The notes beneath the pieces were generated by a model, which made no database searches, was not told the DNA's origin, and saw only the letters and a program-made list of their open reading frames with translations. DNA of 64,000 nt from positions 744,001 through 808,000 of the forward strand of contig NW_020289977.1 in the NCBI RefSeq assembly GCF_003144245.1, in the 5' to 3' direction. Below are positions 1 through 64,000 of this stretch, piece after piece (within the stretch, counting starts at the first letter, position 1; the number at the start of each line of letters is the position of its first letter). The position numbers and the translations under genes are program-made. The DNA is from Jaminaea rosea (taxonomy: Eukaryota; Basidiomycota; Exobasidiomycetes; Microstromatales).

Positions 1-2280
1 AAATGGAGCGGATGGCTACAACGTCAAGGAGGGCGGCGCACAGGCCCGAGCCACGCAACCTCAGCTCCGCCTCACATCCGCCGCCAGTGGGTGTGGCCCG
101 TGCTCGCCTGACGGACGCTGGACCGGCATCCTCGATGCTGGATGGCATCACCGTGGCGCAGAGATGGACGTCGAATCGATAACAGGAAGCCTGACGGGCA
201 GACGACCATCGCAGTTGAGGGTTGCAGCCAAGAGCTGGATCGAAGGCATTGCTGCTCGCCAAGAGGGGCGCTTGGGCCAATGCAATTCGCCTCAGGCCGC
301 CAACTACACCTTCTGCAAAGCAGATCTACTCACTGTGGTCGCACTCTGCTCTCGTCGAACCAAAGAGTCGGAACTTAGCGTCAGATGATCGACGAGAGGG
401 TATCGCAGCCATCAGCTGCTAGGGCTCAAATCTAGCTAGTCTCTCGTTCCGGTTGCGTTGCAAGTCGTGAGTGACGAGTCAGCTGGCCGGCAACACAAGT
501 CGCCGCAAGGCATGTAGGACGGACGATGACAACAATGGGAGTCCCCTCTCGTCTCCCTTCGCCGAGTGTCAGGCATTCGACAGTGTTCTTGGCGGGACGG
601 TCTGTCTATATCAGCGGCTTGCTCGACTTGGACGTCATGAAGGCAATCCACTGCTCGTGTCGCGATTCCGAACTACAGCGACCATCCATCGAGATATTCA
701 GCAGCGTCAGCGGCGTCTGAGCAGCTTTCCCGGCGTCTGGGCAGCGATCCCGCTTCCCATTGCACCCTGTTGGCTGATCGTCGCCAGTTTCGCCTCACGG
801 CATGCGAGTCTGTCGTAGCTCAGGCAACGCATTCCGAGCTGGCTTGCGGCACGTCACGGTCCTCGCCTGGATCAACCAGCAATGCGATGCGATTGAGACA
901 AGCGCAAGCACACGCTCTCGGACGTCTTTCGTAGCATTTCAAAGGCTCAACGATGTCCTTGCGAGCGCACGGTGTCAGCGCGGCACGAGAACGAGCGACT
1001 ACCGCTACGAGCCCGACGGTATACCATCGCTCTGGCTCAAGCCTCGACGGCCACGAAAGATGCCGCGGTCTGGCACGCGATGACACGCGCTGGTATGCGA
1101 GTCAGATCGAGGTGCTCTTTGCCGGGCAAGCTTGTACGATGCGCTACCTTGCTGCCGCCGCCTCGATTGCCGTTTCCGCCGGGCTCTATCTACGGTCTAT
1201 TTCGGCATCATCTCTGCAACGGCAAGCTGTAGTCACAGCCCGGTGCTGAAGCGAGAGCATGGCCGGCACGAGTGAGCGAGACTACGACTGACTAGAACAC
1301 CGCCGTTTATTGAACCGCGATACGAGGGTGTGCACGACAGTCAGCTGCGAACAAACAGGAGCGGGTCACCCGCTCGTGAAGGGCGGCGCCGATGGCAAAG
1401 AAACGACTGTTGAGCACGCTAGGGTAGTAACCGCAACGCCGTCATTTTCTGCGCGCGCACAAAGGGAATCTCTGCCGCTCAAGAAGGTAGGAACGGTAGG
1501 GATGACGCCGCCAGCCAGGGGGGACGATCCCCTTGTTCGGTCAGGGGAGGGTCACTAGGCAGTCGGCGGCAAGCTCAGCACTACCCTGCTTTGTGCGTCT
1601 GCGTGAGTGCGAGGGGCGTGAGCGTAAGGCTGCGATGCGCTGCGATGAAGCTCGCCCGCCCTTCTTGGCGGCGCACCTCATTTCAGGCCGGACAGTGAGT
1701 GAGCCGGCATTGAGGGGCACATGAGCTGCGAGTCTGCTCGATCTTCGAAGGATTGGACCTACTCTAGCGAGCGGGAGTACGGCGACGCGGCGACGGCGAG
1801 GCGAGTACAACAGGAAGGCACTTGGGCGGCAGGCGCGCGGCTCGTCAGATTTGGCCGCCAGGTCGACGGCACGCAATCACAGTCGCCCAGTGCCGTAGCG
1901 GCCCCTGCGAAAACAAGCAAGGGGGTTGACGCCGCCTTTCGCGCCCAACGCTCCCCTGACGACTGGATCGATCAGGCGGGCGCGACAGGCTCTGTCTGGC
2001 TGGCAGGCATTTCATCCTCGCCCTCGCAGCGCGACCTCATCTCCTCTTTTCTCTCTTCATCACCTCTCCCTCCAACCCACTCCAATCGCCCAACCTCCCT
2101 CCCTTCCCCACTGACCCCTTCCTCTTACCAACAGCCCTCCATCGTCTTCCCATCCACACAACTGTCTGAGCTCATCTGGTAGCCAACAACAAACAAGAAC
2201 AACGACAACGTCTGCTCGAAGCACCACTTGACCAACAGCACATCACCCACTTCACGGACCTCGAATCCGGCACTCTCTCG
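1..2280. other. Intergenic region, no supportable gene
   Basis: About 2.3 kb with only short, overlapping open frames on both strands that lack recognisable motifs or consistent splice sites. The last part (about 2030-2180) is strongly pyrimidine-rich on the plus strand. Such tracts commonly lie in fungal core promoters, so this part probably belongs to the promoter and 5' leader of the glucanase gene downstream. I see no tRNA, repeat array or transposon remnant in the rest. Confidence 0.55.
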
Positions 2281-2283
2281 CAG

Positions 2284-2322
2284 CAACCAAGCAACCCCAC
2301 TTTCCCTCACAACCAAGCAACC
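2284..2322 (+). promoter_or_regulatory. 5' leader with duplicated CAACCAAGCAACC motif
   Basis: The 13-nt sequence CAACCAAGCAACC occurs at 2284-2296 and again at 2310-2322, the second copy ending directly at the ATG of the glucanase gene. A-rich, CAA-repeat, G-poor leaders of this sort are typical of strongly translated fungal mRNAs, giving an unstructured leader. The duplication is visible in the sequence; the effect on translation is inferred. Confidence 0.4.
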
Positions 2323-3465
2323 ATGAAGTTCACCCACACTCTCCTCCTTATTGCCATCTTGGCCGTCGCGGTGCAGGTCATCGAAGCCAAGAAGTGCAAG
2401 GCCAACACTGGCAGCCAGCTCGCGACCAAGCACAAGTCGAGCGGCAAGTCCCACCACAAGTCCCACCACAAGTCGCACAAGTCGAGCTCCAAGTCGACCA
2501 ACGACAGCGACAACAAGGAGGCCACCGGTAGCTCCTCGTCTTCTGCTTCCTCATCCTCCAGCACCAGCTCCAGCTCCGGCAGCAAGGTGTCCGTCTCCGG
2601 CATGACCCCGAACGGCAAGAAGGCCGGTGTCGCTGGTGGCCAGTCCGTCTCCATGATGGGCGACAACATCGGCGCTTGGATCGACTGGGGAGCATCTGGC
2701 GGCAACGACCACTCTGGCTCTTCGGCCATGTACGTTCCCATGCTTTGGGGTGCCGGCAACGACGACGCCAACACCGGTCTTTCTTCGCAGCCCAACTCGA
2801 AGCGCCTCGCTGACTTCAAGAAGCTCGAGGTCGGAAAGTACAAGTACATCATTGGCTTCAACGAGATGGACTTCCACGGCACTGGTTCTTCCGGCAAGAT
2901 GAGCGTCGAGTCTGCAGCCAACCTCTGGGACTCGCTCATGGCCAAGCACAAGAACGCTGGTACCAAGCTCATCTCGCCCTCGATGGCCCTCCAGAAGGAC
3001 GAGACGATGATGCAGCCTTTCCTCGACGCCGTCTCGGTCAAGCCCGACTGCATTGGTGTGCACATCTTCCAGAACTCCATCGAGGGCGTCAAGGGTGTCC
3101 TCGACCACTACAAGACCAAGTACGCCTCCTACAACTGCCTTTGGATCACCGAGTTCGCCTACGCCAACTACCAGAACGGCGCTCACAACTACGGCAACGT
3201 GGGTGAGACCGACGCGCTCGCCAAGCAGGCTGTCCAGCTCTTCGAGAACGATGACATGGTCAAGGCTTACTTCATCTCGGACGCCGACAACGGTGACAAC
3301 GGTGCTCTCACCCCCAGCCACAACGGCAAGACGCTCAGCTCCCTCGGCTCGACGTACAAGCAGGCCATCTCTTCGTCATCGTCGAAGCGCTCCAACCACG
3401 CCCTTCGTCACGTCCGCCGTGCCGCTGCTGCGTCGCGACGATCCGCGACCCCCGAGGAGCAATAA
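2323..3465 (+). CDS. Secreted GH128-type (Asl1-like) beta-1,3-glucanase
   Basis: An intronless 380-residue secreted protein. Residues 1-22 form a signal peptide (MKFTHTLLLIAILAVAVQVIEA). Residues 36-88 are a Lys/His/Ser linker (SHHKSHHKSHK followed by a serine run). From about residue 100 the protein matches the Asl1-like glycosyl hydrolase fold of family GH128. MYVPMLWG (136-143), IIGFNEMD (176-183) and LWITEFA (273-279) fit the family strand motifs. Glu181 is the likely acid/base and Glu277 the likely nucleophile. Most relatives read NEP where this one reads NEM. GH128 enzymes cut beta-1,3-glucan, so the substrate is probably cell-wall glucan. The tail is basic and Ser-rich. The start follows a CAA-rich leader and gives an intact signal peptide. 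Family call is firm; exact substrate is inferred. Confidence 0.85.
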   Translation: MKFTHTLLLIAILAVAVQVIEAKKCKANTGSQLATKHKSSGKSHHKSHHKSHKSSSKSTNDSDNKEATGSSSSSASSSSSTSSSSGSKVSVSGMTPNGKKAGVAGGQSVSMMGDNIGAWIDWGASGGNDHSGSSAMYVPMLWGAGNDDANTGLSSQPNSKRLADFKKLEVGKYKYIIGFNEMDFHGTGSSGKMSVESAANLWDSLMAKHKNAGTKLISPSMALQKDETMMQPFLDAVSVKPDCIGVHIFQNSIEGVKGVLDHYKTKYASYNCLWITEFAYANYQNGAHNYGNVGETDALAKQAVQLFENDDMVKAYFISDADNGDNGALTPSHNGKTLSSLGSTYKQAISSSSSKRSNHALRHVRRAAAASRRSATPEEQ

Positions 3466-4502
3466 ACGGCCGTGTGAACGCACCGCCTGCTTCGCTTCTC
3501 GCCGTCAAGTCATCGTAGATCGTCACCGCACCAGTCACGTCCTCCATCCTGTCTAATCATTCTTGCAAACTCAACAGCGCGCCGTCCCTGGTGGATCCAC
3601 GTCAAGATACTTGCAAGAACGGGCATAGGGGGTCCGACTACTACGGGGCGGTAGGAGATATGAAGCGACGCATGCGCCTAGTCTGCTGCTCGTCGTCTCA
3701 TATCCTCTTGCCATCGAAATGGTCGTCACCTCTGTGCTTGCGAACCCTGCCCTCCTCGATGATCTGGTCATCATCGTCGTCTCGCCTCTTCTGCTTTCTG
3801 ATCCTTGACTCGTCTCAATGCCTTCGCTCTGCTGTGCAGTGCGACCGCCTCTTTTGTCTTCATCAACCATCTCATCATCTCATCCTTTCTTCTTCGATCT
3901 CAATAACGACGTAGGCTTCGGCCTCTCCATGAGACCCACACCTGCGAGCGTGGCTGTGATCGCGGCGAGTGCGTCCGACCCCGCTTGATCGGAGGTCGAT
4001 GATGGTTGATTTCTGTGCCCGCGTCTGTTTGCTTGAGATTCAGGACGGGCCATTCATACGCTGTCGTTGCCCGTGCTGAGCTGATGGCCTCGAGGCGCGA
4101 TGTGCTGAGTCGTACGAGGATTGCCTCCTCGCCTTATCGCCGTAAAGCCGTGAGGCCATTAGCCAAGCTGGGGGAATTTAGCGCGGACTACTGTATTCTA
4201 GCCTGCCCCCGTGCTTGAAGTTAGGGTCTTTCAGCCCGCCGGGCGGGCGGGAACACACCAACAGAGGGGCATTGGCCAATCTTAACATCTTACATACCGC
4301 CGTTCACTTTGCGACCTCAAATGGCCAGCAGCTATCAAGGGCCGAAGGACGAGGGCAACGCTTGATTCATTGGTTGACGCACTCAACTCACGACATCGAT
4401 TCAGTCAACCACCTCTGCCTGGCTTCAGGAACAGCTACCCCGTTGTACTCCTCGCATCTATTACTCCTACCTCACCCTCCCTTATCACGGCATCTACGCA
4501 GC
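3466..4502. other. Intergenic region between glucanase and MFS gene
   Basis: About 1 kb holding the 3' end of the glucanase transcript and the promoter of the MFS transporter. The frame of the transporter stays open upstream to 4215, but that stretch has no coding character and the better start is the ATG at 4503. Short open frames here have no recognisable motif. Confidence 0.5.
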
Positions 4503-6815
4503 ATGACAGCCTCCACCTCAACAGCTGCTGCATCGTCTTCGTCACCATCCTCGGCAGTACCATCTCACCTACGTCCACCAGCCATGCGCCGCAGCGCCTC
4601 GTCCTCGAGCGGCCGGTCCAACAGCAGCGGCACGCCGTTGGTTCACCCGCCGCCACCGGGGCGCGTAGAAGCCGGCCCCTTGGCAATCGACTCGGGCGAC
4701 CCGGTCATGGGGGACATCCTCTACCGGCTTGATGACGAGCAGCGAGCTCCACCAAAGACGGCGAATGACAGTGCGGCAGATGTAGAATCACAGCCAGCGC
4801 AGGGTTCAAGTGGTGCCACACCTCCCGTGGACCCAATGCACGATCACTTGGCCTGGCTCCAAGATCGACCTTGGTATCGTCGGCCCAGTCCCCTCTGGCT
4901 CATCCCTCTTACCACTCTTTTAGCCGTCGGAGGTGGGACAATCATGTCGGCCAAAGTGCAGCTCTTCAATCAAATAGTCTGCGAAGAGTTGGCAAGGGAC
5001 GCCTCTCACAATCTACCAATGCCCACGGACGGAGCTGGGATCCTTCGTTTTCCTCATGAGCGTCCGCCCGTTTCATCGGCGTGCCTCAAAAATCCGGATG
5101 TAGCGGCAGCATCTGCCGATCTGCAGATGAAAATCACCATCACCATGGGTATTCTCAGCGCTATCACCACGGGATGGTGGGGTGGCCTCTCTGACCGTAG
5201 GGGCAGGACTAAAGTCCTCGCTGCGGCCGTGACAGGACTCTTGACTGCAGATCTCTCCTATCTAGCCGTCGGTCTGCTTCCAGTGGCCAGCCTGCCATTT
5301 GGCACCCACTTCATGATCATCTCCTCCGTCATCGAGGGCCTACTAGGCGGCATCGCCACCATCATTGCCGGTCATCAGGGCTTCATCTCCGACGTCACAC
5401 CAGCCGGCACTCGCGCAAAGGTCTTTGCTCAGCTGTCAGGCTGTTTCTACCTCGGTCTGACAGTCGGCCCCGCTCTGGGAGGTTGGATGGCCAAAGTAAC
5501 GGACAGCTTGATGTCCACCTTCGTCTTCGCCACTTCGACGCATACACTCTACATTCTTCTCATCCTATTCGTCATCCCTGAGAGCGTGAGCCCGGAGCGT
5601 AAGCGATCAGCCATGGCCGAATTCAACCGTCGCAACGCCCCAACCGAAGGAGGGGACAGCGTTAAGATGCAAGTGCGACGTCGCCTCCTCACTCCTCTGC
5701 AGCCGCTAGCTATGCTCCTTCCCCGTCAAGTCGATGAGGTAGAGCGACTTCAGTCCCGCCCTGCCACGCCGATGCCCTCGCTGTCCAACCTGCGCCGGGA
5801 CGCCACTGCGACTACAGCAGCAACACCAGCGCCCGCCGCCAGCTCATCTCACATCTCCGTCTCCCACATCTCGCGAAAACGCAAGCGAGACTGGAACCTC
5901 ACTTGGCTCTCCATATCCTACTTCCTCGCCATGTCCTGCATGGGTCTCATGACTGTCAAGACCATCTATGCGCAGGAAGTCTTTGGATGGGACGCTACTA
6001 CCCTCGGGCTCTTCCTGACGGGGATCAGCGTGGCAAGGGTGGTATCGCTTACGCTGGTGCTGCCAGTGATCATAAAGGTGCTGCACAGGCCGCCAAAGAG
6101 AGTGGCCTTGCCGCAAGACTCGGCGGATGAGCGAACAGGCCTATTACTGGATGACGAAGGACGAACTGCTGCCAGGAGTCAAAGCACGAGGAAGAGCTAT
6201 GGCGCCACTTCGCCCGTCGTCGACTCTACTTCTCGTACTACTTCCCCCAGCGCTCTCACTGAAGGCGAGACTGAGGATGAAGTTGACGACGACGACAACG
6301 ACGATGTGGACTTTGACTCCTCCCAGCACGCCACAGTCGAAGAGCTTTGGACACTTCGAGCGAAGCATCTCCGTCTCCTGCACGACAGCCACTTCGACCT
6401 GAAGCTCACGCGCGCCTCCTTTCTCATCGACTCTGTAGCATACGCAACGCTCTGCTTCTGGCGCACACCCACCGGCTTCATCTTTGGCTCCCTCTTTGTC
6501 TCCCTTGGAGCCGCCTCTTCCGCATCTATGGCCTCTCTCGCCTTGGCCCTCCTACAGCGACCGGACGAAGCGGGCCGGCTCTTTGGGGCTTGGAGTATCG
6601 TGAGCGCCATTGGTAGTACCGTGTTGGGCCCGCTCTTCTTCACCTGGGTCTTCAAGACTTGGGCCCATACTGCGCCTTGGGCCATCTTCTACGCAGGGGA
6701 GGGGGTGCTACTCGCAGCGCTGGCTTGTACGCTGTTCATTCGTGTGAGGAAGATCAAGAGCTTGCCGGGGCTGCCGCCTAGACCTAGGGCTAGGGCGGAG
6801 CAGTCGCAGCGATAG
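4503..6815 (+). CDS. MFS transporter, SLC46/TetA-like
   Basis: An intronless 770-residue major facilitator superfamily protein. A Ser/Pro-rich cytosolic N-terminus of about 120 residues precedes the first membrane segment (LWLIPLTTLLAVGGG). The MFS signature GGLSDRRGRTKV lies in the loop between helices 2 and 3. The two six-helix halves are separated by a long hydrophilic central loop, and a further acidic insert (EGETEDEVDDDDNDDVDF) sits between later helices. The arrangement resembles basidiomycete relatives of SLC46 (folate/heme-type) and tetracycline-efflux-like MFS proteins, so plasma or organelle membrane transport of a small organic substrate is inferred. The substrate cannot be read from sequence. 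The open frame extends 96 codons upstream; ATG 4503 was chosen because the text before it is not protein-like. Confidence 0.8.
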   Translation: MTASTSTAAASSSSPSSAVPSHLRPPAMRRSASSSSGRSNSSGTPLVHPPPPGRVEAGPLAIDSGDPVMGDILYRLDDEQRAPPKTANDSAADVESQPAQGSSGATPPVDPMHDHLAWLQDRPWYRRPSPLWLIPLTTLLAVGGGTIMSAKVQLFNQIVCEELARDASHNLPMPTDGAGILRFPHERPPVSSACLKNPDVAAASADLQMKITITMGILSAITTGWWGGLSDRRGRTKVLAAAVTGLLTADLSYLAVGLLPVASLPFGTHFMIISSVIEGLLGGIATIIAGHQGFISDVTPAGTRAKVFAQLSGCFYLGLTVGPALGGWMAKVTDSLMSTFVFATSTHTLYILLILFVIPESVSPERKRSAMAEFNRRNAPTEGGDSVKMQVRRRLLTPLQPLAMLLPRQVDEVERLQSRPATPMPSLSNLRRDATATTAATPAPAASSSHISVSHISRKRKRDWNLTWLSISYFLAMSCMGLMTVKTIYAQEVFGWDATTLGLFLTGISVARVVSLTLVLPVIIKVLHRPPKRVALPQDSADERTGLLLDDEGRTAARSQSTRKSYGATSPVVDSTSRTTSPSALTEGETEDEVDDDDNDDVDFDSSQHATVEELWTLRAKHLRLLHDSHFDLKLTRASFLIDSVAYATLCFWRTPTGFIFGSLFVSLGAASSASMASLALALLQRPDEAGRLFGAWSIVSAIGSTVLGPLFFTWVFKTWAHTAPWAIFYAGEGVLLAALACTLFIRVRKIKSLPGLPPRPRARAEQSQR

Positions 6816-7127
6816 TGCGTAGCTTGGTCGAGACTTCTTTTCGCATCATCCTGTCAGCTCAGGCTCTTTGTGTGCTCATCGTAATGCATCTGCTCTTGTG
6901 TACGTCACCGTGTCGTCGCCGTTCCTCGCTCGCCACTGGAGCCCAATGCCGCTTTGGTCCATCCTCATCGCTCCGTCGATCGCCTAGCATACAAAGAGAA
7001 CAATGAGTACCTCTTGCATTCGCACGACGCAACGCTGAGGTCAACGAGAATGAGACATGATATTAGGAATCAAGCGGATCATGATCTATGAACTACACCC
7101 TTCCGCCTTGCGCGCTCGTCTGCCCAT
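6816..7127. other. Convergent intergenic spacer
   Basis: A spacer between the converging MFS and sulfite reductase genes. It probably holds both polyadenylation regions. No gene or repeat is visible. Confidence 0.5.
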
Positions 7128-10100
7128 CTAAGCGCTGGTTGCTACCGCAGGCAACGAGATCTTCCCCTTGGGCAAAGTGTCAACGCCCACGGGAAGCGCG
7201 TTGCGCCACTCGGGCACACCGTTACTGAGCGAATCCTCATAGAACCTCTTCCCCTCGGTCGTAGCTCTGATGATGCCCACCCTGGTGACGTAGTCGCCAA
7301 AGGGCTCTCCCTCCTCCTTGTGCTTGGCGTAGCTCTCCACCACAGGCTCGAGGAGCTTGATGATCTCGTCCTCAGTGACCGACTCAGCATACGGCTTGGA
7401 GGGCCTTGATCCATCGTGTGCGCCACCAAGCAAGAGGAGGTACGTGCCGGGCGCCTTGCCGACAAGCCCGATCTCACCCAGCCAGGATCGCGAGCACCCA
7501 TTTGCGCACCCACTGACCCTAGTAGTGACCTCGGTCTCCTGCAAATTCCAGCGCGCAAACAGCTTCTCGACACGCCCTGCGAAGCCGCCAAGCATACGCT
7601 CCGACTCTGCCATGGCAAGACCGCAGGTAGGGAAGGCCACGCAAGCAGAAGCGGACTTGAAGACGCCGGTGAGTCGCTCGTACTGGTCCATGTTCCAAGC
7701 GCGAAGGTGCTCCTCCAGCGCCTGCTTGCGGTCGGCTGGCACATCGGCCACGATAATGTGCTGATTGGGCGTCATGCGCAGCTTGGAGCCCCATTCCTCC
7801 GCATCCATTCGCCTGCAAAGCTCGTAAAGGCCCTTACGGAACTCCTCGCCAGGCACGTCCTTCACGCGGCCATTTTCGAGCCACAGGGTGCAGTGCCAGT
7901 TGCCACGGTGATCCTTCTTCCAGCCGTACTCGTCCGTGTTCGTCGTGAACTTGTACGACTCGGGCTCGGCCAGCTGGTAGCCAAGGCGACGCTCCAGCTC
8001 CTTGCGGAAGTTCTCCGGCCCCTTCCAGTAATTGTCGATGGTGTACTTCAGACGAGCCTGCTTGCGGTTAGCACGGTTGCCCGTGTCGCGCTGAATAAGC
8101 ATGACCTGCTTGCACGCCTCGAGAGTTTGCTCGCAGGTGACGAAGCCAATGACAGAGCCCGCACGGGGGTATGTGACCTTCATTGAGTGCGTGACTCCCA
8201 TGCCGCCTCCGACGGAGAGGTTGAAGCCCTTGAGCTTCTTGTCCTTGCCAGCGATGGCGATGAGACCGATGTCGTGCGCGAAGCAGTCGGTATCGTTGCG
8301 TGGCGGGACAGCGATTGCAATCTTGAACTTGCGGGGAAGGTAGTAAGGGCCGTAGAGGGGCTCGTAGTCCTTCAAGGCTCCGCCAGCGAGAAGTTGGTTT
8401 TTGGAATCAGTGCCCTTGTCGAGCCAGATCTCGTGGTAGGCATTCATGCGCGGCAGGAGGTACTCTGAGATACTCTTGCTGAATTCGTAGACGTCATCGT
8501 GGAGCTGGGAGATGGCCGGGTTGGGCGAGCACATGACATTGCGGTTGACGTCGCCGCAAGCGGCAATGGTATCGAGGCAAGCCTTGTTGATGCCCTGCAT
8601 CGCAGACTTGAGATTGCCCTTGACCACGCAGTGGTACTGGATCGTCTGGCGGGTCGTGATCTTCATTGTCTTGTTGCCGTACTGCTCAGCCACATCGTCG
8701 AGCTGCATCCACTGCTTGGGCGTGCAGACACCACCGGGGATACGGCAGCGGATCATGAATGAGTAGGCGGGCTCCAGACCGGCAGCCTTGCGCTCGTCGA
8801 GGGTGTCGCGATCGTACTGCATGTAAGTGCCGTGGAACTTAGTCAGCTGCTGGTCCGTCTCAGCGATGGCACCCGTCGACTTGTCGGCGAGACCCTCGAC
8901 GATCGTTCCACGCAGGTAGTTGGAGGCAATCTTCATGTGCTCGTTGTTGATTGGCTCGGGCTCAGCCTCCTTGACCTCGATTGCGTCGACGCCCATGGCC
9001 TTCCAGACGAGAGGCTCCCAAACCTTGTAGCCCGTCTGCGGTCCATCAGGGTCCTGGTCGTCGCCCAGACCGAGATCAGCCACACGCTCAGCGCCAAGCT
9101 TCTCGAGACGGAGATCAAAGTCCTTGCCCGGCTTGTTGTAGTAGTGAGCGTCCTCGGGACGAGGCCAGTAGTGTGAGTCGCCCATACCGAAGACGGAGTA
9201 CTTGACACCGGAAAGCGAGCCTGACTCCATGGCCTGCAGCGCTTTCCAGGTGAGACGACCGTTCTGCGGCGCCTCACCCTGACCAGCGGTCGAAGTGAGG
9301 AAGATGACATTCTCCTCATCCTTGAGCTCCTCGGCCACTGGGAAATCGTCCATCGCAAGGAGACGGGCAGCAATTCCTCGAGCCTTGGCACGGGCAGAGA
9401 GCTTCTTTGCCTGCTTTTCAGCGTTGCCGCCGTCAGAGGCGAAGAGAATCAAAAGCGGCGGACCATCCAGGTTGTCAAGCATCTTCTCGTACGCCTCCTT
9501 TGCCTTGCTCTTCTGCCTCTCGCGCAACGCCGTTCCCTGGCTTGAGGCCAAGTCGTAGCTAAGCTCAGGTCGAGCATTGGCGAGGAAGCTGAGATGGTTC
9601 TGACGGTCCAGAAACTCGCGAAGCTGCTCGCGAACGCGAGTGCTGTCGAGACGGAAGACCTCCTTGCCCTTGCTCTCGGCGCTTGGGTCCCAGCGGTAGA
9701 GGGGCCAGTAGCCCGAATCAACAGCCAGCTTCGTTTCCTTAAGTACCTCAATGGCAGCTGCATCGACTGTACGGTAGGGGACGTATGCAAGCACGACGGA
9801 CGGGCCATCGAACTTGTCTGCCTCGAGGAGTGCGTGAAGCACCTGCGTGTAGTCAGCGTAGACGGCTGTGCTGGCAACGTAGGCGCCACCGTAGCTCATT
9901 GCGTAGAGACCAATGTCTTTCTTGCGCTTTGAGGCGTCGATGCTGTCACGCTTGCTGTATGGCAAGGTGTCAAAGATGAGCATATTGACGTTGCGACCCG
10001 AGGCGAGGACGTGGTGCACACCGCCCATGCCAGCGTCGTAGGCCCATGCGTCAGAGCCAACGATCCAGCGTGACTTGTTGTCGGCGTGCGAGACGAGCGA

Positions 10101-11675
10101 CTTGATGCTGTCGATGTCAGGGGAAGACGAGGCGCTGGAGAGGAGAGTCGAGAATTTGGCAGAGAGGGCGGCGCTCTTGGTGGAGTCGTCCTTGCTCACG
10201 AGCCACTGCGACAAAATGTCGTGAAGCTCGGGCGAGACACCACCGGTGCGCACAGCAGACTTGACTGCTCGCTCGAGGGCGTCGCGCTGCTCGAGCTGTC
10301 CCATGACTTGACCGAAGGCATACTCTGGCGAGCGAGCAGCCGGGTGGGGGTCCGTCTCGTCGTGCGGGGAGTTGATGACCGCCAGACGCTCTTTGAAGAC
10401 CTGGTCAAGCATGATCGAATAGGCCTCCTCGTGTTTGGGCGGTGTGACAGGAGCAGTGGTCGCGGGAGCGGGCGCGGCGGTCTTCTTGACCGTGTCACCA
10501 ATCAGCACACCGTGACCAGCCTTCTGCGATGAGAGCGCATTCGAAACGGTCTTTGCTGCGTCGCTGGCGTTGCTGCTGGTGATGTGACCAAGTGATCCGC
10601 TGACAAAGGTGGCGGGAATGCTACGAGAATCGTCTGACTGCAAGGCAGTGGCGACGTCGACGAAAAGGGGCCCGATGCGCGTCGTGCGGCGGGCACTTCG
10701 CTCCAAAGTGATGAGGCGCTTGGCCGACGTGGGGATGACGGAGAGGAGGGAAGTGGCGAGAGAAGGTCGCACGAGACGCACGTCAATAACGGCGAGGCTT
10801 GAGTCTGCCTTGGAAAGAGCCTCTGCACCCGGTCCAAGGACGACTGCCACGTCCGATGCTTGCGAGCTACCGTAGAGGGCAAAGGGCTTGACCTCGCGGC
10901 CTACGAGGTCGGAGACGGCATCATAGGCGGCAGAAAGGTCGGCATCCAAGTCACCGGTCGAAGCGGGCGCCTTGACGTGGGAGGCGCCATTACCGTTTGC
11001 CACTCCATTGCCGTTGGATGCAGCATAGCCATTGCTTCCGTTGACGCCGTTGACGCCGTTGACTCCATTGGGCGCCGTTGACGGGGAAGTGGCCGACGAT
11101 GATGAACTCGCCACAAAAGACTTGAGATCAGCCTCTGTCACCTCGTCCTGGACGGCGTCATTGTCGCCATCGACTGTCTCGAAGTAATGCAGAACCGCCC
11201 TTTTGGTTGTGGCAGCGATGCGTACAGCCAGCAACGCATGGTCGTGGGCCTCAGTGGCGGTTGAAGAGTGTAGGATGATGAGACCCGAAGATCGCAGAGC
11301 GAGTACGTCAGCATGATCACCTGATGTGGCAATGTGAATGACCGAGGCCGTGTTGACCAAAGCAGGGAGGTGTGGCACGAAGCGGGTGAGGAGCGACGTA
11401 TCCGCCGAGGCCAGGAGTGAGACGACACCGGATGCAGCTGCCTTGGAGAGGTTGATCAACTCGGCAGCGGGCTCGTTGTGGAAGGCGACATCGTGAACTG
11501 AAGCGTCTGCTGACTTCGCTGTGAGGGATGCTGAGAAGGGGGAAGCGGGCGACGAAGCTGCCGGGGTCACATTGACAATTGACCTCGACGAGTGCAGCGC
11601 CACCTTTGCTACGGCGGCAGCAGCGGCGGCAGCCATCGTAGCGTGAGAGGGAGGTGGGGTGGTGGTGATGGTCAA
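7128..11675 (-). CDS. MET5: Sulfite reductase (NADPH) beta subunit
   Basis: An intronless 1515-residue hemoprotein subunit of assimilatory sulfite reductase, which reduces sulfite to sulfide with NADPH for cysteine and methionine synthesis. The yeast counterpart (Met5/Ecm17) is 1442 residues. An N-terminal region related to pyruvate:ferredoxin-oxidoreductase folds is followed by a flavodoxin-like domain from about residue 730 (LLILFASDGGNAEKQAK, then STAGQGEAPQNG), and the siroheme/4Fe-4S reductase core follows. Cluster ligands are visible as CX5C at Cys1345/Cys1351 (CVAFPTC) and CX3C at Cys1390/Cys1394 (CANGC). TRQTIQYH and CGDVNRNVMCSPNP are further core motifs. The low-complexity insert around residues 200-235 (repeated NGVNG) is probably disordered. 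The flavoprotein partner (MET10-type) is not in the window. A CACGTG site lies 368 bp upstream. Confidence 0.96.
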   Translation of the reverse strand: MTITTTPPPSHATMAAAAAAAVAKVALHSSRSIVNVTPAASSPASPFSASLTAKSADASVHDVAFHNEPAAELINLSKAAASGVVSLLASADTSLLTRFVPHLPALVNTASVIHIATSGDHADVLALRSSGLIILHSSTATEAHDHALLAVRIAATTKRAVLHYFETVDGDNDAVQDEVTEADLKSFVASSSSSATSPSTAPNGVNGVNGVNGSNGYAASNGNGVANGNGASHVKAPASTGDLDADLSAAYDAVSDLVGREVKPFALYGSSQASDVAVVLGPGAEALSKADSSLAVIDVRLVRPSLATSLLSVIPTSAKRLITLERSARRTTRIGPLFVDVATALQSDDSRSIPATFVSGSLGHITSSNASDAAKTVSNALSSQKAGHGVLIGDTVKKTAAPAPATTAPVTPPKHEEAYSIMLDQVFKERLAVINSPHDETDPHPAARSPEYAFGQVMGQLEQRDALERAVKSAVRTGGVSPELHDILSQWLVSKDDSTKSAALSAKFSTLLSSASSSPDIDSIKSLVSHADNKSRWIVGSDAWAYDAGMGGVHHVLASGRNVNMLIFDTLPYSKRDSIDASKRKKDIGLYAMSYGGAYVASTAVYADYTQVLHALLEADKFDGPSVVLAYVPYRTVDAAAIEVLKETKLAVDSGYWPLYRWDPSAESKGKEVFRLDSTRVREQLREFLDRQNHLSFLANARPELSYDLASSQGTALRERQKSKAKEAYEKMLDNLDGPPLLILFASDGGNAEKQAKKLSARAKARGIAARLLAMDDFPVAEELKDEENVIFLTSTAGQGEAPQNGRLTWKALQAMESGSLSGVKYSVFGMGDSHYWPRPEDAHYYNKPGKDFDLRLEKLGAERVADLGLGDDQDPDGPQTGYKVWEPLVWKAMGVDAIEVKEAEPEPINNEHMKIASNYLRGTIVEGLADKSTGAIAETDQQLTKFHGTYMQYDRDTLDERKAAGLEPAYSFMIRCRIPGGVCTPKQWMQLDDVAEQYGNKTMKITTRQTIQYHCVVKGNLKSAMQGINKACLDTIAACGDVNRNVMCSPNPAISQLHDDVYEFSKSISEYLLPRMNAYHEIWLDKGTDSKNQLLAGGALKDYEPLYGPYYLPRKFKIAIAVPPRNDTDCFAHDIGLIAIAGKDKKLKGFNLSVGGGMGVTHSMKVTYPRAGSVIGFVTCEQTLEACKQVMLIQRDTGNRANRKQARLKYTIDNYWKGPENFRKELERRLGYQLAEPESYKFTTNTDEYGWKKDHRGNWHCTLWLENGRVKDVPGEEFRKGLYELCRRMDAEEWGSKLRMTPNQHIIVADVPADRKQALEEHLRAWNMDQYERLTGVFKSASACVAFPTCGLAMAESERMLGGFAGRVEKLFARWNLQETEVTTRVSGCANGCSRSWLGEIGLVGKAPGTYLLLLGGAHDGSRPSKPYAESVTEDEIIKLLEPVVESYAKHKEEGEPFGDYVTRVGIIRATTEGKRFYEDSLSNGVPEWRNALPVGVDTLPKGKISLPAVATSA

Positions 11676-12304
11676 GGTAGTGGCGGGACGCTGAGATGTG
11701 GTGAAGACAGAGGAGGATCAAGGAAAGAATTCGTCTCGACGAGAAGAAGTCAGGACCACATCTCATCGCTCGGCTTTGCACGATTCGACCGACCGCCGAT
11801 TACACAGCAACACACGATGGCCCCCGCACACAATGCTCGCTCTCACAATCTCGAGAAGTGAGCACGCAATGCTTGGTGCCTTTTCTTAACGCCGCCCCGA
11901 CTTCGACTTCGCACTTGCAGCTCTTGCAGTCGTGCAGCTTGACCTCGCAGCGGCGACTGGCGAATCCCCCTCCGTCGTCTCCGATGGGCGACGGCAAATT
12001 CAAGGCCGACCTGAGCCTTGTCTTAGTCACCCGGGCGCTCAGCACGTGGCTTAAAGAGACTTCCGCGAGAACGATGGGATAAGGAGGGGATAAGCAGCCA
12101 TCACGGCAAAAGGGAGCAACACTAGAGACGAGACGTCAATTTGCAAGAGACTAGAGCAGCGTCAACATAGAGCCAGGCCGAGCTACATGGAAGCTAATAG
12201 GGAGAACAAGAGAGAGAAAAGGGAGTGGCTTCGTAGCCAAGGGCGTGGCGTGCATCAAAGTCGTCTTTGTCGTCAATATTTCTTTGCCCACGCGCCACGC
12301 CATG
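11676..12304. other. Sulfite reductase promoter and 3' flank of Pin4-like gene
   Basis: About 630 bp holding the promoter of the sulfite reductase gene and the 3' end of the upstream RNA-binding protein gene. Apart from the CACGTG box no motif stands out, and the small open frames look like noise. Confidence 0.45.
12043..12048. promoter_or_regulatory. CACGTG E-box upstream of sulfite reductase
   Basis: A palindromic CACGTG lies 368 bp upstream of the sulfite reductase ATG. In yeasts this core is bound by Cbf1, which recruits Met4 to sulfur-assimilation genes. The match is only six bases and lacks the flanking T/A of the best yeast sites (here GCACGTGG), so regulation by a Cbf1 homologue is plausible but unproven. 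Confidence 0.35.
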
Positions 12305-14588
12305 CTACTCCAACGGCTCCCTCGACTGCACGTCTATGCTAGCCAATCTCCCCTCCATATCGGCCCCATACTGTGGCCGCACGTCTGAAGATCCCACTTT
12401 ATCGCTGCTTCCTTCCGTCGATCCCTGTGACGATGATCCCGCGGCCGCTGCTGCATTTGCCGCCATTCGATTGATACGCGGCGCAAAGTTGCGGCTCTCG
12501 GTCGACTGGCCCGGAGTAGGAGGCCCACGTGGTTGGCGAAGGGCGCCATTAGCTCCGCCGCTGATGGTGCTACCACCATTGCCGCCGACTGAAGTAGAAT
12601 ATCCAGTAGACTCGGGCCCGTACGACGTGCCCAACGAAGGGACGGGCGGCACCTCAAATGGCGACGCAAAGAGACTCTGCAATCCTGCCGCACCGCCAAT
12701 TCCTCCTCCTCCACCAGCCGTGCGCCCCTTCGCGGAGGAACTCATTGCCGACGTGGATCCGTACCCTTCCCTCAAATTGCCATTGCTCTTCCTCCCCAAC
12801 GACTGGGTCAGCCCATTGGCCGTCGAGAAGTGAGCAGCCGACCCGTACCCGCCCGATGGCATCGTGGAGATGTCGTACTGCATCTCCCCACGATTGCGCT
12901 TGATGTCCGGTGCAGACTTCTTGCCTCGAAGCATACCTGAGCTTCGCCTGTTGATAGAGGCGAAGGTCCCTGCTCCGCTACCACCAATCCCGCCGCCTGC
13001 CGCCGCCGCTGCTGCGGCAGCTGCTTGGTCTCCAGCTCTCTGTGATCGCCCAATGGTCGACGCCTGCGACCTGAGTGGCCTACTCCCCGCCGAGGGGCTT
13101 CTGACTTCATTCTTCGTCACGATTACGTGTCTTTCTTCCGCCTCGCCCACAGAGTAGTGGTACAGGTTCAGCTTCTGCGCCACTAGATGCACAGTGCGAC
13201 GCTCTTGCGGGGACAAAATGCGGGAGAAGGCCAACTCATCGCGCATACGATCGTCCTTGAATAGGAGGACACGCGAGTAAATCTCCAAGGCTTGCGGATC
13301 GTTGAGGTCGAGCTCTTCGCGCTTTCCTGAAGAGGAAGGAGGGGCATCGCTGGCGCTTGTTGGCGAAGCCCTGTCAGCAGGGACGGGGCTGCGGGAGATG
13401 GGTGGAGAGAGGCGATCCGGCTGTTGCTGCAAGCCATTGCCATATGGGTCGCCGCCACTGGTACTGCCCGCGCCGTACGTGTCGACGCCGAGGGCTGAGC
13501 CTTGGGGTAAGGCTGTCGATGGCGATGGAAGAGGAGGCACAGCGCTAGGGTCCGTTTCTCTCCTGACCCTGTCCTTTTCCATCTGCATGCTTCTCATCCG
13601 CTTCAATGCCTTCTCCTTCTCGATCCTCTCCTTTTCACCTACTTGGAGCACCTTCTTGTACTCCACTCGCAGCTTGCGGCCTGCTACGTCGAAGCCGTTG
13701 AGAGCAGCAACGACAGCGTCCGCCTCCTCTGAAGATCTGAAGTTGGCGAATGCGAGACCGCGGAAAATGCCCTGGTCAAAGTGGTAGTTGAAGGCATACG
13801 GCATAGGGATGCGGAGTTCTTCGATGATCTGCAGAAGCTGCTCCTTTTTGACGCTGAAGGGAATATTCTTGACTACAATTGCCGTCGGAATCACGTCTTC
13901 GTCTGCGAAGCTTGGCTGGCCCTGTCCGGCATAGGCGCCGCTGTCTAGAGGAGCGCCATAGTATCCCTGTGGCCCAGTCTGCGTAGAGCCTGGGGGTGGA
14001 GTGACAAGGGTGGCATGCGGGGAGAGCGGGGAAGAGAGGGAGGCCTTTGGGTACGCAAGAGGGTCAGCAGTAGTTGCAGAGGGATGGACTGAATCAGCGG
14101 CAACTCACATTGCCTCCGACATGCGGGCTCAGCGACGAGTCCCACTGATATGCGCCGTTCCTAGCAGCCTGCCTGGGGCGGCCGCTTCCAAACGAGCCCA
14201 TGTTACTGGGTATGATGCCAGATCCACCAAATGCATTGTAGCCTGCAGGAATGCTGCTCGATGGAGCACCAGTCGCATTGCCGTAGTATTGCTGCTGTTG
14301 AGCCTGAAGCTGCTGCTGTTGGTACTGATGCTGTTGCTGCTGCGGCGGCGGCGGATGGTACCCCATAGCACTGCTAGGAGGAAGGGGTAGATGGCCATAT
14401 CCGGTGGGCGTCTGCTCGCTAGAAGGTGGGCCAGTGTTGAAAAAGCGCTCGAATCGTGCTGAAGCAGATTGAGGCTGATAGTAGGAAGTAGTGGAGTCCG
14501 CGGCGGCGTCTGCTCCTGCTCCCCCAGCGCCAAAGGACATGGCATTGAAGCGCTGCTCTAGAGCTGCCTGACGCTCGTCACCGGACAT
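12305..14588 (-). CDS. RRM and R3H RNA-binding protein, Pin4/Cip1-like
   Basis: Two exons, 14109-14588 and 12305-14044, with a 64-bp intron (GTGAGT donor, CTGAC branch, AAAG acceptor) joined in phase 0, giving 739 residues. The N-terminus is Gln/Pro-rich (QQQQHQYQQQQLQAQQQQ), encoded by CAG-type repeats. An RRM follows at about residues 213-295 with RNP-like IVVKNIPF and GLAFANFR. An R3H domain lies at about 405-475 (YSRVLLFKDD ... RTVHLVAQKLNLYHYSV). The last 230 residues are Gly/Ser-rich and disordered. The RRM plus R3H order matches yeast Pin4 and fission yeast Cip1/Cip2, which act in stress response and mRNA control. A cytoplasmic mRNA-binding role is therefore inferred. Confidence 0.88.
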
Positions 14589-15510
14589 GATGGCGGAGAG
14601 ATGCTGAGTGGTGGGTCGGAGGGCGTGTCGCGGAAGACTGCAGCTGGAAAGAGCGCCAAGGCCAACGCGAAAGTGATGAGAGGTAGAGTGATGCTTGTCA
14701 AGAACTTGGTCTTCGTTGATGTGATGAGGCTGGTCTGTGGCAGATAGCGCGTGCGTGTCCTATCCTAGCAGTCTTCAATGTCGAGCTGGCTATGTCGTTG
14801 CTATCGTCCGGTCGTCTGGTCGTCGCTGCGCTGCGCTGCTATGGAAGTCGTAGAGTCGTAGGAAGCGTAACGATGACGGGACAGATGATTTTTGCGGGGC
14901 CTGGCAGACTCCGAGACGCCTGTTCTCGAGCCTTGATGATGCGACGGATCGATGAGTGATCGATCGATGGGTCAATGATGAGGCGTGAGGGCGTAACGAG
15001 ACGAAACGGGTGAAGCACAGCAATGGGAGCAAAGGGTTGGAAGGGCAAGATGGAGGTGCGAGGGGTCGAGTAGAATTGCTTGCTGCCTGCCCGCCCCCTC
15101 GTTTCCCTCGCGGCGCGCCGCCTGCTTTCTCGCCTCCCGCACGACCTGACTCGCTGCTCATTCTCTTCCGGCGGGCGGCCAGCCAGCAAAGAGGGCGGCC
15201 TACAGAGGATACCGTGGGAGCGTGTCCAACGAAGCGTGACGACTACGAAGACGAGCACAGTAGTCACAAGCAACAATCACCAGCTCATCCATCGCAAGCA
15301 CAAACATCTCGCTTCGCTGTATGATTTGCAAGGCACCGCCGCTGAGATGGTGACATGATTTAATGAGCCAAGACAGGGGCATAATGGGAAAGCGCCAACG
15401 ACGACAAAGGGCGCACGAAAGAATTGGAGGTGCGAGGTGGTGGTGCGAGGAAAGTAGAAAACACCCGATTGTCGAAGTCGTCCACTCAATATGGTTGCTG
15501 CTCTGCCAGT
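14589..15510. other. Intergenic region upstream of Pin4-like gene
   Basis: About 0.9 kb holding the promoter of the Pin4-like gene (minus strand, reading away from here) and the 3' flank of the NAC alpha gene. It includes a tetrad of short GATCGAT-like repeats near 14945-14970 and CT-rich stretches. No gene is supported. Confidence 0.45.
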
Positions 15511-16520
15511 TTACGAAGCGCTCATGATGGCGTTGATGACTGCGAAGAGGCGGGGTGAATAAACGGGTCAGCTTTGGTTGAAAGAGGCGACGCTAGACCG
15601 AGGTGACTCACGGTCACCGTTGCTCTCCTTGAGAGCCTTGACGGCCTTGCGTCGCGAGCACGAGACCTGATGGCGAGGGTGCAAGGGGGTATGAGCACAA
15701 GCTTCTTCGAAGCAGTATGGACCTTGGCCCTTCACCGACTCACCTGCTGCATAACGAGCTCAATGTCCTTGGCGTCGACGCCCTCCTCATCAATCGGCTC
15801 GCTATCGTCTTCCTCCTCTTCCTCCTTCTTCTTGCCAGCGCCAGTCTGGTTCTCAGCACCGCTGCCGACGGACTGGGCAAATTGCTCGCTGAGCATGCGC
15901 TCCTGAGCCTCCTGTTGGGCCATCTGGCTCTGGGCAGCCTGAGCCTGAGCAGCCTGCGAGTTGTCCTCGGGCTTGGCCTCGCCGAAGACGATGTAGCAGT
16001 CCGAGTGAGACGACTTGTAGACCTCAGGGTTCTGCACGACGTAGAGGTGCTGCGAATGCGGAGAGTGCGATAGGTTCAGACGTGAGTCCGCTGGACGTAG
16101 CTAAAGTGGCATTGCCTGCAAGCCCTTGGACCAAAGGGCGGTGAGGGCGACCATTGCGCCCATTGCAAGTGCCAAACAATCTCCCATCTCGCCATCTCGC
16201 TGCCAATACTCACACCACGGGGACGCTTCATGGTAACGCGGGTGATGCCGCTGACACGCTTGAGGCCGATGTTCTGGAGCGACTTCCTGCTCTTCCTCTC
16301 GGAGCGGTTCTGGACCGAGGCCGGGATGGCGACGTCTGCTCCCTCTGCGGCGGGTGCCTCAGAGTCGGATCCATTGTTGACCTGGATCTGTTGGTGTGGG
16401 TGGAGCAACCAAGGCAACAAGAAGGGTCAGCCCAGTCGGACAAGAAGCGCTCGCTCAGCATCTCGTCCGCGTACTCACGTCCTGAACATCGTCGGTGATC
16501 TCCTCGATGGACGCAGACAT
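15511..16520 (-). CDS. EGD2: Nascent polypeptide-associated complex alpha subunit
   Basis: Five exons: 16479-16520, 16214-16387, 15744-16049, 15612-15666 and 15511-15539. All introns are GT-AG, 72-164 bp, and the frame holds across them, giving 201 residues. NAC alpha binds the ribosome exit site with the beta subunit and shields nascent chains. The NAC domain is clear ([20 protein letters not shown], then [20 protein letters not shown]). The C-terminal UBA domain ([19 protein letters not shown] ... [13 protein letters not shown]) is split over three exons and ends in a 29-nt last exon. The gene is divergent from the acyl-CoA synthetase gene. Intron density is far above that of the neighbouring long genes. 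Confidence 0.95.
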
Positions 16521-16927
16521 GATGCGAGGTGGGGAAAAGGGGTTGGAGAGAAATGGGTCTTGGGGGAGCTGAGATGGACCTTTTAGCTGCGATTGACGAT
16601 CGATGCTGAGGAAGAAGTGCCGCCTAATCGCCTTGTGAGCTGCCCTGGCCCGCTCGCCGCTCGCCGCCCTCCGCTCTGCCCTGCCCTGCCCTGCAAGAGC
16701 GCGCGGGCGTCGACGACCACAACTACCACGTGGCGTACGTCTCCGCGATTGATAGTCCGGCTTCGGCTTGGCGATGGATCAAGCCGAGAGTGGCTGGACG
16801 AGCCGGTGGGACGAGGCAGCCGCCATTTGAATGGCAACGAACGTCGGTGTGGGCACTTTGATTCCTCACCAACACCTCCGCACTCCTCATCCAACAGAAC
16901 GACACTCGAGTCACAACTGCCCACACG
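16521..16927. promoter_or_regulatory. Divergent promoter, EGD2 / acyl-CoA synthetase
   Basis: A 407-bp shared upstream region between two divergent genes. It contains a CACGTG palindrome at 16727-16732 roughly midway between the two start codons. Function of that box is inferred from its position only. Confidence 0.4.
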
Positions 16928-19203
16928 ATGAGCGCAAGCCCTGCCCCTAGAGAAGACTGGATTCCAGCTGCCCCCGAGTCGTGAGCATCACCACAAAGGC
17001 GCATATACTCAGTCTCGGCGGGCGAGGCGCAGCTCCAAGCTCGAGCGATAACATCAGTAGCTGATCATCCCTCATCGCACCGTCGTCACAGATTCAACCT
17101 CAAGCAGCAATCAGTCGCCGTTCCCGGATCGGAAAAGGAGGGATTCACTCCCATTTACCGCAACGCAGCCGTCCCTGAGCTCTCCACCCGCGAGACCTAC
17201 TACGATGTCTTCAACATCGGACGCGAAAAGGCACACAACAAACATTGTCTCGGATGGCGCCCCTTTGACTTTGCCACTGGTACCTTCCTGACAAAGTACG
17301 TCTGGCTCACCTACGATGAGGTTGAAGAGCAGAGGACAGCCGTCGCCTCCGGTCTTGCCCACCTCGCCGCATCTGGCAAGCTGGGCCAAGGCCTGCCAAA
17401 GACCAAGTGGACCGTAGGCATCTGGTGCCAGAACCGACCAGAGTGGCAGATCATCGACTTTGCAAACGCAGCCCATAATCGCCAGACTGTAGGTCTGTAC
17501 GACACTTACGATGACGATTCGGCCCTGTACGTCCTCAACCACTCCGAGGCAAAGGTTTGCTTCACTACCACTTCACATATCTCGACTCTGCTTGGCTCGT
17601 CCGACAAGCTCCCCCACCTCCGTGCCATTGTACTCCTCGACCTATTGCGAACCGAGAACTTGCCGCAGGGTGAGCTCAGCAGGCAGCAGCTTGCGCGTCA
17701 ATGGGCTGCACAAAAGGGAATCGAGGTCCTCAGCTTCTCGGATGTCCTTCAGCTAGGCCGATCCAACCCGACAGCTCACGAGCCTCCCAAGGACAACAGC
17801 GAAATCAGTGGCTACTGCTACACTTCGGGCACCACTGGCAGGCCCAAGGCCGCCCTCGTCGCCCACCATCAGCTGGCACTCGCTTCTGGCTGCACACCCC
17901 TCACCGGCTTTGCAGCGGATGACGACGAGACGATGATCAGTTACCTCCCCTTGGCACACATCTTTGGCCGCTTCCTCGAGGCTTGCATGTTCCGTCGCGG
18001 CGCCAGGATCGTGAGTAAGCCACTTCAGCCAGCTGCAAGCTTCAATCTGACCGTTTTCCCCCTCTCATTCTCGCGCAGGGCTACTTCGGAGGCGATGTCG
18101 CCAAGCTCGTTGAGGACGCCCAGGTCCTCCAGCCCACCCTCTTCCCGGGCGTTCCTCGCGTCTTCAACCGCATCGCTGCGCAGATCCAATTCCAGGTGGA
18201 CGGGCCAGGCCTCAAGGGCAAGCTGCTCCGCACAGCCGTCAATGCCAAGATTGCCAACCACGATGAGGATGCCTCGGTCACGCACGCGCTGTGGGACCGC
18301 GTCGTCTTCAAGAAGGTGCAGGCCATTCTCGGCGGCAAAGTCAAGTCGATGGTCAGCGGCTCTGCTCCCATTCGCCCCGAGGTGATCCGTTTGCTGCGCG
18401 TCTGCTTCGCTTGCGACTTCCGTGAAGGGTACGGTCAGACGGAGAACACGGGCTGCTGTCTCATCATGATGCCAGGTGACAAGAGCCTTGGATCATGCGG
18501 TGCTCCTCAGCCTGGCTGTGAGGTCCGACTCAAGGATGTGCCTGAGCTTGGGTACCGTTCAACGGACAAGCCCTGGCCCCGAGGTGAGCTTCTCAGTCGT
18601 GGTCAGACTACCTTCCCCGGCTACTACAAGGACCCTGAAAAGACCAAGGAGACAATCGACGAGGACGGCTGGCTCCACTCGGGCGATGTTGCTGCCTTTG
18701 ACGACCTGAGCCGATTCCGTATCATCGACCGAGTCAAGAACCTGGTCAAGCTCGCGCAGGGAGAGTACGTCGCCATCGAGAACGTTGAGCAGACTCTCAG
18801 CTCCAACAAGTTCACGGCTCAGACCTGGCTCTATGGCGATTCGCTGCAGGCTCATCTCGTTGCCGTTGCCGTGGTCGACCCAGAGACCTTTGCTCCCCTT
18901 GCTTCTAGCGTGACGGGCAAGCAGCTCACCTCGTCCGACCTCAAGGGCCTCGAGGAGGTGTGCAGCGACGAGAAGGTGGTCAAGGCCGTGCTCGACGAGT
19001 ACACGCGCATCGCAAGGCAGCGCAAGCTTGCTGGCTTCGAGTACATCAAGAATGTCAAGCTGCGCGTCGAGCCCTTCACGGTGGAGAATGGTTTGATCAC
19101 TCCGACGTTCAAGATGAAGAGGCCAGAGGCGAAGAAGATTCTTGCAAAGGACCTCGAGGAGCTCTACGCCAAGGAGCCGGCGAACACGTCGTCGAAGCTT
19201 TAA
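16928..19203 (+). CDS. Long-chain acyl-CoA synthetase, peroxisomal (Faa2-like)
   Basis: Three exons, 16928-16980, 17092-18010 and 18079-19203, give 698 residues, close to yeast Faa proteins. The enzyme activates fatty acids to acyl-CoA with ATP. The AMP-binding P-loop is YTSGTTGRPK. Further family motifs are SYLPLAHIFGR, GYGQTENTG and the hinge DGWLHSGDV with RIIDRVKNLVKLAQGEYV. The protein ends in NTSSKL, a canonical PTS1 tripeptide (SKL). Peroxisomal import is therefore expected and the role is probably feeding fatty acids to beta-oxidation, as for yeast Faa2. The first exon carries only 53 nt. The 3' end converges on the alpha-ligase gene with a 109-bp gap. Confidence 0.93.
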
Positions 19204-19312
19204 GATTGGAAAAGGATCCACTTCGCAATCTCGCTCATTCCCTTCTTCTGCGACTACCCCTTCCCCTACTAAACACGCGTTTCCATCATGTATGCTTTCT
19301 CACGATGCAGAT

Positions 19313-20615
19313 TCACGAAGACATCAAACTTTCCGCCAGCCCCAATGTAAGCACGTCTGCCAAGCCGAAGCCGCTCCCTCCCTTGTCCCCATTGTCCCCC
19401 TCGATCAAGCCCCGTCTCTTCATCTCTCCCACAATCGCCGGCCCCGTATCCGCAATGGTGTCTACCACCTTGATCCCCACCTCCTTCCACGCCTCGCGCT
19501 TCTGCTCCGCCGAGTTGATCCCATCACGCCACACGGCACCGGAGTGGCCGAATGTCTGACCCGGAGGCACATTGCGGCCAGAGATGAAGCCCACGATAGG
19601 CTTTATCGGCTCGCCCGTCTCGGCGTTGAGGTAGCCGTTGCTGTGGAGGAGGTCGATGGCTTCTTCCTCCATGACCCCTCCCACTTCGCCTACCAGTATG
19701 ATCCCCTTTGTGCTCTCGTCATTCATGAAGAATTCGAGGGCTTCGGCTGTGCGTGTGCCCGGGTAGAAGTCCCCGCCGAGACCAAAGATGTAGGACTGGC
19801 CGGTCGATTTGCACGAGGCTGCGGCCTCGTAGGAGAGGGTGCCGGATCGGGCGGCGATGCCTGGGCACAGGATGGCAGGGATTGAGTTAATCATCGAAGG
19901 GAGCAGGAGTGAAGACATGGACAGGTGGTTCGAGCGCTCACCTATCGGTCCTGGCGCTGCGACTATACTGGGCGAAATCCCGAGCCTACATCCGGCCGGG
20001 TTGACTAGTCCTGGGCTGTTCGCTCCAACCAGACGCGATTTGTCCTGTGAATGTAGAGCGGACATGACCTTGATCTGATCATGCACCGGTATTCCTTCCG
20101 CCACGCTTACGATGAGGGGCACCTCGTTCTCTATGGCGTCGATTATTGCGTCTGCCGCGAGGAGTGGAGGGACGAAGACTGCGGTAGCATGTGGCTTCAC
20201 ATGCTTGACGGCCTGTGAGCAAAAGGGACTGGTAAGTGCTGATGCCCTACCAATCAATGATCTAGAGTGACGCTCTGGCGCACCTCTTTCACGCTATCAA
20301 AGACGGGCCGTTCCAGATGTGTTCTTCCCCCCTTGCCTGGGCTGACCCCGCCGACGATGTTGGTGCCCATGTCCAGGGAGAGCTTGGAGTGGAAGGTGCT
20401 CTGCCGTTTGCTCGCGAGGTCAGCGTGGCCAAACTCTTGCTTGCCTCGCCAAATGAAAAGCAGGGTCCGCCCGCACTCACGCTCTTTCCCGTAAATCCCT
20501 GCACAATACATGGTGTAGACGCATCGACCTTGAGATTGCCAATCGTACGTGCGTAGGAAGTCTTGAAGAGACGAGCGCCGTCGGCAGCTGTTTTCAAGGC
20601 TCCCTTGGATGCCAT
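19313..20615 (-). CDS. Succinyl-CoA ligase alpha-subunit-like protein
   Basis: Four exons, 20481-20615, 20284-20400, 19942-20212 and 19313-19860, keep frame and give 356 residues (yeast Lsc1 is 329). One donor is GTGCGC. The CoA-binding Rossmann half ([29 protein letters not shown]) and the ligase half ([17 protein letters not shown]) are both present, and the phosphorylated histidine is retained at about residue 280. It differs from standard mitochondrial alpha subunits: GANSPG stands for the usual GPNCPG, AARSGTL for VSRSGTL, and there is a 20-residue Gly-rich C-terminal extension. The N-terminus is basic and hydroxylated, compatible with mitochondrial import. It lies head-to-head with a beta-like gene. 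It may be a paralogue rather than the main TCA-cycle subunit. Confidence 0.85.
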
Positions 20616-20838
20616 CGTCAGTCCCTTAGGCCATGCACGCGGCGGAACGCTTTGCGTCTCGCTAGGATGTGGTGAGTTGGAAGCGTTGATCGATTGCCTT
20701 CCCACGACTTGAATCGTGACAGGACTCCACCTCCGATTCAATCGCCGGCATTGCCGTGTCGTTGATCCGTGCGTTTTCCCCGCACTCGCTCTTCTTGACC
20801 ATTAATCCCTAGCCAACATTCCGCGTAGTACCGCTAGC
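20616..20838. promoter_or_regulatory. Divergent promoter of the alpha/beta ligase-like pair
   Basis: Only 223 bp separate the two start codons of the divergent alpha-like and beta-like genes. Shared control, and so matched expression of two partner subunits, is the simple reading. No specific factor site was recognised. Confidence 0.5.
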
Positions 20839-22384
20839 ATGTCTCTCCTTAGGAGCCCGGCCGCAAGACAATTATCACGATTACAGGTCTCTCATCGCTG
20901 CTTCTCCATCAAGGCACAAAGGGCGGCCAAGTACCTTTCTGACCAGTTGGGCGTACCTGTCTCGAGCTCATCAGCATCAACATCATCAAGTCCCCGTGAC
21001 GGTCTTGCCATCCTCCTCCACGCCGACAGACGAGCGCAGCGTGTCGGTCCTGATTCGACAACCTTTTTCGGCCCCACACTCGTTGCTGTTTCCACCTCAC
21101 GCCTCTCCAACACTCCATCAAACCAGCGATTCGGCGAAGGCGATCTAGGCTTGTTAGCCCTATCCCAAGCCCCTGGGTTCGGCGCGAAACAAGCCATACA
21201 AGGGCACAAAGGTGACATGCTGCAGCCGAGCTCTGTACTCTGTCTGCTGGAAAGGGAGGAAATCGATGACGCCCTCAAGAGCGAGAAGAGCAAGAAAGCA
21301 GTCGCGGAGATGTTGGTCAAGTTGTGGCAGGTCTTCAAGAGAGGGGAGGGAATCTGGTTTACATGCGTTGTGCACGAAGAAGCAGAGGGCGTTATCGATG
21401 TGTGAGATGCTCATCCCTGGAAAGAGAGCCTGGCCAATGGCTGATGTCTCGATCGCTCCGCAGCTCATCTCCCTACCTCGAGTTCGACGACTACGCAGTG
21501 CATCGCATGCCTGAAGACCTCCAAGAGTTGCACAAGGCTCAAGAGGAGGAGAGGGAACCCAATGTGACTTTACGAGCACCCTTCTGCGACACTTCGCTCG
21601 CTAGCTGACGCCCCGACGACCTGACGCATACCAGTCCGCACAGGCATCCGATGGCGGTCTCTTCTATATCAAATTGCACAACGGCGGGAACATCGGCTCC
21701 TTTGGGTATGGAGCGGGCAATGCCATGGCGACAATGGATGGGCTGGCGCTCGCAGGGGGCAAGGTGAGTGCGCTCAATGAAGCAGAGGACGGGAAAGCCG
21801 CTGAACATGACGAGGATGGCGATGACGCAACAGCCTGCCAACTTCTTGGACGGAGGCGGTGGCGCGAACCGCAAGAACTCCGAACTAGCTATCGAGACGC
21901 TCAATCGTGATCCTGATGTCAAAGCCATCTTCGTCAACAGTGAGCTCAATGCTCCATGCCATGGAGCGACCGCACTCTAACACCGCTCTCTTGCTCGTTG
22001 CAGCTTTCGGAGGCATCACGCAGACCGAGTGCGTAGAAGTGTGAGGGAGACGGCGTGCTTGCATTGGCTCACAACACAACCTCCCCTGCTCTCCTACAGC
22101 GTCGTTGCCGACGGCATAATAGACGCCATTCGGGCGAACGACATGAAGCAGCCCATCGTGGTACGGGTGATGGGTACTGGTGCTGACGAGGCGAAGAGAA
22201 AGGTGCGTCAGATCCTCACTATGGTGATGTTGCCCCCTGCATGACACTGACTTTGCGCTACTCTTCCGGCTTTGTCGCACAGCTTCGCGAGTCAGGCCTC
22301 AAGATCACCATCGAGGACGATTTCAAGGCCGCGGCGAGGTTGGCGGTCGAGCAGGCTGAGCAGGCGGAGAAGGGCGAGTTGTAG
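20839..22384 (+). CDS. Succinyl-CoA ligase beta-like protein, degenerate ATP-grasp
   Basis: Seven exons: 20839-21401, 21464-21563, 21635-21763, 21834-21939, 22004-22028, 22100-22202 and 22283-22384, all in frame, 375 residues (yeast Lsc2 is 427). Exon 3 could instead begin at 21644. Residues 1-30 look like a mitochondrial presequence (LLRSPAARQLSRLQ, RCFS). The C-terminal ligase domain is well kept: GNIGSFGYGAGNAMATMD, ANFLDGGGGA, VNTFGGITQTD, ADGIIDAI. The N-terminal half should be an ATP-grasp domain, but the glycine-rich VHAGGRGKAGGV loop is absent, and the Mg-binding EINPL ... DxK segment is replaced by CVVHEEAE ... DVSSPYLEFDD. It is therefore either a non-catalytic partner or an enzyme with altered nucleotide use. 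It probably pairs with the divergent alpha-like gene. Confidence 0.8.
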
Positions 22385-22525
22385 GTTGCGACGATACCAT
22401 GACGACTTTTTCAAAGTGCAAGGTTGTTCAAATCCCAAGTGTCATTGTTACGATACGAAGCGTTTGTCCGCTGCTGCACTGCTCTGCCTCCCAAGTACAC
22501 ATCATCCTCTTCGCTCGGGCTCCTC

Positions 22526-23700
22526 TCAGTCATGCCCCAGCTTACGCGTTACGGCCGGCCCATCCTTGCTCTTCCCGCTGCCTTCGCCGCGCTCCAACTG
22601 GCTCGGTGTAGGCTCATCCTCGCTACCCTCCTCTCGCAGCCTCTGCGCCTCTTCCCTCCTCTCCGCAGCCCTCTGCTCAGCAGCAGCAGCCTCCGCCTCG
22701 GCAGCAGCCACAGCGGCATCCTCGTGTGGCTGAATCGGCAGCGCAATGCGGCCCTCACGCTCCTCAGCACGCTGTCCATTGATATGACCCCAGGCCACGC
22801 TCGCAATGAGACCCGTCCCGATCAATGCAATGCTGAGGACGTGAGCAGCAAAGACCTCAGTGGGGCGATGCTCTGCCAGTCTGCGGTTGAACAAGAGGGC
22901 CAGCTGAAGGAAGATGGATGCTCCTCCCGTTGCGAGGTCCGTCGTCGCAAAGGTCCACAGCGACGCGGCCACACCTGTTGAGACGACGATGATGAATGTA
23001 GGCCAGATGGTCTGCTTCAAGTCGTGCGGGCTCTCTGCCAGACCGAAGAGGATAAATCCCTGTTGCCAGACGTCGATTTGCAAGAGGACGGCGAGGAAGA
23101 GGCGGATAGGCAGATGGACGAGGAGCCACTCGACGGGCCTACGCCAGGTGGGGCTGTACGAGCGAAGTACGCCGGTGACGAGGGTGCTTGCCAGGAGGAC
23201 TAGAAGGGCAGCCCCGAGAAAGGCCTCTCCCGCGATGAATGCTGGGCGGGTATTGACGACGAAGAGGGGAGCCCAGATTGCTACGCAGAGGTTGGCGAGG
23301 GGAAGGTACGGGCCCATGCCATTCGTAAGAAGGGCCTGCGTTATGGGTGGGAGGAGGGACGCGTCAGATGGATCCACACTGGACTTAAGCTGAGTGCTGC
23401 GTCGAGCCTGCTCACCTTTGTATGATCGCCAGAGGCCAGAGCCACGCTCAATGCAGTGCCCACCTGTAGCAGGAGGAGCAGCGCCCAATAGCCCAGCAGC
23501 CACGCATTGTTAGGCGCAAAGAAGGTCGGGTGCAGCCGTGCGACCGTGTCCAGTGAAGGCTTGAGCACGATCGTCGAGATGGAAAGCGAGGCGATGAGGA
23601 TGAGGAGCGAAATCGGGTGGAGCACCTGCAGCCGACCAAAGGCCTTGGCAGAGAAGCTGGGCACTTCATGTGCTTGGTCTTCGTGGTGTGAAGAAGGCAT
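22526..23700 (-). CDS. Multi-pass membrane protein of unknown function
   Basis: Two exons, 23416-23700 and 22526-23335, joined in phase 0 across an 80-bp intron (CTGAC branch, CGCAG acceptor), give 364 residues. About seven hydrophobic segments can be seen, among them LLILIASLSISTIVL, LLGYWALLLLLQVGTAL, FLGAALLVLLASTLVTGVL, TFIIVVSTGVAASLW and VLSIALIGTGLIASVAW. The tail from about residue 300 is an Ala/Glu/Arg-rich helix (AAVAAAEAEAAAAEQRAAER) and probably a cytosolic coiled coil. I do not recognise the family; small fungal DUF-type membrane proteins have this layout. It converges on the beta-ligase-like gene with a 141-bp spacer. Confidence 0.7.
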
Positions 23701-24087
23701 TGCGGGCTACCTACAGGGGGAGGAAGGAGGATGGATGGGAACAAGGGATGCACAGCGAGGGATGGGGTGGATGGGTGGATGGATGAGAAAGGCAAGAGGA
23801 GGACGCGCTGAGCCACTTCGAGGCGCCAAGCGGGGCGGCCTGTGCTCCACCTTGACGTCAGTCCAGGCTAAAGTGTGCATACCAGGGTCTAGCCCGCCAG
23901 GTCGCGTTGGCCAACCTTGAAATGAAATTCGCGAGCAGACGCCCTTCTCACTCCCTCACATCCCAATGACGCCAAAGCCAGTCGCCGCTTTGAAACATTG
24001 CTCCAGGTGACAACTCCCTCTCATGCGACCGAGGGGATGGCAAAGGCGAAGAAATCGGTGAGAGAACCAGAGATCGCAAAAAAAGCG
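23701..24087. other. Intergenic region before tRNA-Lys
   Basis: The promoter of the membrane-protein gene (minus strand) and the 3' flank of the tRNA. A run of seven A on the plus strand at 24078-24084 is the tRNA's T7 terminator when read on the minus strand. Otherwise nothing is visible. Confidence 0.5.
24078..24084 (-). terminator. RNA polymerase III T-run after tRNA-Lys
   Basis: Seven T residues on the transcribed (minus) sense start four bases past the tRNA 3' end. This is the standard polymerase III stop signal. Confidence 0.8.
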
Positions 24088-24197
24088 CTCCCAACGAGGG
24101 GCTCGAACCCTCGACATTCAGATTTAAATCGTTCCTGTTTCGCAGGAAGACTCTCGTAAATAAGAGTCTGACGCTCTACCAACTGAGCTAGCCGGGA
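24088..24197 (-). tRNA. tRNA-Lys(CUU) with a 37-nt intron
   Basis: The minus strand folds as a full cloverleaf. The acceptor stem is TCCCGGC with GTTGGGA and discriminator G. The D arm is GCTC-AGTTGGTA-GAGC, the anticodon stem TCAGA/TCTGA, and the T arm GAGGG-TTCGAGC-CCCTC. The anticodon loop CTCTTA|A reads CTT, giving lysine. A 37-nt intron (24124-24160) sits at the canonical place, one base 3' of the anticodon. The mature tRNA is 73 nt before CCA addition. GGTTCGAGCC (B box) and TAGCTCAGTTGG (A box) serve as internal promoters. Confidence 0.95.
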
Positions 24198-24392
24198 TGA
24201 AGCGATGATATGAGGCGGAGGCTGAAACAAACGCAATATAATCCCAACAATACAGCTTCCCGGCGCGTGGTCGTTTCCGCCGCTGCCTATTGCTCCTTCG
24301 TCACCGCCGGTACCATCCTCACTTTCGCAAAGCTTGTCTAGAATTACAATCATGCTCGTATACAGGAAAGACCAAAGCATCGCATCTCAACA

Positions 24393-27300
24393 TCACATCC
24401 CACCACTACCGCTCAGTGTGCTAGTGGTCCTGCTCCTAGCCCCCATTCCAGGCTGGGGCGTCGTGGCTCCGCTACCATCTACGCTTAAACTCGATGAGAC
24501 CGTACGCGCATGCCCGTGAGGGTGATGAGGCGGCAAGCCAGGGGAAGAGCTCGTTCTCACCCGCTTGGCATCCATAGCTAGGAGATTGATCGACGAAGAG
24601 GGAGGCGATCGCGCTTGCTGCGACCAACGACGCGAGGCGTAATCATCTCTGATGCCCGCGGGACCGTTGGAAGAGACGATGCCGCCGCTATTGGAGTTGC
24701 TGCGGGTCGAGGACAGGCTTGCTCGTGGTGAGGGATTGCTCCGACTCGAAGCATGGCTGCTGCTGCTGATGCCACCGTTGACCGAGTTGTTGCCCAGAAA
24801 GGAGCGAGGTCGCGGTCGCTGCGGTGTGGTTGGAGAGGAAGATGAGCTCATCGACGCGCCTCCCATTGATGCGGACCCGCTCGCTGAGCTTGCAAAAGAC
24901 GGCTGTCGCTTATTGACGACTTTCTGCCACCCTCCAGCGCCAGATTCGGTGCTCCTATCACCTTCATGCCCCTCGTCATCTTCATCACCGCTGCTGGCAT
25001 CTGAGTCCGGGCTCTGACTCAATGCCCTTCTGCGGGGGAAGCGCACCTCCATGGCAGTCGCTGAGCGCGGTCGCTGAAGAAGGGCGCCCGCCCTGGCATG
25101 AGGTGGGGAGAGGAGGACATCTGCACGACTAGGAGCGCCGGCAAGAAGACGCGATGATACCTTCCCTGGCGTGATCGGCTCGCGCTCTCTCAGTACCGGC
25201 GGCGGCGAAGATGAAGCCGAGAGCGGGCGCCCCGGCACATTGATACGATGTGCTGCGCTGCGGAGCTTCTGGGCTTCGAGGGCGTCGATAGTGTGTGTGG
25301 GACCCATATCCGTCGAAGCGGCATCTAGGGTGAAGCCCTCCCCTATGCCTCCGTCTTCGCTGTCATGGTCCTCAAACGCCGTCTCCAGACCTTCATCGCC
25401 CGTCTCATCATGCAGCGAGGCGCTGAGGTTCTCGTCATCCTCGCCTTCGCCTGCATCGCACGCCGGCGTCTGCGATCGCGGCCCCCGAGGAGAATTGAAT
25501 CCGAGATAGGAGCGCAGCTCGGCGGGGGACATCTCTGCAAAATCGCCCGTAGGAATGGGTGCGGCGGCGGCGGCTGTTGCTGCTGTGGAGGACACCGGCA
25601 ACTTGACCTCAGGCTCAGCCGTCGTGTCGCGCGACTGTCGCTGCAATGAAGCCGGGACTTGCTCCTCTGTCGGAGTCTCCTGGCTGCTCTCCGATTCGTG
25701 CTTTGACGGCAGAGCGCCGGGCAGAGGCTGCGGGCTCTGTGCTCCACTCAAGAGCGTAGGCGTGCCCGCCCTACTGTTATCCTCCTGCCCGCCTCTTGAC
25801 CCACCGCTCGGTGTGGAGCCCCTCCCGCTCATTAATGACCGCAAAGATCGAGGCTGTGAAGCACTGGTGGCCAAGCGTCCCATCTGGGCATGTAGCGACC
25901 CCGGCCCTGACGCAGGACCGCGCGTTGTAGCCATGAACCCGAACAGGCCAAGCACGAGCAGTAGCTGGACCACGCCCAACCTCCTCTCGAACCTGATCTC
26001 AGAGGCAAGCTCTGTGACCTGAGTCAACAACTCCCGTCGTTCGGCCTCAATCTGCTGCTTGTGCACATCGAACTCAAATATGGCTCGCTGTAGATCCACC
26101 TGCTGCCTGCGCTTCAAGGCTTCTATCTGACGCCAGTTGGAAGAGTTGAGCGCACGAAGCATATCGCCGAGACGATGCTCCTGCCGCTTCTCCATGGTAC
26201 GGAAGACCTCGCGGAGCATCTGCCCGCTGTGCTCTATGTACTGGAGGGAGAGTGTGGCGTTCGCCTCAAGGGCATTGAGACGTTTCGTGATTGTGCGGTA
26301 GATCGACTCGCTGCCGCTTCCAGAGTTGCCGCCGTTGCCATTGCCTGCAGTACCGCGAGCTTGCTGATCGCCGTTGCGCCCGCCGCCTGATTGTTGCGGC
26401 TGCTGGCTGTTGGTGGCGGAGCTATTCGAAGACGATGCGCTGCTTGCAGGTTTGGCGCTGCTTGATGCAGGTTGCGCGTGCCCTGATCGCGGCTTGAAGC
26501 AGACGGCTGGGATCATCGCTTCGCGCTCGAGGTCGGACAACCTCGATAGCCCAATAGGACAGGTGCGAGTCTCCTCGGCCCCACGATGCACGGGCCTGAG
26601 AGTCGATGACGGCGAAGCAGCAGTTGACGTGGCCGAAGAGCCTTCGGAATACGCTGCCTGAGAGGTCGGTACGTGGGTGGTGGCAGCGGCAGGGGAAGGA
26701 GTTCTGTCTGCCTCACTCGTAGGCGATTGCGTGTGAAATGTCGGCGAGCCGGATGGTGAGCGTGAGGACGAAGAGCCTGCCTCATGCTGCTGAGAGAGAG
26801 TCGAAGAAGCCTGGTGCTGAGATCGCTCTGGTAGATGAGGCGATGCTGGCACCGATTCGAAGCTGAACGAGTGTCCATCGCCGCCCCTCCCCGGTACGAA
26901 CGGGGCCTTCTGAGGCCATACCGCATCCCAAGCCCCATCATCTGCAGCGGCCCTCATCTCCTCTGGCAGCTCAAACGTCGGCTCACGTCCCTCTTCAACG
27001 CTCAGCTCCTCGTCATCCTCCTCCAGCTCCTCCCCGTCACCAATCGTCAACCGCTCACTCGCCTCGAGCGCCTTGCGATCCTTCTCCTCTTCGCGTCTGA
27101 AATGATCCAGCTGTGTCAACCCGTAGACCCGCAGCAGGCTCAGCGGGCAGTAGTATTCGTTCCCGTAGTACTCCATAAAGTCGATTCGCACATATCGGAA
27201 GAAGCCAGTCGAGGGGCTGGTGATATTGAAGACCTGTGGTCCACGGGCGTTACGGGCTCGGAAGACGCCCAGCTCTCTCCACTCTTCGTCCCCCTTTTGC

Positions 27301-28949
27301 CCCCCACTCTTCAAAGCGGGAGCAACGCTCACTTTGAAGCGCTTGAACATGCGAGAGAAGAACTCGTGGTTCGCAAGGACAACGGTATCGATACTGATCT
27401 CGTCGCAGAGCTCTACGACGACGAATACTCCACCGCTGCCGTCTTTGTTGGGCTTTGCGCCAGGGCAGGGGGAGAGCATGTAGCGATCTTTCTTCTCATT
27501 GAGGATGGCAGACGCGAACTTTGCCGCAGGGTTCGTCCGATGTATCACCGCAGCGCAGTCCATTGAGGCAAAATTCCAGCGATGACGGAGGGTCTTGAGG
27601 GAGGTTGATGGATCTTTTTGCGCTGGGACTGAGCCGGGGGCAGGGTCTGCGCCGACTGCTATGGGAGGGACCTCCTGCCCCGATGAGGCATCGCTGGCGC
27701 TGGTCGACGTCTGAGTTGGCGCAGAAGATTGCGATTGACTGGGGGACAGCGCCTCATCGAAGCTCGACGCATGCGTTGGGCGAAAGCTGCTGAGGGGTGA
27801 ATGTTGCTCCGCTGACGTCGTGATCTGCGAGTTCTCGCCTGGACTGGCCGACTGTGCTGCCGAGGAAGGAGCTGATGACGACGCCGCGCTCGAAGTGGAC
27901 TGGGCTAGACCGCTAGCCGCATTGTTCACATGCGAGGTGCCTGCCGATGACGAGGTATCGACCGTCTCCTTGGGCACCGTCGAGTCGCTTGCAGGCTGCG
28001 ACTGCTGCGCCGCAGCTTGTTTTGCCTGCTTCTTCTTCTGCTTGTTCTCCGCTCTCTTCTCAGCTTCAGCCCTCGCCTTCTCTGCTTGATGACGCTGGCG
28101 CCATTCCTCAAAGCTGAGCCAGTCGTCTGCGGATTCGCCTCCGATGGAAGCTGTCCAGGCATCGTAAGCTTGCGCAGGGTCCACAGGTGCGCCTTGGCCG
28201 TCGCTCGCCTGAGACTGATTAGACGCCGATGAGCCTGAACCGCGCAATTTGTTGGATTCTTCCGGTGCTACGAGTGGCATTGGTTCTGGAGGAGGGGCTT
28301 CCCATTCGAGCCTGCCATCACGCTGCCTCCAGTATCCCTCGGCCTCTTGTCCGACGGGCGGCCAGGATGCTTCATCGTCTGCCAGCTGAATCTGAGCCTT
28401 TGCCTCCCCGTCGCCGATGCTGAGCGCTGGTGAATGTCGCACGGCTTCCTGATCTACAGCTGCTGTTTCGCCATCTGCGGCAGGGGGCGCAACCTCGACG
28501 TAGCCTGCGACTGAAAAGAGCTTGAACCCTCCCTCTGACCCTGCCTTTGGGACAGGGCAAAGGACAAGCTCACTCCGCAGTCTACTCTTTCTCGCTTTGG
28601 CCGAGCCCAGCAAAGAGTACATGACATCCGCCGACCACGGATTGACTGAGCTCTTGCCGATGAGATCGCTCGTCCGATAGCAGCCATGGGGAAGGGAGAC
28701 TGGGTGACCTTGATAGACTGCAGAGAGGAGCTCGTGTGAGCTGGGAGTGGCTAGCTGAGCTGCTAATGGCGCGCTGCCTCGGTTTGTGGAAGGCACAGCG
28801 GGTTTCGCTGGAGGTAATTGTTCTTCTGGCTCAAAGATGCCTGGATCGGAGATTGCGGCGGCTGGTAGCGTGGCGAGTGCCAGGAAGATGGCAGCGAGGA
28901 GCCAAGGGACCATCGTGCTGAGTGTCGTCCGCCGTGAGAGTGACGACAT
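24393..28949 (-). CDS. SUN-domain ER membrane protein, Slp1/SUCO type
   Basis: A single exon of 1518 residues from the ATG at 28949. Residues 14-34 (VPWLLAAIFLALATLPAAA) are a signal peptide. A SUN domain lies at about 450-615 (VVVELCDEISIDTVVLANHE, FRYVRIDFMEYYGNEYYCP, LLRVYGLTQ). A coiled coil spans about 880-985 and is followed by a transmembrane helix (VVQLLLVLGLFGFMATT). A Ser/Pro-rich cytosolic tail of about 500 residues ends the protein. This order matches yeast Slp1 and animal SUCO. Slp1 acts with Emp65 to protect folding membrane proteins in the ER, so a similar ER role is inferred. The frame is open further upstream (ATGs at 29090 and 29093), but 28949 gives the cleanest signal peptide. 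Length beyond relatives comes from disordered sequence. Confidence 0.88.
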   Translation of the reverse strand: MSSLSRRTTLSTMVPWLLAAIFLALATLPAAAISDPGIFEPEEQLPPAKPAVPSTNRGSAPLAAQLATPSSHELLSAVYQGHPVSLPHGCYRTSDLIGKSSVNPWSADVMYSLLGSAKARKSRLRSELVLCPVPKAGSEGGFKLFSVAGYVEVAPPAADGETAAVDQEAVRHSPALSIGDGEAKAQIQLADDEASWPPVGQEAEGYWRQRDGRLEWEAPPPEPMPLVAPEESNKLRGSGSSASNQSQASDGQGAPVDPAQAYDAWTASIGGESADDWLSFEEWRQRHQAEKARAEAEKRAENKQKKKQAKQAAAQQSQPASDSTVPKETVDTSSSAGTSHVNNAASGLAQSTSSAASSSAPSSAAQSASPGENSQITTSAEQHSPLSSFRPTHASSFDEALSPSQSQSSAPTQTSTSASDASSGQEVPPIAVGADPAPGSVPAQKDPSTSLKTLRHRWNFASMDCAAVIHRTNPAAKFASAILNEKKDRYMLSPCPGAKPNKDGSGGVFVVVELCDEISIDTVVLANHEFFSRMFKRFKVSVAPALKSGGQKGDEEWRELGVFRARNARGPQVFNITSPSTGFFRYVRIDFMEYYGNEYYCPLSLLRVYGLTQLDHFRREEEKDRKALEASERLTIGDGEELEEDDEELSVEEGREPTFELPEEMRAAADDGAWDAVWPQKAPFVPGRGGDGHSFSFESVPASPHLPERSQHQASSTLSQQHEAGSSSSRSPSGSPTFHTQSPTSEADRTPSPAAATTHVPTSQAAYSEGSSATSTAASPSSTLRPVHRGAEETRTCPIGLSRLSDLEREAMIPAVCFKPRSGHAQPASSSAKPASSASSSNSSATNSQQPQQSGGGRNGDQQARGTAGNGNGGNSGSGSESIYRTITKRLNALEANATLSLQYIEHSGQMLREVFRTMEKRQEHRLGDMLRALNSSNWRQIEALKRRQQVDLQRAIFEFDVHKQQIEAERRELLTQVTELASEIRFERRLGVVQLLLVLGLFGFMATTRGPASGPGSLHAQMGRLATSASQPRSLRSLMSGRGSTPSGGSRGGQEDNSRAGTPTLLSGAQSPQPLPGALPSKHESESSQETPTEEQVPASLQRQSRDTTAEPEVKLPVSSTAATAAAAAPIPTGDFAEMSPAELRSYLGFNSPRGPRSQTPACDAGEGEDDENLSASLHDETGDEGLETAFEDHDSEDGGIGEGFTLDAASTDMGPTHTIDALEAQKLRSAAHRINVPGRPLSASSSPPPVLREREPITPGKVSSRLLAGAPSRADVLLSPPHARAGALLQRPRSATAMEVRFPRRRALSQSPDSDASSGDEDDEGHEGDRSTESGAGGWQKVVNKRQPSFASSASGSASMGGASMSSSSSPTTPQRPRPRSFLGNNSVNGGISSSSHASSRSNPSPRASLSSTRSNSNSGGIVSSNGPAGIRDDYASRRWSQQARSPPSSSINLLAMDAKRVRTSSSPGLPPHHPHGHARTVSSSLSVDGSGATTPQPGMGARSRTTSTLSGSGGM

Positions 28950-29395
28950 ACTGAGGGAGCTTTGAGGTGCACGCCTTCGTCGCCGCGCTAGATGATGAAG
29001 AGGTGGAGCGCTTGACGACGACGACGGCATACAGTCATCCCACGAAGCAGCGTGCGCCTTGTCAAGAGTTGAGGGTCGAGGGTTGTGCATCATTGCTACC
29101 CATGCAAAGGGCACGGAGGAGACCCTGCCTTGAAAGTAGGATAGATGTGAGGAAGAGGAGGCACGGGAGAAGGGTGCAAAGGGCGCGAAGTCAAGATTGC
29201 CATTTGCTCTTGTGATTTGACCCTCCACGAATGCATCGAGGGGCGCCAAATCGTCTGAGACGCGGCTCGAGATGGATGAGACTTGGTCTGCCCGCCCGCT
29301 TCGTCGTCTCCGTCCCGTCGGCGGCGCTTGGCCCTCCATCCACATCTCAACTTGTCGACTTCCCACCGCATCATTCGCATCGCCACTCAGCAACC
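28950..29395. promoter_or_regulatory. Divergent promoter, SUN-domain gene / CWC15
   Basis: About 446 bp lie between the chosen start codons. If translation of the SUN protein begins at 29090 or 29093 the shared region shrinks to about 300 bp. No factor site was recognised. Confidence 0.4.
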
Positions 29396-30467
29396 ATGTC
29401 GACAGCACATCGCCCCACATGGGACCCAGCGAGGGGCAAAAATGACACCAAGCATGCGTCCAAAGTAGTCTCTACCCGCGATGTGCCCGCGCACACCAAA
29501 CTCAAGTACCGCCAAGATGGGGAAGGGCAAGCAGCCATCTCCAGCACAGACTTTGGCGAGGAGACAAGGGAGGCATTGAAGGCTAGACTGGCTAGGGCAG
29601 AGAGGGATGCGAGGAATAAGAAGAGGAAGGCCGAAGGGCTGGAGCCGGAGCCAGAGACGGAGCCTGAGGAGGGGCATGAGGACGACGTCGACGAGGAGAG
29701 CGCATTCAAGAAGCCGAGGTTGCCCGAGAGGATAGCTGGCGCGGCTGCTGGTGACGGCGACGCTGAGGATGACGAGGGAGAGGACGATGAAGACAATGAG
29801 GATGGCGACGACGACGAAGATGATGAGGAGATCGAAGCAAGAGCTCGCGCGATCCTCAAGGAGCAAGGCCTAGAGTGAGTACTCAGCTACGTGAGATAGC
29901 ACACCCGGGACTCTGAGCTGACCTTTGCCTTCACCATCTCCTTCTCGCAGCGGAGGCGAAGAGGAAGACGAAGACGACGAAGACGAAGACGAAGACGATG
30001 ACGATGACGAAGACGAGACTGCCCAACTGATGCGCGAGCTCGAGAAGATCAAGGCAGAGAAGGCGGCCGCTGCTGCAAAGAAGGCAGAAGAGGAGGAGCG
30101 TGAGCGCGAGAAGCGTGAGGAGGAGATTGCGTTGGGCAACCCACTCCTCAACGGCAATCGTGACGAGCGAGGAGCTGGCAGCTCGGCGCGCGGCCGTTCC
30201 CCCTCTGCAATGAGCGTATCCACCGAAGCCACAGGACAGCCATCCTTTGGCGTCAAGAGGAGGTGGGACGACGATGTCATCTTCAAAAATCAGGCGGCAG
30301 GCGCCAAGCAAGACAAGAGCGATTTCATCAATGATATGACGAGGAGCGATTTCCACAAGGAGTTCATGCGGGTGAGTGAGAAAGCTCCAACAGTGGGCCC
30401 TTGTTTGGGGACGGTGACGGCTGAACTCTATACACCTCCTTTCCCCGAACAGCGCTACATCAAGTGA
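29396..30467 (+). CDS. CWC15: Pre-mRNA splicing factor Cwc15/Cwf15
   Basis: Three exons, 29396-29874, 29951-30371 and 30453-30467, give 304 residues. Cwc15 belongs to the Prp19-associated complex of the active spliceosome in the nucleus. The N-terminus ([14 protein letters not shown]) and the C-terminus ([14 protein letters not shown], then [20 protein letters not shown]) are the two conserved blocks of the family. They are separated by highly acidic runs encoded by GAA/GAC/GAT repeats. The last exon encodes only RYIK and the stop, so the gene can only be read correctly with both introns removed. It is divergent from the SUN-domain gene. Confidence 0.94.
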
Positions 30468-30792
30468 TCCATCTTTCTGTGCTTCCGAATCGACTACCTG
30501 TACTTCTATTCTCTCAGCCATACATGACCATGACTAGATCCCTGCTGAGCACAACCTCTTATCCGTGCCCGAAGTCGGCCCGACCTTGCTGCATCCGAGT
30601 CCAACAGTCGCCTCTTTGAGTTGAGCTCAACTCAATCTGCCGACGCAGCCTTGCCGAAGGGCTACGCCCTCTTGGCGGCCATTAAATGACGCACCTGCGG
30701 TGGCTACCTCTTCTCAATCCTTCCTGTTAACCTCAATTCTTTCTTTCTCTTCTGCATCACCTCTTTGGCGGTGATCAGCAAGGACAGTAGTC
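30468..30792. other. CWC15 3' flank and mannosyltransferase promoter
   Basis: A 325-bp tandem intergenic stretch that becomes CT-rich (CTTTCTTTCTCTTCT) shortly before the next ATG. No further feature was seen. Confidence 0.45.
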
Positions 30793-32289
30793 ATGGCTCC
30801 TCGCCTGCCGCTACGTCCTGCGGTCTACCTTCTCGCTTTTCTGCTCTGCATCGTCCTCTTCAATCTGATACCTCAACGCCCCGCCTCCTCCACCTCGAAA
30901 TCACTTAGCGGTGCTGCGTCACGCATCTGGGGCGTCTCTTCAACATCTGCTCCATCTTTCATTCCTCCGAAACCCAACGCTGCTCTCCTCATCCTCTGCC
31001 GCAATGAAGACCTCGGCGAGCTGCTGCCCACGCTCTCCAACCTAGAGTCGACGTTCAACAGCCACCCGCTCACCTCCTACCCCTACGTCCTCTTGAATGA
31101 CCAAGAATTCACCCCTTACTTCAAGGCCAAGCTTACAGCCTACCTCGCCTCCGCACGGCAGCGCTTCGGCGGCCCTCACGCCTCTGACCCAGACATCAGA
31201 TTCGGCCAAGTGCCCCCCGAGCACTGGCGGGCGCCCGACTGGATTGACTGGGAAAAGGCCAAACGACGATGGGAGATTATCGCAAAGAGCAAGGTCCCCT
31301 ACGCTATGTCCGAGAGCTATAGGCACATGTGTCGTTTCCAGTCTGGCTTCTTCTACCGTCATCCCTTGGTCAAGGACCTTGACTTCTATTGGCGAGTCGA
31401 GCCGCAGACGCGCTACACCTGCAACCTCGTCCCATCGCAGGGAGCAGCACCTACGTCGTGGGACGATAAGACGGATGGGACGGGAGACTTCTTCGATCCT
31501 TTCAGATGGATGAAGAAGCACAACAAGAAGTACGGCTGGGTCCTCTCGCTCAAGGAGTACCAAGCAACAATCAAGACCCTCTGGCCAAAAGCGCGCATGT
31601 GGCTCATGAAGAATCCGCAGTACCATTCCCCGAATCTCGACATTTTGCCCTTCATCTCCAAGGAGGACAAGATAGGCTACAATTTGTGCCATTTTTGGAA
31701 CAACTTTGAGATTGCGAATCTTGACTTCTTCAGGTCGGAAGCCTACCAAGCCTTTTTCGATCATTTGGAAGAACTAGGCATCTTCTACTACGACCGCACG
31801 GGGGATGCGCCCGTGCATACCATTGCGGTTTCGTGGTTCCTCAGCAAGGAGGAGGTCCATCAGTTTACCAACATAGTGAGCACCGCCAGATGGGTGACGA
31901 AACGGATTGCAAGAGGCAGGACGAGCTGACCGTACCACGTCTCGCCTCGTCCTCTCACACGCGCAGGGATACTATCATACTCCCTTCCACTACTGCCCCC
32001 AACACCCTGCCTCGCAGCCACGCTGCGCGTGCGACCCGCATCAGACCTTTGTGTATGACTTAGCCGGATACGGTGAGCTCTGCATCATCGACATGATCAT
32101 GCTCCTCAAATCGAGAGACTGACCTTCGTCCGCCTCCTCCTCCTCGTGCCCGCGCACACAGGCTGCCAAAAGGAGTGGGACCTAGTAACGGGCACCAACT
32201 CAACCGAAGAGATCCTCAGCTACAACAAGGCAAAGGGATGGCCTGACTTATCGACGTTTCGTGTCCTTGATATCCCGCATGGCCAATGA
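30793..32289 (+). CDS. Alpha-1,2-mannosyltransferase, KRE2/MNT1 family (GT15)
   Basis: Three exons, 30793-31875, 31967-32072 and 32162-32289, give 438 residues (yeast Kre2 is 442). The protein is a type II Golgi enzyme with a short basic N-terminus, an anchor (AVYLLAFLLCIVLFNLI) and a luminal GT15 domain. Such enzymes add alpha-1,2-mannose from GDP-mannose to O- and N-glycans. Visible family motifs are VLLNDQEFTPYFK, FYWRVEPQ (with the Mn-binding glutamate), CHFWNNFEIANLDFFRS and, across introns 1 and 2, HYCPQHPASQPRCACDP and CQKEWD. The late cysteines would be lost if the introns were read through, which confirms the exon model. Specific linkage and glycan class are inferred. Confidence 0.94.
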
Positions 32290-32497
32290 GTGGAACGCAC
32301 GGAGGTGGAATGGCAAAGGATGCGCATGTACGAGACCTACTGATTCTTTATTGCACAACTTAAGGGGGCATAGCGCAATAGGCAGACTGCAGCCCTTTCT
32401 GAGAGACGATGATGACAGTAGAGAGCGGTGAGCATCAACACCGAGCAATGCCCTTCGACCGACCGCCGACTGCGTGCACGGACTGGTCGCGCTTTCT

Positions 32498-35400
32498 TTA
32501 GTAGCGACCAGGCTGCGTGGCAATCTCGGCGATTCTGTCCTTCGCCTCCATCACAGCCTCTTTGCTCCCCTTGATGATGCACAGCCCCCTCGGCTTCCCC
32601 TCTCTCGGGATTTCAACGCTGCACGCGTGCTCATCCTGGATGGCTCGCAGCCCACTCCCCCCTTTGCCGATGATTCGAGGGATAGAGCCTGCGGGCACGA
32701 TGAGACGACCTTCGTGCGAGATGGTCGAGCTGCCCGAGATGGCTGAAAGGAGATGGTCGTGCGCTGCCTGCAGGGAGTCAGAGGCTTCAGACGAGTTGCC
32801 TTTGAAGGTAAGCGTCCAGTCCACGGAGGCTTCGTCGGTACTTTCGGACTCGCCGCCAAGCTCGAGCAGCTCGAAGGGCAGGTCGTCAGCCGACGTAGCC
32901 TGAGTCTCCTCGTCGTCAATGCGTGCCTCCGCAGCCGCGTTGCCACCTGTGGACATGACAACCTTGCCTCCCTGTGACTTCCCGCTGTCCCTCACGCGCG
33001 GCGCGTCCACATTCACGCCGTAGGAGCTCCTCAGCTTGCGGAACAGATCTGCCGTGGCCAACTGCTTGTGCATCGACCTCGGGATCTTGACGATGCGCGT
33101 AGCGGCCGCGTTGCTCGCCAGCTCCTTCTTGAGAGCTTCAACGTCCTCGACCTTGCCCAGTACCTTGACAATATGCTCTTGCGGTGCTTCGCCAATCTCG
33201 GCACTGTTCTCGACCTCTTCCTGGCCATGCTCTGCTCGACCGGGGAAGACCAGTCGAACACCAAATTGGGACTCGAGCTCTGCCCGTCGAGAGCCACCAC
33301 GTCCAATGAGCAGGCGCTGCTGCTCTGGTGGGGCGACGAAGCCGTGGCAGACTCGCTCGGTGAAGACTTTGGCGGAGGACTCGAGCTCGGCCTTGATCTT
33401 GCGTGCGATACCCGAGGGGCCGCGAACGGTGACCACGTCTGCATTCTGCTCTCCTCGCCTGGGGAATTGGACAAGCTGTGTAGCCGAGCGTCCAGAAGCG
33501 GTGTCCTGAGAGCCGGTAGCACGAGCGATGAGGTCACGAATTCCCTGTCCGCCGGGGCCGATGAGTTGGCCGTGGTACTTCGAGGGGATGTGGATCGCAA
33601 AGGTCTCCTCACCCTTGACCTCGGCGTCAATAGCTGTAATGGCAGCCTTGGCAGCTGCGATGGCCTTGTTGGTACCACGAAGGCGGATGGTCGTCGTCTT
33701 CTCCTTCTCTCCACTGCCGTTCTGATCAACATCGATCTGGGCGCCCGTGTCATCTCGGATCTGATTGACTGTCGCTCCACTCTTGCCCAAGATGCGGGGC
33801 AGGGACGCCGTGCTGACAGACAACTCAGCGACGTTGTTGTTCTCCTTCTCGTACTCCAGCAATTCAAGAATCTCAGCCTTCGCTGCTGCGACGCCCTTCT
33901 TGCCACCACGAATAATGACCTCGTCGGCCTTCTGAGCGCGCGAAGAGGCTACGCTCTCTTCCTTCGCAGCGCCACCCTGTCGCGGAAATTCGATGCGTAC
34001 GCCGTGATTGTCCTGCAGCCTCGTGACCCATACGCCACCCTTGCCAATGATGGCAGAGTGCAGGTTTTGCGGCACCTTGAGCGTCTCCTCGCGCTCGTCT
34101 GCCAGCTTCTCGGCTTGGGCAAGGAGTCGCTTGTGCGCCTCCTCGACATTTTCCTTGCGACCGACGATCTTGCATTGCACCTTGGCGGCAGACTTCTTGT
34201 TGGCGGCTGCCCCATTCGTGGCTGCAGCGTCGTCGAAGTCCACTCGCACGCCGAGCTCCTCGCGCAGCTTGGTGATCGCAGCGCCCGACTTGCCAACCAG
34301 GTGCTTGACGTGGGCGGGGTCTACGGAGAAGGTGGCCTCATGACCATTGACGATTGCGTCCTCTTCGGCGTCTTTGGCAATCTTTCGCAGAGCCGCAGCT
34401 ACGCGATCGACTTCTGTTGAGGGACCGCGAATCGTAATGGTGTCGTCTGCGCCGGTTTGTCCCTTGCTGTTGCCCACTCGCACGGCGACGATGCGCTCCT
34501 CGCCGAGGACCGCGTTGAGAGTGCTGCCACCCGGGCCAAGGATAGTACGGTGGTACTTTGAAGGGACGTTGAGCGTCTCCGTCTTGAGGTCAGCAGCCTG
34601 TTGCGAGGCTTTGAGAAGGTCTGCCTTGACTTCCGCGAGGACGCGCTTAGCTTCGGCATCGCGAGCCTTCTTGTCGGACGTCTCCATGGTGGGCGAGTAG
34701 ATGAGAATGATGTCCGAGCGACCCTCGCCGTCAGCCGTTGACGGTGGCGGGAAGAGAGCATCGACACCTTTGCGCTCGTACTCTTTCAGGTTGGCGCCTT
34801 TCTTGCCGATGAGGAGAGCGTGCAGCAGGGGATCAACGTCAAGGGTGTCAACGTAGTGAGGCGGCGTTCCCTTAACAAGCCGGTCGAGAGATGAGCGGAC
34901 CTCGGCGACGTCGGCCTGCTCTGCGCCTACGATCTCAATCTGGACATTGCCCGAGCTCTCGACGAGTGCGGGACGAGGAGTGAAGACCTGCACGCCTTGC
35001 TTCTTGGGCAGCTTACCGCTGACTTGAAGCCATCGCAGGAGATTCTTAGCGTGCTGCAGGGCGTCGGACGCCGATCGATGAGCAGCGACAATATCGACGA
35101 CGTCGACCTTGACGGCATTGGCCTTCTCCATGACGGCGGTGAGGGCCATGGGGAGCCTAGCTTGCGGGCCGCGGATGGTGACCTGGTCTGATGGATCGTC
35201 TTGAGGGGCCAGCTCAACGCTACAGCCAGACGATGCGAGGATGTCATTGGCAGCATCGCCGACGAGGAAGCGATGTTGACGTTTGGGGACCGAGATGCTG
35301 AGGCAGCGGAACTCGCGCTTCATGTCCTCCACCTGAGCCTCGATGGCCTGCACAACGGCCTGGACCTGAGCTCGGTCGCCGGAGACGATGATGGAAAGAT

Positions 35401-36527
35401 CTCGCTCGCGGCGAGGGTGAGCCTCCTCGTCCTCAGCATCCTTGGGGTGCAAGAAGGCTGCGCGAGGAGGGACACGAACGCTGACGTCTCCAGACCCGAC
35501 CTCAGCCTCGATGCGGGCGACATTGGCGCCCTTTGCGCCGGCGATGAAGGGATAGAAGATGTGCTCGACAGTGGTGATCCTCTGCGTGGTGCGCGAAGTG
35601 CGCTCAGCGACGATTGCCTGGATCATTTGGGCAGCCTGTTGAGCATTGACCTCATCACCCTCGATGGAGACGGCAATCTGCTCGTCATTGTCAAAGTCGA
35701 CTTCATCGCGGGGACCTGCGAGCTCGACTGCGGCTTCTCCCTCTTGACGAGGCATGTTGACGCGGCAGCCAGTCTGCTCGGTGATGTTCTTGAAGTTCTT
35801 TCCCTTTGCACCAATGACAAAGGCGCGGAGGGACTGAGGGACCATGACTTCGAGGGTGACGCGGCGAGCGAGCGAGACGGTGAGCTCCTTGCGGGCGGCT
35901 TTAACGGCAGCCTGGTCAGTGCCCTTGATGACGAAGTTTGTAGTGCTGGTAGAGCGAGTGGTACTGGCTTCGACTTTGATGCTGTTCTTGTACTTCTTTT
36001 GGAGAGCAGTCATGGCAGCGCTGACCTTGGCGTTGGTGTCCTCCTTGAAGGGAATAGACAGCGATTCCTGGAAGACGGGACGCTGGATGACGGGCGTCGA
36101 GCCAGACCAAGCGGCAGAGGCAGGCTTGGAAGTATTGAGCTTCTGACCCCACTGACCCTTGGGAGCTGGAGCAGATGCTCCCAGAGAGGGAAAGGCAGAC
36201 TGCGAGTTGCTGCGGGCGTTGTGAGCAGCATACATCAGCTTTGCTGCACAACGGCGCTCTCCTTCACCATCAGCCGCGCACTCACAAATCAGGCTGAGCT
36301 ATCTGATTACCTTGAGCAGACTTCCTGGCCGAAGTAGCTGTGCCATTGGCTGCGGCGGCGGCGGAGCTGTGAGGCCCCTGACCGTTGCTCATGGCCGGGA
36401 AGGGATCTTCGGTCAGAGAAGGGAAAGGGTCGGCCATAGGGGCAGCCTGATTGCCAGCAGCCGAGACAGCGTTGGGGGCGCTGTTGGCCTGCTCATGCAT
36501 ACGCTGAAGCTCTGCAGCAGAGACCAT
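32498..36527 (-). CDS. SCP160: Vigilin-like multi-KH RNA-binding protein
   Basis: Two exons, 36286-36527 and 32498-36209, with a 76-bp intron (GTGAGT donor, CTGAT branch, CGCAG acceptor) in phase 2, give 1317 residues (yeast Scp160 is 1222). The splice joins QIAQPD to NSQSAFPSLG. A weaker GTAATC/GCAG pairing also keeps the frame. KH domains fill the protein: at least ten GXXG loops can be read, including IGAKGKNF, IGKKGANL, LGPGGSTL, VGKSGAAI, IGKGGVWV, LGKSGATV, IGPGGQGI, IGRGGSRR and IGKGGSGL. Several repeats lack a good GXXG, as in yeast. Vigilins bind mRNA at ER-bound polysomes and influence translation and codon use. The coding bias produces long empty open frames on the opposite strand. 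Confidence 0.94.
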
Positions 36528-37400
36528 TGTCAATTACGGTGGACCGTGAGGCGACGAAGACCGGCGAGGACGAAGATGGAGAGCCAAGGCAACAAGGCCC
36601 GCAAGACGACGCTGTTCAGGCGGCGCGAGAAAGAGGAGGAGATGGGTCGAGTTCCTGTGAATCGGTAATACGAGCCGCTGAGGAGGAGCTGGCTGCGTGT
36701 AGATATGCTGGGTGAGAAGAAGGAGAGCAAAGAGAAGTCGTTCCTTCCTCAGGCAGCTCAGTGTTGGACTGCTCCGCGAGCCACAGCTCCCAGAGCACTT
36801 GGCGTGGCCGATGCGGCCGGGCCTTCCACGTGGAGCACCCCGTTCGGCTACGAGGCACACCTCAAGCTACGAGCGAGATTGATGGTCGCAGGGCAACGTC
36901 CATCTGATTTCTCGAGCTCAATCGAAGGCGCATCATGAGGGAATACCGCCACTGACCGCGAAGACCTCTCGATCTTGACCAGCCCACCCTGCCCTTGCGT
37001 GGGAGAAGGGCTCAACCCTCGGCCGGATGTCCACGCAAAACCAATCTAGCACGCAGCATGTAGACGCTGCCCTCTCATCAAGGCCGCACGGCGATGGCGC
37101 TTGCTCTCATGACTACCATACAGCACTGCTCTGCTGAGCCCGCTATCGCTATCCATGCACTGTAGTGAGCCGACGGGGCAGCGGCGACCGGGAAGTGACC
37201 AGCCGTGGGTCATGAGGGCAGCCGGAGACATTGGCCGTTCGATGGCCGCTCGCCGTTGATGATCGCAGGTAACAAGCAGCAGAGTCAGCGAGTCGAAGAA
37301 GGGTCATAAAGTCTACTCCCCCCCCCCTCCCCTTGAACCTATTGTCATCTTGCTCCACCATCACACCCACACCGAACGCCTTCTTCCCCACCGCCAAATT
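36528..37400. other. Intergenic region, SCP160 promoter side
   Basis: About 870 bp between the divergent SCP160 and secreted-protein genes. It includes a run of ten C at 37318-37327, shortly upstream of the secreted-protein start, and otherwise no recognisable motif or gene. Confidence 0.45.
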
Positions 37401-38191
37401 ATGATGAAGCTTAGCTTCTTTACGAGTTCCTGCCTACTAGGCCTGCTTTGCGCAGTCACGGTGAGGGTGCCGTCGCCAGCTCCCCTCTCCTCAACGAAGA
37501 GCTGACGTTTCCCGTCTTCCTCGACCGTTAGATTACCGCCATGCCCATCAACGTCCCAAATGAGAGTCGCGGCATGCACGACGTTGCTCCACCCACTTGG
37601 CCTGACAATGATGCACGAGGGTGAGTTTGGTTGCAACAGCCTCCTCAATCGCATCACGCTGACCTACTTCAGCCGGTGTCCCTTTGCAGCAGCTTCCCCA
37701 TGGTTACGACTCACACCCTCGCCGGCGTCAACCAGGGCGACGCTTACGACCATTCTGGCCAAGTCAAGTCCAAGTTCGGTTCCATGTTCTCCCCCGTCAT
37801 CCCTGGCTCCCTCAAGGGGGGCGATGCGAAGAAGCCCATTGTCCCAAAGAAGGTCTTCTCCGGCGTGCCCATCAGCAACGGGAGCCCCCACCACCGCCGC
37901 GGACGAGACGCAGAGGACGTCATCCGTAGCGAGCATGACCACATCAAGAAGTCTCACGTCTCCTCTAAAGACAAGCTTCTGATGAAGAAGAAGCGCTTCG
38001 GAGGCACCGGGGTCATCACAGGTGGGACTGCCGGGCAGGGCGACACGCAAGTTCGGCGCAAGGTGAGCGAGGAAAAGAGATTCGGGGGACCTGGTGTCCT
38101 TGTCGGCATGAAGCCAGGAAAGGTGCCCATCCACCCGACCAGTGGAGAAATCAAGCCTGGCGAGGCGAAGCAAGCGAAGGGTTGGCAGTGA
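37401..38191 (+). CDS. Small secreted protein with KR-FGG repeats
   Basis: Three exons, 37401-37460, 37532-37620 and 37690-38191, give about 216 residues. Residues 1-23 form a signal peptide (MMKLSFFTSSCLLGLLCAVT then ITA). I recognise no domain. Three imperfect repeats follow basic pairs: KK-VFSGVPISNG near residue 103, KKR-FGGTGVITGG near 149 and EKR-FGGPGVLVG near 179. Lys-Arg followed by a short repeated peptide is the pattern of fungal Kex2-processed repeat proteins, so cleavage into small peptides in the late Golgi is possible. The third exon begins at a tandem CAGCAG acceptor, so forms with or without one serine may exist. With an upstream CAG at 37672 the reading frame would break. 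The gene assignment rests on the signal peptide, in-frame splicing and repeats. Confidence 0.7.
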
Positions 38192-38719
38192 GGTCGACGA
38201 TGCCGCAAAGGGTTTGTGAGGATCATGCGATAGAGTCAGTCGCTCGATGACCGTCAGACTACACACGCTAAGATGGGACGATACGGTGACGGATCCCACG
38301 ACTCGCGAATCTGCTCCTCCGTTCTCTGTCATGCCGCCGTACACTTGGTCATGATCGCGCTCTTCTCTCTCGTCACGCACACGCTCTTGAATCGGCTGCT
38401 GGACTCCGTGAAATGCGAGCGTCGTCGTGTCTCCTTTGAGAGCTGCCATGGTGACGAGAGCGTGTAACAGGGCTCGCCCTTGGCGTCTTCGGCTCGTCTG
38501 CTCAGAGAGCGATTTTGCGCGGCGGAGTGGCCGCCAAATGAGGGTGTCGAGGTGGCTCGACGAAAGCCGGGCGGGCCCGCCAGCAGCGAGCACGCGGCAC
38601 GGGCGGGGCGCCCCGACTGGCCACTGGCCGACTGCTGAGTGACATCTTCGTCCTCGCCTCTTTCCCCTCGCCCCCTTCCTCCTCACTACCACCACTCTCC
38701 ACATCCCCCTTTCTTCGCG
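38192..38719. other. Intergenic region before ATP3
   Basis: About 530 bp with the 3' flank of the secreted-protein gene and the ATP synthase gamma promoter. The last 80 bases are CT-rich, ending just before the ATG. Confidence 0.45.
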
Positions 38720-39664
38720 ATGGCCATGCTTCCTCGTGCCGCTCGCCCCGCCGTCAACGCCGCTGTGCGCCCGGCCATCGGCAACACCATCGTTGCTGCT
38801 CGTGCCTTCTCTTCGACTCCTTCTCAGGGAGCTACGCTTCGTGAGCTTGAGACCCGCCTCAAGTCGGTCCGCAACATCGAGAAGATCACAAAGTCGATGA
38901 AGATGATCGCCTCGACGAAGCTCAACAAGGCTCAGCGTGCCATGGCCTCTGCTCGCGCTTACGGCAAAGCCAACCAGGAAGTCTTTGAGAACTCGGAGGC
39001 CAAGAGCGCCGAGGGTGGAAAGGCCCTCTTTGTTGTCATCTCTTCGGACAAGGGGCTCTGCGGTGGTATTCACTCGTCCGTCGTCAAGCGCGCAAAGAAG
39101 GAGCTCCAGGCCATTGGCTCAGCAGCAGGCTCTGCCGACTCGACGGAGGGTCCCGCCATCTTTGCCCTTGGTGAGAAGCCCAAGGCTCAGCTGTCCCGTA
39201 CGCTCCCCAAGAACATTGCCGTCTCGTTCAACCAGATTGGCAAGGATATCCCCACCTTTGCCGATGCCTCTGCCATCGCAGACAAGATCGTCTCGTCGGG
39301 CATCAACTTCGACAAGGTCAACATCATCTACAACTCGTACGTCTCCGCCATGAGCTTCGAGTCTGCCATCATGGAGGTCCTCTCGGAGCAGTCTCTTCGT
39401 GACGCCCCCGGCTTCAGCACCTACGAGCAGGAGGAGGACACGACCAAGGACTTGGCCGAGTTTGCCCTCGCCAATGCCATCTATGCTACGCTCGTCGAGG
39501 GTCACGCAGCTGAGATCAACGCGCGAAGGAACGCAATGGACAATGCCTCGTCGAACGCTGGAGACATGATCACCAACCTCAACATTCAGTACAACCGTTC
39601 TCGTCAGCAGGTCATTACCACGCAGCTTATCGACATTGTCACTGGTGCTGCTGCGCTGGACTAA
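38720..39664 (+). CDS. ATP3: ATP synthase F1 gamma subunit, mitochondrial
   Basis: An intronless gene of 314 residues. The protein is the central rotor stalk of mitochondrial F1-ATPase. The N-terminus (MAMLPRAARPAVNAAVRPAI ... ARAFSS) is an import presequence. The mature start ATLRELETRLKSVRNIEKIT and MKMIASTKLNKAQ is the conserved N-terminal helix. SSDKGLCGGIHSSV lies in the Rossmann-like part, and the C-terminal helix NARRNAMDNASSNAGDMI ends with QLIDIVTGAAALD. Length and both terminal helices fit the family. The frame is open 27 codons upstream, but 38720 is the first ATG and gives the presequence. A second ATG two codons later is equally possible. Confidence 0.96.
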   Translation: MAMLPRAARPAVNAAVRPAIGNTIVAARAFSSTPSQGATLRELETRLKSVRNIEKITKSMKMIASTKLNKAQRAMASARAYGKANQEVFENSEAKSAEGGKALFVVISSDKGLCGGIHSSVVKRAKKELQAIGSAAGSADSTEGPAIFALGEKPKAQLSRTLPKNIAVSFNQIGKDIPTFADASAIADKIVSSGINFDKVNIIYNSYVSAMSFESAIMEVLSEQSLRDAPGFSTYEQEEDTTKDLAEFALANAIYATLVEGHAAEINARRNAMDNASSNAGDMITNLNIQYNRSRQQVITTQLIDIVTGAAALD

Positions 39665-40272
39665 GTGTGTGCGATTGAGACGTGCGAGAAGGGATTAGAG
39701 GGGTGGAAAAAGCAGGCAGCACGTGTGCAGGATGATGCCCGATGTACGAGCTGCAAACTCTGAGGCAGAGTGATAGAAGGTAGAATCTGGCGATTCAGCG
39801 AGAGATGGACGAGGAGGAGGAGGAGGAGGAGGAGATCGAGACGAGGGAGGATGAGGCGGCTACCTCCTATCTCCTGCACTCGACCCAAATACGATTCTTT
39901 TCAAGCAGACTGTTCGGCGTGCTAGCGAGGAAGATGGTGATCAGATGTCTTCACGGCGGTCTGATTGAACGAGCATTCATCTCCTCCCATCTGCCTTGAC
40001 TCTGAAGTCGCGGCGATGCCATGCCAATTCTGTTTGAAGGCAGCTTGACCTCCATCTCCCGCGATGATCGAGGTTGCGTGCGCCACGTGCGAGATCTTCG
40101 ACCCTGTGCTGCTCTGTGGCCGAAGTTGCCCGGTGGTTGCCCGGTGCACCCACACTCTCTCGCGCTGGTGGGGCGAGAGCGCCAACGCAAGCCGGCGCGG
40201 CCTCGGGTCTGCCTTCCTTCCTTCACCCAACAACATCTCCACCTACCTTCCTTTCCTCTTCACTGCACAACC
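39665..40272. other. Intergenic region, ATP3 3' flank and porin promoter
   Basis: About 600 bp. A GAGGAG purine repeat lies at about 39808-39835. CACGTG boxes occur at 39720-39725 and 40084-40089, the latter 184 bp before the porin ATG. The final 60 bases are CT-rich. No gene is supported. Confidence 0.45.
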
Positions 40273-41519
40273 ATGAGCATCACCAAGACCAACCCCGTTC
40301 CCCCTTCGTGGAAGGACTTCGCCAAGGCCTCGTCCGACCTCCTTGGCAAGGACTAGTGAGTGCCATCCTCGACCGACACCGACTTCTTTTCTAATCCGCG
40401 CGCGCATATACTGACCATCGTCATCAATCCCACCTCGCACTGTTCCTCACCACCAGCCCCATCCAGGGTACCACCCTCGAGGTCAAGACCCAGGCCCCCA
40501 ACGGCGTCACCTTCAAGGTGCTGGGCATCCGCGACACCAAGTCCGGCAACATCAACGGCGACCTCGAGGCCAAGTTCACCGACAGGTGCGTCCAGCGAGC
40601 AGGCTGCGAGACTAGAAGAGGCTTCAGACTTCATGAGACTGACTTTTTTCACCCTCCTTGTACGCCGCCAGGAAGAACGGCTTCGCTCTGACCCAGGCTT
40701 GGTCGACGGCTAACGTGCTCCGCAACCACGTCGAGCTCGAGAACCACATCGCCAAGGGCCTCAAGCTCGAGCTCATCTCGTCGCTCCTCCCCGACAAGCA
40801 GGCCAAGTGAGTGCAACAAGGCGTGACAACAACAGTTCTCCTTCTTATTTTGTAGCTAATCACTCGACCGTCTCGTCGTCGCTCTCGCGCCAGGAACGCC
40901 CTCTTCGCCTCGACTTACAAGCAGCCTGGTGTCCACACCCGCCAGCACCTCGACCTCTTCAAGGGCCCCACCTTCACCGCCGACGCCGTCGTTGGCAAGG
41001 ACGGCTTCCTCGCCGGTGCTGAGGCTGCCTACGATGTCAAGGTGCGCAAGCGCGGAGTGTGCTGCTGATAGTCTCTTCAGTCGAGCTAATGCCCTCTCCT
41101 CCTCGCTTCACGCACAGGGCGGTAAGGTCTCGCGCTACAACCTCGCGGCCGGCTACCAGGCTCCGGAGTACGCCATCACGCTCCAAGGTCTTGGCAACCT
41201 CTCGACCTACTCCGCCTCCTACTACCACCGCGTCAACGCGGACATTGAGGCTGGTGCTCGTGCCACCTACGACTCCAAGTCGGCCACCGCGGACAACCGT
41301 GTCAACCTCGAGGTCGGCACCAAGACCTACCTCGACGACGCTGCCTTTGTCAAGGCCAAGATCAACTCGGCCGGTATCTTCTGCTTGGGCTACACCCAGG
41401 CTCTCCGCCCGGGCGTCAAGGCCAGCCTTGGCCTCGCGCTCGACACCGCTAAGCTGGCGAGCGCGGAGAACTCGGCGGTCGCGCACAAGGTTGGTGCCAG
41501 CCTCAACTTCGAGGCTTGA
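40273..41519 (+). CDS. POR1: Mitochondrial outer membrane porin (VDAC)
   Basis: Five exons, 40273-40355, 40457-40585, 40672-40806, 40894-41041 and 41118-41519, give 298 residues (yeast Por1 is 283). It is a beta-barrel channel for metabolites of the mitochondrial outer membrane. The N-terminal helix (VPPSWKDFAKASSDLLGKDY) and alternating strands such as TTLEVKTQAPNGVTFKV, KNGFALTQAWSTANVL and RPGVKASLGLALDT are typical. The protein ends in HKVGASLNFEA, the usual last strand carrying the sorting signal. Donors are GTGAGT or GTGCGT/GTGCGC. The short, highly expressed gene is intron-rich, as is EGD2. Confidence 0.95.
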
Positions 41520-41726
41520 GCAGCTGAAAAGGCGTAGAAGGGATGCCTGGCATGGAAGAGAGAGTGTATGCTGCACGGAGGGTGGGTCGGCAGCTATGTA
41601 GAAATGCAACAAGGTCTTGTCTTGTCAACAAATGGATGATCGTGTACCTTATGACGGTGTGTGGGGCAGAGGCAAAGAAATGTTGGAGATGCTGATTGGA
41701 TTGATTATGTTGTCTTGGGCGCAGGC

Positions 41727-43183
41727 TCACTCGCCCAGACGCTGACCCGTTCCCCACTGATGCCCACCACCATTGTCTGCTGCGCCGCTACTGCTGCCAC
41801 CGGCAGACTTGCTACCGCCACCGCCACCCCTAGGCTCAGCCCTGCGCTGCTCAGCGACAGCCCCACCCGAGCTGCTCGCGTCAAGCTCTTCCTCTTCGTC
41901 GCTATCGCCGCCTCGACCTTGACCGTGCTGCACGCGCCCTGTCACACCTGCAGATCCAGTCGTGCGACTTCTCAAAGTGGCGGAAGACGCTGAAGCCGCT
42001 GGCACACCAGATGAATAGGTGCTTCCTCCGCTCGGCCCACCAGCTTGGCCTTGCACCACGGCAGGGCCAGAAGGGGCTGCGCGCTCATTCCTGCCTGCGA
42101 TGGACGACTCGCGCTGAGCACGCAAACGGCGTTCTGTGGCCTCGAGGAGGGCGTCTCGCCTGTGTGCGGGAGTAGCTGAAGTCGACGTTGATGCTGTCGA
42201 TCCACCTCCGCCTCCACCGCCGAGGAAGCTGGGCAACCATGACGATCCTCCTCGTGTAGCTGCGCCTACCCCACTACCACCAATGGTCTGTCCAGCAGCA
42301 CCGCCTCCCGAAGCCCATGCCCCGACGCCTTGCCCGTCTCCAAAGTTGCGACCTCTCGGAGCGAAAGCCGTTCCACCCCATGCTCTGCTCGCTACCCGTC
42401 CTCCTGCACCCCCTGGAGCGTCTCTAGCAGCCTGCGCGGCCACATCTTCTGGTGCCACGCTGTCCGGTAGCAAAGCTTGCAGCCAACCAGGAGGGGTAGC
42501 CAGCCTACGAGCGGCCCCTCCAGGGTGATCACCTTGAGCCGCCTCTGCCAGCACCCACCAAGCATGCCCCGCCAACAGACCTGTAGCGCTCTGCATTGCC
42601 AACGGCAAGCCGCCACGCAGCACATCGAATCCCAGGTAGGCGTAGGGTAGCAGGTTGGCAGGAAGGGTAACCAGGCCGAAGAGACTGACCCTGGCATTCG
42701 GGTTGTGTCTCGCCCACAGATAGTTAAGCGCGCTCAGCATAGGGTTGAATAGCACCGTGCTCCCGAGCGGGTAGTTGGTGCCCAGAATCACAAACCCCAT
42801 CATCAGCAACGCCCACGCAAACTGGCTGGTCCTTCTAGCGAACCCTTGGCCACTAGTCTCCAAGTCCAATGTGTTCCTACCGAGCAAGAAGAGGTCGAAG
42901 ACCATCTGAAGCCCTCCATTCTGGCCTAGCCCAGTTAGGAAGAAGCAGGTGAGGGGACGCCAGATCTCGTAGTTGCGGAGGATGGCGGGATACCAGAGGA
43001 GGAGGTGGTACGGGTTCAGGAGGGAAAGGATGCATGGAAGGGATGTGACGAGGGTGGAGCCGATGAGAAAGCGGGTGATTGGGGGGACTTTGCGGCTTGA
43101 GTGTCAGAGAAAGGGAGGACGTCAGCATGAGCTGCATGAATGGAACAACGCGATCGATCATGGCCGACTCACATCTCGTCCAT
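41727..43183 (-). CDS. Derlin, ER-associated degradation protein
   Basis: Two exons, 43173-43183 (11 nt) and 41727-43095, give 459 residues starting MDEIRKVPPITRFLIG. Derlins are ER rhomboid-like proteins that help pull misfolded proteins to Cdc48 for degradation. The core is clear: YEIWRPLTCFF, WARHNPNARVSLFGL, LPYAYLGFDVL, GHAWWVL. The protein ends WGTGQRLGE, which fits the SHP box (F/W-x-G-x-G-Q-x-L) used by derlins to bind Cdc48/p97. Between core and tail is a Gly/Ser/Ala-rich disordered stretch of about 230 residues, which makes the protein nearly twice the usual size. The first exon holds only three codons and two bases, joined through a CAAG acceptor; a nearby AAAG acceptor would break frame. 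Confidence 0.9.
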
Positions 43184-43688
43184 CTTGGGTGGAGCGCTGC
43201 GCAGCGAGGCCTTAGGATGGGCAAAAAGTCTTGCGGGGCCCCTACACGGCCTTGACTTTCAGTAGTCTGTGACTCCTTGTATGCAACACCTTAGCTCAAG
43301 GAAAGCCGAAGTCGTTGACTGTGGGTGTGAAGGAGAGAAGGAAGGCCTGTGCGAGATGCGAGCTTCACTTGAGTCTCCCTCCTCCACGTCGGCATCGCCT
43401 CCGCTTCTCTGTCCGCCTTGACCTACGCGACCGCTTGCATCGCCGTAGAGACAGACTCATGAATTTCAGTAGGAGAGAGCCATCACAAAGCTCACTGGGT
43501 GCGACTGTTGATCTTATTTGATTTCAGAGAGGGAATCACACGGCCCGCGTCACGACAATAGAGAAGAGAGAAATTTGGCGTGTAGGCAAGGCAAGGGCTC
43601 GCCTGGGTAGGTGGTTGAGGAACCGTTATTTAGATAGCAAGAGTCGATTAACACTGGGACAGCATCGCCTCCTCGAGTGACATCACGC
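43184..43688. other. Derlin promoter and ERG24 3' flank
   Basis: About 500 bp between two minus-strand genes in tandem. CT-rich stretches lie near 43370-43420. No gene or RNA is visible. Confidence 0.45.
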
Positions 43689-45882
43689 TCAGTAGATGTA
43701 AGGGAAGATGCGGTAAGGCACCAGCTTGCAGTAGCGCTCCCAGTCCTTGCCGTACTTCTCGTGGCAAGCCTCGTCGTCGCGCAGCTGACGGTGGACCAAG
43801 AGCACCAAGAAGTACACGACGTACATGTAGACGAGCGGCGTCTCGAAGCCACACGGGAGGGACCAAGCCAGACCCATGATGAGGTCGCCCATGTAGTTGG
43901 GGTGGCGCGACCTGCCCCACCAGCCAGAGGTGATGAGACGTCGCCCGCTAGACGTGGTCATGTATTTGAGCTTCTTGCTGTTGTTGCCGTTGCGGAAGTC
44001 GTTCTTCTCGCCGTTGGAGACGCGGAAGATGTAGTACCCGAGCCCGTTGAAGGCAAAGATTGCCAAAGAGGCGATGAGACCCAGCTTGACGGGGTGGAAG
44101 GCGAGATAGCGGGCTTGGAGGGAGTAGACGAAGGGGACCCAGGTGAGATCGCCTACCGACAACATGAAGCCAAACCCGTCCGTCGTGATGTCCATCGTGG
44201 TGAGTATGGCCGCCTCGTTCCAGAGTGAGTCGACAACGTACAGGATGTGGAAAGCGTTGACGAGAAGCATGCTGTCGGTAACCTTTCCGTGAAGACGCAC
44301 ATACTGGTGGCAGGCGCAGCTGATGTCAAGGAGGCACCAGAGGATGAGGCCGGGGCGAAGCTCATTGAAGTATTTGATGTCGAACTTGCCAATGCGAGGG
44401 TTGAGCTCACGGCCAATGAACCAGTCGTACATCAGGTTTCCCGTGTTGCCGCCCTTGGCCAGGAGGCGTCCTGCGCCGAAGGAGCGAGCATGTACGTAGA
44501 TGGCTTGCACGACCGAGTTGACGAGGGAGACGGTGACGAGGCCGACCCAATGGTCGTAGAGGAAAGTGAAGGCCTGCGGTCCCTGCGTCAAGATGAGCGC
44601 GGCGACGAGGGCAAAGGCCAGAACAAGGGTGCGCAGAGCATTGAGTTGGTATTTGAGCTTGCCTCCTGTGCGAAGCTCGGTGCCCTCGACCTCGGGTGCG
44701 GGAAGCAATGCCCATGCAAGAACGCAGAATGCGTACCAGCCAAAGTAGATGATCCAAGCCTGCCCATCAAAGAAGCTGTCCTTAATGCCTTGTCCCATCA
44801 ACGACATGATAGCACTGACGTTCTTGGGCGGGACAGCGCAACCGACTTGCTCGTTGCAGAAGTAGTAGAGGGCGTACGAGAAGAAGGGCACAGTCGTGGA
44901 AATGAAGAATGCGCCAGGCGGGCCCATGAACTCGTAATGTTCCGATTTGGGTGCGAGGACCTTTGGGTCGCCTGCGGGGAATGTCCCCTTGGTAAGCATC
45001 GTCTCCTTGGACATGGCTCGGGTCTGCCTGCGTTGCTTGGGGGCTGGAGTTGGGGTAGCTGGGGAGGCTGAGGTCGAGTTGGAAGCGGCGGCGGCGGCCG
45101 ATGTCTTGGAAGCGGATCTGGGCGTTGACTTGGAGGGACTAGGAGACGCAGCTCCGTTGTTCTTTGGTGACGAAGGGGAGCCGGCGTCCTTGAGGCTCTT
45201 GCTAGAGCGCTTGCGTGACGGTGTGCGCGAAGGCGTTCGCGACGATGCGCTGGTGAGAGTTGGAAGGAAGGAGAGAGGAGGTATGGAATGGTCAGAGAGG
45301 TGAGCGAGCTGTTATTTGCGTCGCGCCGAGGGGTATGGTGATAGGAGGGCAAAGGGGAAGGCGAGATGGGCTTTGATAATCTTCCACTTTCGAGGTCGAC
45401 GACGACGAGGCCGGGCTGTGCGTGCCTGCAGTGTGAAGACGACGACGGACAATGGACGACTCTCTATCCGTCCGTCGCTCTTGAAGAAAACGCCCAAATG
45501 CGCCCTCTCGCTCATGCTGCAGCAGGCGCATCCATCTCCACCCCACTGGTATTCCGATCGCTCGACTGGCTCGCTCGTTTCCGCGCTCTCTCTGTACCCT
45601 CCCATTTGCCCTCTCCATGCGCTCTCCTGAGTGAGCGTAAAGCCATCTTCATTTGAGTGAAGCCCGGACTGCAACGACGCAGCACGCAGTCGGCTGGGAT
45701 CGCGGAACGATACGAATGCGAGTATAATGCGGGCGTCGCGTCCGGATGAGCAAGCAAGCAAAGCAAAGCCCCTCGAGCCCTCTCCCCGCCGCCACGGACG
45801 CCGGAATCCATCCACCCACCATCCACTCCACTCCAGAGACGCGCACGGTCGCTCCTGTGCCTACTCACCGTGTCGAGACCAT
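43689..45882 (-). CDS. ERG24: Delta(14)-sterol reductase
   Basis: Two exons, 45869-45882 (14 nt) and 43689-45249, with a 619-bp intron, give 524 residues. The enzyme reduces the C14-15 double bond left by lanosterol demethylation, in the ER membrane. LITSGWWGRSRHPNYMGD, GRELNPRIG and YGKDWERYCKLVPYRIFPYIY are family motifs, with about nine membrane segments. The first exon encodes MVSTR and splices in phase 2 to a Ser/Thr/Pro/Arg-rich stretch (ASSRTPSRTPSRKRSSKS) of about 80 residues before the conserved start at MSKETM (45014). The intron has a clean GTGAGT donor, a CTGAC branch and a long pyrimidine tract before CACCAG. Starting at 45014 gives a 441-residue protein that is also possible. 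The extension recalls the basic N-terminus of lamin B receptor, a relative of this family. Confidence 0.9.
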
Positions 45883-46229
45883 CGCAAAGAACCAGTAAAA
45901 TGCGAGTGACCTGTGCCGAGCTCGTTATCCCAATCTAATGCAAGAGGGGAGGGTCTGTGCTGCTGAAGCGTGCGATCCGGGGGTGGATGGATCGAATGGA
46001 TAGATTGACAAGTCGCGTGGTTGCCCTAATTGACGGAGAGGGCGACGAGCGGACACGACAAGCTCCACGCGGAATTGGGACTCCACGATCCAGAGAGCGA
46101 TCGTGAGCCACCGATTGCACAGGACAAGTCAAGGAGTGTATCGTATACGTGGTCACTCGGAGGAGGCATGAGAATAAAAGTACATCGTGGAGAGAAACAC
46201 CAAGCATTGGGAAGCACGGGAATCCAGCC
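45883..46229. other. ERG24 promoter and 3' flank of flavoprotein gene
   Basis: About 350 bp between two minus-strand genes in tandem. No recognised sterol-response motif and no gene. Confidence 0.4.
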
Positions 46230-48240
46230 TCACGCGGCCTGGCATCCCCAGCCATCCCACCCTTCTTTGGCGTCGTCATCATCATCAGCCTCCTCACGCC
46301 ATGAGCACCTGCTGCCCACAACAAACTCCTGACCATACCACTTGCTGAGCAGCAGAGCCACAGCATTCCTACTGCTGACCGTGCTCGTCTCCATTGTACT
46401 CACGAGCGGCTCCATCGCGTTCAAATAGAAGAGCCCCTCGTCCGGCTCGACAGCCGCAAAATCCCCTCCATCCTCGCCGTCACTACGCCTAGGTCTCAGC
46501 TCAGGGTACGCGTCCCACTCCTGTCTATATGTCCAGCCTATGCGTTCGAGACCGAAAAGTTCGTCGAGCTGTTCGTCGGAGAGGCGCGAGGGACTGAAGA
46601 TCTTGACGAGATGCTCCTGGCTGGAAGAGGGACGGCGTGGCGGGAGCTTGGCGAGATAGCTGAGAGAGTTGAAGTCGAGGGTTGGGCTTTTCATTGCGGC
46701 TGCTTGTCGAACGTTGCGGCTGAGAAGAGAGCGCCAGCTTCGTGACGGCGAAACTGGTTCGTCTTCCTCACCGTCGCCTCCATCTCCATCTCGTTCCCGC
46801 TTCTGCCCCGCTCTCCTTACAGCCTCATAAGTCGTGAGAATACTGGTAGGCACATCCGATCCCTCTGTTCGTCCAAAGTACTTCGCCTTCGGGTGGCTCG
46901 CGTTCGTCGCCAAGAGGGTGACGTGCAGATGCACGTACTTGTCCACCGGAATGACTGCCTCAGTGTTCATGAGCGTAATTCCGGCATTATGCCACGGTGT
47001 CGCAACAAGGACAGCATCATAAAGCCCGCCAGTTCCCGCAGCCGTGCCTACCCACCACTTAGGCGCATCCTCCCGTTGAAACTCGTCGTCGCCAGTCGCT
47101 GACGACTTGCCGGCCGCGACCGCCTCTGCAAAGTTAGCAAAGCGAACGACCCCAGTGACTTCGCCGTGCTCGGCCAGGTGTAGCCGGGCATTGCTCCGCA
47201 CGAGCAGCTCCTGGAAAAGGCGATAATTGCCCCCTCTGATACCTGCGGCCCCGCTTGCTGCTAGGCTGACCCCGCCGCCGAGCCCATGAATGGAGTCGGT
47301 GTTCCTGGAATCGCAAACGAATGCAACGCGATGCGCAGGTGAGCGCTGCTGCTTAAGTCTCTAGCTCGCCGGAGCACTCCATACTCACTGCCCGTAATTG
47401 ACCCTCGTAGCCGCCTCAATGATCTCCTCAACGAACAACTGCGAGACGCCCTTGCCGTAGAACCACGAGTGAGCATCTGACGCAGCGGCTTCGTCCAGCT
47501 TCAGGGAGCGGGAGAGGGCTCCAATGGTTGACCAGGGGAACCCGCTTTGCGTCTCATTACTAGCAGCCTTACGCTCGTGCATCCAGCGAGGGCTGTATAG
47601 CTGCATAAAGGCCTTTTTGAGGTCCTGCGTGTGTGCAGCAAGGATGACGAAGTCAGCACATCCCGTCAACCAGAGTATGCATCAGGCCTTGCAAGCTCAC
47701 GTTGACAACAGATCGCGTGGTTACGGGGCTGTACCCGTAACGCCAGAAGAGCTTTGTAGAACTCCACCACCCATCGCTCAAATCCTCAATCACAAACTGC
47801 TGCCCATCCCAAATGGCCGTAATGCTGCCATCCTCATCCAGCTTGGCATCCGTAGGTAGATCGAAGTCCTTTGCAAAGCGTACCATGTTCCTATTCACGT
47901 CGGCGAAGATCGAGGCGCCGAGCTCGACGGATTCATATCTCTGGGGATCATCGTATGGGTAGATGACACGAGCCCGGCCGCCAACGGAGTCGCGCTCGTA
48001 AACGTGGATATCTACACCTTCTGAGGAGCGACCAAGGAAATCAAGCTTCTCTTGCGCTTTGCTGAGCCAGTAGGCGGCTGAGGAACCAGAGGCGCCACCC
48101 CCAATGATGGCGACCTTTATGGAGTGAGAGGTGGGAGACGTCGATGTTTGTGCTGCGAAGGGGAGCTGCTTGCCTGCCACGGGCAAACATGACAGCAGGT
48201 GGCAAGCGAGAACCACTGTGAGGGTAACATGGAGCCTCAT
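46230..48240 (-). CDS. Prenylcysteine oxidase-like FAD protein
   Basis: Three exons, 47701-48240, 47389-47624 and 46230-47304, give 616 residues. A signal peptide (MRLHVTLTVVLACHLLSCL) leads into an FAD-binding Rossmann motif, VAIIGGGASGSSAAYWL, then VYERDSVGGRARV and VELGASIF. NTDSIHGLGGGVSLAASG spans intron 2 and belongs to the conserved middle. The fold and motif order match prenylcysteine oxidase (PCYOX1), a flavoenzyme that frees cysteine from farnesyl- or geranylgeranyl-cysteine in lysosomes or vacuoles. An acid-hydrolase-compartment or secretory location fits the signal peptide. The C-terminal third is divergent, with an inserted Arg/Asp-rich loop. Substrate is inferred from the family only. 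It is divergent from the RNase H-like gene. Confidence 0.87.
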
Positions 48241-48464
48241 GGCCGCGAGATGAGGAGTTTGGGGGCTGGGACCGGAGGCGTTGATGGCAAAGGAGGATGA
48301 ACCCAACGACAAAGGAGTGGCGGAGGCGGAGAGCAACGTCCGTGCACGAGCGGTCAAGGCAAACCACGTGGTCGAACAGATCAACACTTTCTCTTGCTCG
48401 GCACTCGACTACCGGCCTGGAATTGGGAGAGGCAATCACTGTTGCTCCCTCACCATCATCAGCC
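48241..48464. promoter_or_regulatory. Divergent promoter, prenylcysteine oxidase / RNase H-like
   Basis: Only 224 bp lie between the two start codons. No factor-binding site was recognised. Confidence 0.4.
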
Positions 48465-50306
48465 ATGTCCTCGACAGCCAACAATCCTTACTTTCAACTG
48501 TGGGCTTCACGACCGCAGACCAAGCCACCCACCTCTTCCAGCTCGAAAGGTGGCAAGGCGGGCTCTTCTTCCACGGCAGGCTCGCAACGCTATCGTGTCG
48601 ACCTTGATGCTCCGGGAGGTGTGACTTATGCGCCATCAGACGAGACGGGCGTACATGGCATGAAGCGTAGGCTTTTCCTGCCTAGGAGAGGTGCGAGGGA
48701 TGATGAGTACGATTATGGGTGGGAGATCGCGCAGAGGGCGAAAAAGGAAGAGGCTGCCCTTGCCAAGAGAAGAGGCGAGGCTGCGCGGCAGACCACAAGC
48801 AGTGGAGATGCGCCGTTTGCCATTGGGGATGATGATGACGACACAAAAGAGGCAGCAGACTCGCTGAGCGCGCTTCAAACCTCCGCTGTAGAAGCAGAAA
48901 GGAGCGATGCCCAACGGTACAAGGACACGATCGATATGACCCCTCGCCTCCCACAAGAGGGTGATTCAGCTACCTCTGCCGATCCTTCCTACTCTTCCTC
49001 CTCGACTCATCCATCAGAGGCGGCGCCCTCGATCCTTAGCCCCTCCCATGCAGCCTCCACCCGCTCGACGCGAACAACTGCGACCACCCTCGCCCTCCAG
49101 CGGGGCGAGCTCCCCAAACACCCTCGGATCGACGGCTCAATAAACGTTGCCTCCTTCCGGCCCCCGCCCTCCATCACAGGAGACACGTATCGCTCAGTTG
49201 ACCCATGGAATGCGCCCTCCTACAGTGGGAGGACAGAATTCGACCGTATGACGGAGCAGGAGAGGGACAAGGGGATAACGAAGGCAGAAGAATTCGCCGG
49301 GGAGGGCATGGTGCCCACGAGGGGGGAAGTAGAGGAGAACGCTGCCAGAGAGGGCAGCGACGGGGCGACCATCAAGACTACAAAGACGCGCGGTACCACT
49401 GCCCCCACCACAACCTCGGCTGGCCCTCTCCTGATTCGGGACATCTTCATCCCCGACCCTCGACCATATCGCCCTCTCCGGCTTGTCCGTCGAAGCGACC
49501 CTCGTCAAGCTCTGGTGGTCTGCTCAGGCCTCACGATGTCCTCTCGCCAAGCTGCCACGTATCAAGCAGCCGTACGCGCGGCCAAGGAGGCAAGAGGGGA
49601 ATATATCGACCTCTATCAGGCGGAGAGGGCCAAGAAATATCTGGACAGCTTTGGAGGCGATGAGAGCGGTGAGGTGAGAGGAGGGCTGGGCGTGTACTTC
49701 TGCCCACCAGACCCGATGATGAAGCCTGCACATGGCCATGCACCGCTCGAGGACGAAGGCGAAGGCGACAAAGCCGGCTCTCGTGCTGAAGGGAACTTCT
49801 CCCGCCGAATGGAGCGCGTCGTCTTCCCTTACTCCCCCACGCCCACCCGCGCAATGTTGCGCTCCGTCATTGCCGCGCTAGAGTACGTCCCTTGGCACGA
49901 GGAAGGGTTCGACAAGATCGTCGTCGCCATTCCTTGCGCGCATGAGTGGCTCGTGAGGGGAATTGCTAATGATTTGCACGAGTGGCGACGTAATGCTTGG
50001 AGGTTGACAAGGGCGATGAGGATGAGTCCGAGCCCCAGCTCTGGCGAGAGAGATGGCGGGCTGTTCGGACAGGTCGGCGAGACCGTCCCTGATCGCGATC
50101 TGTGGGAGTGCTTGGATGCTGTGGTGACCAAGTGGGAGGAAGTTGATGTAAGTGTGCGCTTTTGGTGTTTGGCACCGCAGGAGGAAGAGCAAGGAGACGG
50201 CTTTGTAGGGAGGGCGCATGAGTTGGCAAAGGAGGGAGCTGCAAAGGACAATCAGCAGCCGCAGATGGTGAGGTGGGTCAAGAAGAAGGGGCAGCAGAAC
50301 AAGTGA
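48465..50306 (+). CDS. Protein with a degenerate RNase H-like domain
   Basis: An intronless gene of 613 residues. The first 320 residues are hydrophilic and low in complexity. From about 325 on an RNase H-like fold can be traced: RRSDPRQALVVCSG (strand 1), GLGVYFCPP (strand 3), TPTRAMLRSVIAALEYVPW (helix A), FDKIVVAIPCAHEWLVRGI (strand 4 and helix B), DLHEWRRNAWRL, DRDLWECLDAV and GRAHELAKEGA (last helix). The four acids of RNase H1 (D in strand 1, E in helix A, D in strand 4, D in the last helix) appear replaced by other residues. The protein may therefore bind RNA-DNA hybrid or RNA without cutting it. Function is unknown; the fold assignment comes from motif order, not from a database search. 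ATG 48465 starts the protein-like text; an ATG 56 codons upstream in frame lies in the divergent promoter. Confidence 0.65.
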   Translation: MSSTANNPYFQLWASRPQTKPPTSSSSKGGKAGSSSTAGSQRYRVDLDAPGGVTYAPSDETGVHGMKRRLFLPRRGARDDEYDYGWEIAQRAKKEEAALAKRRGEAARQTTSSGDAPFAIGDDDDDTKEAADSLSALQTSAVEAERSDAQRYKDTIDMTPRLPQEGDSATSADPSYSSSSTHPSEAAPSILSPSHAASTRSTRTTATTLALQRGELPKHPRIDGSINVASFRPPPSITGDTYRSVDPWNAPSYSGRTEFDRMTEQERDKGITKAEEFAGEGMVPTRGEVEENAAREGSDGATIKTTKTRGTTAPTTTSAGPLLIRDIFIPDPRPYRPLRLVRRSDPRQALVVCSGLTMSSRQAATYQAAVRAAKEARGEYIDLYQAERAKKYLDSFGGDESGEVRGGLGVYFCPPDPMMKPAHGHAPLEDEGEGDKAGSRAEGNFSRRMERVVFPYSPTPTRAMLRSVIAALEYVPWHEEGFDKIVVAIPCAHEWLVRGIANDLHEWRRNAWRLTRAMRMSPSPSSGERDGGLFGQVGETVPDRDLWECLDAVVTKWEEVDVSVRFWCLAPQEEEQGDGFVGRAHELAKEGAAKDNQQPQMVRWVKKKGQQNK

Positions 50307-50680
50307 GCCACGTCGAGCCGTCGCTGCAACAGGGTGGGACGGGGTTTGTGAGAAGCTATTTAATTCTTGTCGACAGAACAACACCGAGGAATCTACGGCA
50401 CATAGAGGAGCGAAAAGAGTGTGGGAGCGAGGCAGCGTGAAGACAAAGAGAGGAGCGAGAAGTGAACGGTCCGGAGGGGGAAAGGGAGGGGTGCGAAGGG
50501 GCTGCGGCAGTGGTGACCAGACGCCAGGCAGAACCGGCTGCCTTGTCGCTGACACCGTCGCCTCGCCATTGAGGAATCGAGGAGCCATTTGTTGCCGAGT
50601 TGCAGGCAAAGGGACCGTTACGTAGAGGAGCGAGCGAGACCGAGGAGAGCAGCGAGTATATATGAGATGAGCAAGATTGC
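50307..50680. other. Convergent spacer
   Basis: The 374-bp spacer between converging genes. No gene, RNA or repeat was recognised. Confidence 0.45.
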
Positions 50681-52360
50681 TTAGTAGACACCGCCGTACG
50701 CAGCATCGTCATCCTTCATCGAGCTGGCCGTCGAGATGGGACGTTGGCCTTGGGCGCCACCAGCAGGCATGAGGTGCCCACCAGTCAGGTTGCGCACCTG
50801 CAGCGAAGCAGGCGGGGCCGCCGACCCGGACGCAGCGTCGCTAGCACCGCTGGAGGCCGGGAAGTACTCTGCATGCTGATCACGGGGCGAAGCGGGGGAA
50901 GCGCCCTGTCCGTAATTGTCGAGCAGCGAGTTCAGGCCTGCAGATTGGCGGCCGTTCGAGGCGCTGTGCATGTAGTCCTGGTGCTGGTGGTGTTGATCTT
51001 CGTCAGAGTTGAGATTGTACGTCTGTTGAACATTCGGCAGATCAGGCGTACCACTGCGCCCCTGCTCCATGCTGGTGGGTCGTCCGGAGGTCTCGTGCGC
51101 TTCGGACTGAGGGGTAGGGTATTGACGATGTGCCTGCTGCTGCTGGTACTGATTCTGCGAAGAATAGTGGCTACCGTCGCTACCTGAACGGTCGAGTCCA
51201 GCAGATGCGGCATTGGGGTCCTGGTATCGGTGGTACGAATCGCCGTGGCGGTCCAGGTGGGCGTAGGGGTTCGAGACATTGTGCATGCCACCGGCAACGC
51301 CTGCGAGCGAGTAAGGGTCACCGCCACCAAAGGCCATGGGAGGGAGCTCGGGGACGGGCGCCTTGTTGAACACAGCGCCGACACCGGGACCGTGGGCATC
51401 GTTGTGGCGCGCGAACATCGTCGGCGGGCGCGGGGCACCACCGTCATTGTGCGAGTAGGAAGAGCCGTAAGCCCCGCCCATACCAGCCGCTGCGCCAGCG
51501 TATCCCATATCCTCGTACCCGTTGAGGCTTCCAGCACCACCGCCAGATGCGGGACCAAAGTTGCGGTGCTCCGTCATCGACGGTGCATGCCCATCATCGC
51601 TCTCGAAACCTTCAGGTAGCATGACCGACTCGCGGCGGAACTGATCAGCATCGAAGGGGTTCGTCTCGTAAGGGTCGTTCTTCTTGCTGTACTTCTTGAC
51701 GAGGAAGCCAATAGCTGCAGCAACGATGACCACGCCGGCTAGGGCGGCCGCGACGATTCCGATGATGGGTCCGGCACCAACGCCATTTGAGTCCGAGGTA
51801 GGCGTGGCAGATGCGGATTGGATGGGAGCTGCGGAGGAAGTGATGAGCTGAACGGACGTGGCAATCGAGTTCGAGTTGGTCACGGCTACGACGGATGTCG
51901 GGGCTGAGGTCGTCTCTGCGGAGCGGGTCGAGCGGACACGCGTAGAGGTGGGCTCTTCGGTCGTCGACGTCGACGATGAGGAGGTAGTAGTAGGCTCCTG
52001 AGTGGACGAAGAGGACGAGGAGCTCGACGTGGAAGATGATTGAGTCGTCGACGAACTGGTCAATACGTCAGAGGACGTCCTCGTACGGCTCGTGCTTGAC
52101 GTAGATTCGGTAGTTGAGGTGTCAGCCGTCGTGGTGGGGCGGGTCGTCGTGGTGTCACCGTCATTCGGTGATGCCGCCTTGGCGTTGCCGGAAGAGAACG
52201 AGTCTCCTCCATCGTCATCGTCGCTACCTCCACCAAAGAGGAGGCGCTTGACATTATCCTGCGAGCGCTCGACATTTTGGCGGATATCTGCTGCAATGTT
52301 GATGCGACGCTGTTGACGGTGACGCTCCAGGCGTCGCTTTGCGTTGAGGGCGTCGGTCAT
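50681..52360 (-). CDS. Ser/Thr-rich single-pass membrane protein, sensor-like
   Basis: An intronless gene of 559 residues. The N-terminus (to residue 45) is basic and lacks a signal peptide. Residues 68-190 are almost all Ser and Thr, the pattern of a heavily O-mannosylated stalk. One membrane helix (GPIIGIVAAALAGVVIVAAA) spans about 198-221 and is followed by KKYSKK, so the C-terminus is cytosolic. The cytosolic tail carries NPFDAD at 234-239, which fits the NPFx(1,2)D endocytic signal bound by Sla1, and a long Gly/Tyr/Gln-rich disordered stretch. The layout is that of fungal Mid2-like or other cell-wall stress sensors, but no family domain is present, so this role is inferred. A missing upstream exon with a signal peptide cannot be excluded. 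Confidence 0.72.
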   Translation of the reverse strand: MTDALNAKRRLERHRQQRRINIAADIRQNVERSQDNVKRLLFGGGSDDDDGGDSFSSGNAKAASPNDGDTTTTRPTTTADTSTTESTSSTSRTRTSSDVLTSSSTTQSSSTSSSSSSSSTQEPTTTSSSSTSTTEEPTSTRVRSTRSAETTSAPTSVVAVTNSNSIATSVQLITSSAAPIQSASATPTSDSNGVGAGPIIGIVAAALAGVVIVAAAIGFLVKKYSKKNDPYETNPFDADQFRRESVMLPEGFESDDGHAPSMTEHRNFGPASGGGAGSLNGYEDMGYAGAAAGMGGAYGSSYSHNDGGAPRPPTMFARHNDAHGPGVGAVFNKAPVPELPPMAFGGGDPYSLAGVAGGMHNVSNPYAHLDRHGDSYHRYQDPNAASAGLDRSGSDGSHYSSQNQYQQQQAHRQYPTPQSEAHETSGRPTSMEQGRSGTPDLPNVQQTYNLNSDEDQHHQHQDYMHSASNGRQSAGLNSLLDNYGQGASPASPRDQHAEYFPASSGASDAASGSAAPPASLQVRNLTGGHLMPAGGAQGQRPISTASSMKDDDAAYGGVY

Positions 52361-53402
52361 GTCGGCGGGGATGGTAAAAAGAGAAGGCGTTTAGATGAGG
52401 ATGAAGATGAGGAGAAACGGTCGCGCCAGTGATGGTGTCGGATGCGCGAATGCAAGCAAAGATCGTGGGATGTGAGGATCAAGAGAACGTGTGTTTGCAG
52501 AGTGTTGATGGAGAGAAGGGGAACGAGCGTAGGCGTGAGCCTGGACTTGGAGTGAGAATGAGAGTGGGGAGAGGACCTGCTCTAGGGGTCAAGGCGATGA
52601 CAGGGGGCTGCGACGCCGATGACGGTGATGATGACGATGATGGTGGTAGTGAGGAGGAAAGTGACGTGTTGAGCTTCAGGCCTGGCTAGGAGCAGCGAAG
52701 CAGGCTCCCTCGGCCAAAGCCGTGGCTGCGAATGAGGGGCCCAGGGGGGGTCGCAGGGAGCATCGACCGAGGGGTGCAGCCAACGAGAGGGAGCCTGTGC
52801 CGCCGCGCCGCGCCGGGCTCACTGGCCGCCTGGCTGCTGGCTCGCATCCTGCCCGCGCCTCGACTCGAGTGTCAAGCATGCTCCTCTTGTGCCCTCTGAG
52901 GCTCGCGCAAAACTCGGCGTCCAACACAGCAAAACTTCGACGTCAACAACACAGACTGCCCTGACGCTGTGCCTAGCGTCCACACCTGTCACCGTGCGCC
53001 CCGTAGCGGCTTCGACTTCGACGCGCAAGTGCTTCGATCGCATCGCCAGAGCATTCCGCGCAGCTGTTAGCCACAGCCCCCGAGTCAGCTATTCATCGCT
53101 CGTACGAACGAGAGCCAAGCATTGACAAGGGAAGGCGAGTCGGAATAAATTGAATTGAAAGCCTCACGCGAGCCATCGTAGTCAGTAAAGGCCGCGAACG
53201 GCTCTGTAGAGAGCCTACTCAAGTCGCCGCTCCGATGTCGACCAATATGGCGCCGCGATCACTCCCGAAGACACTGTGCCTGACAAAGGTCTGAGCGTCA
53301 TATCTGCAGTCATGACAGTTGTATCTTCGACATGCTAGATGCAATTGACTGCAAAGCTCTGATGAGATGCTACCTGACCGAATCTACTGCTCGCCATTCT
53401 CT
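52361..53402. other. Intergenic region upstream of sensor-like gene
   Basis: About 1 kb between two minus-strand genes. It covers the promoter of the Ser/Thr-rich protein gene and the 3' flank of CAB2. A GATGATGACGATGATGG stretch lies near 52628-52645. Small open frames here lack recognisable motifs; no gene is supported. Confidence 0.5.
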
Positions 53403-54716
53403 CTACCGCTTCCCACTAGCCCCCTGCTCGATCCACCTCTCATGAAGCACAGCCAGCTCATCTACGATCTTCTCCTCAATCTCCGCATCAGGTCCATCCC
53501 TCTTACGGTCGAGCTCTAGCCACTTGCCCTCGATTCCGTCGCCCTCACCACCACCAGCGGTACCGTCTGCCGCCTGACTGACTCCGCCGTTCGTGACGAA
53601 GCACACCTTTTCCTTGCGAGTGTTGAGGTCGTTGGCAATGACGATTTGATGCCCATACCTCCGCAGGGCGGCTGACGCCTTCGGAAGGAGTAGATCCATA
53701 TCCGTCTCGAGCTTGAAAGACACCACAAATCCTTCAGGTGCCCACTGCTGAACCATTGGCTTGAGCACTTTGGGAACCTGGTCCATCTCTATCACCAAGG
53801 ATCCCTTACCCGACTGGATCTTGTGCTGCGGCGTGCGTTGGTTGGGGACGAAGAAGTCCGAGACCGCAGCAGCGAGGTAGTACATGCCTCTACGACCGAG
53901 AGGCTGCATAACTTTGCTCATCTCGCGGAGCAGGAAAAGGTAGTCATTGACTGTGACGAAGGGGAGACTGAGCAAGGTGCCCGCACCGCCTTGGGCTTCT
54001 GAGCGGGAGTGGTGGAGGTAGTCACGGAGCACTGGCTCGAGGTGGCCGGCTGCTTCAGCACGTACGCCGATACCGCTGCCAGTGGATCCTTGCGAGGTGT
54101 GCTCCAGCAAGTCGAGGAAAGGATTCGTCGTGTGCGAATAGTGCCTTGTAAAGGGGGAGAGAGAGTGTTGACGATGCATAAAGATGACGGCGTAGCCTTT
54201 AGCGAGGAAGTACTCGGCAGAGGTAGCTCCGCGCGTGCCTGCTGAGAAGTTGTCGAGGAAACGGACGCTGTGCAGTGAAAGAAGGGCGTGAGGTGAACAA
54301 GTCAGCTCGACGCTGATGCTGAGGCAGGTTGAAGCTGGATACTCACACATTCTGCTCAAGGGGTACGGTCGTGCCACCGCTCTGCGTAGCGACGGGCGGG
54401 CGAGAAGGATAGTCAGAACGTGTTCTTCTGAGAGAAGACAGTAATCACGAAGCAGCGACCTAAGAGAGCCAGTCGAGCCAAGGAAATGAGGGTAGCTTGC
54501 AGCAACAAAGCCCCGCGAGGGCAGGGGGCGCTGGAGTGAAAGACAGAGCAAGGTAGCAGACAGAACTTGACAGACAAGAGAAAAGAGCTGGTCGTTACCG
54601 ACCAAGGCGAAATCCAAGACCGATGACCGACGACGACCAGCCCTTCTCTTGTCTGCCATGATCCTCTCTGCTTCTCCACTGCCCTCGCCCTCAACCAAGC
54701 TTCCCCGACCTGACAT
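53403..54716 (-). CDS. CAB2: Phosphopantothenate-cysteine ligase
   Basis: The enzyme joins cysteine to 4'-phosphopantothenate in coenzyme A synthesis. The conserved core is split: exon 53403-54267 and exon 54347 to about 54427, with a 79-bp intron (GTGAGT donor, CACAG acceptor) that joins SGGTTVPLEQNV to VRFLDNFSAGTRG. Further motifs are RGATSAEYFLAKGYAV, YYLAAAVSDFFVP, HKIQSGKGSL and IVIANDLNTRKE. All fit eukaryotic PPCS. The 5' end is not resolved: a start at 54716 or 54659 lies in an open frame, but no good donor links it in phase to the 54427 acceptor. The start codon sits only 61 bp from the stop of the coronin gene upstream, so the promoter is tiny or overlaps that gene. Core identity is firm, first exon is not. 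Confidence 0.85.
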   Translation of the reverse strand: MSGRGSLVEGEGSGEAERIMADKRRAGRRRSSVLDFALVGNDQLFSLVCQVLSATLLCLSLQRPLPSRGFVAASYPHFLGSTGSLRSLLRDYCLLSEEHVLTILLARPSLRRAVARPYPLSRMCEYPASTCLSISVELTCSPHALLSLHSVRFLDNFSAGTRGATSAEYFLAKGYAVIFMHRQHSLSPFTRHYSHTTNPFLDLLEHTSQGSTGSGIGVRAEAAGHLEPVLRDYLHHSRSEAQGGAGTLLSLPFVTVNDYLFLLREMSKVMQPLGRRGMYYLAAAVSDFFVPNQRTPQHKIQSGKGSLVIEMDQVPKVLKPMVQQWAPEGFVVSFKLETDMDLLLPKASAALRRYGHQIVIANDLNTRKEKVCFVTNGGVSQAADGTAGGGEGDGIEGKWLELDRKRDGPDAEIEEKIVDELAVLHERWIEQGASGKR

Positions 54717-54777
54717 GCGGGACGATGTCTGGCAAGCCAGCTCCCCCAGGCTGCGCTGAGCTCAGCTGGCTGGTTGG

Positions 54778-56791
54778 CTAAGGCGCGAAGCTCATCTCAT
54801 CCACAACTCTCCCATCCTTGCTATTCACCGTCACAAGCACGACCTTCCTCCCCTCCTTGGCATGGCGATCCACAAATTGCCGCGCCTTGTCCCCGAAGTC
54901 GCTCAAATTGCTAGGAGCCGACTGCGTCTCAAAGAAGCGGTCCGCTGAGAAGTTCTTGTCGCCGCCGCTGGGAGCAGCAGTGCCGTTGCCGCCATTCTGA
55001 TCTTCACGTAGGCGATGATGCTCCGTCTTGAGCTTCTCGTTCTCGATCTCGAGCTCCCGAAGGCGGGCATCGCGAGCGGCCGAGTCGGCAAGAAGGCGTT
55101 GCAGCTCGCTGGCCAGGTCACCAATACCGGAGGTGACGCTGGCAGGCGCTGTCGTTTTGGGTGCAGACTCTGCACCATTCTCGCGCAGAGCGGCAAGAGT
55201 GCTCTTCGACGAGTCGGCGCTGGCTGAGGGTGCTGAGGTTGTGGACGTAGGCTGAGAGACCTTAGCCGCTCTTGTCGGCTCCGGAAGCGGGTCAGTGGCC
55301 TTCGTCGGCGCAGGAGTGGGCGCGGGACTGGCAGCGGCAGCAGCAACAGGAGCTGGCGCACTGCTAGCCGGGGTCGCCCTGGTCGCAGTCGGTGTTGCAG
55401 AGGGCGCTGATGAGGTCGTTGACGCGGGCGCGACTGCCGGTGATGGCGCTGGTGCCGAAGATGTGGCTGATGCAGCAGGTAGAGCAGCCTTGGAACTGAC
55501 GCCAGATCCATCCTGCAAGCTGATCAAGTTGGGCAGTGCAGTCTTGCCCGCGAAGAACTCTTGACTCGTCAACGCCGGCTTCGATGAAGGGGCGGGTGGG
55601 AAGATGTCTGCCTGGAACGAGTCTGCTCGCCTTGGGCAGATGAAGCTGATGGGTTGAATCATGTTGTTGGTCAACTTGTAGGCCCGGGCAATCTCGTTCT
55701 CGTCGGCGTTCAAATCACGACGCGGCAAGAAAGCCATTCCTCGTTGCGGGTCAGTGGACTTGTACTCGGAGAGATAGTGAAGCTCGTCACTGTCCAGCTC
55801 GTAGTAGCGGACGTTGCCGTCTCCCTTTCCAGCGAGGAAGATGATGGAGTTGTCCGACCAGAAGGGCATCATTACGCCTGATGAAGTGTCGATGAGCGTC
55901 TGCTTGATGGGCGTCTTGATATTGCCCGAGTCCCAGACCCACAGCTGACGGTCTGAGGTCTTGCTGAAGCCCGTAGTGGCGAGTCGATTGGTCGACCCGC
56001 ACCAAATGACACGAGAGCCCTTGATACCGGGATGGCTGTCTGCCACCTGCACGGCTTGGCCGCCTGCTCGAGGATCAAAGATGCGCAGTTTGCGGTCACG
56101 GCAGCTGGCGGCAAGGGTCGAGCCTGTCCAGTCGAAGTCGATGGACTGAATCGAATCGGTGAAGCCGCTGAGGGCGGAGTGCTCCTTCTGGGACTCAATG
56201 TCGAAGAGCTTGATGACGTGGTCACCTCCAGCGGCGGCTACGACATTGGATGCAGTCGGGTGGAACATGACCTGGCCGACTTTCCTGCGAGCGAGGGAAA
56301 GGCGGCGATCAGTGGATGTTGCAGGGTGCCTTTACCTGTCCGTAGTGCGGGACTCACCTTCCACTGGCATCGATCTTAGCCCTGGGCTGCATGTCCTTGA
56401 CTCCACCATGGCTCTCCAGCTCCTTGGCACTCATATCCAGCACATCAAAGATGGAGTCTTCAACCTTCCAGATCCCCAAGTTCCCGTCATCAGCCCCTGA
56501 TACGACGACGGAATCATCAAAAGGTGAGAAGGCCGTATCGAGGACCGTAGCCGTATGGCCCCTGCAGAGTGGATAGACATCGGGCAGCTTCCCTACTCTA
56601 CTGGTAGGGATAATGGCGAAGGCTCCTCCACCTCCTGCCTGCCAGTTGAGAGAGAGGTACTGCTTGTTTGCGGCGAGGAGATTGGTGTCCCACGCATTCT
56701 GCGACGCCTTGACGCCCAAGTACGATGCTTCTGGCTTGGCTGGGGAGCCGTAGACGTGCCGATACTTGGATGGTCGCACGAAGCGGCTCAT
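54778..56791 (-). CDS. CRN1: Coronin, actin-binding WD40 protein
   Basis: Two exons, 56358-56791 and 54778-56284, give 646 residues (yeast Crn1 is 651). Coronin binds and bundles actin filaments and works with Arp2/3 at cortical patches. The coronin N-terminus SRFVRPSKYRHVYG is followed by WD40 repeats (DTAFSPFDDSVVVSGADDG, FDWTGSTLAASCRDRKLRIF, LWVWDSGNIKTPI) and the coronin extension RGMAFLPRRDLN. An Ala/Pro/Ser/Thr-rich linker covers about residues 400-520, then a coiled coil (LASELQRLLADSAARDARLR, ELEIENEKLKTEHHRLRED) near 540-590. The protein ends with VNSKDGRVVDEMSFAP. Frame and family motifs are continuous across the intron. Confidence 0.94.
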
Positions 56792-57302
56792 CGCGTGTGA
56801 CGACGACGACGACGAAGAACGAGGGTGGAGGGGAGAAGGGGGAGTTAGAAGTGAGGAAGATGCGGCAGTCTACGCCCTTTGAGTTGGAATGATGGACTAA
56901 AGGGGAAGGCCTGAGCGCAGCCAGCGACTCGCGACTCGCGACTCACCACTGCCGCACGCCGTCCCTGTCCGCCCGCGCCAACGGTGAGGCGGCGGCGGCA
57001 GCAGCAGCACGACGTCCCACCGAGCTCATCCAACACTCTTCTTCGCGCGACTCGCTGGCTTCGCTGATCAGGCCTGCTGCTCAGCAACGTCTAGCTAGAT
57101 GTATCGTCATGAATTGCGACCGTAGAACGAATGTAGAGCCGGGAATATGAGCGATCAGTGGCAGTGGGTGCCAGCGCATGTACAGAATGGACGAGCGAGA
57201 GGTAACAACGAGAAGTCAATGAAGCGTAGGCAAGATCAAAGAGGGTAGAGATGAAAGCGAAAGAAAGAAAAACGAGCGGGCAGGTGTAGGTGGCGCCAAC
57301 GC
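56792..57302. other. Coronin promoter and 3' flank of purine permease
   Basis: About 510 bp between two minus-strand genes. ACGACGACGACGACG repeats lie just upstream of the coronin ATG (56800-56815). No gene is visible. Confidence 0.45.
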
Positions 57303-59356
57303 CTACTGTTCGCGGCGGTCACCGAGCTCAATGATATCGTGAGCAGGTGCGTCGCGCTTGGACAGCCTCGTCGTCGTCCTGAAGGCGGAAGAGGCCTCTG
57401 CTTCACCGCCGAGCTTAAGATCCTCATCACCGCTGCCATGCGAGTGCGAAGCGCCCTCTTCGTCCTGCGTCTCCAAGTCAGATCCCTTGCGCTGAGTGCG
57501 AGTGGACTGCTTCTGAATCTCCCTCTGCTCTTCGATAGCCTGAGCACGACGAGCAGTGAGGGATCGGCCCTCAATGTACGACCACATCTCATCGTCGTCC
57601 ATCTCCCAGAAGCGCTTCTTGCCGCGGAGCAAGCGCTGCATCCAGGGAGGGAGGATGAGCTTGGGAAGCGAGCGGATGCTGCGGTCCTCAACGCCCAGGA
57701 AGACGTCGTAGGGCTCCTTGTCCGTATCCCAGCCTGGAGGCATGGGGATGACGCCGAAGGAGACGGCATGGAAAAGCTTGGGCAAGAGATGAAGAACCAT
57801 CCAGGCGATGATGCCTGCGATGAGACCGTAGGCGATGGAGAAGGTGTAGGGCATGGCGATGATGGTGAGGAATGCTGGGATGCTGTCGCCCGGGTATGAC
57901 CACGAGATGTACTGGGCGTTCCTCATCATGAAGGAGCCGACGACGATGAGGGTTGCTCCCGTAGCCCACGAGGGCAGCGAGGCAAAGATGGGAGCAAAGA
58001 AGAGGGAGAGGAAGAAGAAGAAGGAGATGGTCACGGCAGTGAGACCGGTGCGTCCTCCTTCGGTGATACCACTGGCGCTCTCAATGAAGGCTGTGCAAGG
58101 CGAGAGGTTCATCAGAGAGCCAATGGCGATGCAGACGGCGTCGACGAGGAAGGCGACCGAAGATCCCTCGAAGTCGGCAGATCGGTCGTCGAAGAGGCCA
58201 GCCTGACGAGACATGGCGAAGAGCGTACCCGTCGTGTCGAGGGCGTCGGTGTAGAGGAAAGTGATTAGGGCGAGCCAGACCTTACCCGAGTTGTAAGCCG
58301 ACCAGTCGATGTTCGAGGGACCGAGGTGTTCAAAGGAATGCCAGGTAGCGACCTGTTTGAAGAACTGCCATGAGTCATCCCCCGTTGGCGTGTGCGGGAA
58401 CTCGGTGATGCCCGATGAGCGAGGCCAAGAGGCGACCGAGACGAGGAGGATAGGCCACAGCAGGGCGCCTCGTACGCGGTACATAAGAAGCAGGGCGGTG
58501 AAGATACCACCGCCAAAGATACCTGCCCAGACACGAGGGTCTTGAAGGACGTGCGACTCGCAGAAGCCGTTCTCGTCCTTGTACTGAGCAGGGCAGCCGC
58601 CGAGGGCGAGCAAGTCCGAGTAGCTACCGCCAACGGCACCAATGCCGTTGGGACCCATACCGATGAGGGCGAGGTAGGCTCCGATACCACAGCCGGTAGC
58701 TAAGGCGAGAGAGCGAGGCAGCAGGCGACCGATCATCTGACGAAGACCAAAGACGGAGAGAAGGAAGAAGAGCCAACCTTCGAGGAAGACGGCGGCGAAT
58801 GCACGGCCGAAAGTGGTAAGACCGCCTTGGCCATTGAAGCCGACGACGCTGTATGCTAGGTAGGCGTTGACTCCAAGACCGGGGGCGAGACCAAGGGGCA
58901 AGTTGGCGAGAACACCCATAGCAAAGGTTGAGATGAGCGACATGGCAGAGGTGGCCGTCACGTAGTCGCGGCGGACCTCCTGCTTGCAAATCATGTAGGT
59001 GGCATCGTTGGTGCAATCTGCTGATGGGCATTCGCAGTTAGCTCCCGTGTCAGAGAGAATGGAGGCGTTGACACTGAGAGCGAGGCAATGCAAATATGAA
59101 GGTGAGTCAAGGCCCATGAACCGCTACCTCGCCGTAGCGCCGCTCCTCACCTAATGATATAGGCCATTGACGCAAAGGTGACGAGGCCAGCCCTCAGCTC
59201 CGTCGTGAACTTGCTTCCCTCGCGCTGAAGCGGGTGACCACAGCCATCCAGCCGGAACCACTTGCCGATGAACGACCTGGCAATCGAGTCATTGAGGTTG
59301 TCGATCTTGACGGCCAGGCCGCTGCGAGGCCCTTGGGCCAGGATCTCCCTGTCCAT
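57303..59356 (-). CDS. AzgA-type purine (hypoxanthine-adenine-guanine) permease
   Basis: Two exons, 59151-59356 and 57303-59073, with a 77-bp intron that joins TFASMAYIIS to VNASILSDTG in phase 2, give 658 residues. AzgA-like proteins are proton symporters for purine bases in the plasma membrane, with about 14 membrane segments. Visible family motifs are RAGLVTFASMAYII, MGVLANLPLGLAPGLGVNAY, FLYTDALDTTGTLFAM, LSPCTAFIESASGITEGGRTG and PAFLTIIAMPYTFSIAYGL. Like fungal AzgA it has a cytosolic N-terminus without signal peptide and a charged C-terminal tail (TRTQRKGSDLETQDEEG). Substrate choice among hypoxanthine, adenine and guanine is inferred from the family. Confidence 0.95.
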
Positions 59357-60976
59357 CTTGATCTACGACGGGCGGGAGTGGGTATTGATTATGAGGATGG
59401 TGGTGGTGAAAGAGACGGAGAGAGAAGAAGGAGGAGAAGAAGGGGGGGGGAGAGAGCAACAAGCGGTGGGCAGCGAGGGGGAAAAGGCGCGATCGCGCAA
59501 CGTTGCAAGCCTGATATGAACGGGTGCCTGAAGGGGAGGGCGACGGGCGGCAGTACAGCAGCAGAGACTCGGCGGCGGCGGCTGAGGGCGATGGGCCTTG
59601 GTGAGCGGACCAATTGGCAAGGAACGACTCGCGATCGTGCGTTGACCGATTTCGATGGAGACGGCGTAGAGGCAAAGAGTGCAACGGCGAGGGAAGCCAC
59701 GCTCATTCGCCCACGCCCAGGAATTTCGTTATCGCGCAAACGCGCCTTGGCCTGCCTGGCGTGGCGACGGCGGGCGACGGGAGACGGGAGCGCAGATTCC
59801 GACTTGCGAAGACAGACCGGCAATCCAGGGCCAAAAATGAAGCGACAGGCGAGCCCTGCGTGGACGTGCGTGCTCAGACGGCGAGGCCGTCGGCGCCATC
59901 CTCCGTTCCCAGGCTAGTCAAAAAGGCGTCAAGTAGGAGCCAAGCAGACGACGCTACGCATGTCAATTTTGGGCTCAGGTCGCAACGTACGAAGCGACGA
60001 CCTTCTCACGCTTCGTGACCCCCTGACGGCCGAGAAAGTCAGATGTCGTCGTCGTCGCCGCCGCCATTGAGCTCACACGAAAGAGAGATAAGAAAAGCGC
60101 CAGGTCAAGCTCAGCTCCAACCCGCGATTTCAAGCTCAGTGCTAGTTAGGCGCGATCACGCGAGCGGGCGAGCGGGCGGGGGGAAGAAATGCTCCTCGAC
60201 CTTTGTCAAGGCGGATCGCTGCCCTTCAAGCCAGCTCCCCCGGCCACTCTGACTGTGATCGACCGACTCGATCATCAAGACATTCGCAGACGGCTCGCCA
60301 CTCAGACATGGTGGCAAGCGAGCGACGAGACTGCGTGAAGGAGGACAGCATGCAGGGAGGTGCAGAGAGAGCGGTGGAAGGAACTCCTCTCAAGGACGGC
60401 CCCAGGCGGGTCGGGGCGCTTGAGACCTCGGCCCGCAGTAATGACCCCGCGTATTGGTAGCAATGCTCACCCAGAAGAACTCATCGATTTCACGAAGCAA
60501 TGTTCAGCAAGCAAGCAACGCTGCTCTGTGCCATCTGCCCCTTTCTCGCGATACATCGATCGGCAATCTTCTCCCACTTCTCTGGTTGACCGCGTGGGGG
60601 GAAACGGGGTGGGGGCGGAGAGAGCACTCGCCCACTAGCTGCATGGCTGGTGCTTGCCTGCGTGTTCAAAGCCGTCAAGACCGCGCTCGAGTCCAGCGAA
60701 GGTGGGGTTGGGCGGAGTGGGGTCTGGTTAGCGACCCAACATCCTAAGCATTGCGCACTACTGACTCGACGATCAAGGGCAGCGGCAGAAGAACAAACAA
60801 AGCCCAATTCCAGCATATAAACCCAAGTTCAGCGCGGGCCCCCGGCGTGCATGTCGATAACCTCGGCCTTCACGGTATCGGTGAAACGAGGAGCAGCAGT
60901 AGCAGCAGCGCAGACAAGACACGCCGCGACGCCAAGCAACAAATCCAGACTGCCCTCACAGCTATTTCTGACCACT
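59357..60976. other. Long divergent intergenic region
   Basis: 1.6 kb between the divergent purine permease and methyltransferase genes. The first 120 bases are a purine run on the plus strand (a CT-rich tract when read toward the permease). No open frame has coding character, and no tRNA or repeat family was recognised. It may hold two separate promoters. Confidence 0.5.
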
Positions 60977-62081
60977 ATGTCAGCTCAGCCGCCGCAGCAG
61001 CAGCACAACTATGCTCCTCGCTCGGGGTTCGACACGTCTGGCGCGTCGGGATTGTATCACTCTGCCCGTCCTGACTACCCTCAAGACGCAATTCGTAAGA
61101 TCCTCAATGCCGCTGCAGGCTCATCGAAGGGATCACCCGTGAGCCTGCTCGAGATTGGTAGCGGCACTGGTATTTCCACGCAAAGCGTCCTCGAAGGGGC
61201 TGCTAAGACGATTGCGGGCGACGGCGGGGAAAGGGTAACATTCCAACGCTACCTCGCCGTCGAGCCTTCTGCGGGCATGAGGCAGGACTGGACCAAGCAC
61301 ATTAGCCGTGACCTCCTCCCTAAGCTTCCGGCTGGCTTGCTAGCAAATGATGCCGATGTAGCTTGCGTCGACGGCACGTTCGAGAACGTGTCAGAGGCTT
61401 TGTCTGGTGGCGAAGAGCAAGGGTTATACGACGTGGTACTCATCGCGCAAGCTTTCCACTGGTGCCAGGACATCCCGGGCAGCTTGAACGCTATTGCAAA
61501 GGCGCTCAAGAAGGGTGGTTACCTCGCGCTGATCTGGAACATGGAAGACCAGAGTGATGAGACGGGGGCGAAGTGGGTCAGGGAGGCTAGGACGCAGTAC
61601 GAGCGCTTTGAGGATGGTACGCCTCAATGTAGGTAATAGCGTACCATTAGCCGCGCAAGCATGATCTGACGCCAAAGTCTTCACTCATCCACCAGTCCGC
61701 CACCGCTACTGGGCCTCAATGTACAAGGAGCCGGCCCTCAACGACCAATACGAAGTTGTGCCCGCCGAATTCTTCTCGCGCAAGCTGCCGACCACAGTCG
61801 AGGGCGTCAAGAATCGCGTTCTCAGCAAAAGCTACATCTCCGTATTGCCGCAACAAAAGCAGGACGAGCTCATGAAGGGCATCGAGTCCATCTTTGCGCA
61901 GTCGTCGAGCGACGACGAGATAGGAAGGGTGTGGATCGACGAGCAGAAGGGCGTGTTTGAGTACCCATACCAGACAGGTCAGTTGAGACGGCCGTGAGCC
62001 TCAATGGCCACTGCGCAACCAGACTGACACCCTCACAATCGCTGCGCGCACGCAGAGCTGCTCCTCTTCAAGAAGAAGTAG
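60977..62081 (+). CDS. Class I SAM-dependent methyltransferase
   Basis: Three exons, 60977-61628, 61696-61977 and 62056-62081, give 319 residues. The SAM-binding motif SLLEIGSGTGISTQSVL is motif I. AVEPSAGMR marks the acidic end of strand 2, and YDVVLIAQAFHWCQD with GGYLALIWN are motifs II and III. The fold matches methyltransferase type 11, in the group that includes yeast Tmt1 (trans-aconitate methyltransferase) and Crg1-like enzymes. The last exon encodes ELLLFKKK and the stop, typical of this group. The substrate cannot be called. Intron 1 uses a GTAGGT donor and probably the second of two possible in-frame acceptors (CAAAG at 61677 or CCAG at 61695). Confidence 0.88.
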
Positions 62082-63205
62082 AGGTGACGGGAGCCACCAA
62101 CACTCCACACGCTATGCTACGCCGTGCGAAATTGACCGTATATGCAATCAAAGACTCTTGCGCATTCTGATTGACGGTACCACATTCTTTCTATCGATAT
62201 TGTCTGGCGAGGCAGGAACAGCGCTCGATCCCCTTGCAGTGAGTGATTAGACCCTCACTCGCTTCTCTCATTGTCGTCACCATCGTGTGCTTGGGTCCCT
62301 CTTTCTAGCGCAAGATCTGGAGCTGCGCATTTACCCGACTATGCTAGCGGGGGTCGAGCGACATCGTTGTGGTGCCGCTAGGCCCTCAGTGATGCTGCGA
62401 AACCAGATCGAGACTTGACGATGATGGAATCATGACGGGGGTAGAGGAGGCCCAGGCGTTCGCGTCGACGGCGACATGACGGCGATGTGACGGCGATGTG
62501 AGACGAAGACGGGGACGGGAAGGGAAGGGCGTAAGGTCCCTCTGAGTCGCACAAGAGCTCTACGGCAATTAAAGGTCGAGCGCATGAATGAGTCCAGACC
62601 TGCAATCGCAAAGCCCGCTCTGACTCTCACTGACTGCCGCCCCGCTGCCCGCGAGTGCGTTGTGCGGGTAGGCGCGACGTGAGGGAGGGCGGGTCGAGCG
62701 ATTCGACGACTACACTGTGTCTGGGCCAAGAAAGAGGCGGCTAGCGCAGGCAGGCAAGGCGGGCGTTTCGAGAGCAGCGAGAGCCGACCGACGGCTTCGT
62801 TCGTGGTTGCAGCTCTCATCATCGTCGTTCACGTTTCGCTCGCGCTCCTTCACTCCCTCGTCTCTGTCGTGTACTATCCCCCCTTTCTCGTCCTCACCTT
62901 CTCTTGCGTTGCACACCTGCTCACCTTTGAGCCACTACAGACGTAGCCTCGTCGTCTCGATCCGCTCCTACCTCAACTCCCCTCGGCGCCGCTGTTCGCA
63001 AAGTCGCCGCTCTTCCGAAGGGCATCGCACTTTGCGCATTTCGCCCTCTCTCTCCCTCTCTCATCAATTTCAGGCACGCAAGCAGACACAAGCAACAGAG
63101 AGAGGTGGGCGTCATAATCGTCTCTGCGGCTGGCTGGCTGGCCCTTTCTTCTGACGCTTCAAACCACCAAGCGACCTACATCTCCCAACACGTCCAAGCC
63201 AGGCA
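62082..63205. other. Intergenic region before the 3'-end gene
   Basis: About 1.1 kb in tandem orientation. The second half (62830-63080) is CT-rich and probably promoter and leader of the next gene. A direct repeat GACGGCGATGTGACGGCGATGTGA lies near 62472-62495. No gene is supported. Confidence 0.45.
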
Positions 63206-64000
63206 ATGGATGGAGCTTCCTCACCGTCGTCTTCATCACCGCCCATCTTCTCAGGCGCCGCAGGCTCCCCGAATAACACGAGCGATCCTACGCCGAGCCA
63301 AGGCAATGGCTTCAACCATCTATGGCTCCTCTTCCTTATCCCGATCGTCTTGCTGATGGTCGCCCTGATCCTGGCAACGTGGTATGTTGTGCGACGAAGG
63401 AGAAAGAGCAGGCAGAGGCGCTCTATGCTACGCAATGTCACATTGGTCGTGAGGGAAGAAGAGGAAAAGAGGGATAGGGAAGAGAAGAGGCTCACAAGAG
63501 GCAACTCGATTGCATCGAAGCTCGGTCGTAGTCAATCTCTAAAAGAGGCGAGGGAACGACGCTTCTCGCAGAAGGTGGCCCGCGCTGTTGCAAAGGAGAA
63601 GAAAGAGGCTGGAAGAGGAAGAGCAGCAGGAGGGCACCAGCATCTATCCAGTGAGGATAGCACAGAAGCTGCCACAACCACTCGAGGTGTGGCCAGCAAC
63701 GATGGGCACGACGCTGCGGCTGGCGGCGTGACTGCAGCAGGCGCGGCTACATCTCTCAAGCGCAGCGGAAGCACCAAGCATCGCGATCGGGAAGTCGCAG
63801 AGCGAGTTTGGAAGATCTCATCATCCGATGACGAAGAAGAGCAAGCGATCAGCAGGTCAGGGAGCAAGAAGAGGAGGAGGAAGTACTCGGACAGAATCCG
63901 TTCAGGCGCTCTCGCCGCTGCGACCTTGTCGGCTGCTCAGCCAGAGCGCGATGTCGAAGCCGAAGCAGGCGCTGCTCGAGGCCCGACATCAGACAGCGAA
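63206..64000 (+). CDS. Single-pass membrane protein, 3' end outside window
   Basis: An open frame of 265 codons runs from the ATG at 63206 to the window edge, so the protein is incomplete here. A short Ser/Pro-rich N-terminus (about 36 residues) is followed by one long hydrophobic helix (LWLLFLIPIVLLMVALILAT) and then WYVVRRRRKSRQRR. The basic side is C-terminal, so the tail should be cytosolic. The rest is highly charged (EEEEKRDREEKRL, KKRRRKYSDR) and disordered. The layout resembles small fungal signal-anchor proteins with a long cytosolic tail. I recognise no domain. ATG 63206 is the first of the frame after a CT-rich stretch. Confidence 0.55.
   Translation, partial: MDGASSPSSSSPPIFSGAAGSPNNTSDPTPSQGNGFNHLWLLFLIPIVLLMVALILATWYVVRRRRKSRQRRSMLRNVTLVVREEEEKRDREEKRLTRGNSIASKLGRSQSLKEARERRFSQKVARAVAKEKKEAGRGRAAGGHQHLSSEDSTEAATTTRGVASNDGHDAAAGGVTAAGAATSLKRSGSTKHRDREVAERVWKISSSDDEEEQAISRSGSKKRRRKYSDRIRSGALAAATLSAAQPERDVEAEAGAARGPTSDSE

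Follow-up and report, generated by a model that had tools for sequence, protein, structure and literature searches.

A head-to-head pair of diverged succinyl-CoA synthetase-like genes in a fungus, with a beta-like subunit that lacks a recognisable ATP-grasp domain

Within the 64-kb stretch of fungal DNA analysed here (the window, meaning that stretch at its full length), two divergent genes encode proteins that resemble the alpha and beta subunits of mitochondrial succinyl-CoA synthetase (SCS), and the beta-like protein is without a recognisable ATP-grasp domain (Table 1). This is the main point of the analysis and was overlooked in an earlier sequence-only reading of the locus. The function of the pair is probably not the standard reaction of the citric acid cycle. 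The explanation that we favour, to which we give a little less than an even chance, is that the two genes are a diverged paralogous pair from mitochondrial SCS in which the CoA/phosphohistidine half of the enzyme would have been kept and the nucleotide half lost, leaving an NTP-independent acyl-CoA-handling protein or a pseudo-ligase.

Table 1 Positions in the window of the two genes and of the parts discussed in the text
Feature	Positions	Strand	Description
Alpha-like (LSC1/SucD-like) gene	19313..20615	-	4 exons: 20615-20481, 20400-20284, 20212-19942, 19860-19313; 3 GT-AG introns; intact frame, 356 aa
Beta-like (LSC2/SucC-like) gene	20839..22384	+	7 exons: 20839-21401, 21464-21563, 21635-21763, 21834-21939, 22004-22028, 22100-22202, 22283-22384; 6 GT-AG introns; intact frame, 375 aa
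Intergenic stretch, start codon to start codon	20616..20838	.	223 bp, 57% GC; putative shared promoter
GHSGA codons of alpha, residues 279-283	19535..19549	-	include active-site His280 (= His246-alpha); from the sequence and alignment to E. coli SucD
Beta exon 1	20839..21401	+	presequence-like start, then the ATP-grasp position without a recognisable domain
Beta CoA-ligase domain	21635..22384	+	motifs GAGNAMATMD, FLDGGGGA, TFGGI, VVR; Pfam PF00549; 33/40 invariant sites kept

Both gene models were built from raw reading frames, with the sequence as their sole basis, and all nine introns are 62–81 bp long with GT...AG ends. The sequence-only reading had described a head-to-head pair, 223 bp apart, encoding two subunits of one ligase type. 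Both statements are borne out: 223 bp separate the start codons of two intact, intron-bearing genes, the closest solved relative of alpha is human SUCLG1 (8e-81, 276 bits), and the best match of beta is human SUCLA2 (1e-36, 130 bits), limited to beta residues 154–368. The short spacing suggests that one promoter may serve both genes; a promoter scan for bacterial-type sites found none, a type of site that is not meaningful in a fungus. The yeast LSC genes are two single-copy genes according to PMC4224347. Each of the two proteins has a start of mitochondrial type, with six R/K and one D/E among the first 30 residues of alpha and six R/K and no D/E in those of beta.

The case against an ATP-grasp domain in beta comes from several kinds of search. 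Ligase_CoA (PF00549, 1.2e-20, residues 247–362) is the sole Pfam domain of beta over its cut-off, with ATP-grasp absent from the matches at that level, and all 11 PDB matches begin at residue 149 or beyond. An ATP-grasp profile derived from five canonical regions recognised yeast LSC2 (371 bits) and gave no match to beta at E<=10; run against the six frames of the whole window (fragments of at least 20 aa), it returned one 2.7-bit chance match that lies outside beta. When the search was repeated on seven proteins, E. coli SucC scored 338 bits and beta −1.5 bits, the latter at residues 287–312, outside the N-terminal region concerned. Yeast LSC2 and E. coli SucC had contributed to the profile and serve as positive controls only. 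Global alignment of beta residues 21–190 with six references was no better than alignment with shuffles (Z −1.32 to 0.86, 500 shuffles each), and none of the 104 plasmid records matching beta in tblastn covers at least 80% of the protein, whereas 89 of the 105 records matching alpha do so.

Residue counts agree. Across 10 references (Cupriavidus and Azospirillum SucC were left out), 9 of the 38 invariant sites survive in the ATP-grasp region of beta; when each reference was left out in turn, the worst, a malate-CoA ligase beta, kept 38 of 43. Glu197-beta aligns with Thr175, Asn199 with a gap and Asp213 with Ser190, in columns that border the weakly aligned stretch; Asn199 and Asp213 are presumably the metal-holding residues of SCS beta. 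Because alignment columns before about residue 150 are unreliable, single residues that appear kept there, such as Lys25 opposite Lys46, mean little. No EINP-like motif was seen by eye in the three plus-strand frames of the beta region, and an AF2 model of exon 1 alone, made without an alignment, reached a mean pLDDT of 37, too poor for use.

Confidence in the gene model is lowest at the start of beta, whose first exon has a weak coding score. On codon usage the eight training genes score 0.02–0.63, alpha 0.14 and beta after exon 1 0.33; exon 1 scores −0.04, which is the best of the six frames, is below the lowest training gene and is equalled or exceeded by 8% of 400 off-frame controls. Coding scores are negative over residues 1–66 and 100–132 and the beta model comes from sequence alone, both of which would fit an artefact in which the true beta has an ATP-grasp exon that the model missed or the assembly dropped, for example through an assembly deletion. 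We consider such an artefact quite improbable, since no frame of the 64-kb window contains anything ATP-grasp-like, just 223 bp lie between the genes, and exon 1 is a single open frame running into the conserved part.

Neither protein reaches the curated cut-off for its SCS subunit: beta scores 166.3 bits against NCBIfam sucCoAbeta TIGR01016 (cut-off 375.55) and alpha 290.5 bits against TIGR01019 (cut-off 353.2). Both also sit on very long branches in maximum-likelihood trees, with end branches of 3.23 for alpha (median 0.41) and 2.92 for beta (median 0.34, C-terminal part only), in each case about eight times the median and thus a similar acceleration of the two subunits. The sequence-only reading had proposed a divergent pair that is not the TCA-cycle enzyme, and these scores and branches, together with a beta lacking a recognisable ATP-grasp domain, do make the TCA enzyme unlikely. 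That the pair could instead be the sole LSC1/LSC2 of the fungus, ordinary and fast-evolving and thus the TCA enzyme itself, is very improbable indeed: it would have no recognisable nucleotide-binding domain, its scores are far below the SCS cut-offs, and alpha and beta reach 276 and 130 bits to their best human chains, compared with 376 and 415 bits for yeast LSC1 and LSC2. The loss of ATP-grasp argues indirectly for a canonical LSC pair elsewhere in the genome.

The other half of the enzyme is far better preserved. Alpha carries the two domains of an SCS alpha subunit, CoA_binding (1.1e-21) and Ligase_CoA (7.9e-16), both over the gathering score, and its His280 and Glu233 are the counterparts of His246-alpha and Glu208-alpha. 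The active histidine that had been pointed out within GHSGAVW is indeed present and aligned as expected; yeast LSC1 carries GHSGAI, so GHSGA in alpha is not odd in itself. Alpha is 46% identical to human SUCLG1, 45% to yeast LSC1 and 45% to a Chitinophagales SucD, whereas the human and Chitinophagales proteins are 60% identical to each other. Of the 81 positions invariant across 11 references (yeast, human and nine bacterial proteins, one of them adjoining a malate-CoA ligase beta gene), 64 are unchanged in alpha and 17 differ; yeast, the worst reference in the leave-one-out control, keeps 81 of 92. Unusual residues had also been claimed for two normally fixed motifs of alpha, and this holds for one of them: GPNCPG has become GANSPG, with Pro replaced by Ala148 and Cys by Ser150 at invariant sites, whereas in AARSGTL the SGTL is intact. 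The C-terminus of alpha (19313–19399, minus strand) has about 28 extra residues, Gly-rich and then a stretch of 12, and outreaches the C-terminus of all 11 references, the Bacillus reference covering just the first few of these residues.

In beta, identity to five references is 29–30%, compared with 42–54% among those references themselves, and seven of the 40 invariant sites of the CoA-ligase domain (10 references) are changed; the worst reference in the corresponding leave-one-out control, pig SUCLG2, keeps 40 of 47. Among the changes is Cys325 to Thr307, with Arg324 to Gln306 beside it, and Gly321, Ile322, Asp326 and Arg348 are kept. Much of the CoA/power-helix end of the enzyme survives, as SGT in alpha and as GG-I and the arginine in beta; the nucleotide end cannot be recognised.

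To ask where conservation is concentrated, we took the columns in which yeast and human agree and compared sites invariant in all references with other sites. Alpha retains 64 of 81 invariant and 49 of 101 other sites (p=2.9e-5) and the beta CoA-ligase domain 33 of 40 and 23 of 47 (p=0.0015); the N-terminal region of beta shows no preferential retention (9 of 38 and 15 of 65, p=1.0). This pattern is what selection on the CoA/histidine half, and not on the nucleotide half, would be expected to leave, although it falls short of proof: it is drawn from one alpha and one beta sequence of a single genome, and retention of invariant sites could predate the loss of ATP-grasp or reflect unequal mutability between sites. 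The pattern also bears on whether the genes are a decaying duplicate, a former SCS pair turning into pseudogenes with no present function. Long branches, the weak coding score of beta exon 1 and the unrecognisable ATP-grasp domain would all be expected of decay; intact frames and GT-AG junctions over the 11 exons of two genes, the preferential retention of invariant sites in alpha and in the beta CoA-ligase domain, and a coding score for beta after exon 1 that is inside the training range would not, and we regard decay as distinctly unlikely.

What might the retained half do? In SCS, the alpha histidine becomes phosphorylated, with Glu208-alpha and Glu197-beta stabilising it, and it is believed to swing across to the nucleotide site of beta (PMC10342173). 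For a related enzyme, it has been proposed that the power-helix/CoA site and the ATP-grasp domain are bridged by a histidine loop that moves about 30 A (PMC11494057). Under our favoured explanation, alpha and beta would still pair as an alpha-beta dimer in mitochondria and retain the half-site where acyl-CoA, phosphate and histidine meet, with a histidine that could not be charged from ATP or GTP, and the head-to-head layout would keep both subunits co-expressed. Such a dimer may bind succinyl-CoA or a related acyl-CoA. It might then run the nucleotide-free half reaction only, converting acyl-CoA and Pi to acid and CoA via acyl-phosphate and phosphohistidine, with discharge by water or by another protein, or it might be an acyl-CoA-responsive pseudo-ligase. 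A more specific proposal, which we hold to be possible but somewhat doubtful, is that the divergent locus encodes a dedicated nucleotide-independent SCS-like heterodimer of fungal mitochondria, its ATP-grasp half discarded and its phosphohistidine/CoA half put to use in succinyl-CoA sensing or in a new reaction of an acyl-CoA or acyl-phosphate. The kept half-site may equally be inactive, given the changes at invariant sites that include Cys to Ser150 in alpha and Cys325 to Thr, with Arg324 to Gln beside it, in beta. Of the earlier suggestion that the pair has its own substrate or role, a role other than the TCA reaction survives as probable; the part about substrate needs changing, since it is the nucleotide end that is lost and the CoA/histidine end that is largely kept.

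The two subunits need not be partners only of each other. They could instead serve the ordinary enzyme as regulatory or alternative subunits, alpha joining canonical LSC2 or beta joining canonical LSC1 in mixed dimers of altered activity. The histidine and much of the CoA-binding side are still present in alpha, and exchange of partners does exist, as mammals pair one alpha with either of two betas (PMC5126846). The similar acceleration of both subunits and the adjacency of their genes fit a dedicated pair better, and we consider mixed dimers unlikely.

As to origin, the trees place neither alpha nor beta with support, and transfer of the pair from bacteria is not supported by them. Matches of alpha to mammalian SUCLG1 reach 8–10 residues further toward the N-terminus than matches to bacterial or archaeal SucD, from which we lean weakly toward a duplicated mitochondrial LSC pair over a bacterial origin. 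Scanning genome contigs with alpha gave 58 candidate stretches, of which one was confirmed, a Chitinophagales SucD at 44%, and no orthologue; two scans of viral contigs yielded 4 and 18 candidates, and none of these was confirmed. These scans seed on exact short peptides and detect close kin only. The plasmid matches are of bacterial SucD/SucC type, with all 105 records for alpha and all 104 for beta below 60% identity. Among the titles examined in literature searches, none described such a fungal pair, which is weak evidence of absence.

Comparison with known systems places the pair nearest to mitochondrial SCS (LSC1/LSC2, SUCLG1/SUCLA2, SucD/SucC), with which it shares the domain layout of alpha, the active histidine, Glu208-alpha and a beta CoA-ligase domain with GG-I and VVR. 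Unlike SCS, the beta of the window has no recognisable ATP-grasp domain and no Glu197-beta, both proteins are under the family cut-offs, and the genes are head-to-head. ATP-citrate lyase and citryl-CoA synthetase belong to the same superfamily and are matched by alpha more weakly than SCS is, but the window alpha has no citrate synthase domain (Pfam) and the window beta no ATP-grasp. The malate-CoA ligase MtkA/MtkB has the same fold, and beta residues 192–371 match the MtkA-type model NF010647, but with 143.6 bits against a cut-off of 604, and an Aminobacter MtkA-type protein retains the ATP-grasp region in our alignment. FdrA/AllF of E. coli, of the oxamic transcarbamylase AllFGH, resembles the pair in being SucD-like (45.9 bits to the SucD profile) and in giving no ATP-grasp match. 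Its authors detected no SCS activity (PMC8550087), and it is one 555-aa protein that requires AllG and AllH (PMC11326118); it sets a precedent in which an SCS-like protein lacks SCS activity and performs other chemistry. Kinship with FdrA beyond the superfamily was rejected, as blastp of E. coli FdrA gave E values of 0.076 against alpha and 2.5 against beta.

If the pair proves to be conserved and expressed, it would be a natural dissection of a textbook enzyme, in which the machinery of one half-reaction was kept and that of the other removed in dedicated subunits, and it would show whether phosphohistidine/CoA chemistry can run, or be sensed, without a nucleotide. Mitochondrial succinyl-CoA, and through it perhaps protein succinylation, could then be subject to a new form of control; annotators would also be warned that the label 'succinate-CoA ligase' is probably incorrect for such genes.

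The window also contains fungal-type genes of the ERG4/ERG24 family and for a Glyco_transf_15 mannosyltransferase, ATP synthase gamma and sulfite reductase. A 1515-aa open frame (7128–11675, minus strand) joins a pyruvate-ferredoxin-oxidoreductase-type stretch to a flavodoxin domain and sulfite reductase domains. Adjoining beta, the open reading frame at 22526–23503 (minus strand) resembles a multi-pass membrane protein on inspection by eye; Pfam gave no match to it at E<=0.001. On the other side, the gene of an AMP-forming acyl-CoA synthetase (Pfam AMP-binding, about 17100–19203, plus strand) lies tail to tail with alpha, about 110 bp separating its end from the alpha stop codon, and two unrelated CoA-ligase families thus adjoin.
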